64,000 nt of DNA, taken from NCBI GenBank assembly GCA_024276075.1, contig JAJRXX010000019.1:1-64000 (forward strand). The letters run 5' to 3'. Under the pieces are notes generated by a model, which did no database searches, was not told where the DNA came from, and worked only from the letters and a program-made list of their open reading frames with translations. Below are positions 1-64,000 of the stretch, one piece after another (within the stretch, counting starts at the first letter, position 1; each line of letters opens with the position of its first letter). This DNA is from Planctomycetota bacterium (lineage in GTDB: Bacteria; Planctomycetota; Phycisphaerae; Phycisphaerales; Phycisphaeraceae). Made by a program: the position numbers and the translations under genes.

Positions 1-1204
1 CCTGCCAAAACCCGTTCAGGTAATCCCCACTCTTGATACCGGGGTCCACGTCGATCGCGTGCTTCGCCGCCGCTGGCGTCTGGTCCCGCAGCACCACGAT
101 AAACGTCGCAAAGAAATTGTTCACCCCGTCGCGTAGCTGCTGCACGTAGGCGTGCTGGTCCGTTGAGCCTTTGTTCCCGTACACCGCGATGCCCTGGTGC
201 ACCGTCTTGCCGTCCAGGTCGTGCTCCTTGCCCAGCGACTCCATCACCAACTGCTGCAAGTACCGGCTCATCAACAGCAGCCGATCCTTGTACGGCAACA
301 CAACCATGTCCTTAGCCCCGCGACCATCGGTTTCGTGGTGCCACATCAGCGCCAACCGTGCCGCGGGGTTTTTGTTCGTGTCCGCCACGCGCGTGCAACG
401 GTCCATCTCGGCTGCACCCTCGAGCATACCCGCGGTATCAATACCCTGGAGCGCCGCGGGCAACAGCCCCACCGCCGACATCACGCTCGTGCGGCCGCCC
501 ACCCAGTCCCACATCGGGAACCGCGCCAGCCAGCCGTTCTGCTGCGCGTGCTGGTCGAGTTTGCTGCCCTCGCCCGTCACCGCCACCGCGTGCGCTGCGA
601 ATTTAAAACCCTTGCGCGTAAACGCGGCCTCCATCTCCAGCATCCCGTTGCGCGTCTCTTTCGTGCCACCCGACTTGGAGATCACGATCACCAGCGTGCT
701 CTTGAGCCTCGCGCCCAATTGATCGATCACCCGATCGATCCCGTCCGGGTCCGAATTATCCACAAAGTGAGGCGTCAGCTTGTCCCGCTTCGTACCCAAC
801 GCGTCGGCTACCAACATCGGGCCCAAAGCACTACCGCCGATACCCACCACCACGAGGTCTGTAAACCGTGGCGCACCCGCCGGCTTGATTCGCTTGCTGT
901 GCACCCCCGCCGCGAATTCATTCACACCCGCGATCGTCTGATCGATCTGGCTCGTGAGCTGATCGTTCGGCGCCGACTGAGGCGAACGCAGCCAATAGTG
1001 GCCCACCATGCGCTGCTCGTCCGGGTTCACGATCTCGCCAGCCTCCAGACGCTTCATCGCCTCATACGCCTGCGTCATCCCCGGCTCCATCCGATCGAAG
1101 AAACCCTCGTCGAACCTGATCCGCGAGATGTCGAGCTTCATGCCCACGCTGGGGCATTCACACAGGTATTGCTTATAACGACGCCACAGTGCTAGTCGGT
1201 CCAT
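1..1204 (-). CDS. pgi: Glucose-6-phosphate isomerase (3' end cut by window edge)
   Basis: Interconverts glucose-6-phosphate and fructose-6-phosphate in the cytoplasm (glycolysis and gluconeogenesis). About 401 residues are visible from the ATG at 1204; the frame stays open to base 1, so the C-terminal end lies outside the window. Seen: the first SIS-domain motif GIGGSALGP near residue 120, [14 protein letters not shown] near 180, and the family signature [18 protein letters not shown] near 330-350, which carries the catalytic glutamine-histidine region. The frame is on the minus strand; the long plus-strand frames over it are shadows. It reads away from the lipoprotein gene at 1300-1788, which lies upstream on the same strand. 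Confidence 0.95.
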
Positions 1205-1299
1205 GGTCAAATCCAGTCTGGTTATGGTTAAACGATCAAAATGTTACACCGCGACCGCCCCATCTCTTTATCATCGTCTAGCCGCCGCCCCACCGTTGC

Positions 1300-1788
1300 T
1301 TATCCCTCGCCCCCACGCACCAAAAGCCGATAACGCACGCCAGACCCCGTCCCCGAACCCGCGTCATTCGCCCCATCATCTCCGATCAGCCCCGAAATAT
1401 AGAGCTCCGCGAGCACCACCGGAAAACTCTTATCGGGCTTAAGAAACTCGCCCACCGGAAACGGCTCGCCGTGCTCGTTAATAAACCCCGTCAACTCTAT
1501 CTGACCCGATTCGCCGATCGGCACCTCCGACACACGCGACACATATTGCTGGTTTAGCCACACGTACACGCCTCGGTACACCGTGGCTGTGCGATTCGTT
1601 AGCGTGATCATTGCCCCTTCTCGCCTCACCACGATATCCAGGCTGCGTGCCGTAACCTCTTGCGGGTATCGCAGTCCCGCTAGTTCTTTCACCAGGGCCG
1701 CGTCCATCGGCTCGGGCGATTCACAGCCCACCAGAGCCACCGCACACACCGCACACACCGCACACAAACCAATACTCATTTTCTTCAT
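1300..1788 (-). CDS. Putative lipoprotein of unknown function
   Basis: A 162-residue protein starting MKKMSIGL, with a hydrophobic signal ending in a lipobox (VALVGC), so probably lipid-anchored. The signal contains the triplet CAV repeated three times, encoded by a 9-bp tandem repeat at about 1742-1768, so the length of the signal could vary by slippage. The mature part has no domain I recognise; it is beta-strand-like (VVRREGAMITLTNRTATVYRG), which would suit a small binding or matrix protein. I chose the ATG at 1788 because the basic MKK start fits a signal peptide; a GTG at 1806 would add six residues. Function unknown. Confidence 0.7.
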   Translation of the reverse strand: MKKMSIGLCAVCAVCAVALVGCESPEPMDAALVKELAGLRYPQEVTARSLDIVVRREGAMITLTNRTATVYRGVYVWLNQQYVSRVSEVPIGESGQIELTGFINEHGEPFPVGEFLKPDKSFPVVLAELYISGLIGDDGANDAGSGTGSGVRYRLLVRGGEG

Positions 1789-1874
1789 AACACGCACTCG
1801 ATTCACTTAATCCAAACGGGAAGCGTTACCACAGACCTTACAATCTGTACCCGCGCCGAGCTATAATCCCACTC

Positions 1875-2894
1875 ATGCCCGCCATCGGCAACCTCACGCT
1901 CGACGCACCGTTCTTTCAAGCCGGCCTCGCGGGCTACTCCGACGCCGCCATGCGTCTCGTCGCGCGCCGACACGGCTGCCCCTACGCCGTCACCGAAGCC
2001 ATGCTCGATCACTTCCTGATCAATGGGGGCAAGGGCCTTCGCGCCGCCCAACTCGACGACGCCGACCACCCCATCGCCGGCCAACTCATGGGTTCACACC
2101 CCACCGAGATCGCACAGGCTGCGCGTATCCTCGCCGACCTCGGCTACGACGTCATTGATGTCAACCTCGCGTGCCCCGTCAAAAAAATACGCAAACGATC
2201 CCGCGGCGGGCACCTGCTCCAAGCGCCCGATCAGGCGATCGACATCCTCAAAGCTGTCAGACACGCTGTCCCGGACCCTATCCCCTGCACCGTTAAGCTG
2301 CGACGCGGCACCGACGACTCACCGCAAGCTACCAAAAACTTTTTCACCATCTTCGACGCCGTGATCGACCTGGGCTACGCCGCCGCCACCGTGCACGGCC
2401 GAACCGTCGATCAAAAATATTTAGGCCCGTCACGCTGGCCGTTCCTTCGTGACCTGACCAACCGGTACCGCGACACGCCCGATTTCTCAATTTTCGGGTC
2501 GGGCGATATCTGGACAGCAGCCGACATCTTTAAAATGATCCAGCACACCGGCGTGCAAGCTGTCAGCGTCGCGCGCGGGTGCATCGGAAACCCCTGGCTA
2601 TTCGCTCAGGCACGCGCCATCATGCGTGGCGACCACCACGCCGCTACTCAGCCGCCTTCCATAACCCAGCAGCGGGCTGTGCTGCTCGAACATTTCGAGC
2701 TCTCCGCAGCCCTACACGGACAGCGGTCCGCCTCCATGATGATGCGGAAGTTCGGCATCAAGTTCTCGCGGCACCACCCCCGACCGGACGACACCGCCAA
2801 AGCGTTTATCGCCGTCAAGAGCCTCGACGATTGGTTAGCCGTGCTCGACCAGTATTACACCGCAGACGAACCCGCCTCGCCGTGCAGCGTATAA
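1875..2894 (+). CDS. dus: tRNA-dihydrouridine synthase (DusB-like)
   Basis: FMN-dependent reduction of uridines in the tRNA D-loop. The 339-residue length suits the family. Seen: a TIM-barrel opening (APFFQAGLAGYSD), the catalytic-cysteine motif NLACPVKKI with Cys at about residue 100, then VKLRRGTDD, TVHGRTVDQ and the phosphate-binding end SVARGCIGNPWLF. The DVNLACPVKKI form, where DusB usually has N-x-GCP, is a small deviation but the cysteine is kept. The next gene, a phosphoesterase, starts 36 bp downstream on the same strand. Which uridines it modifies cannot be told from sequence alone. Confidence 0.9.
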   Translation: MPAIGNLTLDAPFFQAGLAGYSDAAMRLVARRHGCPYAVTEAMLDHFLINGGKGLRAAQLDDADHPIAGQLMGSHPTEIAQAARILADLGYDVIDVNLACPVKKIRKRSRGGHLLQAPDQAIDILKAVRHAVPDPIPCTVKLRRGTDDSPQATKNFFTIFDAVIDLGYAAATVHGRTVDQKYLGPSRWPFLRDLTNRYRDTPDFSIFGSGDIWTAADIFKMIQHTGVQAVSVARGCIGNPWLFAQARAIMRGDHHAATQPPSITQQRAVLLEHFELSAALHGQRSASMMMRKFGIKFSRHHPRPDDTAKAFIAVKSLDDWLAVLDQYYTADEPASPCSV

Positions 2895-2930
2895 GCACCA
2901 CCGCCACACCCACCAAACAAAGATATAGCT

Positions 2931-3827
2931 ATGCGCATCGTCTTAATCGGTGACATCCACGCCTACCGCCTCTTGGTGATGCCCTGGCAGCTCATCGGCA
3001 AGCGCCTGATCGGCCAGGCAAACCTTTGGCTTAATCGGCGACACCGATTCGACCACAGCCTCGTCGACCGCGTCGTCGAGCACGCTTCGTCGTTCAACCC
3101 CGACCTGATCCTGCTCTCGGGCGACCTGACCACCACCGCGCTGACCGGCGAGTTCGACGACATCGCCCAGCAGCTCGCACCCGTTACCAGCCGATTCCCC
3201 ACCGTCATCGTCCCCGGCAACCACGACCGATACACCTTTGCTTCAAAACGCCAACGCACCATGGAGGCACGTCTCCCAAGCATCGTGCCCGATGGTTGGC
3301 CCTACTTCCGGCAAATCGCCGAACGCTGGTACCTGCTCGCACTCGACTCGGCTGTGCCTCGTATCTTCAACTCTCGTGGCCGCGTCGGACGCGAACAGCT
3401 CCGATGCGCTCGCAAGCTCATCTCCTATCTCACCGAACGCGACGGCCTAATCGTCTTGTGCCACTACCCGCTCAAATCGCCTCCAAGGGCACTGCCACTC
3501 ACCTGGGACCACAAGCTGGGCGACTCCCGACGACTACGCAAAATGCTCACGCGATGCCCCGCCAGAATTGTTTACATGCACGGACACATCCACAGCCCAT
3601 GGTGCTGGCAACCCAAACGCAGCGACCAGTCGCATTTCACTTATATCAACGCCGGCTCGCCGTCTATGACCTCCAGAAAGTACCCTCAAGGCCAAGGATT
3701 TTGGCAAATCGATCTGCCCGAAGACCCCATCGGACACCTGAAAGTAGTTCACCATCTGCCCAACATAAACGGACAACACGCACACGCCAACGCCGTTAGC
3801 GCTTGGTCCCAGCACAACATTCTCTGA
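2931..3827 (+). CDS. Calcineurin-like metallophosphoesterase
   Basis: A 298-residue single-domain metallophosphoesterase. All five metal-binding blocks are visible in order: GDIHA near residue 7, LLSGDLTTT near 62, VPGNHDRY near 96, LCHYPL near 180 and MHGHIHS near 215. No signal peptide, so cytoplasmic. Family members hydrolyse varied phosphodiesters (cyclic nucleotides, lipids, UDP-sugars), and the substrate cannot be assigned here. It follows the dihydrouridine synthase gene with a short gap and may share its transcript. Confidence 0.85.
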   Translation: MRIVLIGDIHAYRLLVMPWQLIGKRLIGQANLWLNRRHRFDHSLVDRVVEHASSFNPDLILLSGDLTTTALTGEFDDIAQQLAPVTSRFPTVIVPGNHDRYTFASKRQRTMEARLPSIVPDGWPYFRQIAERWYLLALDSAVPRIFNSRGRVGREQLRCARKLISYLTERDGLIVLCHYPLKSPPRALPLTWDHKLGDSRRLRKMLTRCPARIVYMHGHIHSPWCWQPKRSDQSHFTYINAGSPSMTSRKYPQGQGFWQIDLPEDPIGHLKVVHHLPNINGQHAHANAVSAWSQHNIL

Positions 3828-3937
3828 CACGCACCGGCGGTACCTTTTCACTCACTCACACTGACCTCGACCCCGGTTGGTCCTTTACGGCTGATCACGC
3901 TACAATCTCCCCGCTTGCGATAAAGGGCCAAACCTAG

Positions 3938-4480
3938 GTGAGCCGAACGATACAAACACATCCTTGTTGTCTGTTTGTTTTCCTGATGTCCTCTTTGGCC
4001 ATCGGATGCAGTTCGTATGTGAACATCCCCGCTCAGCCCGGCGACCTCGCGTCGCACAACCCTAATATGGGCTCCGTGCAACAGGTCATCACAGAAGCAC
4101 TCGACGCTGTGCTCAAGCAGAACCCCATCGACAATAAGTTCGCCCTGCTCCTGCCCGAAGAGACCACCGCGAAAACATACGCTGCTGTTGTTTCCAAGCT
4201 AGACAAAAACGCGAGTTGGCCCGGAAACAAATCACGCAACGAAATCTCCGTCATCGAGGTCAGGAAAATACTCATCCGCGGCGTCGAAGCACGCGTTGAC
4301 ATCATCCAACCCATCGACCCCGCCAACCCCGCCATCGAACAGGTCGTCTCCGCCAAGCTTCAGTGGCACCCCTTTAAGGGATGGGTCACACAGCGGCTTC
4401 ATAAGTGGCGCCTGAGCCTCGAAGACGCCATGCCTCTCTCCGCTCAAGACACCCGCCGCGCCGGCGACACGCTCGACTAA
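3938..4480 (+). CDS. Putative lipoprotein
   Basis: A 180-residue protein with a GTG start at 3938 and a lipoprotein-type signal (hydrophobic LFVFLMSSLAIG followed by Cys-Ser-Ser). The mature part contains a stretch resembling a folded alpha/beta domain (VISVIEVRKILIRGVEARVDI then a C-terminal FKGWVTQRLHKWRLSL). I recognise no family. No in-frame ATG precedes the signal, so GTG is the best start. The gene stops at 4480, inside the left arm of a small hairpin followed by a T-rich stretch. Confidence 0.65.
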   Translation: MSRTIQTHPCCLFVFLMSSLAIGCSSYVNIPAQPGDLASHNPNMGSVQQVITEALDAVLKQNPIDNKFALLLPEETTAKTYAAVVSKLDKNASWPGNKSRNEISVIEVRKILIRGVEARVDIIQPIDPANPAIEQVVSAKLQWHPFKGWVTQRLHKWRLSLEDAMPLSAQDTRRAGDTLD

Positions 4481-4505
4481 AGGTTAGTCGCCCGTCTTGT
4501 TTTTC
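4474..4505 (+). terminator. Weak intrinsic terminator after the 3938-4480 lipoprotein gene
   Basis: Inverted repeat CGACTAA / TTAGTCG (7 bp arms, 3-nt loop, 4474-4490), followed within about 10 nt by a run of five T. The left arm includes the stop codon. The stem is short and the T run is not immediately adjacent, so termination may be partial. Confidence 0.45.
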
Positions 4506-4587
4506 GCATCGACGAGACCACACCGCTCGACGCCGCGATACAATACCCTCACATTGACCCGCACCAATACGCTTGGAGCTACCCCCT

Positions 4588-5271
4588 ATGCACACCCAAA
4601 CGCCTCTCCGAATGATGACGCTGTGGATTGTGATGCTCGCCGTTTCCACCGCGACCACCGTCACCGCTGGGCAAACCACCACACGACCGGCGCCACCCAT
4701 CGAGCCCACCACGCAACCCACAACACAACCCACAACACAACCCACAACACAACCCGCACGCTGGGCCACCACCATGCCAAGCTCACAGCAAATCATGAAA
4801 CAACTCGATCAGCAGATTAAACCCCTAGAGCCCAGCACCACCTCACAACAGGCAAACCCCGTCGTCGATCCCTCCCAAAAACAGCCAGGCGTCGTAACCA
4901 GTTTCGAAGTCCCCCCCACCGCCGGCTCCGTCGGCGTCGCCCCCGCTGTCCTGGGCGTCGCACCGGGTCAGACCCCGCCAAAGTTGCGACGCGAGGGCGA
5001 GTTCATCGTTAATCGCCGTGGCCGAATCGTACACGCGCCCAACGCACGCCACATCCTCTTCGTTTTCGAAGCCGACTCCGACGCCGCACCCGAATCGCCC
5101 ATGATCCTATTGCCCTGCCAAATGCTCCAGAACATGGAAGAAATCATCCGAGACCGCGGCGACCACGTCGTATTTATCCTCTCGGGCCAGATTCTCGTCT
5201 ACCGAGGCGTCAACTTTATGCTCCCTACCATGATGAGAATCGCCATCAACCGTGGGAACCTTGAAAACTGA
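4588..5271 (+). CDS. Secreted protein with Thr-Thr-Gln-Pro repeats
   Basis: About 227 residues from the ATG at 4588; a TTG 15 bp upstream is in frame but less likely. N-terminal signal peptide (WIVMLAVSTATTVTAG), then a low-complexity linker built from a 12-bp repeat (about 4706-4755) giving TTQP several times, then a conserved-looking C-terminal domain of about 90 residues (GEFIVNRRGRIVHAP ... HILFVFEADSD ... ILLPCQMLQNMEEIIRDRGD). The C-terminal part looks like a small globular alpha/beta domain, but I cannot name it. Probably periplasmic or tethered. It is followed by the zinc-ribbon gene 40 bp downstream on the same strand. Confidence 0.7.
   Translation: MHTQTPLRMMTLWIVMLAVSTATTVTAGQTTTRPAPPIEPTTQPTTQPTTQPTTQPARWATTMPSSQQIMKQLDQQIKPLEPSTTSQQANPVVDPSQKQPGVVTSFEVPPTAGSVGVAPAVLGVAPGQTPPKLRREGEFIVNRRGRIVHAPNARHILFVFEADSDAAPESPMILLPCQMLQNMEEIIRDRGDHVVFILSGQILVYRGVNFMLPTMMRIAINRGNLEN
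4706..4755 (+). repeat. 12-bp coding tandem repeat (TTQP)
   Basis: About four copies of a CCACAACACAAC-type 12-bp unit inside the gene at 4588-5271. The unit length is a multiple of three, so changes in copy number keep the frame and only lengthen or shorten a Thr/Gln/Pro linker. Confidence 0.75.
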
Positions 5272-5311
5272 TACAACCCGCCAGCCTAAAATCACACCAG
5301 AGCCCCACACT

Positions 5312-5533
5312 ATGCCTATCTACGAATACGCCTGCGACGATTGCACCGAGACCACCGAAGCCCGCCGACCCATGGCCGATGCCGACAAACCCATCGCATG
5401 CGAGCACTGCCACAGCACCCATACCCGCCGCGCACTGAGTACCTTCCTCACCCCCGCTAGCTCGCGCTCCGACTCGCCGCCGTCTGGGCCCGGTTGCGGG
5501 TGCGGCAACCCCCACGGCCCATGTGGCATGTGA
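5312..5533 (+). CDS. FmdB-family zinc-ribbon protein
   Basis: A 73-residue protein starting MPIYEYACDDC, the typical opening of the FmdB/CxxC zinc-ribbon family. Two knuckles are visible: CDDC at residues 8-11 and CEHC at about 31-34. The tail is rich in Gly, Cys and Pro (GCGCGNPHGPCGM), which recurs in this family and may bind metal. I start it at the ATG at 5312 because homology begins there. Family members are often called putative regulators on thin evidence, so the function is open. Confidence 0.8.
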   Translation: MPIYEYACDDCTETTEARRPMADADKPIACEHCHSTHTRRALSTFLTPASSRSDSPPSGPGCGCGNPHGPCGM

Positions 5534-5564
5534 TGCCAACGAGCAAACGACACCTCAGCAACAC

Positions 5565-6146
5565 TCACACCACCTGCCCGTACCGGAAACAGCCCACCTC
5601 GTGGTCGTTGACCATGCCCACCGCCTGCATAAATGCATAACAGATCGTCGATCCCACAAACCGGAACCCCCGCTTTTTTAGGTCCTTGCTCATGGCGTCC
5701 GACACCGCTGTCTTCGCGGGGATGTCCTTGAGCGATCGCCATTTGTTCTTGATCGGCCCACCCTCCACGAACCGCCAAATGTACGCATCGAAGCTGCCAA
5801 ACTCGCCCTGCACCGCCAGAAACGCCACCGCGTTGCTCACCGCCGACGCCACCTTCAGCCGATTCCGCACGATACCCGGATCACCCAACAGATTTTTGAT
5901 CTTGCGTGGGTCGTAACGCGCTACCTTACACGGGTCGAACCCGTCGAACACCTCCCGGTAGCGGTCGCGCTTCTTGAGGATCGTCTCCCAACTCAGACCC
6001 GCTTGCGCACCCTCCAGGATCAGGAACTCAAACAGCAGACGGTCGTCGTGCACCGGCACGCCCCACTCGTGGTCGTGGTACGCCACCGCCAGTTCCGACT
6101 CTGCCCAACCACACCGCCGGCTACTGTCCGCACCCTTACCACTCAT
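5565..6146 (-). CDS. tag: DNA-3-methyladenine glycosylase I
   Basis: Base-excision repair enzyme that removes 3-methyladenine. 193 residues, normal for Tag. Seen: the N-terminal RCGWAESELAVAYHDHEWG block, whose Cys and His belong to the zinc site; AGLSWETILKKR; and the C-terminal NDHEVGCF with the second His and Cys of the zinc snap. It lies 24 bp downstream of atpA on the same strand, in the place where atpG would be expected, and may be cotranscribed with the ATP synthase genes. Confidence 0.93.
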   Translation of the reverse strand: MSGKGADSSRRCGWAESELAVAYHDHEWGVPVHDDRLLFEFLILEGAQAGLSWETILKKRDRYREVFDGFDPCKVARYDPRKIKNLLGDPGIVRNRLKVASAVSNAVAFLAVQGEFGSFDAYIWRFVEGGPIKNKWRSLKDIPAKTAVSDAMSKDLKKRGFRFVGSTICYAFMQAVGMVNDHEVGCFRYGQVV

Positions 6147-6170
6147 CTCGATAGTCCCGCTACCCGCACA

Positions 6171-7739
6171 TCACGACAATGCATTGGCCTCTGGCGACCA
6201 ACCGACTTTGAAATCCTTGATCGACTTCATGAACTGTGTCGTCAGGTCGTCGTCGAACGCCTGCTTTGACGCCAGTTGTTCACGCAGCGAAATCGCCGGC
6301 CCGGAGAAATGAGCGACTAGCGCCTTGGCGAAAGCGTCGACGTCCTTGATCGGCACGTCATCGAGGAGGCCTCGCGTGCCCGCAAAAATTTGGATTACCT
6401 GATCGATTACGTCCATCGGCACGTACTGAGGCTGCTTGAGCATCTCCACCATCGCCGCACCACGGTCGAGTTGGCGTTGTGTCGCCTTGTCGAGTTCGGT
6501 GCCCAGTTGTGAAAACGCTTCGAGCTCTCGGAACGCCGCCAAGTCCAGCCGAAGCGACCCCGCCACCTGCTTCATCGCCTTGATTTGTGCGTTGCCCCCC
6601 ACGCGCGACACGCTAATGCCCACGTTGATCGCCGGACGCACGCCCGCGAAAAACAACTCCGGCTCCAGGTATATCTGACCGTCGGTGATCGAGATGACGT
6701 TCGTCGGGATATACGCCGACACGTCGCCCTCCTGCGTCTCGATAATCGGTAATGCCGTCAGCGACCCGCCCCCGTTATCGTCGCTGAGCTTCGTCGCACG
6801 CTCGAGCAACCGCGAGTGCAGATAGAAAACATCCCCTGGATACGCCTCACGCCCCGGCGGACGCCGTAGCAACAACGACAATTGCCGGTAAGACGCCGCC
6901 TGCTTCGACAGGTCGTCGTACACACACAGCACGTGCTTACCGTTCCACATAAAGTACTCGCCCATCGCACAGCCCGCGTACGGCGCGATGTACTGCATCG
7001 GTGCTGGGTCCGCCGCGGACGCGACCACAACCGTCGTGTAGTCCATCGCCCCGTGCTCCGTGAGCGTCTCGACCACCGACGCCACGCTCGACTCCTTCGC
7101 ACCCACCGCTACGTAGATGCAATACACAGGCTGATCCGTCTGGTGTGTGTACCGCTGGTTGATGATCGTGTCGATCACCACCGCCGTCTTACCCGTTTTT
7201 CGGTCGCCGATGATCAGTTCGCGCTGCCCCCGACCAACCGGGATCATCGAATCGACCGCCTTGATGCCCGTCTGCAACGGCTGTTTCACCGGCTGACGGT
7301 CCGCGATACCCGGCGCGATGATGTCCACCTTGCGCATCTCGGACGACTGGATCGGCCCCTTCCCGTCGACGGGCTGGCCCAACGCGTCGACCACCCTGCC
7401 CAGCATCGCTTCACCCACCGGCACGCTCAACAATTGTCCCGTCGAACGAACCGTCATCCCCTCCTTGATCTTCAGGTAATCGCCAAAGACGACCGCACCC
7501 ACCACGTCTCTCTCCAGGTTAAACACCTGCCCCCGTACAACGTCCGCGTCCGATTGTGAGGACCCACCCGTGTCGAATTCGAGCATCTCACCCGCCATCG
7601 CTTCCGATAGACCGTAAATCCGCGCGATGCCGTCGCCCACCTCGATAACCTGGCCGACCTGCGACACATCCAGACGCGTCGCATAGCGCCCGACTTCCTG
7701 CTTGATGACACTCGTGATCTCTTCCGTATTGATCTTCAT
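6171..7739 (-). CDS. atpA: ATP synthase F1 subunit alpha
   Basis: Regulatory nucleotide-binding subunit of the F1 hexamer. 522 residues from the ATG at 7739; an upstream in-frame extension to 7829 lacks homology. Seen: the alpha N-terminal barrel ([11 protein letters not shown]), Walker A GDRKTGKT near residue 171-178, the alpha signature [14 protein letters not shown] near 380, and the C-terminal helical domain. It is the last F-type gene of this cluster; the next gene is tag, not atpG. The gamma, beta and epsilon genes must be elsewhere in the genome. Confidence 0.98.
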
Positions 7740-7776
7740 AATGACAATTACCTTTGCACTGTGACGGTCAGTCTTC

Positions 7777-8382
7777 TTAGTTCTCCTGACCCGATTCAGT
7801 CGCTGCCTGGCGTGCCTTGTCCCTGCCAATTGCCGTTAGTCGGCTGCGCATCGCGCTCAATTGCGTCGTCACGCTCCCGTCGATCAGGCGGTCTCCGACG
7901 CGCACCTTAAAACCGCCGATTACGCCCGGGTCAACCTGCTGGCTGAGCACCACGTTCATGCCCACCACCCGGCTCACTGCGTCGGAGACGTCCTGCGACT
8001 GCGAGTCCGACAAACGCTCCGCGACGTAAACGTCTCCTTCAATGATGTTGTTCCGCTCGTCCAAAAGCTGCGCGTACCCCGCGATGACCCCGGGCAGCTC
8101 GCCCAGCCGATCTTTACGGTTCACCACCAACAAAAAGCGGTACACCAAATCGGAAACCCGACCCTTGAATATCTTCTCAAGGCTATCCGATCGCTCATCC
8201 GTCGAAATCAACCGATTCGCCAACAACGCCAACAACTCGTTGTGATCGCTCAGCAACTGACCCAATTGCACTAATTCCTCGCCGATTTCATTGACCTGGT
8301 GCGCTTCGTCAGCCATTTCCAGTAGCGCCTGAGCATACACACGCGCCACCGCGGAGACGTTGTCGGGTCTTTTGCTGGTCAT
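7777..8382 (-). CDS. atpH: ATP synthase F1 subunit delta
   Basis: Part of the peripheral stalk joining F1 alpha to the b subunits. 201 residues. Seen: the N-terminal helical bundle ([14 protein letters not shown]), a middle [28 protein letters not shown] block and the C-terminal [20 protein letters not shown] signature typical of delta/OSCP. It ends 37 bp before atpA and begins 65 bp after atpF. Confidence 0.95.
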
Positions 8383-8447
8383 AGGGTCGTTCGATTCTTT
8401 CTACAAAGCCGTGGTGCGCCGCCAAGCCGTGCGCCCCGTTACGTCAG

Positions 8448-9041
8448 CTACCCGCTAGCGCTTTCGCTCATCGCCGCGATCGACTCGTCGATCAAACGCT
8501 GATGGTCAGCCGCCTTGACCTCACGCCCGAGTATCTGCCCTGCCACACCCGTCGCCAACGTCGCAGCCTGTGCGTATACGTCGCTGATCGCCTGCTGCTT
8601 GGCCGACTGGATATCCGCCTGCGCCCGCTGACGTATCTGGGTGATTTCAGCCTGCGTCTGATCCTTGAGCGAGGCCGCGATCTTGTGTGCGTCTGCCTTG
8701 CCCTGCTCAATGATGCGCCCAGCCTCCGCAGCCGCCTCGGCAAGTTGACGCTGGTACTGCTCGAGCGTTGCACGCGCCTCGTCCGCAGCCGCCTGCGCCT
8801 GATCGAGGTCAGCCTTGATCTTCTGCTCACGGTCTTGGAGACCCGTTAGGATCGGCCCCCACGCAAACTTCCACAGCACCGTCAGCAGGATTAAGAAAAC
8901 AATTGCCGCCGCGATCGACTGCGCAAATGTCCCAGCAAAGACGTCGCCGCTACCTCCACCGCCACCGTGGCCGCCCGTTTGGGCACCCCACGCCACCGAT
9001 GTACCCGCTACGATCACCAATAGCACGCTCAAGTATCGCAT
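8448..9041 (-). CDS. atpF: ATP synthase F0 subunit b, with signal-peptide-like extension
   Basis: Peripheral-stalk subunit: one membrane helix followed by a long alpha-helical coiled coil. 197 residues from the ATG at 9041 (a TTG one codon upstream is also in frame). Seen: an N-terminal hydrophobic signal-like segment (residues 1-20), a glycine-rich stretch (GGHGGGGGSG), the true membrane helix AAAIVFLILLTVLWKFAWGPI, then Ala/Gln/Glu-rich helix to the end. The extra N-terminal segment is not part of the E. coli-type b subunit. Whether it is cleaved or stays as a second helix needs protein data. Confidence 0.93.
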   Translation of the reverse strand: MRYLSVLLVIVAGTSVAWGAQTGGHGGGGGSGDVFAGTFAQSIAAAIVFLILLTVLWKFAWGPILTGLQDREQKIKADLDQAQAAADEARATLEQYQRQLAEAAAEAGRIIEQGKADAHKIAASLKDQTQAEITQIRQRAQADIQSAKQQAISDVYAQAATLATGVAGQILGREVKAADHQRLIDESIAAMSESASG

Positions 9042-9136
9042 CAACGCATGCCTCTATTAAAGTAGATGGACCCGGGACCTGCGAGCGTACCAACGCACGC
9101 ACGCCGGCACACCGCGACCCCTGCCAAACACAACTC

Positions 9137-9505
9137 TTAACCGCCCGTCAGCGACGAAAAGAACTTACCCACCGACTGGAACGGAATCACCAACGCAAAG
9201 AACGTAAAGCCTTCGATCAGCGCCGCAGCCAGCAGCATGGACGTAAAGATCCGCCCACCCGCTTCGGGCTGACGCGCGATCGACTCGACCGCCGCACCGC
9301 CGATGCGACCGATGCCCTTCGCAGCACCCATCACCACCAGCCCCGCGCCGATACCCGCACCCAGCGCCACGCCAGCTGCACCGCCGGGGATGAACCAGCT
9401 ACCCGACTCCACCGCCACCGTGCCAGTGGTCGCAGCCTCTGCCGGACTCGCCAACACAAACGTCGCCACCGCCATCACCGCAGCCATCAAAATAACCTTC
9501 TGCAT
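9137..9505 (-). CDS. atpE: ATP synthase F0 subunit c, with cleavable N-terminal extension
   Basis: The proteolipid that forms the rotor ring. 122 residues, long for subunit c (about 80), because of a signal peptide (ILMAAVMAVATFVLASPAEA, Ala-x-Ala cleavage site) and a linker. The mature hairpin has the glycine-rich first helix (GVALGAGIGAGLVVMGAAKG), the polar loop ARQPE, and a second helix with the ion-binding glutamate in AALIEGF (E98). The residues after the glutamate (GF) do not match the Ser/Thr seen in sodium-binding rings, so a proton ring is likely (inference). Confidence 0.95.
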   Translation of the reverse strand: MQKVILMAAVMAVATFVLASPAEAATTGTVAVESGSWFIPGGAAGVALGAGIGAGLVVMGAAKGIGRIGGAAVESIARQPEAGGRIFTSMLLAAALIEGFTFFALVIPFQSVGKFFSSLTGG

Positions 9506-9665
9506 AATTCAAACACTCCTACCGTCGATGCGGTGAGGTCGCACCGGGTTGTTGCCCCCGCCCTCGCGGGTCGTCTGGCCGCCTCACCAAGCCAGCACCG
9601 GGGGTCGTCTATTTCCATTTTTTTAACGATCTACACCGATCATACAAAACTCACTCAAATCCTGT

Positions 9666-10586
9666 TTATGCGTGTACCACAGCGTGACTGTCCGCACCCG
9701 TGCCGTGTTCATCGTGATCGCCCTCGTGATTCTCGTCGTGCTCATGAACGACCAATTGGCCCAGGAACAGGCACGTCAGAAACGTAAAAATATACGCCTG
9801 AATTAACGCCACCAGAATCTCGAGCATATTGATCGCCGCAGCCCCGATAACCGGGATCACCGCAAGCCCCACGCCCTTGCCACCCATACTCACCAAAGGC
9901 CCCACAAAGCTCAGCAGTACCGCGATTACCAAGTGACCACCCGTCATATTCGCAAATAGGCGGATCGCCAACGCAAACGGCTTGACAAACATCCCCAGTA
10001 TCTCGACCGGCACCATGATCGGCCACATGAACCACGGCGCACCACCCGTCATGTGCTTGAGGAACCCCAACGGATCCTTCACCAGCGCCACGCTGTTGTA
10101 GAACCCAAACGCGATCACAGCCAAGGCACCCGTCACCCAGATCGATTGTGTTGCTGTGCCCCCGATCCCGTGACCGTGATTGATCCCCGCCATGGCTGTG
10201 AGGTCCGCAATCGGTACCAAGCCCAACAGATTGCACACCAGGATGAACCAGAAAAACGTCCACAGCATCGGGCAGAACCGATCCGTCTGGTCACCGAGCA
10301 CCGGGTGGAATACCTCGTCACGCAGGTACACGCACACCGATTCGACCAGGTTGGCTAGTAGACCCTGCGACCGCAGGTCGTCGATCGACCCGCGTGACCC
10401 CGTGGTGATCCGCTTCGCTGCGGGGATCATCAGCCCCGCTGTGACCAACGCGCTGACCACGAGCATCACCGTTGCGTTGCTGATCAGCCACCACTCCTGC
10501 CCAAATACACGCGCCACCACGATGGGCTTGTCCACCACGTGGTTCACCGGATCAGCAGCAGCCAGTATCAACAATGGGCTCAGCAC
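9666..10586 (-). CDS. atpB: ATP synthase F0 subunit a
   Basis: Membrane channel subunit facing the c ring. 306 residues, GTG start at 10586. Seen: several membrane helices, the essential arginine in ALAIRLFANMTGGH (about residue 204), and the last helix with QAYIFTFLTCLFLG. The C-terminal tail is rich in His, Asp and Glu (HEHDENHEGDHDEHG), which is unusual for AtpB and might bind metal or simply be an acidic tail. The start overlaps the upstream membrane-protein gene by 7 bp, so the two are probably translationally coupled. Confidence 0.96.
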   Translation of the reverse strand: MLSPLLILAAADPVNHVVDKPIVVARVFGQEWWLISNATVMLVVSALVTAGLMIPAAKRITTGSRGSIDDLRSQGLLANLVESVCVYLRDEVFHPVLGDQTDRFCPMLWTFFWFILVCNLLGLVPIADLTAMAGINHGHGIGGTATQSIWVTGALAVIAFGFYNSVALVKDPLGFLKHMTGGAPWFMWPIMVPVEILGMFVKPFALAIRLFANMTGGHLVIAVLLSFVGPLVSMGGKGVGLAVIPVIGAAAINMLEILVALIQAYIFTFLTCLFLGQLVVHEHDENHEGDHDEHGTGADSHAVVHA

Positions 10587-11044
10587 GGCGACGCCTCCCC
10601 GATACGACGCCCAGACATGCCCTCAATTAAAAAGTCCTTCTGCCACAGGTACCGCCCCACAAACGCCGCGTCCACCAGCGTCAGCGGCACATATGCGATT
10701 ACCACACTTAATACCGTCGGGTCGCCGGGCAGCGCGCCGCTCATGAGCACCCACGCGCAAAACCCAAAGCAACCCAAAAATCTCGCTCCGCACCCCAAAA
10801 AGTAGCCATAGACCGTAGGCATCACGCCCCACGGCCCTAGCGCCGCCACGGGAATCAATGTTATCATCAGCCAAAACCCCACCACGCCCGTCCCCGCCAG
10901 CGCCACCGCCCCGCTCCCTACCATGGGGCTGTACGCCTGTCGCACCGCCAAAAACGATACCGCTAGACACGCCAACCACACCACCGCCATCGCCGAGGTA
11001 GCGATCAGCAGCGGAAACGCGGGTTGGCGATCGTCATACATCAT
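10580..11044 (-). CDS. Membrane protein, probable ATP synthase subunit I
   Basis: 154 residues with four predicted membrane helices (ATSAMAVVWLACLAVSFLAV, AGTGVVGFWLMITLIPVAAL, a third near 85-105, a fourth near 110-135). It lies between atpZ and atpB and overlaps atpB by 7 bp, the position of atpI in many operons. Sequence similarity to known AtpI is not obvious by eye, so the call rests on topology and position. AtpI assists assembly of the c ring and is dispensable in several bacteria. Confidence 0.6.
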   Translation of the reverse strand: MMYDDRQPAFPLLIATSAMAVVWLACLAVSFLAVRQAYSPMVGSGAVALAGTGVVGFWLMITLIPVAALGPWGVMPTVYGYFLGCGARFLGCFGFCAWVLMSGALPGDPTVLSVVIAYVPLTLVDAAFVGRYLWQKDFLIEGMSGRRIGEASPC

Positions 11045-11114
11045 CCAAATAAACCTTAGTTACTGTCCTGAAGCCGGCCACGCCGTCATGCCGGCTAATA
11101 ACCTGTTCATCCGT

Positions 11115-11333
11115 TCAATCAAAGTACTTCTTGCTCAAGCGATAGACATTGTAGGTTCCCCCGATCATCCCGATGGCCAATCCGGTGAGCATCAGCCACG
11201 GGTCCGTCGCAAGCTTCTGATCGAGCCACCAGCCGCCAAGCATCAACGCCACCGTCGCCATGCCCAACTCAAGCCCGGCACCGGCTAGTACCATCGCACC
11301 GGGACGACCGGAGTCAGGACGATCAGCAGACAT
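11115..11333 (-). CDS. atpZ: AtpZ/AtpI-type small membrane protein
   Basis: 72 residues from the ATG at 11333. Two membrane helices: GLELGMATVALMLGGWWLDQ and WLMLTGLAIGMIGGTYNVYRL. The G-x-W-LD motif between helices and the YNVYRLSKKY end match the small 'gene 1' protein found at the start of many F-type ATP synthase operons. It is the first gene of the cluster; its promoter should lie in 11334-11556, shared with the divergent lipoprotein gene. Confidence 0.8.
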   Translation of the reverse strand: MSADRPDSGRPGAMVLAGAGLELGMATVALMLGGWWLDQKLATDPWLMLTGLAIGMIGGTYNVYRLSKKYFD

Positions 11334-11556
11334 AACCAGCCCGCCTTTCTGAGCTTGACAATCCAACCTGTAAATCGCTGCCATAAAAAGCGTTCCGCAC
11401 AAAACCCATGCGATCAAAAAGGGGCCAAACTGCGTACGGGAAGGTAGCGGTGAGGCAAAGTTATGTCAACCGTCGCACACGGATTCAATCCGTACAAATC
11501 ATCAACGATGAACCGCTGTTGGTCGCTGGCGAGAAATACCATTAGCATAGCTGTCG

Positions 11557-11904
11557 ATGAAGCTTGCTCTGATAACGCTGTGTCTAGTTGTCTCTGTGGG
11601 CACCGGCTGCGCGTCACCCACAACGGGCAGCGGACTCAACGCCGACGACCCCGCAACAAAGCTGGGCGCCATCGTCCGCGCCGGCCAGCAGCGAGACCGT
11701 TCTGCCATACCCGACCTCGTCGAGCAACTCGATAGCGACGACGACGCGGTACGCATGCTCGCGATCAACGCCCTCGAACGCATTACCGGCACACGCATGG
11801 GTTACAATCCCTACGCCACAGCCAGCAAGAGGCGGCCTGCTGTGGACAGGTGGATCGAGTCAGTCCGCCAGGGCCAATTTGCACGCCACAGCGCCACGCG
11901 CTGA
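11557..11904 (+). CDS. HEAT-repeat lipoprotein
   Basis: 115 residues with a lipoprotein signal (LITLCLVVSVGTGC) and one recognisable HEAT-like unit (RSAIPDLVEQLDSDDDAVRMLAINALERITG), which forms a helical hairpin used for protein contacts. It is divergent from atpZ and is followed 51 bp later by the STAS-domain gene and an MlaE permease on the same strand. A link with that transport module is possible but unproven. Confidence 0.75.
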   Translation: MKLALITLCLVVSVGTGCASPTTGSGLNADDPATKLGAIVRAGQQRDRSAIPDLVEQLDSDDDAVRMLAINALERITGTRMGYNPYATASKRRPAVDRWIESVRQGQFARHSATR

Positions 11905-11955
11905 GCCACGCTCCCCGGCTGGTGGTGAGCCCGAAAAAAGCGATACTTATATTCC

Positions 11956-12306
11956 ATGAACGATCAACCAAACGGAATCCGTGAACAAAAATCGATACCC
12001 GACGGCGTGTTGGTCTACCTTGAGGGTGACGTCGTCTTTGCTCGATCACCTGTGCTGCGTGCCGAGTTGATAGGCCTGCTCGACCGCGATCAACCCGAAC
12101 GACTCGTTATCAACCTCGCAGGCGTGTCCTACATGGACAGCTCCGGCATCGCGACCATCGTCGAGACACTGCAGCATCAACGCCGACACGGACGCAAGCT
12201 TGTCTTGTGTTGCCTGCAGCCTCGCGTCTACAGCATGTTCGAGATCGCCAGCCTCGATAGCCTTTTTACCATCGCCGACGATGAAGAAGCCGCACAGCAG
12301 GCCTAA
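11956..12306 (+). CDS. STAS-domain protein (anti-sigma antagonist or MlaB type)
   Basis: 116 residues with a full STAS fold: YLEGDVVFARSPVLRAELI then LVINLAGVSYMDSSGIATIV. The DSSG motif includes the serine that is phosphorylated in SpoIIAA-type anti-sigma antagonists. The next gene, 28 bp downstream, is an MlaE permease, which makes an MlaB-like role in a lipid-transport ABC system as likely as sigma-factor control. No anti-sigma kinase is visible nearby. Confidence 0.85.
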   Translation: MNDQPNGIREQKSIPDGVLVYLEGDVVFARSPVLRAELIGLLDRDQPERLVINLAGVSYMDSSGIATIVETLQHQRRHGRKLVLCCLQPRVYSMFEIASLDSLFTIADDEEAAQQA

Positions 12307-12334
12307 GCCACCCGCCAACGCGATCTGAATTTAT

Positions 12335-13195
12335 ATGAACGCACAAACGCCCAAGCCCGAGTCCACACGCCCATCGGCTGTCGGCTCGGCGATCGTGCGC
12401 GTGGCACCGGCACTGGGCGAGCCCGTGATCCGTACCCTCACCTACCTCGGCGCTGCGACACAGCTCGCCGCCACCACACTCTGGTGGATTTGGCAGGCCG
12501 TCGGCAGGCGAAACGTGCGACTCGGCAGACGCGCGCTGTACGCACAAATCATTCGGCTGGGCGTGCGAGCTATCGGTGTCGTAGCACTCGTCAACTGCTG
12601 CATCGGCATGATCCTGGCGCTACAGATGGCGCCGCCACTCGAAGAATTCGGGCAGGTTGATATGGTCGCGAACATCATCGCCATCGCTGTGTTCCGCGAG
12701 TTGGGTCCACTGCTGAGCGCCATCGTGCTGTGCGGTATCGGGGGCGCCGCTATCGCAGCAGAGCTGGGCACCATGGTCGTCGGCGAGGAAATCGAGGCTC
12801 TACAAGTCCACGCGCTAAACCCCATCCGCTTCCTGGTCATGCCACGCATGCTCGCCACCGTGATGAGCCTGATCGTCTTGTGCGTCATCGGCGAGCTTGT
12901 CGCGGTCGCCAGTGGCTGGGTGATGGGCGTCTACGTGCTCGATATCCCATCGACGATCTACATCAACAACACCATCGAGCAGCTAAGCATTTCCGACTTC
13001 ATGACCGGCATGTTCAAAGCCGGGTTTTTCGGGATGCTCATCGCGATCATCGCTTGCTACAACGGCTTAGCGGTCTCCGGCGGCGCCTCGGGCGTCGGTC
13101 GCGCAACCACCAACACCGTCGTGCACTCGATCGTCTGCATCATCGCGTTCGACCTGCTGTTCACAGCCATGTTCTACCGACTGGGGTGGACGTAG
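12335..13195 (+). CDS. mlaE: MlaE-family ABC transporter permease (copy 1)
   Basis: Inner-membrane permease of the Mla/Mce-type phospholipid or sterol transport systems. 286 residues. Seen: the CIGMILALQ motif after the first helix, FRELGPLLSAIVLCG, the GAAIAAELGTMVVGEEIEAL coupling segment, and the C-terminal NGLAVSGGASGVGRATTNTVV signature. The ATPase (MlaF) and Mce protein (MlaD) are not adjacent. A second permease of the same family lies at 18267-19100 on the opposite strand. A repeat element begins 51 bp after the stop. Confidence 0.9.
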   Translation: MNAQTPKPESTRPSAVGSAIVRVAPALGEPVIRTLTYLGAATQLAATTLWWIWQAVGRRNVRLGRRALYAQIIRLGVRAIGVVALVNCCIGMILALQMAPPLEEFGQVDMVANIIAIAVFRELGPLLSAIVLCGIGGAAIAAELGTMVVGEEIEALQVHALNPIRFLVMPRMLATVMSLIVLCVIGELVAVASGWVMGVYVLDIPSTIYINNTIEQLSISDFMTGMFKAGFFGMLIAIIACYNGLAVSGGASGVGRATTNTVVHSIVCIIAFDLLFTAMFYRLGWT

Positions 13196-13246
13196 AATCT
13201 CCCCGACGCCCCTGGCCAATCTCTTGATGTGAATTGAATCCGCTCT

Positions 13247-13350
13247 TAGAGCATTTTCAACGCATCTGTAGCGTTTGATTACAACAAATTGCCCGCTCCC
13301 TGACGGTCGCGGCTCGTTGTGTACGCCACAGGTCAATTGAAAATGATCTA
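13247..13350. mobile_element. TA-flanked palindromic element, copy 1 (104 bp)
   Basis: Starts TAGAGCATTTTCAA and ends TTGAAAATGATCTA, near-perfect inverted ends flanked by TA on both sides. The interior carries the GC-rich core GCTCCCTGACGGTCGCGGC. Same length (104 bp) and order as the copy at 47947-48050. Its right-hand TA forms part of the stop codon of the minus-strand gene at 13348-13686. Confidence 0.8.
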
Positions 13351-13686
13351 GGCTGGCGTTACAGCTACAAACCGCTGGACGCTGCGCAGGTCGGCGATCA
13401 CGTCTGCTGTCGCGGTCAGGGTCCCGCTTTCGCCCAGGCGCCCCTTGACCGGGTGTATCTTCACCACACGCCCCCCGTAGAGACGACCACCCCGCATCGA
13501 TGGGCTGTAGTTCGACGCACGCACGTTCCGCAGCCGCCTGTTCTCCGCCACCGCAGCAGCGTCTTTACTGAGCAGCCGCACCAGCGTCTTGCGAGCCGCA
13601 GTGTTCGTCGGCTCCTTCACGATCTTTACCTCAACGCGTGTTCCCGGTGCGACTGTGTCGGAAGATTGCTTTTTTGTCTTGGCCAT
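13348..13686 (-). CDS. Small basic protein of unknown function
   Basis: 112 residues, lysine/arginine-rich N-terminus (MAKTKKQSSDTVAPGTRVEV) and a glycine-arginine stretch (MRGGRLYGGRVVKIHPVKG) that suggests nucleic-acid contact. I do not recognise a family. The stop codon is TAG, of which TA belongs to the target site of the adjoining palindromic element; before insertion it would have read TAA (TA followed by AGAG from the far side). The protein length is unchanged by the insertion. Confidence 0.7.
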   Translation of the reverse strand: MAKTKKQSSDTVAPGTRVEVKIVKEPTNTAARKTLVRLLSKDAAAVAENRRLRNVRASNYSPSMRGGRLYGGRVVKIHPVKGRLGESGTLTATADVIADLRSVQRFVAVTPA

Positions 13687-13761
13687 GGGTCGTGTCTCAA
13701 TATCATCAGCGCTTAGCGGCGAATTTGGAGCCTTGTATTTTGCTCCAAGACCGCCACGGCG

Positions 13762-14466
13762 TCAACCAGACGCCCGGACCCGGTCGATCAGCCCCGGCGG
13801 GGTGCCGATATCCGCCACCACCACACGCCCCACGTACCGGGTCGCCGACGGTGCATCGAACCCTATCTTTGGTGCCACAAACGTCACCGTCACATCGGCT
13901 TGCACCGTCGCGTTGGACGGCCCGCCCGTGTCACAGTCGAGCCCCGACGGCAGGTCAATCGCCACCACCTTCGGGCCCGCCAGGGCGTTGCACCGTTTGA
14001 TCACGTCCGCCAGATGTGCCCGCACCTCGCCGCGAAAGCCCGTACCCAATAGCGCATCGACCACCACGTGTGCCCCCGACCAGCCTTGGGCGTGCGTCGC
14101 GACCTGCTGTGCCGTCGTGATCCGTTCGATCGGCAAACCCATTTTGGCACAGATCGTGTGATTGACCGCAGCGTCACCTTTGAGCGTAGCTGGATCGACA
14201 GTGGTGTAGACACGCACGCTCACGCCCCGGTTGTGCAGATGACGCGCGATCACGTAGCCGTCGCCCCCGTTGTTGCCCCCGCCGCACAGCACCGCTACGC
14301 GCGCCTTGGCCGGGTCTAACGCCAACTCGTCACACAGCAGATCGAAAATAACACCCGCTGCGTTGCGGCCCGCGTTTTCCATTAGCACGATGCCCGGGAT
14401 GCCAAGCTCCTCGATAGCTAGGCGATCGACCCTACGCACTTGATCACGTGACAGTAGCGTGTCCAT
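13762..14466 (-). CDS. nnrE: NAD(P)H-hydrate epimerase
   Basis: Epimerises hydrated NAD(P)H so that the partner dehydratase can repair it. 234 residues, corresponding to the YjeF N-terminal domain alone; the kinase-like dehydratase (NnrD) is not fused here. Seen: DRLAIEELGIPGIVLMENAG at the N-terminus, AVLCGGGNNGGDGYVIARHL (nucleotide-binding loop), VDALLGTGFRGEVR, and VVAIDLPSGLDCDTG. Start ATG at 14466. Confidence 0.92.
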   Translation of the reverse strand: MDTLLSRDQVRRVDRLAIEELGIPGIVLMENAGRNAAGVIFDLLCDELALDPAKARVAVLCGGGNNGGDGYVIARHLHNRGVSVRVYTTVDPATLKGDAAVNHTICAKMGLPIERITTAQQVATHAQGWSGAHVVVDALLGTGFRGEVRAHLADVIKRCNALAGPKVVAIDLPSGLDCDTGGPSNATVQADVTVTFVAPKIGFDAPSATRYVGRVVVADIGTPPGLIDRVRASG

Positions 14467-14628
14467 AAAACGCAGTATAAATTGCTGTGGGTCCGCTCGC
14501 TTGCCCTAGGGCACCCCGTAATGGCACAATAAGGCGCGACCGCATATGTTTTGACGGCGTCGTAAGCGATTGGTTTTGTTGTTGAGCCTTTTTCCGCGTA
14601 CCCGTGCACTACGGGCATATTTCCTGTG

Positions 14629-15093
14629 ATGGGTACAACCACCATGCGGATCAATCTACGCTGGCAAAAAGATCAGACACCCGTCCAGGTCGTAGCCAAC
14701 CCACGGGCCGCAAAAGACGGATTCACTAATTGCTCGCTAGGCAACGGCCAGACTTTCGAGCTCAACTGGCGTGACTCACTCAAACCCGACGGCAGCCTCT
14801 CGCAATGCCCCGCGTGTCATTGTCGAGAGCTGTTTTCTCGCCGAGACTTTCCTCAACGTACCGGCTTGGCGATCGTGGCGATCGGCGCCATTGCCGCCAT
14901 GGTCCTGTGGAGCCTGGGCCAAGTCATCTGGGGCTTCGCGGCGCTGGGTGCGGTGACGCTGATCGATGCCCTGATTGTCCCCTTCGTAGGGCGGTGCCTC
15001 GTCTGCTACCGATGCCGCAGCGAGTTTCGTGACCTGCCCATCCCTCGGAGCCATCCCGGCTGGGACCTCGCTACCGGCGAAAAATACCGTTAG
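14629..15093 (+). CDS. Membrane protein with split zinc ribbon
   Basis: About 155 residues. Two CxxC pairs, CPACHC at about residue 59 and CLVCYRC near 125, flank two membrane helices (AIVAIGAIAAMVLWSLGQVI and GFAALGAVTLIDALIVPFVG). The cysteines could form one zinc site on the cytoplasmic face with the helical hairpin between them. No named family recognised. GTG at 14626 and ATG at 14629 are adjacent possible starts; ATG at 14644 is also possible. A dispersed repeat follows the stop. Confidence 0.7.
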   Translation: MGTTTMRINLRWQKDQTPVQVVANPRAAKDGFTNCSLGNGQTFELNWRDSLKPDGSLSQCPACHCRELFSRRDFPQRTGLAIVAIGAIAAMVLWSLGQVIWGFAALGAVTLIDALIVPFVGRCLVCYRCRSEFRDLPIPRSHPGWDLATGEKYR

Positions 15094-15142
15094 GGCATGG
15101 CTTGTTATACGCGTTCAGATAAGTTTGTGAGTATTGCAATCC

Positions 15143-15180
15143 AAAAGGAGGCCCGCTCCCTCACAGTCGCGGTTCGTAGA
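15143..15180. repeat. GC-rich dispersed core repeat
   Basis: Contains GCCCGCTCCCTCACAGTCGCGGTTCG, a diverged copy of the core found in the elements at 13247, 47947 and 57418, here without the GAGCA-type ends. Preceded by ACGCGTTCAGATAAG, similar to the lead-in of the copies near 21983 and 40893. Confidence 0.6.
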
Positions 15181-15201
15181 AGCGCTGCTCCCTTCGCCCC
15201 C

Positions 15202-15696
15202 TTACCCCTGCTGCATCAACAGGATCACCGCATGGCACGCGATCGCATGGCCCTGGCCTACAGCGTCCACTCGCTCGTGCGTCTTGGCCTTTACGTTTAC
15301 ACGTGAAATGTCGCACCCCAGCAACGCAGCGAGATTCGCACGGATCGCCGGCTTGTGTGGCCCCAGCTTCGGACGTTGCAGGATAACCGTCACATCGAGA
15401 TTACCAATCACGTAACCCGCGTCGGTCATCCGGCGTGTAGCCTCTTTTACAAAAACCGTTGAGTCAGCGCCACGCCACTTCGGGTCGTTATCCGGAAATA
15501 ACTGACCGATATCGTCCTGCGCCAACGCGCCCAACACCGCGTCCGTCACCGCGTGGTACACCACGTCGCCGTCCGAGTGTGCGTCAGCACCACGATCGTG
15601 CTGCACGTGCAGCCCCCCGACGACGAGCTTGTGGCCCGCCTCCAAACGGTGCAGGTCAAACCCGTGCCCGATCCGAATGGGTTGTGATTCAGCCAT
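15202..15696 (-). CDS. ispF: 2-C-methyl-D-erythritol 2,4-cyclodiphosphate synthase
   Basis: MEP-pathway enzyme of isoprenoid synthesis. 164 residues, family-typical. Seen: RIGHGFDLHRLE with the metal ligands D14 and H16, GADAHSDGDVVYHAVTDA with the third ligand, DIGQLFPDNDPKWRGADS, and the C-terminal NVKAKTHERVDAVGQGHAI that binds the cytidine moiety. No other MEP gene is adjacent. Confidence 0.96.
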   Translation of the reverse strand: MAESQPIRIGHGFDLHRLEAGHKLVVGGLHVQHDRGADAHSDGDVVYHAVTDAVLGALAQDDIGQLFPDNDPKWRGADSTVFVKEATRRMTDAGYVIGNLDVTVILQRPKLGPHKPAIRANLAALLGCDISRVNVKAKTHERVDAVGQGHAIACHAVILLMQQG

Positions 15697-15805
15697 AACA
15701 GTTAATTGATTTTAGACCCGCACAGTATCGCAGCCATATCATACGCCTGCGCTACTCCCCGCCCGGCATTACATCTTGCAAGCTGTAATGCCATCGGTCG
15801 TGACT

Positions 15806-15827
15806 CACTGGTTGCAAGCAACCAGTG
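15806..15827. repeat. Perfect 22-bp palindromic hairpin
   Basis: CACTGGTTGC AA GCAACCAGTG: 10-bp arms with a 2-nt centre, followed by CCACCCC. It is the arm-substituted counterpart of the CACGGCTTGC hairpin inside the elements at 51499 and 58477. Confidence 0.8.
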
Positions 15828-15919
15828 CCACCCCCATTTCGCGACAACAACTCCCATATGTTACGTGCATAAAATCCGTCAGGGAACGTGCGATTCGACA
15901 CCCCATACCCGGGGCCCGC

Positions 15920-17299
15920 TCACTTGAGCCCGTATTCCTTGAGCTTACGGTATAGCGTACGCTCGCCGATGCCCAGCACCTTGGCCGCTTGCTCACGGTT
16001 GCCGTTGTGTAGCCGAAGCGCGTTGCGGATCGCCTGCTTCTCGATCTGATCCAGGCTCAAGCCCGTCAGCGAGTCGGCACCCAGATCACCCGACGACGGC
16101 GACGACTCTGCGATCTGAGGCGACACGTGCCGCGGCTCGAGCTTATCCCCATCGGCTACCACGATCATGTTCTGGACGACCGACATAAGCTGACGCACGT
16201 TGCCCGGCCAATTGTAGCGCATCAATAGTGTCATCGTGTCCGACGAAAACTCGGGGGCCGGCTTGTCCCCCTGTGCGGCAAACCGCTGAGCAAAGTGACG
16301 CGCCAGCAGCGGGATATCTTCCCGCCGCTCCCGAATCGCCGGCAGATGGATCTGAACCCCCGCAATACGGAAAAACAGGTCCTCGCGGAACTTTCCCTCT
16401 TTCACCATCTGCTGCAGGTCGTGATTGGTTGCGGAAATGAGCCGGACGTCTACGTGGCGGGCCTCGTTCGACCCCAGTCGCACCACCTCGCCGCTCTCGA
16501 GCACGCGCAGCAGCTTTGCCTGCATAATCAGAGGCATATCGCCCACCTCGTCGAGAAAAAGCGTGCCGTGGTCGGCATACTCGAACCGGCCCTGACGGTC
16601 TCGATCCGCACCGGTAAACGCACCCTTGACGTGACCAAACAATTCGTCCTCCAGGATCGACTCGCTGAGTCCCGCGCAATTTAAAGGCACAAAATGCTGC
16701 TTGGCTCGCGGCGAATTGTTGTGCAGCGCCTGTGCTACGAGTTCCTTGCCCGTGCCCGACTCTCCCGTAACCAGCACAGGGATACTGCTGGGTGCAAATT
16801 GACGAAGCGTCCCTACGACTTTGCGGATCGACTGCGAGCTACCCACGATCCCCTCAAAGCTGTACGTGTCATCGAGCCGATCACGCAGGTGCGTATTCTG
16901 CTGCCGCAGCGCAACCGTCTGGATCGCGTGCTGCGTGAGCGTCCGAAAGACGTCTAAGTCAAGCGGCTTTTCGATGAAGTCGTACGCCCCCTGCTTCAGC
17001 GCAGCCTTACACGTGGGCACGTCTCCGTGCGCGGTTACGAGGATGGTCTCCGCGTTGGGCTGACTCTTGCGAGCCGTCTCGAGAACCACCATGCCGTCGG
17101 CTTCATCCTCCATCACCAGGTCCGTGACGACCAAGTCGAACTGCCCGTGTTTGAGTTCATCCTGAGCCGACGACAGATCGTGGACAATCGTGCACACATG
17201 TCCCAGCCGACGCAGCGCCTCGGCCATCACCTCCGCGTGATCCGGCTCATCGTCCACGACGAGTACCTGGGCACTGAGAATGTCGTTGTCCTGAGTCAT
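15920..17299 (-). CDS. NtrC-type sigma-54-dependent response regulator
   Basis: 459 residues in the classical order. Receiver domain 1-130 with the phospho-acceptor Asp in [14 protein letters not shown] and the conserved Lys in FIEKPLD; AAA+ domain about 150-320 with Walker A GESGTGKE, the sigma-54 contact loop GAFTGA and ATNHDLQQM; Fis-type HTH at the end ([20 protein letters not shown]). No histidine kinase is adjacent, so the partner is unknown. A recognisable sigma-54 promoter was not found in front of neighbouring genes. Confidence 0.95.
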
Positions 17300-17401
17300 G
17301 GGCTCTACCCTATTTCAACGCCTGCTGGTCGGTCAAGGTCTACGGCCGTTACCCCCCCCCCAACGTTAGCCTGCACGGCTATCACCTTATAATGCTCTGC
17401 G

Positions 17402-18286
17402 ATGGACAAGACCCAGCACCAAACCGACTCCGCCCTCCGCGTGCCGCCACGCCTGTGGACCATCGGGTGCGTCAGCTACCTCAACGCCAAACCCCTGATC
17501 CAGGGCATCGACGCCATGCCAGGCCTGCAGGTGCGGTTCGACGTGCCCAGCTCACTGATTGTAGAGCTCGAATCGGGTCGTGTGGATATCGCCCTGTGCC
17601 CCGTCATCGACTACTACCGCTCACCGACACAACTCGATATCGTCCCCGCAGGCGGCATCGGGTGTTTCGGACCGACGCTTACCGTTCGGCTATATAGCCG
17701 TGTTCCGCTGAGCACAATTAAGCGAGTGCACGTCGACAGCGACAGCCACACCAGCGTCGTGCTGCTGCGCGTGATCCTTGCTCAAATGTACAGCATCCAC
17801 CCCGAGTTGATCACCAGCCCGATGCCCGGGTCGCTCGCAGCAAACACCCCCACCAGCCCGATACCCGAGTCGATGCTGCTGATCGGTGACAAGATCGTCA
17901 GCGACAGCCCCCCCGAAACGACCTACCCCCACCAGATGGACCTCGGCGAAGCGTGGATGCAGATGACAGGCTTACCGTTCGTCTTCGCGGTCTGGATGGC
18001 GCGACGCGGGGTCGATCTCGACGGCCTGCCCGACACGCTCAATCGGCAACGATTAATCAACTCGCAAAGGATCGATCAACTCGTTGAGCAATTCGCCCAC
18101 ACCCACCGCTGGCCCGCCGACCTTGCATACAAATACCTGACCCAACACATCAAGTATGACGTGGGCCAACCGCAATTCGACGCCATCGAGCGCTTCGCCA
18201 CCGCGGCACATGCACTGGGCCTGATCGATCACGTACGGCCCCTGCATGTGCGCAGCTTGAAGACACCTACCCGCCAAAAGCCGTAA
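17402..18286 (+). CDS. mqnA: Chorismate dehydratase of the futalosine menaquinone pathway
   Basis: Converts chorismate to 3-[(1-carboxyvinyl)oxy]benzoate, the first step of the futalosine route. 294 residues. Seen: the family opening IGCVSYLNAKPLIQGI and the PSSLIVELESGRVDIALCPVIDYYR region; the central part contains a Pro/Ser-rich insertion (NTPTSPIPES). Its last 20 bp overlap the 3' end of the convergent mlaE copy. It implies menaquinone as a respiratory quinone. Confidence 0.9.
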   Translation: MDKTQHQTDSALRVPPRLWTIGCVSYLNAKPLIQGIDAMPGLQVRFDVPSSLIVELESGRVDIALCPVIDYYRSPTQLDIVPAGGIGCFGPTLTVRLYSRVPLSTIKRVHVDSDSHTSVVLLRVILAQMYSIHPELITSPMPGSLAANTPTSPIPESMLLIGDKIVSDSPPETTYPHQMDLGEAWMQMTGLPFVFAVWMARRGVDLDGLPDTLNRQRLINSQRIDQLVEQFAHTHRWPADLAYKYLTQHIKYDVGQPQFDAIERFATAAHALGLIDHVRPLHVRSLKTPTRQKP

Positions 18287-19100
18287 ATGAGCTGTGGCCG
18301 TACAGCACGATGTATAGGTCCTTGAGCAGTTTGGCTAAAAAGAAATTCGCTACGATGATTGCCAAAAAGCTCGTCACAAATGCGTCAGTTGCCGCCCGCC
18401 CCACACCCGCAGCACCCCCACGGCAATACAACCCTTTGTAACAACTGATCAAACCAATCGCCAAGCCAAAAAACAAACTCTTAATCAAGCCTGTCATCAC
18501 GTCGTAGCTCGCCACAAACCGAGCCGAGTAGTCCCAGTAAGCATGCGCGTTGACACCGAAGCCACGCACGGTCACCAGGTAGCCGCCGAAGATACCCAGC
18601 AAATCACTAAAGACGGTCAGGATCGGGATCATCACCACACACGCTAGCACCCGCGGGATCACCAGATACGCAATCGGGTCCGTGCCCATCACACGCAAAG
18701 CATCGAGCTGCTCGGTCACACGCATGGTGCCTAGCTCCGCGCTGACCGACCCGCCGATGCGACCCGCTAGCATCACCGCCGCCAACACCGGACCTACCTG
18801 CTTCACCACCGATATGTTTATCACACTACCGAGCCGAAGCTCCTGACCAATCGCCGCAAATTGGTCGTACGTCTCCACCGCCAAGACCATCCCCACAAAC
18901 GCGCCGACCACCATGATCACCAGGATGCTGCGCGTACCGATCAGGTAAAACTGCGGCAGCAACAGCCTCGGCCGTACCCATGTGCGCACGCCGCTAAACA
19001 ACCACCGCCACACCGCCAAGAGATAAAACGTAAATCGACCAAAGCTCTCGACGCCACTGACGACCTTCTCGCCCAGAAAGCTCATGTGGTACGCACGCAT
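18267..19100 (-). CDS. mlaE: MlaE-family ABC transporter permease (copy 2)
   Basis: 277 residues; start ATG at 19100, or ATG at 19085 which gives MSFLGEK. Seen: FVGMVLAVETYDQF, KQVGPVLAAVMLAGRIGGSVSAELGTMRVTEQ, and YCRGGAAGVGRAATDAFV, all standard for MlaE/YrbE permeases. As with copy 1, no ATPase or Mce gene is next to it. It ends convergently with mqnA with a 20-bp overlap. The two copies differ clearly in sequence, so they probably serve different systems or pair as a heterodimer. Confidence 0.9.
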   Translation of the reverse strand: MRAYHMSFLGEKVVSGVESFGRFTFYLLAVWRWLFSGVRTWVRPRLLLPQFYLIGTRSILVIMVVGAFVGMVLAVETYDQFAAIGQELRLGSVINISVVKQVGPVLAAVMLAGRIGGSVSAELGTMRVTEQLDALRVMGTDPIAYLVIPRVLACVVMIPILTVFSDLLGIFGGYLVTVRGFGVNAHAYWDYSARFVASYDVMTGLIKSLFFGLAIGLISCYKGLYCRGGAAGVGRAATDAFVTSFLAIIVANFFLAKLLKDLYIVLYGHSSFTAFGG

Positions 19101-19167
19101 GGATAGTAGTTTATGCGATCGGATCGAGGTGTGTGCCCAAGGTGTGGGCGTCGCTTGTTCCTACTCG

Positions 19168-19590
19168 TTAAACGATGCCCGGAGTAGGGTTTTTCTCGTC
19201 ATCGTAAATAAACGTCGTTCCAAGCTTATAGATCGTCGAGGTCAACGGGATGCAGCGACGAATGAACAACTTGGCGAATATTGGTTTACGCTTCGGCAAC
19301 CGCATCACCATGTAGCATTTCACACCCGATTCAAATCGCTTGGTCGTCAGCAGCCCAAGCCCCGTGTTGGAAAGGTCATCACCCCAGGCTTCGTACATCG
19401 GCTTGAACATATTCCCTGGCTCACGTGCGCCCAGCAGCACTTTCGTCGCCAGCGTATATCGCTCGTCAACGCGCTCCTTTAGGTATTCGCGTTCCTCATT
19501 AGCTAGGTCTGTAATCAGCGCATTGACCAGGAGCATCGACTCACTGTTTGAGTTTACTATCTGGACGGAATGACCCGAAGTTTCTGCCAT
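19168..19590 (-). CDS. PilZ-like protein, possible cyclic-di-GMP receptor
   Basis: 140 residues. The two PilZ hallmarks are present in the right order: RVDER (RxxxR) at residues 40-44 and DLSNTG (D/NxSxxG) at 72-77, followed by strand-like LGLLTTKRFESGVKCYMV. This call is by motif only. It lies between the flagellin gene and the second mlaE; a role in tuning motility is plausible from the position but not shown. Confidence 0.7.
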   Translation of the reverse strand: MAETSGHSVQIVNSNSESMLLVNALITDLANEEREYLKERVDERYTLATKVLLGAREPGNMFKPMYEAWGDDLSNTGLGLLTTKRFESGVKCYMVMRLPKRKPIFAKLFIRRCIPLTSTIYKLGTTFIYDDEKNPTPGIV

Positions 19591-19716
19591 CGAACGTTAA
19601 ACCCCATCAACACACGACACGCGCCATTTTTCGCTACTAAATCTAGGCTCGTCGCAACAACTTTCGACCTCAATAGGCTTTTTATCTTACCAATCCCCAA
19701 CACAAAGACAGCCAAA

Positions 19717-19752
19717 CGAAAAGGGAGCGGCAGATATTACCCCGCCGCTCCC
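19717..19752 (-). terminator. Rho-independent terminator of the flagellin gene
   Basis: On the minus strand GGGAGCGGC, a 12-nt loop, GCCGCTCCC, then TTTTCGTTT: a 9-bp perfect GC-rich stem followed by U-rich RNA, about 55 bp after the flagellin stop codon. Confidence 0.85.
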
Positions 19753-19807
19753 GCATCAGTGATCGGACGCCCGCCTAACGGCGAACGCTCATCGGGTCGG
19801 TGATCGT

Positions 19808-21334
19808 TTACCCGAGCAGTGACAGCACGCTCTGCGGCTGCGCATTGGCAATACCCAGCGTATTCGTTGCCGCGTTCACCAGTATCTGAGCACGCGTCAG
19901 CTCAGCGGTCTCCGAAGCAAAGTCCGTATCACGGATCGTGCTCTCGGCCGCCGCCGTATTCTCAAACGCCACACCCAACGCCCGGATCGTCGAGCCCACC
20001 ACGTTCTTCTGGAACGCACCGAGCCGACCCCGCAGGCTGGCGATCTGGTTAATCGCTGTATCCACGATTTTCTGAGCACCCTCGAGGTTTCCGTCGACCA
20101 GGTTCCGCGCGTTGCCAGAGGCCAAGTCGTCGAGGAATCCCACGCTCAAGTTGCCCAGATTACGCCCCGCTACGTTACCAATGCCGATGCTCACCTGGTT
20201 CGAGATATCGACATCGGGTCCTAACAGGAATTTAGCACCCCCACCCGTAACGGTGTACGCGTTAAACGCTGTCAGCGTCTGAGCGCCTGTGGTGGTCAGA
20301 TCAATGTTAAGGTCCAAAAATTCTGTATTGATCCGGATCGTCTTACCGTCGGATGTGGCATCGGTAGCGTTGATGATCGCGGACACATCCTGGCCAACGT
20401 CGCGAATCGGATTGGTTGCACTGACAAACGTGGTCGAGCCCGAGCTGACCACCGCGTTCTCGTTCACCGACGATAGCGTGTAAATACCCGCGGTGGTGCC
20501 GGCACCCGATGACGCATCGTTGATGCCCCCATCGCTGGCGACCTTAACCGAGATAAACTCCCGCGAGCCGAATTCGACGCTCTTGAGCACGATACCCGTG
20601 CCGCTGGCCCGAGCGGAGATTCCCGTCACAGACTTAAACGTATTGATCTGTGTAGCCGCATCCGTGAGCGTGGTACCCGATGCAAAACTAAACTCACGAG
20701 AACCGATCTCACCAGCGACCTCAAGCGTAAGCCTGTTCGCCGCCGCCGAGAGATTCACCGATGTGGCACCCGCCGACAGGAATAGGCCTGCGTGCTGCGC
20801 TGAGCCGATCACCGAAACCTGCACGTTACGCGTGTCGCCGGTCTCAAGCTTGATCGCGTTGTTCCTAAACTCCGCCACGTTTGTATTCTGATTCGTGATC
20901 GTGTAATCAAACGTGCCGTTGAGCAGTTTTGTGCCCTGGAAGTTCGTCACGTTTGCGATCCGGTCGATCGTCTGGAGGATCGAATCGACCTGAAGCTGAT
21001 TCGCGTCTCGCTCTTCCTTGCTCAAACCCGCGTTGTTCGCTGTCTCCGTCACCAAGCCCTGCACTTCCAGCAGCAGCGTGTTGATCTCCTGAAGACCGCC
21101 CTCAGCGATGTTCACGACCTGATCCGCACGTTCCGCGTTGCCCAGAGCGGCGTCCAATGACGCCAATTCCGAACGCAGGTTCTCACTAGCGATCAGCCCT
21201 GCGGGGTTGTCCGCACCACGATTAATCGCCAGGCCCGTGCTCAAACGTTCGAGCGATGTGGTCAGCGATGCGTTGTTTTGGCCTAAAATACGCTGGGCCA
21301 GCAGCGACGATACGTTGGTGTTGATCCGACTCAT
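19808..21334 (-). CDS. fliC: Flagellin
   Basis: Filament protein of the flagellum, exported by the flagellar type III system. 508 residues. Conserved D0/D1 ends are clear: INTNVSSLLAQRILGQNN and RLSTGLAINRGADNPAGLI at the N-terminus, and LTRAQILVNAATNTLGIANA at the C-terminus. The variable middle (about 180-400) is Thr/Ser/Gly-rich. It is a single gene with its own terminator, with no other flagellar gene beside it. A PilZ-like gene lies just downstream. Confidence 0.97.
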   Translation of the reverse strand: MSRINTNVSSLLAQRILGQNNASLTTSLERLSTGLAINRGADNPAGLIASENLRSELASLDAALGNAERADQVVNIAEGGLQEINTLLLEVQGLVTETANNAGLSKEERDANQLQVDSILQTIDRIANVTNFQGTKLLNGTFDYTITNQNTNVAEFRNNAIKLETGDTRNVQVSVIGSAQHAGLFLSAGATSVNLSAAANRLTLEVAGEIGSREFSFASGTTLTDAATQINTFKSVTGISARASGTGIVLKSVEFGSREFISVKVASDGGINDASSGAGTTAGIYTLSSVNENAVVSSGSTTFVSATNPIRDVGQDVSAIINATDATSDGKTIRINTEFLDLNIDLTTTGAQTLTAFNAYTVTGGGAKFLLGPDVDISNQVSIGIGNVAGRNLGNLSVGFLDDLASGNARNLVDGNLEGAQKIVDTAINQIASLRGRLGAFQKNVVGSTIRALGVAFENTAAAESTIRDTDFASETAELTRAQILVNAATNTLGIANAQPQSVLSLLG

Positions 21335-22221
21335 GGCAATAGCCTTCCGTTGAACGTTTGCTGTGCCTTCCTGGCTTACCCGATCATTCCAATTACCCAG
21401 CCTGACGCTTGAACTGGGGCACGCTGAATGTCACCGTGCAGGATCAAAATTCGGAAGGACCGACGCTTCGAAAGCACTTTGTATTGGGACCTGTTTTTAT
21501 CGGACGCACCTGCTCACATAGCCTCGCATGGCATCACGCTACACGGACCGATCCACCACATTCCTGTCAGACACGACCCCCTCATAACAAGAGGAACTCA
21601 TCGCTAGAGCAGAGCGATTTAAGACCCGTCATTTAAATTGCTTACATTCATTTAATTCACCTTGGCCACACGCCCCAAAGTGAAGAAAACCACGATAAAC
21701 AAGCGGGGCCAACGACCCTTGAAATGCACCTACTTCAGACGAGTAGCAGGGGGATGAGAGTATTATTACCCCCCGTTCACAGGCCTCAAAATGGACCGAT
21801 AACCACGCCTATGTGTCGAATTACCACGCCGAAACGCGAAATTTACCGGGAAATTGGCTGCTTCAAAACAGTTCGTATCGTGATTTGGGCTGTTTTTTGC
21901 GACGAACTGTGACCATTTAAAGAGCGAGCTAATGAGATCGAATGATTTGAGTTCGCTTCAGAACGCACGGACTTATACGCATTCAAATTAATCCTTGTGC
22001 GTACACAACGAGCCGCGACTGTAATGCGGTGGCCCATCAGTGGCGGATTCCGGTGTGTATGTTACGCCACACCTATATATGTAACGCAGCAAAAGACTCC
22101 AGCTAAGCTGAGTCTCCTTATAACAATAACCCACAACCACATTTCTACCCCGAAGAACCGTGCTACAGTATTGCGATCGTTGGCTGTATCAACCACAGCA
22201 AGACTAGGCACGGAGCACTGC
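21335..22221. other. Long intergenic region between flagellin and sthA
   Basis: 887 bp between two divergent genes. No gene that I would support. It holds an inverted repeat CAGTTCGT / ACGAACTG (21869-21876 and 21902-21909), a G5/C5 hairpin near 21750-21775, and a dispersed core repeat at about 21983-22027. Promoters for fliC and sthA must be here. I did not find a good flagellar sigma-28 or sigma-54 consensus. Confidence 0.5.
21983..22027. repeat. GC-rich dispersed core repeat (inverted copy)
   Basis: ATTCAAATTAATCC followed by TTGTGCGTACACAACGAGC and CGCGACTGTAATGCGG. It matches the copy at 40893-40950 and is the reverse orientation of the 13247 core. Confidence 0.6.
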
Positions 22222-23667
22222 ATGTCCCAAGGAAATGACAACCACTTTGATCTAATCTGCATCGGCAGCGGTCCCGCTGGGCAGCGAGCAGCTATCCAGG
22301 CGTCAAAAATCGGCAAACGCGTCGCGCTGATCGAAAAGCAACGCTGCGTCGGTGGCGTGTGCATCGAGACCGGCACGATCCCGTCAAAGACATTCCGCGA
22401 AGCAGTAAGGCGATACTATTCACGACCTGGACTCGAAGCCAACAACGAATTCCAAACCCGATCCAGGCCCACCATGGAGCAACTCGTCGGACACGTATCA
22501 CGCGTCGTCGAGCGCGAGATCAACATCGTCCAGGACGCGATGGAGCGAAACGATGTCGAGCTTATACAGGGAAGGGCGTCGCTGGTAGACCCCCGCACCG
22601 TACTGGTCGAATCGTTCGACGGGAAACGTCAGCTAGAAAGCGACTACATCCTCCTGGCTGTGGGCACCCTCGCCAACGACCCGCCAGGCGTCGTATCCGA
22701 CAAAGATACCGTCATCACATCCGACAGCGTCCTGAACCTGACCAAGCTACCCCGGTCCATGGCCGTCGTCGGCGCGGGCGTGATCGGCATCGAGTACGCA
22801 TCCATGTTTGCCGCGCTGGGCGTGCAGGTCACCGTGATCGACCAGAGACCCAGACCCCTCGAATTCCTCGACCATGAGATCGCCGACGAACTTATCCACC
22901 AAATGCGCAAGAGCGGCGTCACGTTCCGCTGCGGTGAAGCGGTCAAAAAAATCGAAGCTGTACAGGCACCACAACGCAAAGGACTCATCGAGCTCGAATC
23001 CGGCAAGCACATCGTCGCTGACCTGATCCTCTTCTCTACGGGACGCGTTGGTGCCACCGAACAGCTCGGCCTCGAACACGTCGGGTTGGAAGCCGACAAA
23101 AGGGGACGCCTAAAAGTCGACGACGACTACCGCACCGCAGTGCCGCACATCTTCGCTGCGGGCGACGTCATCGGCTTCCCCGCGCTCGCCGCCACATCCA
23201 GCGAGCAGGGCAGACTCGCCGCGTGCCATATGTTCAATATCAAAGCCGAGCCTATGGGCAATCACTTCCCCGTGGGCATCTACGCCATCCCCGAAATCTC
23301 AATGGTCGGAGCCACCGAGCAGGACCTCACCCGCGACAAAATACCCTACGAAACAGGCATCGCACGCTACAGAGAAATCGCACGGGGCCAAATCCTCGGC
23401 GACGACTCGGGCATGTTCAAGATGATCTTCCACCGCGAGACCGGCGAACTACTGGGCACTCACTGCATCGGTAGCGGCGCCACCGAGCTGATCCACATCG
23501 GCCAAGCCGTACAAGGCCTAGGCGGCGGGCTCGACTACTTCCTCAAAACTGTTTTCAACTTCCCCACGCTCGCAGAGTGCTACAAGGTCGCCGCGTATAA
23601 CGCCGCGAATAAACTCGCACTCATCCGCAGCGCCACAAGCTCGAACTCCGCACCGGATGCGAGCTAA
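22222..23667 (+). CDS. sthA: Soluble pyridine nucleotide transhydrogenase
   Basis: FAD flavoprotein that transfers hydride between NADPH and NAD+. 481 residues from the ATG at 22222. Seen: FAD motif CIGSGPAGQRAAIQ near residues 13-26; the segment GGVCIETGTIPSKTF, where C47 is kept but the second redox cysteine of lipoamide dehydrogenases is Thr52, as in SthA; NAD motif VVGAGVIGIEYASMF; and IFAAGDVIGFP. A membrane transhydrogenase (pntAA-pntAB-pntB) lies 29 kb away in this window. The stop codon is overlapped by a dispersed repeat. A fragment resembling its last 30 codons occurs at 32027-32116. Confidence 0.9.
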   Translation: MSQGNDNHFDLICIGSGPAGQRAAIQASKIGKRVALIEKQRCVGGVCIETGTIPSKTFREAVRRYYSRPGLEANNEFQTRSRPTMEQLVGHVSRVVEREINIVQDAMERNDVELIQGRASLVDPRTVLVESFDGKRQLESDYILLAVGTLANDPPGVVSDKDTVITSDSVLNLTKLPRSMAVVGAGVIGIEYASMFAALGVQVTVIDQRPRPLEFLDHEIADELIHQMRKSGVTFRCGEAVKKIEAVQAPQRKGLIELESGKHIVADLILFSTGRVGATEQLGLEHVGLEADKRGRLKVDDDYRTAVPHIFAAGDVIGFPALAATSSEQGRLAACHMFNIKAEPMGNHFPVGIYAIPEISMVGATEQDLTRDKIPYETGIARYREIARGQILGDDSGMFKMIFHRETGELLGTHCIGSGATELIHIGQAVQGLGGGLDYFLKTVFNFPTLAECYKVAAYNAANKLALIRSATSSNSAPDAS

Positions 23668-23738
23668 TACCAATCAAGATTAATACTTGCGTAACATCTA
23701 AAAGGATCAACAATAACTTGCATCACTCACGACGCGCA
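23666..23738. repeat. Dispersed repeat of the AATCAAGATTAATACT family, copy 1
   Basis: Begins AATACCAATCAAGATTAATA in the sthA stop codon, continues through a diverged interior to CACGACGCGC. It matches 33561-33648 (same orientation) and 51625-51708 (inverted). Confidence 0.65.
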
Positions 23739-23823
23739 AGAAACAGCCGCAACGCATATACGCCGCTGATATGGACTCAAGGTGGGGTCTAGATCAATTC
23801 CAGCGTAGCCCCCTACGGCTCAT

Positions 23824-24351
23824 TCAACCCGCTCCAAGCTTCAAGCGACTTGCCCGTTTTTTTTTGATGATCCCGCTGGCTCTGGCAATAGGGTATGAAA
23901 CCACATGGTTGTCGTTGTAAGCAATGCTTATGTATTGGCCGCCACAGTCTTGGAGCTTGGTGAAAACCGCCACGCGTGTAGCGTCGACGTCATCCGTTAA
24001 GCCGGGAACAAGAACGTAAGACGTGTGTTCGTTCACCCACTTGCGTTTCTGTTCGTCCGACCAGCTTTCGATATCGGCTGGCGAGGTTTTGCCTACCAGA
24101 GGAGACAACACATACTCAATAGGGACGATGTCATTGACATAGAGCGTGCCGATGTCGTCTGGAAACCGAGAATCGGCCCCATATGCGTAAAGTATACACC
24201 CTTGATGTATAAGTCTTACATGAGTATCGCTTTGCAATAATCGTGAGAGATGGGTATCGCGGCGGTGTGAACCAAGCGACGGGAGCAAGACCCCGACTGC
24301 TGACACCGCCAGAATCGTTAACACCACCCCCACGAATATCTTCTTAATCAT
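23824..24351 (-). CDS. Pseudopilin-like membrane-anchored protein
   Basis: 175 residues with one N-terminal hydrophobic helix (IFVGVVLTILAVSAVGVLLPSL) followed by LSRLLQSDTHVRLIHQGCILYAYGADSRFPDD. This pattern resembles the helix and first turn of the many prepilin-like proteins of planctomycetes, which usually have LLPALxxAR and a C-R-Q-hh-YA motif; the closing AYNDNHVVSYP resembles their C-terminal DGHV element. The usual prepilin cleavage motif is not evident, so it may be a derived, non-assembled relative. Assignment tentative. Confidence 0.55.
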   Translation of the reverse strand: MIKKIFVGVVLTILAVSAVGVLLPSLGSHRRDTHLSRLLQSDTHVRLIHQGCILYAYGADSRFPDDIGTLYVNDIVPIEYVLSPLVGKTSPADIESWSDEQKRKWVNEHTSYVLVPGLTDDVDATRVAVFTKLQDCGGQYISIAYNDNHVVSYPIARASGIIKKKRASRLKLGAG

Positions 24352-24462
24352 CCGGCAAGTTTCGTATTTGAAATTAGTTAATCCGACATCTCCAATATAT
24401 CTTCCGTCAGAAGCGGCAAATATTCACCGCTTGTCAATGTAATATTAACAGCAAGCCGCACT

Positions 24463-24500
24463 AAGATTTTTCTTGAATATGCAACTATTTATATCAAATC
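24463..24500. repeat. Direct repeat flanking a PEP-CTERM gene (left copy)
   Basis: AAGATTTTTCTTGAAT followed by ATGCAACTATTTATATCAAA. It matches 25353-25392 at roughly three-quarters identity by eye, in the same orientation, on the other side of the gene at 24559-25206. Confidence 0.5.
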
Positions 24501-24558
24501 TCTTACGAAATTACGCAACCTGTAAGAAGGGAGCTGAACTTCCTAATAGAGCAACGGT

Positions 24559-25206
24559 TTACACAGCCTGTTTGCGACGACGCGAGCCATACCCAATTAA
24601 GCCAACCAACCCAGGACCAAAAAGGAACATCGTGGCGGGCTCGGGTATGGGTGCGGCCTCAGCGGTAAAGGTCCATCTATAGCCAGTGCCGCCCCCCTTC
24701 GTTATTCGTGCATCATAGATCCCCTCACTGAGGACCGATGTGATGTTGACTGGCGTACTACTGATAAACCCGTTGAAAATCCCTCCAACGTCTCCAATCT
24801 CGCCGAACTCAAAGGTATGTGCTCCAGTAGTAGGATTCTCTATCAATACATTGGTAATCTGTATTCCGCTGGGAACCCTAATTCTAAATACATCTACTTG
24901 ATTCGTTAATATATTGCCACAACCAAACCCAAAACAACCGAAACCGCCAGCAAATACACCATCGCCAACACCCACCGTCCAGGGCGTTGACAATCCATCA
25001 ATAGAATGGGGTAGTTCCGCAAATGTGGGGGGAAGTGTGTCGAGGCCACTCCCGTTCTCACTCAAATTGAAGAACAGCGCAGCGTATCCTGGGGTTTGCA
25101 ACATGCTGACCACAAGCAAACAACCGATGGCTAACCCTCTGGGGATGCCCCATGGCTGGCTTCTACCTGTTGCAATGCGTAACAGGCTAAATTTTAAAAA
25201 GTTCAT
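24559..25206 (-). CDS. PEP-CTERM sorting-domain protein
   Basis: 215 residues: basic N-terminus, hydrophobic signal (GLAIGCLLVVSMLQTPGYA), a Gly/Phe-rich extracellular middle, then the C-terminal sorting signal IPEPATMFLFGPGLVGLIGY ending in the basic SRRRK. Known: the PEP motif and membrane helix are processed by an exosortase and the protein is delivered to the surface or matrix. A good ribosome-binding site (AAGGAG) precedes the ATG. The function of the middle domain is unknown. Exosortase itself is not in the window. Confidence 0.8.
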   Translation of the reverse strand: MNFLKFSLLRIATGRSQPWGIPRGLAIGCLLVVSMLQTPGYAALFFNLSENGSGLDTLPPTFAELPHSIDGLSTPWTVGVGDGVFAGGFGCFGFGCGNILTNQVDVFRIRVPSGIQITNVLIENPTTGAHTFEFGEIGDVGGIFNGFISSTPVNITSVLSEGIYDARITKGGGTGYRWTFTAEAAPIPEPATMFLFGPGLVGLIGYGSRRRKQAV

Positions 25207-25352
25207 TGCCTCTCCTTACATAAAAAATACCGGCTCGCTCACATGAACCGACATTTAGCGGACAAGCCGCTGTTGAACCCGTTCCTCTTGGCCCGTGCTG
25301 AACTGGGATGTGCTAAGGCCAACATGTTATTGTACCGTCAACACCTCGCACG

Positions 25353-25392
25353 AAGATTTTTTTCTTGAATCTTCAACTATTTTTCTCAATCC
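25353..25392. repeat. Direct repeat flanking a PEP-CTERM gene (right copy)
   Basis: AAGATTTTTTTCTTGAATC followed by TTCAACTATTTTTCTCAATC; counterpart of 24463-24500. Confidence 0.5.
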
Positions 25393-25504
25393 AGGCCTCT
25401 CGCGGCAGCTAAAAGTGCCCATGCTTGCCCATCTTAATGCTCTATTTGTGAATTCTGCCCATTTATGACTGCCGACCTGATCCCTTCTCATTTCTTCGTA
25501 CCAG

Positions 25505-26066
25505 TCAGTTTGAGAGAATCGGGTTGAGGGAACTCGTATGCTGATCCGGAGGGAGCGGCGTAACCCCGACCGGAGGGTCAGCATGCAACGCCGACGGAAA
25601 CACCCCGCCAATATCATTCATTGTCGCAGCGTAAGTTGCAGGGGTTTGCCAACCGATGCCGCTGTGTGGCCGGCGGTGGTTATATTCGTTACGCCATTGA
25701 TCCAGCATGTATCTTGCCTCGTCAAGGCCCAGGAACAACTCGCGGTTGAGCAATTCGTCACGCAGTTTGCCGTTAAACGATTCCACGTACCCATTTTCCC
25801 ACAGGCTGGCCTTCTGGATGTACAGCGTACACACGTGGGCCTGTCCCAGTGAGCGTTGAATCTCCTTGGCCACGAACACCCGGGACTGTTGTCCGACCGA
25901 ATGTGCTCGGGGGCTCCACGCACCGCAAACAGGTACTACAACGTCAGCTTTACATCCCGAGACGTGAACGTCCGAGCCGCTTCCACCGCCAAGGACTCTC
26001 GGGTAAATTCGTCAATCACCACCAACCGCTTGAGCGGGGCGTTCTCCATCTCCTTCATCTGTTTGG
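25505..26066 (-). pseudogene. IS3-family transposase orfB remnant
   Basis: From the upstream end, the frame reads MTKQMKEMENAPLKRLVV and then IDEFTRESLAVEAARTF, so the OrfA coiled-coil end is joined directly to the middle of OrfB. An in-frame TAG follows (TL-stop-YLF), then RGAPEHIRSDN with the second catalytic Asp. A frameshift near 25880 leads into FVAKEIQRSL and WENGYVESFNGKLRDE with the catalytic Glu. The first catalytic Asp and the HTH_21 part are deleted. With a deletion, a stop and a frameshift it cannot make transposase. Confidence 0.85.
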
Positions 26067-26275
26067 TCATTGCCGCGGGTCCATCCCGCCGTACTTCTGG
26101 CACCAGCGGTAATACGTCTGCTCACTAATGCCCAACTGCTTGCATACCTGGAGCACCTTGAGACCCTTGCCCAGTTCCACGTCCGCCTGACGCAGCTTCA
26201 CTACGATCTGTTCTGCACTATGTCGCTTCTTCATCGAGGAATCTTTTCCGGCCTACGGCCGGTTGGATTCTCTCA
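25511..26275 (-). mobile_element. Internally deleted IS3-family insertion sequence
   Basis: About 765 bp; complete elements of this family are usually 1.2-1.5 kb. Terminal inverted repeats share TGAGAGAATC (25511-25520, and its complement at 26266-26275). It contains a truncated orfA and a broken orfB. A palindrome CCGGCCTACGGCCGG lies next to the upstream terminus. Flanking bases do not give a clear target duplication. Confidence 0.8.
26067..26234 (-). pseudogene. IS3-family transposase orfA remnant
   Basis: 55 codons: the HTH of OrfA (HSAEQIVVKLRQADVELGKG, then LGISEQTYYRWCQKYGG) is intact, but the frame stops after MDPRQ. The expected leucine-zipper continuation is found shifted by one frame just downstream (MTKQMKEMEN), so a frameshift has cut it short. 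Confidence 0.85.
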
Positions 26276-26422
26276 CATCAACTGAAGCCAGTTTCGGGAA
26301 AGGAGACAATAGAACGTATTCAGCGGCGATCGTACGATGAGGGTAGCCTCAATACGCCGCAGCGAAATATATTTACATCAAAGAACTGGCCAATACCGGT
26401 TTAATCGCTCCGGTTTGGATGA

Positions 26423-26587
26423 TTAACGACTGCGGAACGATTGCGTAATCTGAGCCTGATGCCCATGCGCATCTATTTTCTGCTGCGAGTCGTTCAATCC
26501 GCTTAAGCTGTGAGGCCCTTCGCTCGTGCTGCAACCTGGTAGCGAGACAACAAACAGAAACAACGCTAAAGCAGCAAAAGTTTTCAT
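26423..26587 (-). CDS. Very small lipoprotein
   Basis: 54 codons: MKTFAALALFLFVVSLPGC is a textbook lipoprotein signal with lipobox LPGC at residue 19, followed by only 35 residues (STSEGPHSLSGLNDSQQKID and a short tail). GGAG lies about 13 nt before the ATG. Similar tiny lipoproteins (entericidin type) are known elsewhere, but I see no specific match. It stands alone between the IS remnant and a gene-free region. Confidence 0.55.
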   Translation of the reverse strand: MKTFAALALFLFVVSLPGCSTSEGPHSLSGLNDSQQKIDAHGHQAQITQSFRSR

Positions 26588-27142
26588 AGCAATTTAATCT
26601 CCAGCATCGTACCCAGCATCATTTAGCGTCCTGTCGATGCGTTCCAGGCACGCTTTTCCCGATCCCGAGACCAGGAACATCCTCCTCTAACTAATATAAG
26701 TATAGCACGAAAACCGAGGTTGGCGCGTAGCTCGGCGTTTTTGTTGCAAAGCCAAGCCACTTTCACCAGCCCAAACAGACGCCTACGGTTAAATGCAGGT
26801 CTCCTGAAACAGGAATCAGATTTTCGAGGATTGTTCTTGCCAATTCAGCAATTTCAGGACTTTTTTATCCGTTAATCATTCGCATTGAGTTTGGCCTGAT
26901 AAAGACATTTCATATGCCTCGGCGCCAGATCGAAATACTGTGGATGTGCCAATGTAAATATGGTTATCAACTTTTTGTCTTTAAATGTTGAGAGGTCAAA
27001 AAGGGGTTGTTAAATTTGCGTTTTGCCTGCGATCCCATTAGAAAACCACAATTAAGCATTCGTGCATATGCTTAGCAAATTAGGCCTCGGTTATTCCGTT
27101 GTGCCTATATCAGTGGATCGTGAAAGAAGGAGCCCACTTGAG
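26588..27142. other. Gene-free A+T-rich region before the porin gene
   Basis: 555 bp with no supported gene. It contains a short hairpin CCGAG / CTCGG followed by CGTTTTT (about 26712-26744), which could act as a weak terminator, and A+T-rich sequence just before the porin that probably holds its promoter. Confidence 0.5.
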
Positions 27143-28453
27143 ATGAATACCAGCACCCATGCAGAAAAAAAGTCTAAATTGCAGATCGCGTTCTTCGTGA
27201 TGTCACTCTGCGTGGTCCTAAGTGGCTACACATCTGCCGTGGCTGACGAAGCTGCGGCGCCGCCTGAAAAAGGGTGGATGCATTTGGGTGACGGGCTACA
27301 CCGGTGGTTGAGGTCCGTTCCGGAACATGGCTTGGGAGATTGGATCGGCGTTCGTTCCACGCTGGCGGAATACGGCATCTCGCTCGAGGGCGCGCTGATC
27401 GCCGATTGGGCGTCAAACTGGCACGGCGGAACGAACACCAACGGTTCGTCGTTCCAGAACCTGTTCATCATCGACCTGTCGTTTGATACCGAGGTCTTAT
27501 TCGGTCTCGAAGGCGGCACGATCTTCGTGGAGTTCTACAACCAGAACGGCGAGGACCCCGCGGTGGACTCCGGCGACTTCCAAGGACACACAAATATCGC
27601 CGCCGACGGTCGAACGGAGATCGCCGAGTTGTGGTACGAACAGTTCTTGGCAAACGGCATGATCAGGGTCAAGGTTGGCAAAGTCGAGGCAAATGCCGAG
27701 TTCGCTTACGTCGACAATGGCGGCGAGTTCATCAATTCATCAATGGGTTTTAGCCCCACGATTTTTATACTACCCACCTACCCCGACCCAGCCATGAGCG
27801 TCAACGTCTTTGTATACCCCAACGACAACCTTTACATGGGGGTCGGTGTATTCGACGGCGCGCTACAGGAAGGTAAATCGACAGGCATGCTCGGTCCCAA
27901 GACATTTTTTGATGACCCTTCAGACCTGTTCGTCATCGGCGAAGCGGGCTTTTTGTGGGCTGCGGGTGGCGGTGAGTTGCCGGGTCGGTTCGCGGTTGGC
28001 GCTTGGGGACACACCGGTACGTTTACTCGATTTGATGGCGGCACCAAGGAAGGCACCACAGGCTTCTATCTCCTCGTCGACCAGACCCTCTGGAATGAAA
28101 ACCCAGGTGACGAAGAAGACGGGCAAGGCATTGGTATGTTCTTCCAGTATGGCTACGCCAACCCTGACGTCAGCAGTGCGGAGCACCACGTAGGTATTGG
28201 CGCCGTCTGGGCCGGGGCGTTGCCCGGGCGTAACGATGACATCATGGGGATCGGGGCTACTTACGTCCGGTTCAGCGACGAACCCGGTGCAGGCTTTACC
28301 GATGAGGGCGAAACCACCCTGGAGCTATTTTATAAAGTTCAAGTCCTGCCCTGGGCCAGTATCAAGCCGGACCTGCAATACATCTTCAATCCCGGTGGCG
28401 TAGACCTGAAAGACGCCTTGGCGGGAACCCTCCGTGTTGAGGTGGCGTTCTAA
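27143..28453 (+). CDS. OprB-type carbohydrate-selective porin
   Basis: 436 residues from the ATG at 27143, chosen because AAGGAG lies 11 nt upstream; in-frame codons further upstream lack a signal. Signal peptide (FFVMSLCVVLSGYTSAVADE), then the OprB opening HGLGDWIGVRSTLAEYGISL and alternating beta-strands to the C-terminus, which ends in Phe (LRVEVAF), the usual outer-membrane insertion signal. Known members form trimeric channels for sugars; the substrate here is unknown. It lies in an accessory region with a chemoreceptor downstream. Confidence 0.85.
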   Translation: MNTSTHAEKKSKLQIAFFVMSLCVVLSGYTSAVADEAAAPPEKGWMHLGDGLHRWLRSVPEHGLGDWIGVRSTLAEYGISLEGALIADWASNWHGGTNTNGSSFQNLFIIDLSFDTEVLFGLEGGTIFVEFYNQNGEDPAVDSGDFQGHTNIAADGRTEIAELWYEQFLANGMIRVKVGKVEANAEFAYVDNGGEFINSSMGFSPTIFILPTYPDPAMSVNVFVYPNDNLYMGVGVFDGALQEGKSTGMLGPKTFFDDPSDLFVIGEAGFLWAAGGGELPGRFAVGAWGHTGTFTRFDGGTKEGTTGFYLLVDQTLWNENPGDEEDGQGIGMFFQYGYANPDVSSAEHHVGIGAVWAGALPGRNDDIMGIGATYVRFSDEPGAGFTDEGETTLELFYKVQVLPWASIKPDLQYIFNPGGVDLKDALAGTLRVEVAF

Positions 28454-28765
28454 GCTAATACATTCGGTAGGGCACTTGCATTTCCAACCCCGATTCAAGA
28501 TCACCCCAGTGATCCCATTATCGGTCTGTCTCGAGCGACAAGACATATGGGACCATTTTCTAATGGTTTTGCCGTCAAAGGCCTTCTAACCGATTAACGG
28601 GCGACGGATAAGTGCGTATGCATGAAAGGTCGGCTGTGAATAAGCCGAATGGTTTATTTGTCAGGATACCTCTAAACACTAGGTATCGTGGAAATTATAC
28701 AGCATCGTTCTCTAAGGGAGTGTTGAAGCTGTTCGTCGCATCAAACAGGAAGCAAGGAGAAAGCC

Positions 28766-29383
28766 ATGAAGATTATTCGGACATTTGTTCTCGCGTTGAC
28801 TTTTATGGGCATTGTGGCGGGAAACGCCAACGCCGATTTCAAGGCAGAAATCAAAGAGAAAGGCAACGCGTATAAGAAGCTTGTGAATAGCATCGTTGAG
28901 CAGGCTGTCTCGGGCCAGATCGACCAGGCTAAGGTCACAAAAGAAGCCAAAGATTTGGTCAAGATCGGCGTCTGGTACGCCCAGCAGTACGCCAAGGCCT
29001 ACCCCGAGTCCGAGAAGATGATGCAAATCCTTATCGATAACGCCGTGACCACCGACGCCAACGGCAACGTCACCGGCTTCGGCGACATGGTCAGCCTCTC
29101 CATCGAGCAGATCGAGGAGCTCTGGCACGATAAGGGTATTCTGCACCAGGCTGGAAACGATCTGGCATTTGACCCCGACGACGAAGACTACGAGCACTTT
29201 TCAAATCCATGGGACGGCATCGTCCACCCGGCGACGGCCGCCGTCCTCGCGCATGAATGGAGCAAGTCCAAAGACGAAGCCCATCTCAGCCAGATGAAAG
29301 CCGAGCTGATCGAAGTGCTCGAGCACCGAGACCTGATAGAGGAATACCTTCTTATGAAAGCTGATGCGTTTGCGCAGCGGTAA
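28766..29383 (+). CDS. Secreted helical protein of unknown function
   Basis: 205 residues, signal peptide (TFVLALTFMGIVAGNANA) and good ribosome-binding site (AAGGAG). The mature part is mostly charged helix (DFKAEIKEKGNAYKKLVNSI, then KEAKDLVKIGVWYAQQYAKA) with histidines in ELWHDKGILHQ and IVHPATAAVLAHEW. No family recognised. The chemoreceptor-receiver gene starts 82 bp downstream on the same strand, so the two may be one transcript. A periplasmic partner or ligand-binding protein for that receptor is a reasonable guess, nothing more. Confidence 0.7.
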   Translation: MKIIRTFVLALTFMGIVAGNANADFKAEIKEKGNAYKKLVNSIVEQAVSGQIDQAKVTKEAKDLVKIGVWYAQQYAKAYPESEKMMQILIDNAVTTDANGNVTGFGDMVSLSIEQIEELWHDKGILHQAGNDLAFDPDDEDYEHFSNPWDGIVHPATAAVLAHEWSKSKDEAHLSQMKAELIEVLEHRDLIEEYLLMKADAFAQR

Positions 29384-29465
29384 GTAATACTAGCGGTGTG
29401 GTGCGGAGCACAACCTTATCGGCTTCGCCGGGTTGTGGTTCGCACCGTGCTTTGGGAGGCGTCCA

Positions 29466-31964
29466 GTGTTACGGAAAATCTTGTTGGCGTTTATCGCAGT
29501 CGACATGGTTCTGGTCGCCGTGGCGGTACTGGTCTACAGCTCATTGAACGGACTCAAGCACGAGATTAACCACAGTGCCAACGTAGTCCAACCCTTCCGC
29601 CAAGCGGCAACCTCCGCCTCCAGTGACGTCTTGGGTGTCAGCAGGCTCATCGGTGGCAGCTTCCTCGCAAGCAACGAAGATCAAATCAACGCTCTGCGGC
29701 AGCAAACAAACGTTACCTTAAATCGGTTGTCGCAAGTATTAAAAGAATTACAGAGTGATCGCTTCGCACAACTACTCGCAGCCGCCATAGATACCCAAAC
29801 CGAAAACGAGCAAGCAGAAGGCACCGCTCAAGAAAACGAAGCCGGTGAAGCCGAAGGCGCCTCGCAGCAGGCCGACGCCTCACAGACCGTCGGGGACCTG
29901 ATCGCGGAGATCGTGGAAGAGAATCGAAAATTTCAATCCTCCGCGGTACGTGCCATGGACCTGGCGGTTGACACGCTCAAGATGGTCAAGCAAGAGCAAA
30001 AGCTGAAAATAAATTTGTCCAAAAAATTCCGCAAGACCCTTAGCCTCGAATCGGCGAACCCAAAAAAATTCGGCCAAATGGCTAGGGGCGTCATCGTGTT
30101 GATGTACACAAAGAGCATCAGGGAAGCCATGAACGTCGCGGGGCCCAGGTTCACCACTGGCTACAAAGCCATGCTCAAACACTGTCAGGAAAACGACCTG
30201 GGCGACATGACCAAACGCCTTGAAGCGCTCAAGGAAACGTACGATCAGACGTATACCCTGGTCCGCAAAAGACTCGGTAGCGGGTCGGACTACAGCGTAC
30301 TCAACGCACAGGCACAGCGGATCGCCACCAACATCAACCGTCTGGATGTCATGGCTACACGGTGGTCTGAGCAGGCAGCCACATCAGCGTACGAAAATGC
30401 TGAGCAAACGATTACCAATCTCATTGCATTGACCGTTGCAGGGAGTTTTTTGTCACTCGGTTTGGGTATTGTCATTGCTCGGCGGATCAGCAAGCCCGTT
30501 GTTGAGATGGTGCGGTGTCTCCAAACCATTACCAGACACCCTGGCCAGTTCGACCTGACCCAGCGTATAGACGTCAAAGCCAAAGACGAGATCGCACTCT
30601 TGGGCACATGGCTTGGCGACTTCATGGTAAAGGTACACGACACCATTGTTAGCGTCGGCGACGCGGCACAAGGGGTGTCGAAATCAGCAATAGAAATAGC
30701 TTCCTCCAGCGAGGACATCGCACGGAGTATGGGCGATCAGAGCAGGGAGGTCATGCAAGTCTCCTCAGCGATTGAGCAGATGTCAGCGTCCGTTGTTGAG
30801 GTCGCGCGCAAGAGCACCGATGCCGCTGGAAACGCCAATGAAGCGGGCACCATCGCGGAGGGAGGCGGGGAAATAGTCCAACAGGTGATCGACGGTATGA
30901 GTTCGATCAACGAAGCGGTATCGACCGGTGCCAAGGCTGTCACCGAGCTTGGAAAACGCAGCACGGAGATCGGGCAGATCATCAAAGTCATCAACGACAT
31001 CGCCGACCAGACAAATCTGTTGGCGTTAAACGCCGCCATCGAAGCCGCTCGTGCAGGCGAGCATGGGCGCGGGTTCGCGGTCGTTGCCGACGAGGTGCGC
31101 AAGCTCGCCGACCGTACCACCGGTGCTACAGCGGAAATATCCGATTCCATCAAAGCGATTCAAACAGACACCGCTCAGGCGGTTGAACGGATGAGCAGCG
31201 GCACCGAACGCGTCGAAGCGGGGATGGTCAGCGCGACCGAAGCCGGGGAAAGGCTCCAGCAGATCGTCCAGAGTGCCAAGCAAGTCGCAGCCATGATCGA
31301 ATCGATCGCGGCAGCTGCAGAGCAACAATCAGCCGCAAGCGAAGAAGTCAGCAGAGCCATCAATACGATCAATACGATTACACAAAACGTATCGCTAGGC
31401 GGAAGCAACAGCGCTGCGAATTCAGTCAGCGGGTTGATCCAGCGTTCCTCAGAGTTAGGGGCGTCCCTGAGCCGGTTCAAGCTAAATGTCGACATTACCG
31501 GCGATGCCGCCAAGTGGACCCGCAGCGACGAGGGACCGGTGCGTATCTTAATTGTGGACGACGACCCTGCTATCCAAGAGTTGATCAAAAATCACCTCAA
31601 AGAGCGTGGCGAGTGCACCGTCGCAGGCGGCGGGAAACAGGCGATATCCGAGTTCCGGTCATTGTTAGACCAGGGCTCTTGCTTCGACCTGGTTTGCCTG
31701 GACATCGCGATGCCGGACATGGATGGGCGAACAGCCCTCGATGAGATTAGAAATTTGGAAAAAGAATATGGGTTGGGTTACAGGCAACGATCCAAGGTCG
31801 CAATGATCACCGCATTGGATCAAGCTCAGGACAAGCTCAAAGCATACAAATCATCCTGTGACGCCTACATCAACAAGCCAATCGAGAAAAGCCAATTACT
31901 CGAAGCCATCGAGTCGCTAGGCGTCCGCCAGCCCAGTCCAGAGCAACACAGCGAAGCCGCTTAG
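29466..31964 (+). CDS. Methyl-accepting chemotaxis protein fused to a receiver domain
   Basis: 832 residues from the GTG at 29466, preceded by GGGAGG. Membrane helix 1 at about 4-22; periplasmic part 23-317 containing an acidic Gln/Glu/Ala-rich linker near 115-140; membrane helix 2 at about 318-340; HAMP; cytoplasmic coiled-coil signalling domain with the conserved tip [19 protein letters not shown] near 515-535; and a C-terminal CheY-like receiver from about 692 ([10 protein letters not shown], acceptor Asp in [11 protein letters not shown], Lys in AYINKPIEK). Receivers are rarely fused to receptors; here one could feed back on adaptation or act as a phosphate sink. Confidence 0.92.
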
Positions 31965-32026
31965 AGTGATTTGCCTTTTTTGATTACAATAATTTCTTCG
32001 TAACCACCCGCGTCCATCGCCAGCGC

Positions 32027-32116
32027 GCTGAATGCTACAAGGCCACCACATATAACGCCGCGAATAAGCTCGCACTCGTCCACAGAGCCACGAAATTGAA
32101 CTCCCCAACGGATGTA
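32027..32116 (+). pseudogene. Fragment resembling the 3' end of sthA
   Basis: Translated, it reads AECYKATTYNAANKLALVHR followed by ATKLNSPTDV, against AECYKVAAYNAANKLALIRS at the end of sthA (23567-23664 region). Nucleotide identity is also high (for example ACGCCGCGAATAAGCTCGCA). No start, no upstream FAD domain and no stop at the matching place, so it is a relic of a duplicated or transferred sthA-like gene. Confidence 0.8.
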
Positions 32117-32318
32117 CGTTTAAAGCCGAACCCCACCCAATCACCGCCTGCTCCGTTGTTTGGGGCACTTGGTTTTACCCGTTTCATTAAATTCATCCCG
32201 CCATCACCAGTAGCGATGGCACACTGCCAAGACACAGAGAGTCCGCCCTACACCGTTGGTAGAAATTGGCACTAACTCAGGGCTATACTTAATGAGTTCA
32301 GGAGATGAGAGACGACCA

Positions 32319-33335
32319 ATGACACCCCCCCAGACTAAATTTCGAGCCATCCTTTGCTATGCGGTCATCGTCAGCCTATGCGCCGTAACGAACGCCGAGT
32401 TCCTCCGCGTCGTCGCCTATAACACCGTCAACAACCCAGATAACGCCTCGGAAGACGCTGCCTTCACGACCGTCTTCGACGCTATCGGCACAGAGGTGGT
32501 TGACGGTCGTGCCAAGCGGCCTGACGTGATCGCCGTAGCGGAAACGGACGCAGGCTCCTCTGCACGACTGGTGAACTTGTTGAACAATCTCTACGGCGTC
32601 ACCAGCTACAATATCATTACGTCTTCACCCAGTGGTTTTTTCGACCGCACCGCGGTCGTATATGACTCGAGCACCGTTAGCCTGCTCGGATCCACCGAAT
32701 TGACGGCAGGGTTAACCCACAACACCGTTAGAACACTGCTGCGTCCTGTCGGTACCAGTGGCAGTGCTGATTTTTACGTCTACGCTATTCATTTGAAATC
32801 GGGGTCGTCTTCCAGTGATAAAACGACCCGCGCTTCCGAAGCGGCTCTGCTGCGTGCCGACGCCGATGCTTTGGGTGACGGCGCCAATATCTTGTACGCG
32901 GGTGACTTCAATCTTCTGGGTAGTTCGGAAGGAGCGTGGTCAAACTTAACCGCTTCGGGTAACGCCCAAGCGTTCGACACGGCTAACTCCCCTGGCGAAT
33001 GGCGCGACGACCCTGCTTTTATAGACCTGCATACCCAAGACCCACGCAGCAACATGGACGATCGCTTCGATTTCCAGTTCGTGTCGGGAGAATTGCTCGA
33101 TGGTGTTGGGCTGGACTACCTGCCAGGATCATTTCATGTGTTTGGCAATAACGGCACGCATACCCTTGGCTCAGCGATCGACTCAGGCACGGGAGCATCC
33201 ACGGCTGTGCTGTCAGCTTTGATCGCCGCCAGCGATCATCTGCCTGTGGTAGCCGACTACCAAATTCCAGAACCCACCTGCGCCGCACTGCTCGCCGTCG
33301 GCTGCCTTCTGCTGACCCGGCGCCGCGCGGCATGA
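32319..33335 (+). CDS. Secreted EEP-family (endonuclease/exonuclease/phosphatase) protein with PEP-CTERM tail
   Basis: About 338 residues from the ATG at 32319 (32292 is an alternative). Signal peptide (LCYAVIVSLCAVTNA), then the EEP active-site series: RVVAYNTVN (Asn), PDVIAVAETD (Glu), YAIHLKSG (His), LYAGDFNLLG (Asp and Asn) and AASDHLPVVADY (Asp-His). The C-terminus is a sorting signal, IPEPTCAALLAVGCLLL then TRRRAA. All catalytic positions look intact, so an exported phosphodiesterase (possibly nuclease) delivered by exosortase is likely. Substrate unknown. Confidence 0.85.
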   Translation: MTPPQTKFRAILCYAVIVSLCAVTNAEFLRVVAYNTVNNPDNASEDAAFTTVFDAIGTEVVDGRAKRPDVIAVAETDAGSSARLVNLLNNLYGVTSYNIITSSPSGFFDRTAVVYDSSTVSLLGSTELTAGLTHNTVRTLLRPVGTSGSADFYVYAIHLKSGSSSSDKTTRASEAALLRADADALGDGANILYAGDFNLLGSSEGAWSNLTASGNAQAFDTANSPGEWRDDPAFIDLHTQDPRSNMDDRFDFQFVSGELLDGVGLDYLPGSFHVFGNNGTHTLGSAIDSGTGASTAVLSALIAASDHLPVVADYQIPEPTCAALLAVGCLLLTRRRAA

Positions 33336-33376
33336 CCACTCCCACAGGGTAGGCACCGTAGCGAAGATGAGAAAAG

Positions 33377-33451
33377 GGTGAGCGAGGGGATTCGAACCCC
33401 CGACCCCCGCGACCACAACGCGGTGCTCTAACCAACTGAGCTACGCTCACC
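33377..33451 (-). tRNA. tRNA-His (GTG anticodon)
   Basis: Minus-strand cloverleaf GGTGAGCG-TAGCTCAGTTGG with anticodon arm CCGCG-TTGTGGT-CGCGG (anticodon GTG) and T arm GGGTTCGAATCCC. The extra 5' G opposite the C discriminator is the His identity feature and is encoded. No 3' CCA is encoded. Confidence 0.95.
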
Positions 33452-33560
33452 CAATCGGCCAGGATCATACAGAATATCGCACCTTAAGACGACAATACGA
33501 CCATCTCCGCAAAACTGTCAAACACCCGCTACAGCCCACCCCAACATCAAGATGCACCTC

Positions 33561-33648
33561 TAATACCCATCAAGATTAATACTCGCGCGACATCTGCAAA
33601 CGCGAAGACAAAACAGACAATAACTTACATCACTTACGACGCGCTAGA
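33561..33648. repeat. Dispersed repeat of the AATCAAGATTAATACT family, copy 2
   Basis: TAATACCCATCAAGATTAAT then ACTCGCGCGACATCTGCAAA and CTTACGACGCGCTAG. Matches 23666-23738, and 51625-51708 in inverse orientation. It is followed by the palindromic stretch ATACGCAATACGTAT. Confidence 0.65.
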
Positions 33649-33763
33649 ACTATACGCAATACGTATAAAATTCGAATAGGCAACCACCCTTAAGGGACTC
33701 CATTAACACGTCGATAAAAGTATTATCCGCCGCACTTGGGCCGAAAAACGGAGTCTTATAACC

Positions 33764-34714
33764 ATGTCAGACAAACAGGATACCGCCGTACAGCAAGGGG
33801 GAGCCGAGATTCTGCTCGAATCGGGCACCAACGAGCTTGAAGTCCTCGTCTTCACACTCGGCGACGGCGTCTACGGCGTAAACGTCGCTAAGGTTCGCGA
33901 AGTCATCCTGCCCGTGGACATCGCCGCGAGCCCCGATCAGCCCGAGTCCGTGTTAGGCATGTTCAACCTGCGAAACCAAGTGCTCCCGCTGGTCGACCTA
34001 CACCACTATTTCAATATCCCACCGGCAGACGCCAATCCGAAGAACCGCCGCGTCATCGTCACCGAGTTCAACGGCGTACAGGCTGCGTTCCTAGTCGAAA
34101 AAGTCGATCAGATATACAGAATGAGTTGGGCTAACATGCGACCCGTCCCCGAAACACAACACCAGCAGCAATTCGCCGTCACAGGCATCACCGAGATCAA
34201 CGGGCAACTCGTACTCATGCTCGACTTTGAGTCCGTTTTCGACCACATCAGCATGCAGGACAAACTGCACATCGACCGCGTCGAAAACGACCTCGGCGTC
34301 GACCGCGCTTCCTGTAAAATCATCATCGCGGAAGACAGCAACTTCATACGCAGTATCATGGAGTCGGTCCTGAAAAACAGTGGGTATACGAATCTGCGAA
34401 GCTTCACGAACGGGGCCGACGCCTGGCATGAGCTTGAAGCATCAACAAAAAACACCGACGCCGCTGTCGACATTTTGATCACCGACGTCGAGATGCCCAT
34501 GATGGACGGCCTGGCGCTGACCCGACACGTCAAGGAACACGCACAGCTAAAAACCACACCAGTACTCCTGTTTAGCTCACTGATCACCGACGACACACGC
34601 CACAAGGGCGATCAGGTCGGCGCAGACGAGCAACTCGCCAAGCCCCAGCTACCCGAGCTGGTCGGCATCGTCGACCGCTGGATGCAAAAGGGCGTCATCA
34701 AGCCCGCTGCGTGA
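33764..34714 (+). CDS. cheV: CheV-type chemotaxis coupling protein
   Basis: 316 residues: CheW-like domain about 22-165 (VLVFTLGDGVYGVNVAKVRE, and VLGMFNLRNQVLPLVDLHHY) that docks receptor and CheA, then a receiver domain about 185-310 with the acceptor Asp in ILITDVEMPMMDG. Known role: couples receptors to CheA with phosphorylation-dependent damping. No cheA is adjacent. The chemoreceptor with its own receiver is 1.8 kb upstream, which makes CheV a candidate partner. Confidence 0.93.
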   Translation: MSDKQDTAVQQGGAEILLESGTNELEVLVFTLGDGVYGVNVAKVREVILPVDIAASPDQPESVLGMFNLRNQVLPLVDLHHYFNIPPADANPKNRRVIVTEFNGVQAAFLVEKVDQIYRMSWANMRPVPETQHQQQFAVTGITEINGQLVLMLDFESVFDHISMQDKLHIDRVENDLGVDRASCKIIIAEDSNFIRSIMESVLKNSGYTNLRSFTNGADAWHELEASTKNTDAAVDILITDVEMPMMDGLALTRHVKEHAQLKTTPVLLFSSLITDDTRHKGDQVGADEQLAKPQLPELVGIVDRWMQKGVIKPAA

Positions 34715-34923
34715 CCGATCGGCGTATCGCACACCAACCCGCTTTCCAAAAATCACCACACACCCTTTCTCGCGGGTTGCTGTGAACACGTTCAACCAGA
34801 CCAACCCCGTGTTTGCCGGTGGTTGATACGCACATTAGACTCATCTATTCAAAATCGACACGCCAACCGAGCGGGTTTTGTACCCCCGGATAAAAGACCG
34901 CCACGCCCTCGCAGGAGCACCCG

Positions 34924-35658
34924 ATGGACGCGGACCACCGCCACGAACTCAAAGAAAACGACCTCGCCGAATTCATCACGCACTTCGGCCAGTGGTGGTC
35001 AAAGCACGGCAACAAACTCCTGCTGTCCGCCCTGGTAATCAGCGTGGTGATCCTCGGCAGGCAATGGCTACACACACGCTCCGCCGCCGCACAGGAAAAC
35101 GCCTGGGCCGACCTCGCCGGCGCCACCAGCCCCGACAGCTACCGACTCGTCGCACTGTCGCACGACAACCCCACCGTCCGTGCCATGGCGTACCTTCGCG
35201 GCGCAGACCTGCTGCTGAACGAAGCCGTCGCGGGGCCCGGTGACGACGACAACACCGCCAATGACTCCGCCAAACTCACCGCCCAACAGTCGCTCCAAGA
35301 GGCCGCTGCAATGTATAACCAGGTCATCCAAGACAACCAAGCACCTCTGGCATTTCACCTCAACGCTGGATTAGGCCTCGCCGCCGTCGCCGAAGGTCAG
35401 CGCGATTGGCCACAAGCCAAGCAGCTTTACGAACAAGTCATCGATCAAGCCGGCGCCGCGTTCCCCACCATTGCACACCAGGCGCAGGCCCGGCTCGACA
35501 TGCTCGACCGTCTACGTGAGCCCGTCGTCTTCGCACCCGACCCGCCCAAAGAGGACACAGTCTTCACGCCGCCCTCGCTCACACCCGATGTCAAAGTACC
35601 CTCTCTTCTGCTGCCTGATGGGGACACCCCCGACAACCCGCCCACCGAGCCCCAGTGA
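34924..35658 (+). CDS. TPR-like single-pass membrane protein
   Basis: 244 residues. N-terminal cytoplasmic segment, one membrane helix (KLLLSALVISVVILGRQW, about 36-55), then a helical region that looks like tetratricopeptide repeats (LNAGLGLAAVAEGQRDWPQA, KQLYEQVIDQAG). Architecture resembles YfgM/BamD-type periplasmic TPR proteins. AGGAG precedes the ATG. Its stop codon is directly followed by the start codon of the pseudouridine synthase gene, so the two are translationally linked. Confidence 0.7.
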   Translation: MDADHRHELKENDLAEFITHFGQWWSKHGNKLLLSALVISVVILGRQWLHTRSAAAQENAWADLAGATSPDSYRLVALSHDNPTVRAMAYLRGADLLLNEAVAGPGDDDNTANDSAKLTAQQSLQEAAAMYNQVIQDNQAPLAFHLNAGLGLAAVAEGQRDWPQAKQLYEQVIDQAGAAFPTIAHQAQARLDMLDRLREPVVFAPDPPKEDTVFTPPSLTPDVKVPSLLLPDGDTPDNPPTEPQ

Positions 35659-36954
35659 ATGGCCCCCGGCCACCAGCCATCTCGATCTGATCGGACACAC
35701 GACCAAGCCGACCCGCACGACAACCCCATCGACGCCAATACCGACACCGAGCAAGGCCCCAAGCACCGGCACTTCACCGTCACCCGTGACCCCGACAAAC
35801 GACTCGACGTCTACCTCCAGCAACGCCTCAAAGGTATCAGCAGAAGCCGCATCCAAAAGCTCATCGACCTCGGCGGCGTCACCGTCAACGGCCAAACACC
35901 CAAGCACAGCACACTCATCCACCAGGGCGATCGCATCGACGTCATCCTGCCGCCCCGTGCCGTTCGCACCATACTCCCCGAGCCCATTCCCATCGACGTC
36001 GTCTACGAAGACGACTGGTTCATCATCATCAACAAACAGGCCAACCTCATCGTCCACCCTGCACGCAGCCACCTATCAGGCACACTCCTGAACGGCTTGG
36101 CATATCGTTTCAAACAGCGGCAAGAACAAGCCGGCCAATCCTGGCAGCCTCGCACCACCCGCGGATTCAGCGAGCACGATCGAAAAAACGAATCACTCGG
36201 CCAAGTCGATGGGCTAAGCGCAGTCGGGGCACAGGAGTTTCGCCCCGGCATCGTCCATCGACTCGACAAGAACACCACGGGCGTGCTCGTCGTCGCGAAA
36301 AACGACGAAGGACATTGGACCATCGCACGACAATTTGAAAATCGACAAACCCTCAAAGCCTACCTCGCCGTCGTCCACGGGAACATCGACGCCGTCGGAG
36401 GCGTCATCGAGCAGCCCATCGGCAAGCACCCTACCATCCGCGAGGCTATGGCTGTCCGACACGACAGCACCGCAAAACAAGCTGTCACACTATTCCGTGT
36501 ACGCGAACAATACCGTGGCTACACGCTCGTCGAGCTCGAGCTAAAAACCGGTCGCACACACCAGATCCGCGTGCACCTGTCCTACATCGGCCACCCCATC
36601 GTGGGCGACATCCTCTACGGCGGCGAACCCCTCGGCACCCCGGAACTCGACGCGCCACCCATCGCAGCCGGCGCGCGACGCGACCTCACATTCGCACGTG
36701 ACAAAGACCAGGGCCTGCAAATTGAAACCCAAGCTACGCAGCGCGACGATCTGATCATCGCCCACCCCGCGCTGCACGCCACGCTGCTACGATTCAATCA
36801 CCCAGCTACCCACAAGCCCGTCACGTTCACCGCACCGCTACACGAACCCATGCGCTCGCTCGTGCGCGAGCTGCGTAGCCGCCCCGGCGACGGGCCCGTT
36901 GCTACAGAGGGGTACTGGGTTGATCTGGATAAAGCGGTGCCGGGCGACACCTAA
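35659..36954 (+). CDS. rluD: RluA-family 23S rRNA pseudouridine synthase (RluD-like)
   Basis: 431 residues, longer than typical RluD (about 320) because of an N-terminal extension, an insert after the SHLSGTLLNGL motif and a long C-terminal part. S4 RNA-binding domain near 50-110 (LDVYLQQRLKGISRSRIQKL), then the catalytic block GIVHRLDKNTTGVLVVAKND with the nucleophilic Asp near residue 203, and LKTGRTHQIRVHLSYIGHPI. The stop codon TAA coincides with the left TA of a palindromic element. Confidence 0.9.
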   Translation: MAPGHQPSRSDRTHDQADPHDNPIDANTDTEQGPKHRHFTVTRDPDKRLDVYLQQRLKGISRSRIQKLIDLGGVTVNGQTPKHSTLIHQGDRIDVILPPRAVRTILPEPIPIDVVYEDDWFIIINKQANLIVHPARSHLSGTLLNGLAYRFKQRQEQAGQSWQPRTTRGFSEHDRKNESLGQVDGLSAVGAQEFRPGIVHRLDKNTTGVLVVAKNDEGHWTIARQFENRQTLKAYLAVVHGNIDAVGGVIEQPIGKHPTIREAMAVRHDSTAKQAVTLFRVREQYRGYTLVELELKTGRTHQIRVHLSYIGHPIVGDILYGGEPLGTPELDAPPIAAGARRDLTFARDKDQGLQIETQATQRDDLIIAHPALHATLLRFNHPATHKPVTFTAPLHEPMRSLVRELRSRPGDGPVATEGYWVDLDKAVPGDT

Positions 36955-37080
36955 AACACTTATTAGATAAATAATCGCCATGCCTGTTTACATGTCGGGT
37001 GCCACTGGCGGCTTGTCCGCCAGTGCAAAACACCTGCGACGCCTTGCTTGCACTGGCGAAAAATAATGCCAGTTGCTCTA
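36952..37080. mobile_element. TA-flanked palindromic element, degenerate copy (129 bp)
   Basis: Right end GCCAGTTGCTCTA is well kept; the left end (TAAAACACTTATTAGATAAA) is diverged but aligns with the start of the copy at 40973 through ATAAATAATCGCCATG. Interior hairpin CACTGGCGG / CCGCCAGTG at 37003-37025. The left TA lies in the rluD stop codon. Confidence 0.65.
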
Positions 37081-37262
37081 ACATCAGAAACCCACGCATT
37101 ACAATGCGCGGGCCACAACGGACATCACCACACGTGGCAACAACGAACGTTTAAAGCCTATTCGAAAGCTAAACCAGTTAATTCCACAAGCACTTTGACC
37201 TATGCAAAAAGGTTGACGCAAAAAATTTATCAAAATCTAAAATCAAAATCTAAAATAAAGTA

Positions 37263-37364
37263 CAGAGGCCTCTGAAAAACCTCGGATCGCTCAGAAAAAT
37301 CGGCCTTGGCGCTATCGAAAACGCGGTTGTTCTACGCAAATCAAGAGTTTTTCAGAGGTCTCTA
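37263..37364. repeat. Short inverted-repeat element, unrelated to the GAGCA family
   Basis: Ends AGAGGCCTCTGAAAAAC (37264-37280) and GTTTTTCAGAGGTCTCT (37347-37363), 16 of 17 matching as inverted repeats, about 100 bp in total with no coding content. Size and ends suggest a miniature element derived from an insertion sequence whose family I cannot name. Confidence 0.6.
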
Positions 37365-37531
37365 CCAAAAACCTAGGCGCCGTTTTAGTCACTTGGTAGC
37401 ATAACGAATTGCGTAGCAACATTAGCGCACATATTTTGTTGTGGCTCGCCAATGGAAGGGGTAGCCATCCACTCACATTTTTGTCCCGAAGAGCATCTCT
37501 TTGAAACGCCTTTATTGAAGGAGAACTAATT

Positions 37532-38032
37532 ATGAATACCGGACACATCACAACCTCGGCAATGCTAGGTTTGATCGTGGCGCTTGCCATGCCGTTTTCC
37601 GCTAACGCCGACATCAGCATCCACCCCTTTGATACTGATTCTTCGCTAACCAGTACCGCTACCGCGACGGTTTCGATTAATCCAGGCTCGGCTGTCCCAG
37701 GCTGTGAAAATAACGACATGTACTTAACCCCAACGCACTTGACAATTACCGTCGGCGATACCGTGATATGGACGAACACCAACTCCGCAGCATCAACCGT
37801 TACAAGCGGCACACCCTTTGACGGCCCAGACGGTTTTTTTGACAGCGCCTTGCTCCTTGCTGGCAATAGTTTCTCCGTTTTATTTCCTAACCAAGGAGTG
37901 TTTCCGTATTTCAGCTTGGTCCACCCCTGGGTCCAAGGCTCCGTTACCGTGGTCCCCGTACCCGAGCCGAGCGTAGCCGCGTTGTTGATCCTCGGCGGGC
38001 TTGGCATAACTGTGTGCCGTCGTCGCTTTTAG
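37532..38032 (+). CDS. Cupredoxin-like PEP-CTERM protein lacking most copper ligands
   Basis: 166 residues with signal peptide (LIVALAMPFSANA), a plastocyanin-like core (LTITVGDTVIWTNTNSAAST, then FPYFSLVHPWVQGSVTV) and a sorting tail (VPEPSVAALLILGGLGI, RRRF). In copper proteins of this form the ligands would be His in the A-A-H-T-V position, Cys in Y-x-C, His in VHP and Met in HPWM. Here they read S88, S128, H131 and V134, so a type 1 copper site is not possible as such. GGAG precedes the ATG. The fold call is by pattern. Confidence 0.75.
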   Translation: MNTGHITTSAMLGLIVALAMPFSANADISIHPFDTDSSLTSTATATVSINPGSAVPGCENNDMYLTPTHLTITVGDTVIWTNTNSAASTVTSGTPFDGPDGFFDSALLLAGNSFSVLFPNQGVFPYFSLVHPWVQGSVTVVPVPEPSVAALLILGGLGITVCRRRF

Positions 38033-38090
38033 GGTCTCAACTTTCGATTTAATCAGTTGGCAGCTGATAGGGTAAGCATAATCCGCCGTC

Positions 38091-38657
38091 TTACCCCCCC
38101 TCCCACGTCACGTCTTGCACGCCTTCGAGTTGGTTCGCTAGCCTCGCTAACGCAAACAGCAGGTCACTGAGCCGATTCAAGTAGACCACCGCGTCGTGGT
38201 TGACTTTCTCCCCACGCCCCAGTGCTACGCAGCGTCGCTCCGCTAGTCGGCATGCTGTGCGCGCCATGTGCAGCCGCGCCGCCAATTCACAACCCCCCGG
38301 CAAAATAAACTGTCGCAACTCTGGCAAACGCTCGCACACCGCGTCGATCTGTGCTTCGGCTTCGCGCACCTGCTCCGGGCCGATGCGCCAGGCAATCGCG
38401 GGAGCCTCTCCCCCCCCACCGCTCTTCTCATCCGCTACCGTCATCAGGTCAGCCCCCAGGTCAAACAGCCGATGCTGCACGCCACACAAAACTTGTGATA
38501 TTTCCTCATGTGCGCACGCAGCATCAGCCAAACCTATTGCGCTGTTGAGCTCATCCACCGCGCCGCACGCCTCTACGCGGAGGGTGTCCTTGCCCACGCG
38601 CCCGCCCGTCACCAGGCCCGTCGTCCCGTCGTCGCCTGTCTTGGTATATAGCCGCAT
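38091..38657 (-). CDS. Cob(I)alamin adenosyltransferase, PduO type
   Basis: Attaches the 5'-deoxyadenosyl group of ATP to cob(I)alamin, forming adenosylcobalamin. 188 residues. Seen: the N-terminal ATP motif RLYTKTGDDGTTGLVTGGRV, GAVDELNSAIGLA, and the C-terminal helix signature RTACRLAERRCVAL followed by YLNRLSDLLFALAR. No cobalamin riboswitch or B12-dependent gene is visible beside it. Confidence 0.93.
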   Translation of the reverse strand: MRLYTKTGDDGTTGLVTGGRVGKDTLRVEACGAVDELNSAIGLADAACAHEEISQVLCGVQHRLFDLGADLMTVADEKSGGGGEAPAIAWRIGPEQVREAEAQIDAVCERLPELRQFILPGGCELAARLHMARTACRLAERRCVALGRGEKVNHDAVVYLNRLSDLLFALARLANQLEGVQDVTWEGG

Positions 38658-38699
38658 TGGTTTATTTTACCCCAGCCCGCCGGGTGACACAGCTTGATT

Positions 38700-38845
38700 G
38701 TAAACTGTGATACATTCGGTTTTGGCTCACTGGTTGCCAGCAACCCGTGCCACCGGCGTCGTTGGATGAGCGACTAGAGCGGTCCGCACAGCGGACCCTA
38801 CACTATTGCTCGTGCATAATGTTCTGACGGTCGCGGCTCGTCGTG
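38700..38845. repeat. Decayed composite of dispersed repeats
   Basis: Holds an imperfect hairpin CACTGGTTGC / GCAACCCGTG (38728-38749) followed by CCACC, and a partial core GTTCTGACGGTCGCGGCTCG (38821-38840). The ends are not recognisable, so it is read as remnants of the palindromic elements. Confidence 0.5.
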
Positions 38846-38955
38846 GTAACACTCGGTTTCAAATCACGACATGATCGGACCCGTCCCATTTGACGGGCAC
38901 CCGTCTGGCACGAAGAATAGGGCTCGTAATATGTCGATATAAACGTCAGTCCGCA

Positions 38956-39501
38956 ATGACTATCAAAAACGAAGACATCATCCTGATCGAGCCCACGCCG
39001 TTAAACGCTGTGGAGCTGTCGTTCCTCCCCGAGGTGTTCAAGGGCTTGGGCACCACGTTTAAGCACATGATCGGCTCCATCGCACGGGGCCACCGCAATA
39101 AAACCATGTGCTACCCCGAGGAACGCCGCGAGGACCTCCCCGTCGAGCAGGGTGGGCTCTATAAAGACACCTTCCGAGGCGTGCACCGCCTAAACCGTGA
39201 CGAAGAGGGCCGCGTCCGGTGCGTCGCGTGTTTTATGTGCGCCACCGCCTGCCCCGCTAATTGCATCCACATCGAGGGCGAAGAGTCTCCCTGGGACGAT
39301 CGCGAGAAGTACCCCCGCAAATTCGACATCGACGAGCTACGCTGCATCTACTGCGGTATGTGCGAAGAAGCGTGTCCCGTCGACGCCATCGAACTGACCC
39401 CCGAATACGACATCGTGGGCTTGTCACGACAAGAAATGATCTTCGACAAGGAAAAGCTTCTAGCTGTCTTCGATCAGACCCTCGACAAAAAGCCGATGTA
39501 G
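38956..39501 (+). CDS. nuoI: NADH-quinone oxidoreductase subunit I
   Basis: Peripheral complex I subunit carrying two [4Fe-4S] clusters. 181 residues from the ATG at 38956; the upstream in-frame part lacks homology. Cluster cysteines: C89, C92, C95, C99 (CVACFMCATACP) and C130, C133, C136, C140 (CIYCGMCEEACP). No other nuo gene flanks it, which is unusual. The charged N-terminus replaces the membrane-associated helix of longer forms. It could instead serve a related complex, but the NuoI pattern is good. Confidence 0.9.
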   Translation: MTIKNEDIILIEPTPLNAVELSFLPEVFKGLGTTFKHMIGSIARGHRNKTMCYPEERREDLPVEQGGLYKDTFRGVHRLNRDEEGRVRCVACFMCATACPANCIHIEGEESPWDDREKYPRKFDIDELRCIYCGMCEEACPVDAIELTPEYDIVGLSRQEMIFDKEKLLAVFDQTLDKKPM

Positions 39502-39640
39502 CCCGCCGCAGATCGACCCGCGTTACAACTTTAATTCAAACCTGCAGATACATCTATTCCCGTGTCTTTTTCCTCCACTTTTATACAGCCCCCAACGTCA
39601 ACGTGTCGATCCGTCCTAATGGGACTATGATCGTTACAAC

Positions 39641-40891
39641 ATGCCGCACCCATCACACGAAACATCCAATACCAGCACCCCCGACACCAGCCAAACCGTG
39701 CGTTTCGCCGCAGCGATCAGTGACGCTACGCACCTCACCACCGCAACCGACCAGGTCATCGACCAGCTCAAGCAACAGCTCGCAGGCCCGGCTGACCTTC
39801 TGACGGTTTTCGTCGCCGGCGAACACTGCGACGCGCTTTCAGCGATCTATCACAAGCTCAATCAAGCATTCGCACCCGCCGCTGTGATCGGCGTCACCGC
39901 GGGTGGGATCATCGGCCCCGGCCGTGAGCTTGAGGGTGAAACGGGTATCAGTGTCCTGGCCGCTCGGCTACCGGGCGCACACATACAGCCCATTAATTAC
40001 AACGCCGACCAGTGGAAATCCATACTCGCGTCCGACCAGACACTGGGCAAAACCATCGAGTCACGCGACCAAAAGCTAAAAGCCATCATCATGCTTGCCG
40101 ACCCCTTTAGCACACCCATGCTCAACCTCCTGCCGACCATGACACGTTGCTGGCCCGGTGTGCCGGTCGTCGGAGGCGTCGCCAGCGCGGGTAAAAAGGC
40201 GGGGCAGAACCATCTCCTGGTCAACGGCCGAGTCCTGCAAACGGGGGCTGTCGGTGTCGCCATCTCCGGCGATATCGACGTCACGCCCACCATCAGCCAG
40301 GGGTGCCGACCTATCGGTCAGTCATTTGTCATCACCAAGTCCCAACGGCACATCATCTACGAGCTTGGCGGGCGCAACGCTTTGGTAGCCATTCAGGACT
40401 TAGCCGAACAGCTCGACGAATACGACCGCGACCTCATACAAACCCGAGGGCTCATGATCGGGCGTGTCATCAACGAGTACAAAGACCGCTTCGGGCGCGG
40501 CGACTTCCTGATCCGCCAACTCCTGGCTATCGATCAGGACTCCGGATACATCGCTGTCAACGACCCCCAAATCCGCGTCGGACAAACCGTCCAGTTTCAC
40601 GTACACGATCAGAAAACAGCCATCCAGGACTTCAAGCTCCTACTCGACGCCCAAGAGCTCCACGGGCCAGGCGCAGGGGCACTGCTGTTTTCATGTAATG
40701 GGCGAGGCTCCAACCTTTTCGACGAGCCCAATACCGACTCAAAGCTCGTCTCCCAAGCGCTGGGCGACATACCCTTGGCCGGCTTCTTTGCTGCAGGCGA
40801 AATCGGACCCGTAGGCGGCGAAAACTTCCTGCACGGACACACCGCAAGCCTCATCGTCTTCCGCGACGCGCACAGCCAAGCAAAGGTGTGA
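39641..40891 (+). CDS. FIST-domain sensory protein
   Basis: 416 residues covering FIST_N (about 20-210; VIGVTAGGIIGPG, VPVVGGVASAGKK) and FIST_C (about 215-400; GAGALLFSCNGRG, and PLAGFFAAGEIGPVGG). Known: FIST domains are predicted small-molecule (perhaps amino-acid) sensors, often linked to signalling proteins. Here it stands alone with no kinase or receiver attached. The cysteine in FSCNGRG is a conserved feature. Confidence 0.9.
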   Translation: MPHPSHETSNTSTPDTSQTVRFAAAISDATHLTTATDQVIDQLKQQLAGPADLLTVFVAGEHCDALSAIYHKLNQAFAPAAVIGVTAGGIIGPGRELEGETGISVLAARLPGAHIQPINYNADQWKSILASDQTLGKTIESRDQKLKAIIMLADPFSTPMLNLLPTMTRCWPGVPVVGGVASAGKKAGQNHLLVNGRVLQTGAVGVAISGDIDVTPTISQGCRPIGQSFVITKSQRHIIYELGGRNALVAIQDLAEQLDEYDRDLIQTRGLMIGRVINEYKDRFGRGDFLIRQLLAIDQDSGYIAVNDPQIRVGQTVQFHVHDQKTAIQDFKLLLDAQELHGPGAGALLFSCNGRGSNLFDEPNTDSKLVSQALGDIPLAGFFAAGEIGPVGGENFLHGHTASLIVFRDAHSQAKV

Positions 40892-40892
40892 T

Positions 40893-41102
40893 GCGCATTC
40901 TGATTAATCATTGTGCGTACACAACGAGCCGCGACCGTTAGGGAGCGGGCTTCTTTGCTATGATTGAAGCACTAGAGCACCTTGCATAAATAATCGCCAT
41001 GTCAGTTCTGGAGTAGGGCAGGTCATTGACCTGCCTTCTTCTTGGGGAGATGGAGAATAATTACGCAAGTTGCTCTAAAATGAATCAGAATGCGTGTGAT
41101 GC
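40893..41102. repeat. Inverted-repeat element interrupted by a second element
   Basis: Outer ends GATGCGCATTCTGATTAATC (from about 40892) and TGAATCAGAATGCGTGTGAT (about 41082-41101) are inverted repeats. The left part continues TTGTGCGTACACAACGAGC and CGCGACCGTTAGGGAGCGGG, the dispersed core. A TA-flanked element (40973-41077) lies inside. Confidence 0.6.
40973..41077. mobile_element. TA-flanked palindromic element, nested copy (105 bp)
   Basis: TA-GAGCACCTTGCATAA at the left and ACGCAAGTTGCTC-TA at the right. The interior hairpin is GGCAGGTCA / TGACCTGCC (41017-41035), different from the hairpins of the other copies. Confidence 0.75.
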
Positions 41103-41193
41103 TTATTAGAAAAAGCCGGATCGTCCGATCACCGGCCTTGAGATACAACAACCCGCAATTTCGCCGCTATGGTAGAAATATACGCAATGCGTA

Positions 41194-41616
41194 CTATGCA
41201 GCGCCCGCCTGTTGATCGTAACCTTCAATGATGAAATTGATCACCTTCTGTAGCGCATCGCGCCATTGCTTCTCAAGCGCGGGCGTCCATTGGCTATCCA
41301 TCTCGGCCATCGCCTTAATGAAGCTATCGAGCCAATACGGGTACAACGCCGGCGGAATGTCGAGCCTTCCCTTTTGGTGGCTATCCCTGATCCGACCGAT
41401 CCCGCTGACCCCGATCGTATTACCCGCAGCGAACATGATCGCCAAGTTCACGCCCTGACGCAGCAGCTTCTTCTGCGCCTCCAAATCGGTATTGACAAAC
41501 CGAGGCCCAATCGCTGGGTTACTCGCCAAAAATATATCGTAAAACCGCCCAAAAAAATCACCCTTGGTTGTCACTCGGCCGAAGCTCGCCTGGATATCAG
41601 AAATGTCGATGCCCAT
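41194..41616 (-). CDS. Bacterial globin
   Basis: 140 residues with a single globin fold. Proximal (F8) histidine H80 in RIRDSHQKGRL; Phe in the CD region (RFVNTDLEAQKKLL); C-terminal H helix WRDALQKVINFIIEGYDQ. No reductase domain, so a stand-alone oxygen- or NO-binding globin. Upstream (41617-41874) lies A+T-rich sequence with the inverted pair TGATCT / AGATCA near 41662-41688, a possible operator. Confidence 0.85.
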   Translation of the reverse strand: MGIDISDIQASFGRVTTKGDFFGRFYDIFLASNPAIGPRFVNTDLEAQKKLLRQGVNLAIMFAAGNTIGVSGIGRIRDSHQKGRLDIPPALYPYWLDSFIKAMAEMDSQWTPALEKQWRDALQKVINFIIEGYDQQAGAA

Positions 41617-41874
41617 TCCAATACTCCTTATCTATATTCATGTACCCACACCTACCGCCATGATCTTACGCCGATAACAACAGATCATTAAGTCTTTATA
41701 AATATCGAGGGTTTGCCCTGTTTACTTTAAGACAAATACATATGTGCATATACACTACAGTTCTCGTTTGCCCATACCCAAACATACGGCTTGATCTACA
41801 CCCTGCCGCGTATCCCAACACGCACAACCAACCCGTTAATTAGCTACGCCCACCCGAGATATGACGTACCCACC

Positions 41875-42243
41875 TCACCCACCCATCAACTGATCCATTC
41901 CCGGTAGCCCCTGCAGGTTTAGCCCACCGGTCAGGCGCGACATCTCCTGCGCGACCAGTTCACGCGCCTTATTCAGCGCCGCGTTGCTCGCCGCCGCGAT
42001 CAGGTCCTCGATCATCTGCTGATCCGCATCCGCACCCTCACCCGCCAGCGTCGCAATCAACGGACGATCCAGATGCACACTCACAATCTCAAGTTTCCCA
42101 TTCGCTACCACGCGCACCGCGCCAGCACCGGACTCCGCCTCCACCGTTCGGCGAGCCAGGTCTGCCTGCAACTGCCCCATTTTTTCCTTCAACTCCTTCG
42201 CCTGTCCCAAAGCCGCAGCCATGTTCTTGAGATTACCTAACAT
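41875..42243 (-). CDS. ybaB: YbaB/EbfC nucleoid-associated protein
   Basis: 122 residues: N-terminal helix with AAALGQAKELKEKMGQLQAD, then GAGAVRVVANGKLEIVSVHL and C-terminal helix ALNKARELVAQEMSRLTGGL and a Gly-Leu-Pro-Gly tail. Binds DNA as a dimer. It follows dnaX by 39 bp on the same strand, the conserved dnaX-ybaB arrangement; recR, which often comes third, is not present. Confidence 0.9.
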   Translation of the reverse strand: MLGNLKNMAAALGQAKELKEKMGQLQADLARRTVEAESGAGAVRVVANGKLEIVSVHLDRPLIATLAGEGADADQQMIEDLIAAASNAALNKARELVAQEMSRLTGGLNLQGLPGMDQLMGG

Positions 42244-42282
42244 CGTATAGGTGTCCTGATCGAGGGGTAAATCATTTCCAAT

Positions 42283-44160
42283 TTAGTCCGTATTGTCGTT
42301 AGGCTCATCGACACCGACAGGCACCTCGGCCCCAGGCGCCTGCCGCACACCCACAAGCGTCGTGTCAAATACCTTAGCCGCCTGCTTAACCAATCCCAGC
42401 GCCATCGCACGATCGCGATCAACCGTCGACAGCGCCCTTGTCGGCGAAGCCCCCGGTGAGGCTACGGGTGCCACGCGCCCCACCGACACACCGCCACGCT
42501 CCCCAGCAGATCGGCCATTCCCAGCCGCCGACGCAGCACCGTCATCCGCAACCATCGCTGATCCACCGCCGCCAGCGGGGGCATCGAGTTCCACTCGCAC
42601 CGGCCTACCCAGCAGCGATTTAAATATCTCAGAAAGCTGCTTACGACGCTGGTCATTGACAAAACCAGCCAAATGATCGTGCCCCGGCCCCGTGGCCAGC
42701 CTCGCCGTGTCGCCGTCGATCTGCCTCAACGTCAGGTGTCTTGCCCACGCCATTGCGGGTTTATCGCCTACCACGGTCAGCACGCTAGCCCATACATCCG
42801 CAGGCGTCGCGCCAACAGTGCTCGCCCCCTGTCCACCATTGGCAAAACGATCAATCGGCGGGGCATAAGACGCCCTGCTGTCTACTTTTTTTTTTGTTTG
42901 AGACGTCGCCGCACCACCGCCCGCCACGGGCGCCGGCACCCTGCCAGACGTCAGTAGCGCCGTAACGTCCGCCATTTTTTCCGCCAACGCCAGCCGTACC
43001 ACCGCAGCGTCCAGCAGAGCCAACGGGTTCGCACTCACACGCAGCGATCGCCCCACTCCTTCGCACAACGCGATCATGTACACCAAGCCCGGCGCATCGA
43101 ACCGCTTCGATTGCTCGACTGCAACGGCTCTCGCTTCGTCGGGTAATTCGACCAACTCACTTTCAGCACCACACGCTGTGATGAGCATCAACTGACGCAG
43201 GTACTCGATCAACACCTCGAGCAACTGATCCTGCGACGTGCCCCGTGTCAACAATTGGGCTGTCCGCTCCAATGCAGCACCAGCGTCGCCGTCGGCAAAC
43301 GCGTCCACCAAATTGACGATCAACTGCTGATCCGGCAGCCCCAGCGTCTCTTCGAGCAACTCTACTGTGAGCATCGCGTTCGCCGCTGCGGGTTTTTCCC
43401 CCTTCGGTTCCTTTTTCTCCTGGGCGCCTTCACCCGGGCCCGACGCCGCGATCAAGCGGTCCAGCAGGCTCAGCGCATCGCGCATCGACCCGTTACCCAA
43501 CCTCGCCACCTGCCACACCACGCCCTGATCCGCAGCGATCCCCTCGCTTTTGAGTACCGCCGTCAGGTGTTCCGCAATCGCCGCTGTCGCGATATTCCGG
43601 AAATCAAACCGCTGACACCGCGACTGGATCGTCGCAGGCACCTTGTGCGCCTCCGTTGTGCACAAGATATATTTTACATGCTCCGGGGGCTCCTCCATGG
43701 TCTTGAGCAACGTGTTAAATGCATCGGACGTGAGCATGTGCACCTCGTCGATGATGTAGACCTTAAACCTCGCGTTGCCTGTCGGTGCCAGCCCCGCGTT
43801 TGCAATCAATTGACGCGCCTCCTCCACCCTTCGATTAGAAGCGCCGTCGATCTCGATCACGTTTAGGTCATCGCCGCGCATCACCGCTTGGGCCATCCGC
43901 TGCTGCACATCCTTCGGCGGATACTCGTGCTCGCCGGGCAGCCGCGGGCAGCCCGGCACCGCGTCCGGCGCGTTCAGCGCAGCGGCAAAAATTCTCGCCA
44001 TCGACGTCTTGCCCACGCCCCGCGTACCCGTGAACAGGTACGCGTGCGCCACGCGCCCCGCACTGATCGCGTTTTTGAGCGTTCGCGAGATCGGCCCTTG
44101 CCCCACCACCTGATCGAAATCGGTGGACCGGTATCGCCGAGCTAAGACGGTATACGACAT
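42283..44160 (-). CDS. dnaX: DNA polymerase III subunit tau/gamma
   Basis: Clamp-loader ATPase. 625 residues from the ATG at 44160 (MSYTVLARRYR). Walker A GTRGVGKTSMARI near 43-55, Walker B IIDEVHML, SRC sensor QSRCQRFDF. The cysteine-rich zinc module that normally follows Walker A is absent: only one Cys remains (PGCPRLPG). Domain III ends near residue 350-380. At codons 422-425 lies a run of ten A, where slippage would end translation and give a gamma-length form. The C-terminal part is Ala/Gly/Pro-rich and then folds into a tau-like domain. Confidence 0.95.
   Translation of the reverse strand: MSYTVLARRYRSTDFDQVVGQGPISRTLKNAISAGRVAHAYLFTGTRGVGKTSMARIFAAALNAPDAVPGCPRLPGEHEYPPKDVQQRMAQAVMRGDDLNVIEIDGASNRRVEEARQLIANAGLAPTGNARFKVYIIDEVHMLTSDAFNTLLKTMEEPPEHVKYILCTTEAHKVPATIQSRCQRFDFRNIATAAIAEHLTAVLKSEGIAADQGVVWQVARLGNGSMRDALSLLDRLIAASGPGEGAQEKKEPKGEKPAAANAMLTVELLEETLGLPDQQLIVNLVDAFADGDAGAALERTAQLLTRGTSQDQLLEVLIEYLRQLMLITACGAESELVELPDEARAVAVEQSKRFDAPGLVYMIALCEGVGRSLRVSANPLALLDAAVVRLALAEKMADVTALLTSGRVPAPVAGGGAATSQTKKKVDSRASYAPPIDRFANGGQGASTVGATPADVWASVLTVVGDKPAMAWARHLTLRQIDGDTARLATGPGHDHLAGFVNDQRRKQLSEIFKSLLGRPVRVELDAPAGGGGSAMVADDGAASAAGNGRSAGERGGVSVGRVAPVASPGASPTRALSTVDRDRAMALGLVKQAAKVFDTTLVGVRQAPGAEVPVGVDEPNDNTD
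42886..42895 (-). other. A10 slippery run in dnaX, probable gamma-producing site
   Basis: On the coding strand ACA-AAA-AAA-AAA-GTA, codons 422-426. Loss of one A gives AAG-TAG, an immediate stop (425 residues). Gain of one A, or a -1 ribosomal shift, reads KKKSRQQGVLCPAD and stops at 42851-42853 (about 436 residues). E. coli and Thermus dnaX are known to make gamma by slippage on A-runs at the matching place. Confidence 0.75.
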
Positions 44161-44202
44161 CTCAATTTTCCAGTCCCTCACATCCACACGGTTAGCCGAC
44201 AC

Positions 44203-44337
44203 CCCGCCAGTGGGATAGACGGCCAGGACACCGGCGGCACCGGGCGAACGACGCTTAGGGCTGCTCCGGTCAAGGCCTGACCCGGTTCGCGAGACCACCC
44301 GTGCACCGGGCCCAGCCGCCTATCCCTCGTGGCGGAT
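44203..44337 (-). ncRNA. ffs: Signal recognition particle RNA
   Basis: The minus strand reads GCGAACCGGGTCAGGCCTTG and ACCGGAGCAGCCCTAAGC, the universally conserved apical part (GGUCAGG, then GGAGCAGCC). The rest folds as one long hairpin: CCGCCACGAGGGATAG pairs with CTATCCCACTGGCGG, and GGCCCGGTGCACGGG with CCCGGTGCCGCCGG. Position upstream of dnaX is the same as in Bacillus. Ends are set from pairing and are approximate. Confidence 0.85.
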
Positions 44338-44343
44338 GGCCCG

Positions 44344-44373
44344 ACTATAGCAACCCTCCTGCCGCATCTCCAA
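44344..44373 (-). promoter_or_regulatory. Probable sigma-70 promoter of the SRP RNA
   Basis: TTGGAG (44373-44368), 18 bp, TATAGT (44349-44344), ending a few bases before the inferred 5' end of the RNA at 44337. Confidence 0.55.
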
Positions 44374-44493
44374 ATATCCCAAAGTTTTCACCACAACCCC
44401 GTGCCATAACTCCTCATACCGCGTATCATGGTCATAGGTTACGCTTATACTTAAACGTATCACAACCATTTCTGTATTACGAGGCAATTCGTT

Positions 44494-45531
44494 ATGGTTC
44501 TCTACTTCCTACGCGGCGCGTTCATACTCCTAGCCGCCACCGTCACCATGCTCTACGTCCTGCCCTTCCAGGCCGACCAGGGCATCGACTTCGACAAGGT
44601 CCTGCTCATCACCGCGCTGACCCTAGGCTTCACCAGCGTCGTGATCGCAACAGACGTATTCACACCACGCAAAAAGCTCTCCGCCATCTCAGGCGTCTTC
44701 CTGGGCCTGCTCGCCGGCCTGCTCGCCGCGTACGCGCTCTCATTTGTCGTCGACCTCATCGGCCTGCTTGCCGGACCACACGATGGCCCCAGCCGCGAAG
44801 CCTTCCTGAATCTCCTCGAAGGCACCAAAGTCCTCATCGGGCTGCTTACCTGTTACATCAGCATATCACTGGTCCTCCAGACCAAAGACGACTTCAGGTT
44901 TATCATCCCCTACATCGAGTTCCCCAAGCAGATCCGCGGCCACAGACCCACGCTGCTCGACACCAGCGTCATCATCGACGGGCGAATCGCAGACGTGGTC
45001 AACACCCGCGCAATCCAAGGCCAACTGATCGTCCCCAAGTTTATCCTCGACGAGTTGCAGCTCGTCGCCGATTCGTCCGATCCGCTGCGCCGCACACGCG
45101 GCCGCCGTGGACTCGACATACTCCGAGAATTACAAGACAACCCTCACATTGACGTCGCCATCGCCGTTGAAGACGTCGACGCCGAAGGCGATACCACCGA
45201 CCAGAAGCTCGTCGCCGCCGCTCAGCAGCTAAAAGCCCGCGTCATGACAAACGACTTCAACCTAAACAAAATCGCCGATCTGCGTGGCGTCGACGTGGTC
45301 AACCTAAACGACCTCGCCAAAGCACTCCGACCCGTCGTCCTCCCAGGCGAACAAATGCCCATCAAACTCATCAAGCCCGGCGAATCGCCCTCGCAAGCTG
45401 TCGGGTACCTAGACGACGGCACCATGGTCGTCGTCGAGCAGGGCCGCGACCGCATCGGCCAAGAGGTCAACGCCACCGTCTCGAGCACGCTCCAGACCTC
45501 CGCAGGACGCATGATCTTCGCCAAGCTGTGA
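44494..45531 (+). CDS. PIN-TRAM domain membrane protein (YacL-like)
   Basis: 345 residues. Four N-terminal membrane helices (to about residue 130), then a PIN nuclease domain (LLDTSVIIDGRIADVV with the first acidic residues, FILDELQ, and VMTNDFNLNKIA) and a C-terminal TRAM domain (GYLDDGTMVVVEQGRDRIGQ). This is the order of Bacillus YacL. PIN residues appear intact, so a ribonuclease tethered to the membrane is likely. It is divergent from the SRP RNA. Confidence 0.88.
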   Translation: MVLYFLRGAFILLAATVTMLYVLPFQADQGIDFDKVLLITALTLGFTSVVIATDVFTPRKKLSAISGVFLGLLAGLLAAYALSFVVDLIGLLAGPHDGPSREAFLNLLEGTKVLIGLLTCYISISLVLQTKDDFRFIIPYIEFPKQIRGHRPTLLDTSVIIDGRIADVVNTRAIQGQLIVPKFILDELQLVADSSDPLRRTRGRRGLDILRELQDNPHIDVAIAVEDVDAEGDTTDQKLVAAAQQLKARVMTNDFNLNKIADLRGVDVVNLNDLAKALRPVVLPGEQMPIKLIKPGESPSQAVGYLDDGTMVVVEQGRDRIGQEVNATVSSTLQTSAGRMIFAKL

Positions 45532-45670
45532 TCTGCAAATCTTGCTAGTACGCTATACGTTAGTGATTCTCACGCGCAACCTCGTCTAGCCCAATTCACT
45601 ACTTATTCCAAACAACACTTCGATAAAGACTAAAGGGGTTGAACGCACGCTTTGTCTGAACAGCCAAAAC

Positions 45671-47164
45671 TTACGCTGCCCATCGGCGACGCATAAAAAA
45701 ATACACCACCGGCACAAACAGCACCGCACTAGCAGGCTCGGGCACCGCCACAAGTAAAAACGGCGATTGCGTATCGAAGTGCAATTTCATTACCCATGGG
45801 TCTACAAGAGAGCTTGTAGTGACAACCTCAAACTCATTGACCCCGTGACCGAAGACCGATTCAAAATCGACGCTGTCCCCGTTGTCAAACAGCCCCAGGT
45901 CCATCCCCTCGGCAATGATGTGGACCGGCGCGCCCAGCGATTGAAAATCGTCGATCGACAAAATCAATTCATCCGACGGGGTCATGAACGTCTGCGTATC
46001 GCTGTCCGGAAACGGCACCTCATAGTACAAATCATTCGGCATATGCAGGTACACCGCCACCAGAGGGGACACAGCGTTGCTCGCCACCGTCGACACCCCA
46101 CCCGTCACTGCAGTCGGCACAGAATTGGACCCCAAGGAATTCGATCCCACCAAGCCGGTTGAAAGCAGCGCATTGTTCAAAAGCTTGCTCAACCCCATCC
46201 CGAACGCGTCTTTTACGTGATCGAGATATTCGATCATCGGTAAATCCCACGTGTCACTGGTTTCCGGCTCGACGGGAGTAGCCGGGTCCGTGCCGATAAA
46301 ATACGGTATCAAGTTAGCCACCGTGTGAGTTAAGGCAAAGGTGAGCGGCCACTCCATTTCTGGAAGGTTGCCTTGAGGAGTCATGAACCCGTCGATGATG
46401 CGCACTTCCGTATTCACCTCGAGCGAAACCTCAACTGTGTCTGCCGATCCAAAAGCATGAAATTGCGTGTAAAAAGGTGTTAAGTTGGATGTGTGTTGCG
46501 TCGGCAATGTCGGGGTGGATACCGGGTCCAAAAAGTTAACTTGATATCCGGGAACGCTGTTTACCACGGCTTCAATCGAACCGCCCGTGTCCCAAAACAA
46601 CGAGTAGCCCCATGCTTGCTGTAGGTTGACCCGGGCAAACGTCGTATACGCCGATCCGGATAGATACCAGTCATCTTCTTGGATGACCACGGGGCTGAAG
46701 GTAAAGGCTCGCGATAACGTCCGACTGCCCATCGAAAGATCGTTCGAGCCCACATTAATCAGCGAAGAATCTGATCGCGCTTGGGCATATATCCGTATCC
46801 CGCCGGGGGCGACTCCGTAGGAGAATGAGTTTTCAACCTCGCTTTTACCCCCGCCTTCTATCCCGTTGTTCTCACTGGGATCAATCTTGTCAAAGTGATT
46901 GAACAACAAAGGAGATGTCATTAGACCGTCCGCAGTGTAATTGTTACCAACCATTGCGATGTCGGGGCTCATAGGATCGGGATCAAAATCAATTAGAGTA
47001 ACAGATGTTGTCGCGTCGTGGCTTTTAGTACCGGGATCTATGACATTGATCTGGCCCAACACATCCGCACACATAATGACCAGTGACGCGAATGCAATGA
47101 ATCTAATACCGATAAATTGGTGTCGCTGTCCGAAACCGCAGCACATCACAACTGTAGCCTTCAT
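45671..47164 (-). CDS. Large PEP-CTERM protein
   Basis: 497 residues from the ATG at 47164, preceded by CTGGAGAAA; the 14-bp sequence around this ribosome-binding site is duplicated in tandem just upstream (about 47167-47195). Signal peptide, a long beta-rich extracellular region, then VPEPASAVLFVPVVYFF and RRRWAA as sorting signal. No recognised enzymatic motif. Likely exported to the surface by the exosortase route. Confidence 0.75.
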   Translation of the reverse strand: MKATVVMCCGFGQRHQFIGIRFIAFASLVIMCADVLGQINVIDPGTKSHDATTSVTLIDFDPDPMSPDIAMVGNNYTADGLMTSPLLFNHFDKIDPSENNGIEGGGKSEVENSFSYGVAPGGIRIYAQARSDSSLINVGSNDLSMGSRTLSRAFTFSPVVIQEDDWYLSGSAYTTFARVNLQQAWGYSLFWDTGGSIEAVVNSVPGYQVNFLDPVSTPTLPTQHTSNLTPFYTQFHAFGSADTVEVSLEVNTEVRIIDGFMTPQGNLPEMEWPLTFALTHTVANLIPYFIGTDPATPVEPETSDTWDLPMIEYLDHVKDAFGMGLSKLLNNALLSTGLVGSNSLGSNSVPTAVTGGVSTVASNAVSPLVAVYLHMPNDLYYEVPFPDSDTQTFMTPSDELILSIDDFQSLGAPVHIIAEGMDLGLFDNGDSVDFESVFGHGVNEFEVVTTSSLVDPWVMKLHFDTQSPFLLVAVPEPASAVLFVPVVYFFMRRRWAA

Positions 47165-47460
47165 CATTTTCTCCAGAATTATTTTCTCCAGAATATGTCC
47201 GTCACCTGCCGATGTGGCCGGACCCTCAATTTGGGGATTCAAATATATGCACCCCCAGTGCAAGCCTATATTTCACGTCCATTTTAATATCAATGGCAAA
47301 ATAAGTAAAGACTTTTTTGACTCTAAATTGCAAAAACTTTTAACGACTCGAATCCCTGCCAAGGATACCAATCCCAGCCATGACATGACCGCCACGTACA
47401 TATTCGCCCGCCTCCCCCCACGCCCCCCAAACCCCCAAACCCGCTCACCCGCTCACCCGC

Positions 47461-48060
47461 TCACCCGCCACGCAGCTTGGGCAACAGGAATTTCCCCCAC
47501 TGCGCTTCATAAAGATGGATCACCTCCGCGGGCCCGGATTCGTTTACCACCGGTCGACCCGAGTTGCCCCACTCGAAAATCGACCCTTCCAGATTCCACA
47601 CGCCCGTCACCCCTCGGTCATGCAGTTGCTTCGCCATGCGCGATGATCGGTAGCCCACCGAGCAGTACACCACAACGCGCCGTTCACCCGTCGCCTTGAT
47701 CCGTGCAGCCAACACCGCTGGGTCCGTGATATTCACTGCTCCCTGAATGTGACTAACAGCAAACTCCTCCGGCTCACGCACATCCACCAGCAGGCAATGC
47801 CCCTGATACGATGATTCGAACTGCTCGATGGATACCTGCTTAACGCTGGGGAAGTCGCGTCGGATCTTCGCTTTTAGCCCAGCCCACCCGTCCTCATTCG
47901 ACTCGCAGCCCCAGCAGCCAAGGCTCACGCTCAATACCAGAAGGGCTAGAGCATTCCCAACACAATCGTAGCGTTTGGTTATAACAAATAGCCCGCTTCC
48001 TGACGGTCGCGGCTCGTTGCGTACGCCACAGGTCAATTGAGAATGCTCTAATCGTTTCAC
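47461..48060 (-). CDS. Rhodanese-domain lipoprotein with an element inserted in its signal peptide
   Basis: Rhodanese domain in the second half (CLLVDVREPEEFAVSHIQGA, active Cys in VVVYCSVGYRS). From the GTG at 48060 the frame reads KRLEHSQLTCGVRNEPRPSG and on through the 104-bp element to ALLVLSVSLGCWGC. Removing 102 bp (one TA kept) rejoins GTG-AAA-CGA-TTA to GCC-CTT, giving MKRLALLVLSVSLGC, a canonical lipoprotein signal. The insert adds 34 codons without a stop or frameshift. Export now is uncertain: the hydrophobic core remains, preceded by ITKRYDCVGNAL. Confidence 0.85.
   Translation of the reverse strand: MKRLEHSQLTCGVRNEPRPSGSGLFVITKRYDCVGNALALLVLSVSLGCWGCESNEDGWAGLKAKIRRDFPSVKQVSIEQFESSYQGHCLLVDVREPEEFAVSHIQGAVNITDPAVLAARIKATGERRVVVYCSVGYRSSRMAKQLHDRGVTGVWNLEGSIFEWGNSGRPVVNESGPAEVIHLYEAQWGKFLLPKLRGG
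47947..48050. mobile_element. TA-flanked palindromic element inside a signal-peptide coding region (104 bp)
   Basis: TA-GAGCATTCCCAACAC at the left and TCAATTGAGAATGCTC-TA at the right, core CCCGCTTCCTGACGGTCGCG. Same length and structure as 13247-13350. Both TA copies are intact, so this is probably a fairly recent insertion. Confidence 0.85.
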
Positions 48061-48077
48061 GCCGTTTGTATTTATTG

Positions 48078-49010
48078 TTATAGCCCAAGCGCCTTCGCCA
48101 TCGTCGAGCCCAAGTTAGCCGGGCTGTCCGCTACGTGGCACCCCGCGTTACGCAGCGCCTCAATCTTCGCCTCGGCTGTGCCCTCACCGCCCGAGATGAT
48201 CGCACCGGCGTGGCCCATGCGTCGGCCAGGAGGGGCTGTCCTGCCCGCGATGAACGCCGCCACGGGCTTCTTCGCGTGGGCCTTGATGTACCGTGCCGCC
48301 GTTTCCTCGTCGCTGCCCCCGATCTCGCCAATCAGCACCACCCCATCCGTAGCCGAGTCGTCCAGGAACAGTTCCAGGCAATCGACAAAGTCCATCCCTC
48401 GGACGGGGTCGCCGCCGATACCGATGCACGTCGATTGGCCGATCCCGCGTTCCGAGCACTGCCACACCGCTTCGTAGGTGAGCGTCCCCGATCGGCTGAT
48501 GATCCCCACCGCTTTGTTCGACTTCGCCTCGTCCGCAGGCGTGTGGATATACCCCGGCATGATCCCGATCTTGCAACCCTTGCCCTTCGGTCCGGGTGTG
48601 ATGATCCCCGGGCAGTTCGGCCCAATCAGCCGCGTCGGACCACCGTCCGTGTTCCGCGCGTTGTGCAACATTAGCTGCTGCTTCACACGCATCATGTCCA
48701 CCACCTGGATGCCCTCGGTGATCGCCACGATCAGCTTGATACCCGCGTCCGCAGCCTCGAGGATCGCGTCCGCAGCAAACGGCGGGGGCACGAAGATCAT
48801 GGTCACGCTCGCGCCCGTTGCATCTACCGCCTGAGCACATGTATTAAAGATCGGTAGCCCGTTCGGGTCCTTCGTACCGCCCTTGCCGGGCGTCACGCCC
48901 CCGACCATCCCTGTGCCGTAGTCGAAGCACCCCTTCGTGTGAAACGCACCAGCCGACCCGGTGATGCCTTGACAGATGACCTTCGTATTCCCGTCGACGA
49001 GGATGCTCAT
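48078..49010 (-). CDS. sucD: Succinyl-CoA synthetase subunit alpha
   Basis: TCA-cycle enzyme subunit that binds CoA and carries the phosphohistidine. 310 residues. Seen: [20 protein letters not shown], the CoA-binding [36 protein letters not shown], and the active-site histidine in [10 protein letters not shown] near residue 265. sucC, normally the adjacent partner, is not here. It ends 18 bp before the start of the rhodanese gene, so they may share a transcript. Confidence 0.95.
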
Positions 49011-49161
49011 AATTTCTATCCTAATTCAATCCCACGCGCCAGCTACCGCTCACACATGACAGATAACGACTTACAGAAACCACCGACGCCCTTGAACGCA
49101 GCGCCGTGATGACAAGAGCGAAATAGGATACCCCCTCGCCCAACACGGGACAAAATGCCAG

Positions 49162-49536
49162 CTACTCCCGTCCCTGCTCGTACCGCGACACCTCGCCCAC
49201 TTCCACACGCACACGTGACCGGATACCGCCACGCCCCTTCCAATCCGTCGTCACCACCATCCACCGAGGCTCCATCGCCGCTGCCAAGTCATCCGCGATC
49301 CGGTTCGTCACCGCTTCGTAAAATATCCCTTCATTGCGGAAGCTCTGCAGGTATAGCTTCAGGCTCTTGAGCTCGACGCACTTCCGGTCAGCTACGAACC
49401 GCACCGTCACGCTCCCGAAATCCGGGTGCCCCGTCTTCGGACACACGCTCGTAAACTCATCCGCTACGTGCTCAATCACGTAGTCGCGACCAGCGTTGGG
49501 ATTATCAAAACATTCCAGCAAATCAGCGTCGGGCAT
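49162..49536 (-). CDS. queF: NADPH-dependent 7-cyano-7-deazaguanine reductase
   Basis: Reduces the nitrile preQ0 to preQ1 in queuosine synthesis. 124 residues, the short single-domain type. Catalytic C32 and D39 in TSVCPKTGHPDFG and E55 in CVELKSLKLYLQSFRNEG. The ATG at 49536 is preferred over the TTG four codons upstream. No other queuosine gene is nearby. Confidence 0.94.
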   Translation of the reverse strand: MPDADLLECFDNPNAGRDYVIEHVADEFTSVCPKTGHPDFGSVTVRFVADRKCVELKSLKLYLQSFRNEGIFYEAVTNRIADDLAAAMEPRWMVVTTDWKGRGGIRSRVRVEVGEVSRYEQGRE

Positions 49537-49630
49537 GGCATCGTCCAATAATTAAAGCTCACCCTTCTATCTTACCGCCGCCACCCACACGTCTGCTATC
49601 ATGCCCACCCAGACCCCGGAGCACGCCGCC

Positions 49631-49948
49631 ATGACCAAACCTGACGCAAAACTCACCGATGAGCAGGTTCAGCACGTCGCTAAGCTCAGCAGGCTCGACC
49701 TCGACCCCGATCAGATTCATCGGTTTGCCCAGCAGTTATCCGACGTCCTGGTTCACGTCGCCAAGCTAAACGAGCTCGACGTCACCAACGTCGAGCCGAT
49801 GGCACACGCTATGGACGTCACCAACGTCATGCGCGACGACGAGCCCCAGCCAGCCCTACCCGTCGACGACGCGCTGGCCAACGCGCCACAGCGATTCGAC
49901 AGCTTCTTCCAAGTACCCAAGGTCCTGGGCGAAGGATCGGGCGCATGA
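49631..49948 (+). CDS. gatC: Asp/Glu-tRNA amidotransferase subunit C
   Basis: Stabilises GatA in the GatCAB complex that makes Gln-tRNA or Asn-tRNA. About 105 residues from the ATG at 49631, which has CGGAG in front; an ATG at 49601 would add ten residues. Seen: LTDEQVQHVAKLSRLDLDPD and VEPMAHAMDVTNVMRDDEP, both typical. gatA starts 58 bp downstream; gatB is not in the window. Confidence 0.92.
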   Translation: MTKPDAKLTDEQVQHVAKLSRLDLDPDQIHRFAQQLSDVLVHVAKLNELDVTNVEPMAHAMDVTNVMRDDEPQPALPVDDALANAPQRFDSFFQVPKVLGEGSGA

Positions 49949-50006
49949 ACTAAAACAAGTCCTTCCCTTCTTCCCAAAAGCAACCCCTAATTTATCTCAT
50001 CCCGTC

Positions 50007-51479
50007 ATGAACCCCACCCAAACCACACTGTTAGAGCTACGCGACGCCATCGCAGCCAAAAAGATTTCCGCCAAGCAAGCTGTCACCGCATACCTCGACC
50101 GCATCGATCAACACAACAACACGTTAAACGCCTACCACGAGACCTACGCCGACCGCGCACTCCAACGCGCCCAAGACGTCGACGCAGACAAAGTCACCGG
50201 GCCACTCGCCGGCGTACCCATCGCCATCAAGGACAACCTCGCCACCGATTGGGGCGTGACCACGTGCAGTTCAAAGATCCTCGAAAACTTCCGGTCGCCC
50301 TACACCGCCACCGCCGTCGCCAAGCTCGAAGCCGCCGGTGCCGTCATCCTCGGCAAGACGAATCTCGACGAGTTCGCCATGGGCTCGTCCACCGAGAACA
50401 GCGCCTTTGGCCCTACGCGAAACCCCTGGGACACACACCGCGTCCCGGGCGGGTCGTCGGGTGGGGCCGCCGCTGCCATGGCGGCTGACCTCTGCGCCGG
50501 ATCGATTGGGTCGGACACAGGCGGGTCAATCCGCCAACCCGCTGCCCTGTGCGGCGTCGTAGGCTTCAAACCCACCTACGGCCGAGTCAGCCGATTCGGG
50601 CTCGTCGCATTTGCCAGCAGCCTCGATCAGATCGGGCCGCTCACACGCACCGTCTCAGACGCGGCGCTCATGCTCAGTGTCATCAGCGGTCCCGACGAAC
50701 GCGATTCCACCTGTGCCTCACAGCAGCCACGCGACTACCTCGCAGAGGTAGACCAACCCGTGTCCGGGCTGCGCATCGGCGTCGCCAAGCAATACATCTC
50801 CGACACAAACGACCCCGCGGTAAACCAAGCTGTCGACGAAGCGATTAACATGTTCCGCTCCTGCGGTGCCCAGATCGTCGAGATCGATCTGCCCCACACC
50901 CAGTACGGCATACCCACCTACTACCTCGTCGCCACCGCCGAGGCGTCGAGCAACCTCGCCCGGTACGACGGCGTACGCTACGGACGCCGATGCGACGACC
51001 CCAAGGACCTGATCGACCTCTACAGCCGATCGCGTGCCGAAGGCTTCGGTGAGGAAATCAAACGCCGCATCATGCTCGGCACCTACGCGCTTTCCAGCGG
51101 GTACTACGACGCCTACTACGTCCGTGCGCTGAAGGTCCGCCGCCTGATTAAGCGTGATTTCGATCTGGCGTTCTCAAGCTGTGACGCCATACTCTGCCCC
51201 ACCACCACCGCACCCGCATTCCGCCTGGGTGAAAAATCCGACGACCCGTTAAGTATGTACATGAACGACGTTTACACCGTCAACGCAAACCTCGCGGGCA
51301 TCCCCGGTATTAGCCTGCCAGGCGGGTTTACCACCGTCACCCACAACGGCACACCACCACAAAAACTCCCGCTTGGCATCCAACTGCTCGGGCCCGTCTT
51401 TGAAGAAACGAAACTCCTACGCATCGCGCGCATGTATGAATCCGCCACGACCCACCACCAAGTCAGACCGAGTCTGTAA
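50007..51479 (+). CDS. gatA: Asp/Glu-tRNA amidotransferase subunit A
   Basis: Amidase subunit that releases ammonia from glutamine. 490 residues. Ser-cisSer-Lys triad: Lys in PIAIKDN near residue 75, Ser in GGSSGGAAAAMA near 150 and the catalytic Ser in GSDTGGSIRQPA near 174. The C-terminal end (GIQLLGPVFEETKLLRIARM) is complete. A TA-flanked element begins 20 bp after the stop. Confidence 0.97.
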   Translation: MNPTQTTLLELRDAIAAKKISAKQAVTAYLDRIDQHNNTLNAYHETYADRALQRAQDVDADKVTGPLAGVPIAIKDNLATDWGVTTCSSKILENFRSPYTATAVAKLEAAGAVILGKTNLDEFAMGSSTENSAFGPTRNPWDTHRVPGGSSGGAAAAMAADLCAGSIGSDTGGSIRQPAALCGVVGFKPTYGRVSRFGLVAFASSLDQIGPLTRTVSDAALMLSVISGPDERDSTCASQQPRDYLAEVDQPVSGLRIGVAKQYISDTNDPAVNQAVDEAINMFRSCGAQIVEIDLPHTQYGIPTYYLVATAEASSNLARYDGVRYGRRCDDPKDLIDLYSRSRAEGFGEEIKRRIMLGTYALSSGYYDAYYVRALKVRRLIKRDFDLAFSSCDAILCPTTTAPAFRLGEKSDDPLSMYMNDVYTVNANLAGIPGISLPGGFTTVTHNGTPPQKLPLGIQLLGPVFEETKLLRIARMYESATTHHQVRPSL

Positions 51480-51498
51480 TACGCATTGCGACTATTTC

Positions 51499-51624
51499 CA
51501 GAGCAACTGGCGTCATTAATCTTCATTGACCGGGTGGCACGGCTTGCTTGCAAGCCGTGAAATACAGATGTTGGTTACACCTACGATCCAATCAAGATGG
51601 AAAATATTGACGCCAGTTGCTCTA
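51499..51624. mobile_element. TA-flanked palindromic element with hairpin cargo (126 bp)
   Basis: CA-GAGCAACTGGCGTCA at the left (TA changed to CA) and TTGACGCCAGTTGCTC-TA at the right: 13 bp of inverted ends. Interior hairpin CACGGCTTGC TT GCAAGCCGTG (51538-51559). The copy at 58477-58602 has the same length and lies in the opposite orientation. Confidence 0.85.
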
Positions 51625-51708
51625 GCACGTCGCAAGTAACCTAAGCTATAGTCTGTTCTGTTTCCGCGTTCGCAGATACCGCGCAAGTACTAATCTTGAT
51701 TGGTATAA
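51625..51708. repeat. Dispersed repeat of the AATCAAGATTAATACT family, copy 3 (inverted)
   Basis: GCACGTCGCAAGTAAC at the left and AGTACTAATCTTGATTGGTA at the right; the reverse complement of the copies at 23666 and 33561. It abuts the palindromic element. Confidence 0.65.
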
Positions 51709-51834
51709 CACCCACCCCGTACACCAACACGCTTTATACACATTTTTTAATCTTGAGCATTTCCCAAGTTGGCCGCAATAAACGCAGTAAAAACGCCACG
51801 AAAAAAATAAATCGCTGTGTAGATACATGTGGAC

Positions 51835-51864
51835 TTGCATAACCCACCGACTCATGGTTATAAT
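51835..51864 (+). promoter_or_regulatory. Sigma-70-type promoter of a short transcription unit
   Basis: TTGCAT (51835-51840), 18 bp, TATAAT (51859-51864), a perfect -10 box. Transcription would start near 51871. Confidence 0.6.
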
Positions 51865-51870
51865 GTGAAA

Positions 51871-52214
51871 CATCTGGGGTGTACCCACTTCGAAAATTGG
51901 AGCGTCAATATCAGAGCCATGAGCAACACGTCCGATCTAAAACGGACCGAACTCGAAAGGCCTGCTGAAATGACACGGACGGTTACGGCACACAAATCGG
52001 CTTCCAAGGCTACGACGAGCTATACAATTAATTTTTTTTATATTTACACAGGTAAATTTAACAAAATTGGTAATTTGGGCACTTTACCCTATTGATTTAT
52101 GCAAACATATTCAATAAAAATTGGTGTTTACATTAACATAGCGCCGATTTTGTCTTAACAGAGAGCTTTCTCCCCTCCGCCCCGTTGTCGCTTCGGCGGC
52201 AGCGGGGTTTTTTT
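51871..52214 (+). ncRNA. Candidate small RNA or small-protein transcript
   Basis: About 340 nt between a good promoter and a strong terminator, with no known gene in it. A frame of 58 codons from ATG 51919 (MSNTSDLKRTELERPAEMTR, basic, ending near 52095) is possible but has no clear ribosome-binding site, and its last third is A+T-rich and low in character (INFFYIYTGKF). It does not match the ends or conserved parts of tmRNA, SRP RNA or RNase P. I call it a candidate only. Confidence 0.4.
52180..52214 (+). terminator. Strong Rho-independent terminator
   Basis: CCCCGTTGTCGC - TTCG - GCGGCAGCGGGG: a 12-bp stem with two G-U pairs and a UUCG tetraloop, followed at once by seven T. Confidence 0.92.
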
Positions 52215-52337
52215 ATAGCCACGCCTAGTCAAGGTATAGGGGTATGTCTAGCAGGGTAAAAACACCCTTTTGTCCTGACTCAGCATAGCTCTTGTTGGGT
52301 AGCCCTACTCCACCGACAGACTGCTCGCCAGCCACCC

Positions 52338-52748
52338 TTAGTCTCCCGACGCTTTTGCCTGCACACGTACCACCACACACCGCGATCGTGGCCCGTCAAA
52401 CTCACAGAACCACACACCCTGCCACCTCCCCAGCACCAGCCGACCGCCCTCGATCAGCACCGTCACGCTTGAGCCCATCATCGACGCTTTCACGTGTGCT
52501 GCGCTGTTACCCTCGCCGTGACGATAGAACGGCTGATCCCAAGGCACCATCACATCGAGTTGTTTAAGAAAATCGTGCACCACGTCGGGGTCCGCATTCT
52601 CGTTAATCGTCACGCCAGCTGTGGTGTGTGGCACGTACACGATCACCGCCCCACTGCTTACACCGCTGCTCGCCACCGCCTGCTGCACCTGGCTCGTGAT
52701 CTCAACCATTTCGCTCCGCACGTCGGTCTGTAGGTCCAGTGTGGTCAT
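52338..52748 (-). CDS. YjbQ-family protein (UPF0047)
   Basis: 136 residues from the ATG at 52748. Family signature blocks: VIVYVPHTTAGVTINENADP and AAHVKASMMGSSVTVLIEGG, then LGRWQGVWFCEFDGPRSR. Family members show weak thiamine-phosphate synthase activity in complementation tests; the true role is not settled. Divergent from pntAA. Confidence 0.9.
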   Translation of the reverse strand: MTTLDLQTDVRSEMVEITSQVQQAVASSGVSSGAVIVYVPHTTAGVTINENADPDVVHDFLKQLDVMVPWDQPFYRHGEGNSAAHVKASMMGSSVTVLIEGGRLVLGRWQGVWFCEFDGPRSRCVVVRVQAKASGD

Positions 52749-52851
52749 CACCGAATCATAGACAACCTCACCAGTCAGCCCAATTCCCGCTTTCCGTGAC
52801 ACTTTCACACAATTCGGGTAACGTGGCACGCACCTGAGGGGGATTCCTCAC

Positions 52852-54006
52852 ATGCCCACCAAGATCGGTATCCCAAAACAAACCGTGCCAGGCGAGACGC
52901 GCGTCGCACTGGTCCCCACCGTTGTAAAAAAACTCGTCGACCTCGGCACGACTGTCCTGGTCGAATCAGGTGCCGGCCTGAGTTCTGGCCACGCAGACGG
53001 GGCATACCACCGCGCCGGGGCCTCCGTACTCACGAGTACCACCTCCGCTTGGGCACAAGCCGACCTAGTCGCCGCTGTACACCCTCCCACCGCACAACAG
53101 GCCTCACAAGTTCAGCAGGGAGCTATCCTCATTGGCATGCTCGCGCCGCTGAGGTACCCCGAAATAATTGAAACACTCGCCAAGCGCGGCGCCACAACCT
53201 TTTCACTGGAGATGCTGCCCCGCATCAGCCGTGCTCAGCCCATGGACACGCTCAGTTCACAGGCAAACGTGGCCGGATACATGGCCGCCGTCATTGCGGC
53301 CAGCGCATGTGCAAAAATGTTCCCCATGATGATCACCGCTGCGGGCACACTCGCACCTGCGAAGGTATTCGTCATCGGCGCGGGCGTCGCGGGCCTCCAA
53401 GCCATCGCCACCGCCAAGCGGCTCGGCGCCGTCGTCGAGGGCTACGACGTGCGACCCGAGGTCAAGGAGCAGGTCCAAAGCGTCGGCGGGCGCTTCGTTG
53501 AGCTACCAACCACCACAGCCGACGCACAATCCACAGGCGGATACGCCAAGCAGCAGTCTGACCAAGACCGCCAGCGCCAGATCGACCTCATGACCAAGCA
53601 CGTCATAGGCGCCGACGTTGTCATCACCACCGCCGCCATCTTTGGTAAGGACCCGCCCCTGCTGATCCCAAACGACGTCGTCGAGCAGATGAAGTCGGGC
53701 TGCGTCATTGTCGACCTCGCCGCCGACGAGCGCGCCGGCTGCGGGAATTGCGAAGCCACTCACCCGGGCAGACGCTACACCACCGACCAAGGCATCGTTA
53801 TCGAGGGTGCCACAAACCTCCCCGCCTGGGCCCCCGCCCACAGCTCACAGATGTTTGCCAATAACGTCTTCGCTTTCATCAAAGAGCTCTTCACCGACGA
53901 CACCACCATCACCCTAAACCCCGACGACGAATTGCAACAAGCCACCCTCGTCACACACCAGGGTCACATCGTGCACCCCCTCGTGGCGGCATCGCTAAAG
54001 CCATAA
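52852..54006 (+). CDS. pntAA: Proton-translocating NAD(P) transhydrogenase subunit alpha, part 1
   Basis: NAD(H)-binding domain I. 384 residues. Seen: GIPKQTVPGETRVALVPTVV, the alanine-dehydrogenase-like fold with nucleotide loop VIGAGVAGLQAIATAKRLGA and YDVRPEVKEQVQSVGG. As in many bacteria, the alpha chain is split, with the membrane part encoded 20 bp downstream. GAGGGGG precedes the ATG. Confidence 0.96.
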   Translation: MPTKIGIPKQTVPGETRVALVPTVVKKLVDLGTTVLVESGAGLSSGHADGAYHRAGASVLTSTTSAWAQADLVAAVHPPTAQQASQVQQGAILIGMLAPLRYPEIIETLAKRGATTFSLEMLPRISRAQPMDTLSSQANVAGYMAAVIAASACAKMFPMMITAAGTLAPAKVFVIGAGVAGLQAIATAKRLGAVVEGYDVRPEVKEQVQSVGGRFVELPTTTADAQSTGGYAKQQSDQDRQRQIDLMTKHVIGADVVITTAAIFGKDPPLLIPNDVVEQMKSGCVIVDLAADERAGCGNCEATHPGRRYTTDQGIVIEGATNLPAWAPAHSSQMFANNVFAFIKELFTDDTTITLNPDDELQQATLVTHQGHIVHPLVAASLKP

Positions 54007-54026
54007 AACTACGGAGCCACGACACC

Positions 54027-54326
54027 ATGACCGAACTGCCCCTCGTCGTTGCCTTGACCGTCTTCGTGCTGGCGATCTTCGTCGGGTTCGAGATCATCAC
54101 CAAGGTCCCCTCCACACTCCACACGCCGCTCATGAGCGGGTCGAACGCCATCAGCGGCATCACCATCATTGGAGCACTCATCTGCTCATACGGCGATCGC
54201 CTGAGCCACATCAGCGTCAATATGGGCGTGCTCGCGTTGATCTTCGCCACCATCAACGTCGTGGGCGGGTACGTCGTCACCGGCAGGATGCTGCGCATGT
54301 TCAAGCAAAAACCGCAGGGGAAATAA
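54027..54326 (+). CDS. pntAB: Proton-translocating NAD(P) transhydrogenase subunit alpha, part 2
   Basis: 99 residues, three membrane helices (VALTVFVLAIFVGFEIITKV; ISGITIIGALICSYGD; MGVLALIFATINVVGGYVVT) and the motif STLHTPLMSGSNAISG typical of PntAB. Forms half of the proton channel with PntB. Confidence 0.95.
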   Translation: MTELPLVVALTVFVLAIFVGFEIITKVPSTLHTPLMSGSNAISGITIIGALICSYGDRLSHISVNMGVLALIFATINVVGGYVVTGRMLRMFKQKPQGK

Positions 54327-54391
54327 CACACACTAACAACGGCTCAACACAACCATGCACGCACATATAAAAGCACCTTGAGGACACACCC

Positions 54392-55846
<1,455 letters not shown>

Positions 55847-55929
55847 AAGCGGATACGATCAGATTTATCTCTGTAAGTTTCTCAGTCCAATTAGAAAATT
55901 TATCCATCCTGATCCGAGATTGCTCATTC

Positions 55930-56730
55930 ATGGGAACACCAAGTTTTCTGATTTATGTTGACGAATCGGGCGATGAAGGTTTCGTATTCAAAGGACCTTC
56001 TGAAGGCAGTTCGCATTGGTTTATCCTCTCAGCGGTTATCACCAGGAAGCATCTCGACATCGAAACCGTCAAACTGGTAGACACGGTACGTCAGCAACTC
56101 AACCGACCACTGCGTCAACCCCTTCATTTCAGAAGGATGAAACACGGACATCGTCTCCCCTACATTGACAAAATTGCACAAGCACAACTCCGTACAGTTT
56201 CTATTCTCGTCCACAAGCCTTCTCTGAAAGAACCAGAGACATTCCGCGAAAAATATCGGCTCTATTTCTACGCCGTCAGATACCTACTGGAACGAGTATC
56301 TTGGTTCTGCCGCGATCATCGGCAGCCTCAACAATCAGGAGACGGGTCTGCTCGAGTGATATTCTCTAATCGAGCGGGGATGTCTTATGACCAATTATGT
56401 GAGTATTTGAATTTACTTAAGAGACGATCAGATTTGGGAGATGTACGCATTGATTGGTCGGTAATTAATCCCGACAATATTCGTGCCATAGGTCATGAAA
56501 AGCTTATGGGCCTACAAATCGCTGATGCCGTCGCTTCATCTTTCTATTGTGGTGTTCAAAATTCTCCACAAGGATTCACCGAACCACGTTATGCACAGAT
56601 GCTGAAACCTGTTGTATATCAGGACAAAGGTCGGTATCTGGGGTACGGCGTCAAATTTTGGCCACGAGATGCGATGGCCTTAATTCAGCAAGAAGGGAAC
56701 TTAGCCTGGGTAAATCAGACATACCAATAA
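55930..56730 (+). CDS. DUF3800 protein
   Basis: 266 residues from the ATG at 55930. Opening FLIYVDESGDEGFVFKG and late motif HEKLMGLQIADAVASSFYCG are the DUF3800 hallmarks, with acidic residues arranged as in RNase H-like nucleases (fold prediction, not proof). Base composition is clearly lower in GC than pntB before it, pointing to transfer. DUF3800 genes often sit in mobile or defence-related regions; no other such gene is next to it here. Confidence 0.85.
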   Translation: MGTPSFLIYVDESGDEGFVFKGPSEGSSHWFILSAVITRKHLDIETVKLVDTVRQQLNRPLRQPLHFRRMKHGHRLPYIDKIAQAQLRTVSILVHKPSLKEPETFREKYRLYFYAVRYLLERVSWFCRDHRQPQQSGDGSARVIFSNRAGMSYDQLCEYLNLLKRRSDLGDVRIDWSVINPDNIRAIGHEKLMGLQIADAVASSFYCGVQNSPQGFTEPRYAQMLKPVVYQDKGRYLGYGVKFWPRDAMALIQQEGNLAWVNQTYQ

Positions 56731-56963
56731 AAAACGCAGGCCCTGGGCTCCAGGATCCCACCCATATAGGGCTGCCGTCTGTGAAGACGACCTGGAGTGC
56801 TCCCACGCTTGCCTGCACACTAATAATCGGTCGGATAATCTGTATCGTCAAGCCAATTGTAATTTCACGCAATCGATTCATGGCATTAATCAGTTGCGTA
56901 TCCACAAGTTATGGAATAAATGTTTATTTTCGAACCGATCGCCATATGTAATCAAGAATTCCC

Positions 56964-57404
56964 ATGAATCACCAATCCCTAGGCATCCTCATCGGCGGGC
57001 TGCTCCCCGCGATCCTCTTCGGTCTCGTGGGCGTGTTCCAAAAGAGCAGCACCCGTGCCGGCATCGGACTGGGGCTCTACCTGCTGTGCGCCGGGCTGGG
57101 CGTCGCCATCGCAGGCGTTGCTGTCTATTGGGCGGTACCCGATAAGACCATCTCGACCAAGTCGGGCTCATTCGCCGTGGCGATCGGCCTGTTCTGGGGG
57201 CTGGGGCTAGCCCTCGTGGCCATCGCGATGGTCAAATACACCACACCGCTATCGACACTCGTCCCGCTGTACAACATGAACACGCTCGTGGCTGTGCTGT
57301 TGGCACTGGTTGTGTTCGCCGAGTGGCGCGATGTCAACGTTACTCGCCTACTCGCTGGCGCCGCTCTGATCGTTGTGGGTGGTACGCTCGTCGCCAAGGC
57401 ATAG
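56964..57404 (+). CDS. Half-size EamA/DMT-type membrane protein
   Basis: 146 residues with five membrane helices: opening GILIGGLLPAILFGLVGVFQ, closing LLAGAALIVVGGTLVA. It corresponds to one of the two repeats of a ten-helix drug/metabolite transporter; the motif VPLYNMNTLVAVLLALVVF matches the end of an EamA domain. Half-size members work as dimers. Substrate unknown. Confidence 0.75.
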   Translation: MNHQSLGILIGGLLPAILFGLVGVFQKSSTRAGIGLGLYLLCAGLGVAIAGVAVYWAVPDKTISTKSGSFAVAIGLFWGLGLALVAIAMVKYTTPLSTLVPLYNMNTLVAVLLALVVFAEWRDVNVTRLLAGAALIVVGGTLVAKA

Positions 57405-57417
57405 CAGCAAACGGCAT

Positions 57418-57506
57418 TAGAGCATTTTTCAGTTTTGTGTACGGGGACCGCTCCCTGACGGTCGCGGCTCGTGGTGGGGCCGTACACCAAATCAAAAAAC
57501 ACTCTA
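57418..57506. mobile_element. TA-flanked palindromic element (89 bp)
   Basis: TA-GAGCATTTTTCAGTTTT at the left and CAAATCAAAAAACACTC-TA at the right, inner pair GTGTACGG / CCGTACAC, core CCGCTCCCTGACGGTCGCGG. It lies 13 bp after the stop of the half-size transporter. Confidence 0.8.
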
Positions 57507-57556
57507 TACCGCCGCACCCGGCTGCCACCCGCTCGACCCGTCGAAAAGGAACACCC

Positions 57557-57817
57557 ATGCCCAACGAACCGACCGAGCCGCAGTGGGAGGAAATCGAAGC
57601 CTACCTCTACGCCGGCCAGAAGATCGCCGCCATCAAGCTATTTCGTCAATACGCCCAAGCCGACCTCAAAGAGGCGAAGGACGCTCTCGACCTACACGAT
57701 CGCGAGCTGCGCGCCCAGTTCCCCGACCGATTCAAAAAGCCCGCAGGCTGTTCCGTCACCGCTGGCATGCTATTTCTCGCTGCCGGAGCTGTCTGGGCCG
57801 CAGCAGCGCTGCTGTGA
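57557..57817 (+). CDS. Small membrane-anchored protein with L7/L12 C-terminal-like domain
   Basis: 86 residues from the ATG at 57557 (AAAAGGA in front). The N-terminal half (GQKIAAIKLFRQYAQADLKE, AKDALDLHDRELR) resembles the C-terminal domain of ribosomal protein L7/L12, with its K-x-x-AIK-x-h-R and L-x-EAK pattern. A single membrane helix ends the protein (VTAGMLFLAAGAVWAAAALL). Such fusions exist in several bacteria without an assigned function. Confidence 0.7.
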   Translation: MPNEPTEPQWEEIEAYLYAGQKIAAIKLFRQYAQADLKEAKDALDLHDRELRAQFPDRFKKPAGCSVTAGMLFLAAGAVWAAAALL

Positions 57818-57845
57818 TTACCACCTTTGTCCGATCGTGGGCCAA

Positions 57846-58442
57846 TCAGGATTCGGTCGCATCGGCATCGGTCGTCTTTGAATTGGTGTTGTATTTGTTC
57901 ATCGCCTGTGCGATGCCCTCGTGCAGCCAGCACTGGGCTGCGTCACAGACGCGGTCGAGCGTGGAGTCGATCCGAATCACCTGTTCAGGGGTAAATCGCC
58001 CCAAGACGTAGTCGGACTGGACAACCCTGCCCGGCGGGTCGATGCCGATCCGCAGGCGTGGGTAGGACGGGGTGCCCAGCGCTTGCTGGATGTCTGCCAA
58101 GCCGTTGTGACCACCGGTGCCGCCCTCAGCACGTAACCTGATTTGCCCCACCGACAAGGCCACGTCGTCGACCATGACGAGCAGGTCCGTCACCGGGTCG
58201 AGCTTGTAGAATCCCACCGCCTCGCGCACCGCCAGGCCCGAACGGTTCATGAACGTAGTTGGCTCAAGCAGGACGCAGCGGTGGCCAGCGATCTGGCCGT
58301 CGAGCATATTTGAATGGAATTTAGCCTTCGCACCGGTCAGCCCATGCCGCGAGGCCAACCGGGCTATAGCCATGAACCCCACATTGTGTCGGGTCTTGGT
58401 GTATTCGTTGCCGGGATTTCCCAGACCGACGATGAGCTTCAC
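57846..58442 (-). CDS. pth: Peptidyl-tRNA hydrolase
   Basis: Releases tRNA from drop-off peptidyl-tRNA. 198 residues, GTG start at 58442. Active-site residues: N9 in GLGNPGNEY, H19 in TRHNVGF, Asp in VMVDDVAL near 93, and Asn in GGTGGHNGL near 113. Follows rplY on the same strand; a palindromic element lies in the gap. Confidence 0.96.
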   Translation of the reverse strand: MKLIVGLGNPGNEYTKTRHNVGFMAIARLASRHGLTGAKAKFHSNMLDGQIAGHRCVLLEPTTFMNRSGLAVREAVGFYKLDPVTDLLVMVDDVALSVGQIRLRAEGGTGGHNGLADIQQALGTPSYPRLRIGIDPPGRVVQSDYVLGRFTPEQVIRIDSTLDRVCDAAQCWLHEGIAQAMNKYNTNSKTTDADATES

Positions 58443-58476
58443 GGGTGTGCCGCTTTGATCAGGTTTGTGATGGTCC

Positions 58477-58602
58477 TAGAGCAACTGGCGTGAATATTCT
58501 CCATCTTGATTTGATCGCAGCTGTAACAGACATCTGTATTTCACGGCTTGCAAGCAAGCCGTGCCACCCGGTCAATGAAGATTAATTACGCCAAGTGCTC
58601 TA
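58477..58602. mobile_element. TA-flanked palindromic element with hairpin cargo (126 bp)
   Basis: TA-GAGCAACTGGCGTGAATA at the left and TTACGCCAAGTGCTC-TA at the right, hairpin CACGGCTTGC AA GCAAGCCGTG (58542-58563). It sits between rplY and pth, in what is otherwise a conserved operon, 35 bp before the pth start. Confidence 0.85.
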
Positions 58603-58664
58603 GCTCGATTGGGTCACCGCGTAGGCGGGACGTGCGAGCCAACTCGTGCCAACGACAGTCGCGG

Positions 58665-59318
58665 CTATTTCTTGTCTTCCGAGGATGCTTCGGATGCGTC
58701 CTTTTTACCGATCACTTCGGGCTCAGCAGCACCGGCTTCGGGGGTTTCCTCTTCGGACTCTTCCCCGACGACCTGCACCGAAGCGATAATCGTTTCGGAG
58801 TCTTCCTTCGTGACCAGACCTTCGGGCAGATTCAGATCGGCGATCGTCAGAGCATCACCCACGCCCAAATTACTGATATCGACCTTGATCTGCTCAGGGA
58901 TCTGCGAGGCAAGGCACTCGATCTCGAGTTGGTCCATAGGCCGCTGAAGAAACGTACCACTTTCCTTCAAGCCCACCGGCTCGCCGATGAACTTCAATTC
59001 CACCTCGACGGTTACACGCTCCGTCAGGTCGACGCGAGCCAAATCAATATGCACAATCTGTGAACCCAGGTGGTTCCACTGGATGTCCTTGATCAGGCAC
59101 GGCTCGGTCTTGGAGTCGATCTTCACCTCAAACACATGGGCGCGATGGTGCAATAGATCGGTCATCGTTTTGAGGTCGAGCGAGAGGTGCACAGGCGGCT
59201 GCTTGTGGCCGTAGATCACCGCGGGCAGACGACCGCCAGCGCGCTCACGTTTCGCCGGGCGGCTACCGAGCAGGTCACGTTTTCGGCCTTCGATTTGAGG
59301 GATTTGCTGGGTTGTCAT
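58665..59318 (-). CDS. rplY: 50S ribosomal protein L25 (CTC type)
   Basis: Binds 5S rRNA. 217 residues from the ATG at 59318. N-terminal L25 domain (AGGRLPAVIYGHKQPPVHLS) and C-terminal TL5/CTC domain (VKVDISNLGVGDALTIADLN type), then an acidic Glu/Ala tail (EESEEETPEAGAAEPE). The prs-rplY-pth order is the same as prs-ctc-pth in Bacillus. Confidence 0.93.
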   Translation of the reverse strand: MTTQQIPQIEGRKRDLLGSRPAKRERAGGRLPAVIYGHKQPPVHLSLDLKTMTDLLHHRAHVFEVKIDSKTEPCLIKDIQWNHLGSQIVHIDLARVDLTERVTVEVELKFIGEPVGLKESGTFLQRPMDQLEIECLASQIPEQIKVDISNLGVGDALTIADLNLPEGLVTKEDSETIIASVQVVGEESEEETPEAGAAEPEVIGKKDASEASSEDKK

Positions 59319-59402
59319 GAGTCGCTGCGTCCTTTCGTTTCCTTTGGCCCGTCGCCTTTCTCTAACGGTGGTGGGACATTGTAGAGGCATTCTCTTTGAA
59401 TG

Positions 59403-60389
59403 CTAACGTTTGCCCCTGCTATCGTTTCGGAACAGAATCGAAACCGACTGGTTCCGGTGTATCCGATGGATTGCCTCTCCCAGCAGTTCAGCCACGCTTA
59501 GCTGTACGAGCTTATCCTCGATCGGCTTACACCGCGGCCCCGTGGGGATCGTGTCGGTGACCATAATCCTGCTAAATGGCGAATTGGCCAGGCGTTCCAT
59601 GGCCACATCGACCAACACGGGGTGCGTGCAAGCGGTGATCACCGTTTTTGCCCCGTGGTCCATCACAAGCCTCGCGGCTTCGCAGACTGTTCCTGCTGTC
59701 GAAATCATATCATCGATCATAATCACGGTGGAATCTTTGACGTCATCACCGATCATATTCGCCGACTCAACCTCCGTGCCGCTTTTGCGACGTTTATCGA
59801 TAATAGCCAAGTCGCCACCCAGCCAACCGGCGTAGGCGTTGGCCATCTTCACGTTGCCCACGTCGGGGCTGACCAAAGTGATCTTACCCAACTCTTCCTT
59901 AATGCCTTCGATGTACCTGAGAATGACCGGCGAAGCGTGCAGGTGATCGACAGGGATATCGAAAAACCCCTGAATTTGCTCGGCGTGCATGTCCATCGCC
60001 AAAACACGGTCGGCACCGGCAGTGGAAATCAGATTAGCGACGAGCTTGGCGGTGATCGGCACGCGCCCCTCGTCCTTGCGGTCTTGACGGGCGTAGCCAA
60101 AGTAAGGCAGAACCGCGGTAATCCGATGAGCGCTGGCGCGGCGGAGGCAGTCGATATAAATCAACAGCTCCATGAGGTGAGCGTTAACCGGGTGGTAGGT
60201 GCTCTGAACGATGAAACAGTCTCGGCCTCGCACGTCCTCATCGACCTTTACGGTCAGCTCACCGTCGGGAAACATAAGCGTCCGAGCCTGTCCCATCGGT
60301 AGGTTCAGATAGTCACATATCCTCCTACCCAGTTCCTGGCTGGCTCGGCCACTAAATATCTTGATTGCGTCGCGGTCGTCAGGGCTCAT
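59403..60389 (-). CDS. prs: Ribose-phosphate pyrophosphokinase
   Basis: Makes PRPP from ribose-5-phosphate and ATP. 328 residues. Seen: IKIFSGRASQELGRRICDYL, the RQDRKDEGRVPITAKLVANL loop, VSPDVGNVKMANAYAGWLGG, and the PRPP-binding STVIMIDDMISTAGTVCEAA. 41 bp after glmU(N). Confidence 0.97.
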   Translation of the reverse strand: MSPDDRDAIKIFSGRASQELGRRICDYLNLPMGQARTLMFPDGELTVKVDEDVRGRDCFIVQSTYHPVNAHLMELLIYIDCLRRASAHRITAVLPYFGYARQDRKDEGRVPITAKLVANLISTAGADRVLAMDMHAEQIQGFFDIPVDHLHASPVILRYIEGIKEELGKITLVSPDVGNVKMANAYAGWLGGDLAIIDKRRKSGTEVESANMIGDDVKDSTVIMIDDMISTAGTVCEAARLVMDHGAKTVITACTHPVLVDVAMERLANSPFSRIMVTDTIPTGPRCKPIEDKLVQLSVAELLGEAIHRIHRNQSVSILFRNDSRGKR

Positions 60390-60430
60390 GCTGGCTCCAT
60401 TCGCTGATTGTAGCCGGAAAAGTCGACGAC

Positions 60431-61225
60431 CTATCCAGCTCGTGAACGGAGAATCTTATCAACCTGAGCGAGTTGTTGGGGATCGTTCACTCCAAGGACT
60501 TCTTCCGGGGCCAACGCGTCGACGACGATGACCGTTTCACCCTCATTTTTAAGAAGGCTGGGGACGTCAGGGAGGTAATATTCTTTCTGCGCGTTGCTGG
60601 CTTTGATCCGCGACAAACTCTGAAACAACAGGTCGCTGCGGAAACAGTAATAGCCCGTGTTAATCTCCCGGACCTTCTTTTGCTGGTCGTCGGCGTCCTT
60701 GTGCTCGACGATGGCCTGAAAGGTCCCGTCCTCGCTGCGGATGACGCGGCCGTAGCCCGTAGGATCGTCCAATATGGCTGTGGCGAGCGTAGCTGCAGCC
60801 AAGGCGGCGCGGTGGGTCTCAAGCAGTTTAGTAAGTGTATCGGGACTAATCAGAGGCCCGTCACCGGGCAGCACAATCACATCGGTTGGGGATCGATCCG
60901 CAAATAGCGGCCCAGCCATTTTCGCAGCGTGGCCCGTGCCCAACTGCTGCGACTGTTCGACAAAAACGCATCCGTCCTGACCAGCCAAAGCGTCCTTGAC
61001 TTTTTCCCCTTGGTGCCCCACCACCACAATGCAACGCGATATTCCCGCCTCCAGACACGCACGGACGACCCATAGGACCATAGGCTGTCCCGCTGCCTGG
61101 TAGATGACCTTGGGCAGATCGCCACCCATACGGGTCCCCTTGCCAGCAGCCAATATGATCGCCTCCGGCGCGAGATTAACCCCGTCGCTTTTCGGCAAAC
61201 AACTGATGTGACTATGGTTATATTC
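60431..61225 (-). CDS. glmU: GlmU-like N-terminal nucleotidyltransferase (uridylyltransferase domain only)
   Basis: 264 residues from the ATG at 61225 (a GTG at 61273 is also in frame). Seen: IILAAGKGTRMGGDLPKVIY, QLGTGHAAKMAG, VLPGDGPLISP, YGRVIRSEDGTFQAIVEHKD, INTGYYCF and NAQKEYYLPDV. The left-handed beta-helix acetyltransferase domain of full GlmU is absent, so another protein must acetylate glucosamine-1-phosphate. Its place before prs matches gcaD in Bacillus. Confidence 0.9.
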   Translation of the reverse strand, partial: EYNHSHISCLPKSDGVNLAPEAIILAAGKGTRMGGDLPKVIYQAAGQPMVLWVVRACLEAGISRCIVVVGHQGEKVKDALAGQDGCVFVEQSQQLGTGHAAKMAGPLFADRSPTDVIVLPGDGPLISPDTLTKLLETHRAALAAATLATAILDDPTGYGRVIRSEDGTFQAIVEHKDADDQQKKVREINTGYYCFRSDLLFQSLSRIKASNAQKEYYLPDVPSLLKNEGETVIVVDALAPEEVLGVNDPQQLAQVDKILRSRAG

Positions 61226-61286
61226 CATGCCGAGTATCCGATCGTATAACAATGCTCGGCTAATCCGCTCCACGTCTGTAGATAAA

Positions 61287-61357
61287 CTAGCCCGCCTGGA
61301 TTCGAACCAGGAATACCAGGACCAAAACCTGGTGTGTTACCGTTACACCACGGGCTA
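61287..61357 (-). tRNA. tRNA-Gln (TTG anticodon)
   Basis: Minus strand TAGCCCG-TGGTGTAACGGTAACAC, anticodon arm CCAGG-TTTTGGT-CCTGG (anticodon TTG), T arm CCTGGTTCGAATCCAGG, then CGGGCTA and discriminator G. No CCA encoded. It lies just upstream of the glmU gene. Confidence 0.95.
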
Positions 61358-61419
61358 AAGATGGGCGGCCTCAACGATGCGTCATCATAATAAATTAGGC
61401 CCGACCCGGCTTGGCACTG

Positions 61420-62493
61420 TCAAACACGGTTGTGCAAATCCAAAAATTTCTGCGGGCTCTCGGGATCGCCGGTGCGTGTACTGAGCAACGATGCCAAGCA
61501 ACAGGCCAGCACAGCGTCGTCGGTGACACGTAGAGGCTTTGGAGGCTGGGCGGTGGGCAGACGATCGATCAAATCGGCCCAGTGCGACGCGATCAACTGA
61601 GCGTAGCTGGGGGGCTGTTGGGAAGCCTCTGTCGATTTGTCCAGGCATCGGCCAACCGCGTCATAGAGTCGATACCCCGCCTCACTGACGCATAGGTGCC
61701 CTCGATCTCCAATGATCTGCACCACACGCCCAGACCGACCAGCACGGTCGCTCACCTGCAGCACCGCGGTACGACCATTCGTAAGACGGGTATGGACACC
61801 CAAATGCCCGGTAATGCCACGCGGGTCTTCGGGTACTTCTCGCAGCGGCCCGGATAGAGAAGCGGTGGTCTGCTCGGATAAATCGTCGAGCATAAGAATG
61901 ATCCGCCAAGCGTCATACAACCTGGCAAACAGGGAACAATCGTTGGCCTGACCAAAACTGCTCACGCTAATAAACTCGACGCCACCGAGTTCCTGCTCGG
62001 CGTAGGCGGCGCTAATCCAACCCGATGACTTTTCAAAAGCAGGGACCCAGATGATACGCCCCTTGCCGGTCCGATTGCCCGTATCCGTGCCCTGCACACC
62101 GGTAGCCTGGGCCGAACCGGGCGCGTGAGCCCCAAGTGGTGGTGCCACCGGCTTGACGGCAACGGCAACCGGCGGCAACTGATCAAAATTAGATGCGATT
62201 GGTTCCAACGCCAAAACCGTCGAACCCTGCCCCACCGCAGCGAGGACGTCGTCCCGGCTCGCGTCGTCCATGGACGCCAACAAAACAAACTGCGCGGGGC
62301 GGTCAACCAACAGCTTGCGCAGGTCGTCTTCGCGTGGGCAATCCAACCGCTGCGCCAGTTGATCGATCTCCGCGAGCCGCGGCCCCCCCACGCCGATAGG
62401 ACGCACCGACGGGCCCATCAGTTTCAGGGTCTCGTCGACCAACGGCACCCGGTCGGGGCTGGTCCAGATCATGACTTCGGCTGTCTCTGCCAT
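61420..62493 (-). CDS. Gfo/Idh/MocA-like protein, diverged
   Basis: 357 residues from the ATG at 62493. The first 120 residues follow the order of a Gfo/Idh/MocA Rossmann domain (LVDETLKLMGPSVRPIGVGG, FVLLASMDDASRDDVLAAVG, TVLALEPIASN), but the usual GxGxxG and EKP motifs are absent (EP is left). The second half (GGVEFISVSSFGQANDCSLF) fits the C-terminal domain. It may no longer be an oxidoreductase. Divergent from the RNase P RNA gene. Confidence 0.6.
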   Translation of the reverse strand: MAETAEVMIWTSPDRVPLVDETLKLMGPSVRPIGVGGPRLAEIDQLAQRLDCPREDDLRKLLVDRPAQFVLLASMDDASRDDVLAAVGQGSTVLALEPIASNFDQLPPVAVAVKPVAPPLGAHAPGSAQATGVQGTDTGNRTGKGRIIWVPAFEKSSGWISAAYAEQELGGVEFISVSSFGQANDCSLFARLYDAWRIILMLDDLSEQTTASLSGPLREVPEDPRGITGHLGVHTRLTNGRTAVLQVSDRAGRSGRVVQIIGDRGHLCVSEAGYRLYDAVGRCLDKSTEASQQPPSYAQLIASHWADLIDRLPTAQPPKPLRVTDDAVLACCLASLLSTRTGDPESPQKFLDLHNRV

Positions 62494-62603
62494 GCTGTGC
62501 CAAAAGGTATCACACAGGGGAAAGGATCGCGACGCGTTTCCTGGCGAAATCATACTCAGACTAACGGGTCGCTGCAGCGACGCGGTAAGCCTACAATCAT
62601 CAT

Positions 62604-63060
62604 GCAGCGTGGTGCGGCGGCCGCCCGCCCGTCTTGGGCGGGAGGAAAGTCCGAACACGACAGGACACGGTGGTGGGTAACGCCCACCCATCGCTTGGGC
62701 ACACCCCAAGCGGTGCGGGATAGCGCCACAGAAAACAAACCGCCGATGACCCGGTACCAACCGGGCACAGGCAAGGGTGAAATGGTGCGGTAAGAGCGCA
62801 CCGCCGGCTTGGTGACAGGCCGGGCACGGCAAGCCCCACCGCGTGCAAGGCCAAGCAGCGCCTTCGTCTCACGTGCACAGCCGGTCAAATGGCTGTACAC
62901 AACAGACGGCGACCGGTCCGGTCGCTCCGCTGCAAAGCGGGAGGTCGCGGGTAGGCTGCTAGAGCACGGTGGCAACGCCGGGCCAAGAGTAATGGTCGCC
63001 CCCTTCACTCGTGAATCATCGCGGGTAAAGGGACAGAATTCGGCTTAGGCACCACGCTGC
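62604..63060 (+). ncRNA. rnpB: RNase P RNA
   Basis: About 457 nt, type A. P1 is perfect: GCAGCGTGGTGC at the 5' end pairs with GCACCACGCTGC at the 3' end, and can be extended by two pairs. Conserved core: GGGAGGAAAGTCCGAACACG, GGTGGGTAACGCCCACC, the ACAGAAA segment of CR II/III, and GGCAACGCCGGGC / CAGAATTCGGCTTA near the 3' end. Confidence 0.95.
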
Positions 63061-63118
63061 ATTTATTAAAACGACACGCCGACAACCAGAACGTTTTCGT
63101 TCTTGATCGCAACAGATT

Positions 63119-63152
63119 CCCACGACGAGCCGCAACCGTTAGGAAGCGGTCT
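63119..63152. repeat. GC-rich dispersed core repeat (inverted copy)
   Basis: CCACGACGAGCCGCAACCG followed by TTAGGAAGCGG: a diverged inverse copy of the core seen in the palindromic elements. Confidence 0.55.
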
Positions 63153-63234
63153 CTTGACGCAGGGTTACAACCAAATATAAAAACGCCCGAGCGTCGGTGT
63201 TCAAAGGGTTCACGTGTTTTGTACGCCCTAGGCC

Positions 63235-63999
63235 CTACCGGGTAATCAGAGGCACCAAGTTAGATGTCGGCAACGTCAGAGCCCCGTGTGCCTGGGCAGC
63301 GGCATTGACCAACTCGCCCCGGCCCATCTTGATCAGCTCCAGCAGCTTGTTCAACTCGACTTCAGACAAGTAGTTCCCGTGCAGCCGGGCCGACTCGGAT
63401 AAACTTTCGAGCAGCGCAACCCGCAAGCTCATAGGGCGGGCGATGTCAAAAGCGGCACCGGCAATGGCGACTTGTGCACCCGGGTTATCGATTAACGACA
63501 GGACGCCAGCCGCTTGCGCAACAATGGCTTGACGGGAGTCGTCCAGCGCCTGCGTCAGGGTTGACTGTGCGTCGGAAACGTTGAAGACGTTGTCGTCGTT
63601 GACCGCGATCTCTCGCAGCAGGTTCAGCGACGAAGAGGCATATCGCGTCGAGTCGGTGGCGCTAATCGCTGCACCATGATTGGCCTTGGCGGCTTGTTCA
63701 AAGGCCTTACGCAACCGGCCTAAGTCGTCCGAGGCATCTGCAAAAAACAGACGCTTGGTATCAGGGAAACGCCCACGCAATTCGTTGCGATCGAGCGGGC
63801 TAACAATCGCGATGATCGGGACTGCAGCTAGACGATAGTCGACTGCGGTATGACGGTACAACAACTCAACCCGATTGGCGCTTTGCTTGGCTACGATCAG
63901 ATCAACGCTAGGCCTGGTATTTACCTGGCTGATGACATCCTGAAGCGTTAAGCCCCCAATGGGTTGATAGCCCACCTCTTTAACAGTTGCGGAAAGATC
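63235..63999 (-). CDS. HEAT-like repeat protein (5' end cut by window edge)
   Basis: The frame is open to the right edge; about 254 residues of the C-terminal part are visible. First part is alpha/beta (GGLTLQDVISQVNTRPSVDL, VPIIAIVSPLDRNELRGRFP), resembling a receiver-like or flavodoxin-like fold without clear active residues. The rest is helical repeats (TLTQALDDSRQAIVAQAAGV, SLRVALLESLSESARLHGNY) like HEAT units. A GTG at 63975 is in frame but probably internal. Function unknown. Confidence 0.65.
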   Translation of the reverse strand, partial: DLSATVKEVGYQPIGGLTLQDVISQVNTRPSVDLIVAKQSANRVELLYRHTAVDYRLAAVPIIAIVSPLDRNELRGRFPDTKRLFFADASDDLGRLRKAFEQAAKANHGAAISATDSTRYASSSLNLLREIAVNDDNVFNVSDAQSTLTQALDDSRQAIVAQAAGVLSLIDNPGAQVAIAGAAFDIARPMSLRVALLESLSESARLHGNYLSEVELNKLLELIKMGRGELVNAAAQAHGALTLPTSNLVPLITR

Positions 64000-64000
64000 A

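Follow-up and report, generated by a model that had tools for sequence, protein, structure and literature searches.

An A10 run in a planctomycete dnaX as a candidate site of programmed transcriptional slippage, and its counterparts across the Phycisphaerales

Does a dnaX gene from the family Phycisphaeraceae (Planctomycetota) encode one clamp-loader subunit or two, and if two, at which step of gene expression would the shorter one arise? The gene lies in the window, by which we mean the whole 64,000-nucleotide stretch that was analysed (positions 1 to 64,000 of contig JAJRXX010000019.1, assembly GCA_024276075.1). A reading of the letters without database searches, hereafter the sequence-only reading, had drawn attention to ten consecutive A's at codons 422-425 of this gene, near the end of the clamp-loader core, as a place where slippage could yield the short gamma form of DnaX beside full-length tau, and had left the choice between transcriptional and ribosomal slipping open. 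Here we compare the site with its counterparts in related genomes, and weigh the explanations for it against each other.

The A10 run and the reading frames around it

The run is where it had been placed and is exactly ten A's long on the minus strand: the plus strand reads T10 over the interval, giving an uninterrupted A10 in the dnaX sense strand, and codons 421-427 read CAA ACA AAA AAA AAA GTA GAC (Table 1). Pfam assigns the AAA+ domain, lid and domain III to DnaX residues 21-398, and domain III thus stops close to the run, which begins 24 codons past its end and before the tau-specific part. The latter matches a profile of the C-termini of relatives with an E-value of 4.1e-44, the profile set including the window sequence itself. 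The gene downstream of dnaX is presumably YbaB/EbfC-like, a usual dnaX neighbour, and beside this pair stand genes that we take, likewise by eye, to encode a globin-like protein (41194-41616, minus) and a FIST-domain-like protein (39641-40891, plus).

Table 1. Features of the dnaX locus, in window coordinates
Feature	Position	Strand	Basis
dnaX CDS, frame 0 = tau, 625 aa/codons	42283..44160	-	ORF and Pfam DnaX domains
Clamp-loader domain III (PF12169), last domain common to gamma and tau	42967..43362	-	Pfam
A10 run, candidate slippage site, codons 422-425 (ACA AAA AAA AAA)	42886..42895	-	kept site, 90/90 genes of the order
TAG in the frame after one A lost (or two gained); predicted gamma end at 425 aa	42882..42884	-	
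TGA in the frame after one A gained (or -1 ribosomal shift); predicted gamma end at 436 aa	42851..42853	-	
Tau-only C-terminal part, ~200 aa	42286..42885	-	profile match to C-termini of relatives
Downstream gene, YbaB/EbfC family by appearance	41875..42243	-	by eye

The expectation that a slip in either direction ends translation quickly also stands. An unslipped message encodes a protein with a computed mass of 65.7 kDa, a message with nine A's meets TAG directly (45.5 kDa, computed), and one with 11 A's meets TGA 11 codons on (46.6 kDa, computed), so that nearby stops, at 1 and 11 codons, close both alternative frames. In the window gene alone this closure is mildly unusual (p ~0.07 against its own synonymous reshuffles), and the -1 frame, at 11 codons, is open for longer than in most relatives. 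The window gene alone stays below significance; the strength of the case for slippage comes from the comparison with relatives.

Long A runs are rare in this genome. A pattern search of its 2.88 Mb found four A/T runs of at least 10 bases (three A10 and one of 19), and the dnaX A10 is the sole one within a long coding frame, the other three lying in no 100-aa frame or in an open stretch of ~106 codons. Of the 23 genomes considered, namely the window's own and those of relatives, 12 have no isolated A10 other than the dnaX run. The sequence-only reading had noticed no other run of this length in the coding regions of the window; a second long run, an A9 at 23857-23865 (minus), falls towards the 3' end of an ORF of 175 aa (23824-24351).

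A slip-prone site in all 90 analysed dnaX genes of the order

Of 101 genomes from the same family and order, 99 gave a DnaX match, a few of the matches being weak and probably paralogues, and our analysis covers the 90 dnaX genes (window gene included) that have both the core and the site region. Each of the 90 has a site prone to slipping close to where domain III ends. In 64 genes this is a long A run (A10 in 52, A9 in nine, and A8, A11 and A12 in one each), and in the remaining 26 it is a 7-base heptamer (A7 in 18, G_GGA_AAA in seven, C_CCA_AAA in one). The sequence-only reading had named relatives with AAG codons breaking the run as evidence against slippage; instead, the nearest relative, at 60-65% protein identity, has kept exactly ten A's and, in the same alternative frame, the TAG; its 90-base flanks share 50-56% DNA identity with those of the window gene. 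In all compared pairs of close relatives the run length is equal, with 90-base flanks that are 49-79% identical. One gene (L019, genome G045) has an in-frame TAG at codon 106, within the DnaX core, which is probably an assembly or sequence error.

We located the tau C-terminus with a profile built from genes whose frame 0 is open. Tau lies in frame 0 in 49 of the 90 genes, among them the window gene, which is not inverted; 39 others have it in the -1 frame, and two in the +1 frame. These 41 shifted genes all end frame 0 within 0-9 codons of the site, and on their sequences they are inverted, with frame 0 as the predicted gamma and tau dependent on a shift. The two with tau in the +1 frame, which carry A12 and A9, are beyond the reach of a -1 shift. 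Comparison of closely related pairs revealed that third codon positions change most in the shifted tau part (for example 20, 10 and 55 changes at positions 1, 2 and 3), and this part thus evolves as protein.

Homopolymers mutate fast and many of these genomes are metagenome bins, which might suggest that the inverted frames reflect phase variation at the DNA level or assembly errors. We find this scarcely credible, since the run almost always holds exactly 10 A's, as in 52 of the 64 long-run genes, and since the inverted gene is common to several species of one genus and also occurs in genomes of one or two contigs (G003, G031, G039 and G060). The bias in codon positions within the shifted frames argues against it as well, as does the fact that dnaX is generally essential.

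Some genes have short tau parts. Five genes of genus g34 (L160, L162, L164, L165 and L167) have G_GGA_AAA followed by GCC TGA and a -1-frame, tau-like extension of ~68-81 aa in which the usual tau C-terminal domain is undetectable, their tau frame being assigned only from conservation of this tail within that genus. In family f6 (L126, L128, L132 and L134) the tau extension is ~90-110 aa and matches only the last part of the tau profile.

Beyond the order, each of the five genes sampled from other parts of the class carries A9 or A10, with early stops in both alternative frames. In the other classes of the phylum most sampled genes are without a run, those with one comprising family f26, which has A9 or A10 throughout, and scattered others. 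Outside the class, L284 (family f11) has an inverted-type A10, where frame 0 stops at codon 386 and the -1 frame is open for 166 codons. Several genes of families f25 (L255, L260, L262 and L286) and f15 (L263, L275, L280, L287 and L296) have a DnaX frame that stops after ~386-452 codons, and neither an A run nor a recognised heptamer lies near its end; possibly they encode a gamma-only DnaX, or possibly they use slip sites of another kind.

The run could also be without function, as a by-product of the KKK motif in a Lys-rich linker after domain III. The linker is poorly conserved, Lys-rich motifs are common, and most other families of the phylum manage without a run there; the absence of runs from much of the phylum, however, also means that a run is not unavoidable in the linker. 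We consider this account highly improbable because all 90 genes have a slip site despite a preference for other codons elsewhere: Lys codons lying wholly within the runs are AAA in 147 of 147 cases, as the definition of a run requires, versus 27% of the Lys codons elsewhere in the cores. Moreover, both non-tau frames are closed within 12 codons in 58 of the 64 long-run genes, versus 5.0 expected when codons are reshuffled synonymously with the protein kept, and the 41 inverted genes would be without any tau unless shifted, yet their shifted part evolves as protein.

Slippage of the polymerase or of the ribosome

Frame closure also bears on the level at which the shift takes place. A slipping polymerase populates all three frames, and both non-tau frames should therefore stop early, whereas a -1 ribosomal shift uses two frames only, which makes it useless to close the third, defined here as the frame that a -1 shift never enters. 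The median open length of this third frame is 2 codons at long runs versus 59.5 codons at heptamers (Mann-Whitney p 5e-13, for species that are not independent and of which tree-based contrasts are few). This comparison is free of the selection that affects the partner (-1-related) frame: heptamer genes close only the latter, its short distance being partly by construction in the eight genes with heterogeneous heptamers, which were located back from the frame-0 stop, and leave the third frame open for 12 to >200 codons. Among the 43 long-run genes with tau in frame 0, 27 have a third-frame stop at codon 0 or 1, and in 19 the codon at the end of the run or directly after it is NTA, versus 0.63 expected. 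These NTA codons specify differing residues (GTA, CTA, TTA and ATA) and all give TAR in the third frame; NTA before a purine therefore places a stop in a frame that -1 ribosomal shifting never enters. On the other side, GTA, which follows the window run, is not rare in the gene (9 of 625 codons).

The two site classes also differ in the signals around them. SD-like motifs accompany 16 of the 26 heptamer sites versus 10 of the 64 long-run sites (p 5e-5), and the downstream fold, scored against shuffles, has a median z of -1.17 at heptamers versus 0.01 at long runs (p 2e-5). The heptamers are phase-locked, with 18 of 18 A7 sites starting at the third codon position, whereas the long runs use all three codon phases (46 in f1, 12 in f2 and 6 in f0). 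Slippage by E. coli RNA polymerase was undetectable on fewer than 8 A's (PMC6260861), a limit close to the boundary between our classes. A8 sites are ambiguous, one such record (L032) having an open third frame.

A faithful polymerase combined with E. coli-type ribosomal -1 frameshifting on A_AAA_AAA, ending at the TGA 11 codons on, would produce gamma from the window gene by another route. The slippery heptamer is indeed in frame, 26 genes of the order have heptamers with typical SD and stem signals, and AAA and AAG appear to be read by tRNA-Lys(UUU) alone, as a pattern search of the window genome found a single such tRNA and no CUU tRNA. Given this tRNA and the in-frame A_AAA_AAA, ribosomal slipping on the A10 is chemically feasible and could contribute some of the gamma; the tRNA content itself does not decide the mechanism. 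As the account of the window site, though, ribosomal shifting is improbable. A_AAA_AAG is absent, A_AAA_AAA being the only heptamer in frame (ACA AAA AAA AAA GTA); no SD-like motif was found in the 17-base upstream stretch scanned; and there is no downstream stem over the 55 bases after the run (z 0.0), where the sequence-only reading had likewise seen no strong one. Ribosomal shifting also leaves the third-frame closure of the long-run genes unexplained, and the long runs, unlike the A7 sites, occur in every codon phase.

We therefore favour, with fair confidence, Thermus-type transcriptional slippage over a ribosomal -1 shift at the window A10, because the site lacks an SD-like motif and a stem and has the third-frame TAG directly after the run. 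Beside what is observed of the run, its position, its conservation and the closure of both alternative frames across relatives, the proposed mechanism would be as follows. RNA polymerase would slip on the A10 and release mRNAs whose runs hold 9, 10, 11 or more A's. Tau of 625 aa would be translated from the messages with 10 (or 10+3n) A's; those with 9 or 12 A's would run directly into TAG, and those with 11 would reach TGA 11 codons on, the latter two groups yielding gamma forms of 425-436 aa that comprise domains I-III. Gamma would presumably be used in the clamp loader, in some ratio to tau. We put the probability that programmed transcriptional slippage on the A10 gives the window dnaX both of its clamp-loader subunits at roughly 0.86. 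Gamma production by slippage, as first proposed, thus remains the best reading, now with a site in all 90 genes and both-frame closure in most long-run relatives behind it.

Switching within the order and relation to known systems

Changes along the phylogeny were counted on a quick protein tree, with the changes forced by supported branches as minima. Tau orientation changes 17 times on this tree (at least 9 forced) and site class 11 times (at least 8 forced). Of 8 independent contrasts, 7-8 show site class and third-frame closure changing together under nearly all pairings, and none shows them changing in opposite directions (sign test, median p 0.008). The families fall out as expected on the tree, and gene transfer therefore need not be invoked. 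Phycisphaerales dnaX has probably kept its tau/gamma output through at least nine switches of frame and at least eight of mechanism, with the third-frame stops changing in step.

The components of this picture have precedents. Transcriptional slippage in dnaX of Thermus thermophilus (Larsen et al. 2000, as described in PMC1088944 and PMC5009743) and inverted, two-ORF dnaX genes (Antonov et al. 2013, PMC3711429) are known already. According to those accounts, the Thermus gene resembles that of the window in having a long sense-strand A run past the clamp-loader core, tau in frame 0, and stops near the run in the two remaining frames, so that gamma results from every slip by other than a multiple of three bases. 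It differs in that its run is A9 rather than A10 and its phylum is another, and slippage at the window site is predicted from sequence. Antonov et al. describe 17 two-ORF genes from 12 genera, nine with 10 As, and their main text does not name Phycisphaera. The 41 inverted genes of the order, with frame 0 stopping just past the site and tau shifted, follow the same plan; the window gene does not, and its relatives switch repeatedly between plans within one order. In E. coli, dnaX undergoes -1 ribosomal frameshifting at A_AAA_AAG with an upstream SD and a downstream stem-loop (PMC5009743, PMC3711429). Gene, place and products (predicted, in the window) are the same, and the heptamer sites of 26 relatives, mostly of the inverted plan, have similar signals. 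Unlike the E. coli gene, that of the window has none of these three elements and closes a frame that -1 shifting never enters. A search pairing Phycisphaerae with dnaX found no paper in the library searched. The window gene is best read as a new example of the Thermus type, the occurrence of which appears to be class-wide, and what seems new is that the site is retained across an order in which the arrangement switches repeatedly, and that the third frame serves as a test of mechanism.

These data touch on the need for gamma, and on the route to it, in bacteria outside a few models. For annotation they carry a warning, as an ordinary gene call in 41 of the 90 genomes would stop DnaX just past the site and lose the tau part. 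That a whole class keeps a tau/gamma slip site, without which many of its species would be tau-less, argues strongly for selection on the dual output. The presence of probably transcriptional and apparently ribosomal recoding of dnaX in sister lineages makes a direct comparison of the two possible. If the proposed history of switching is true, one order provides a natural series in which two levels of recoding have replaced each other repeatedly, and whether the third frame is closed or open would serve as a sequence-only diagnostic of the level that a given gene uses.
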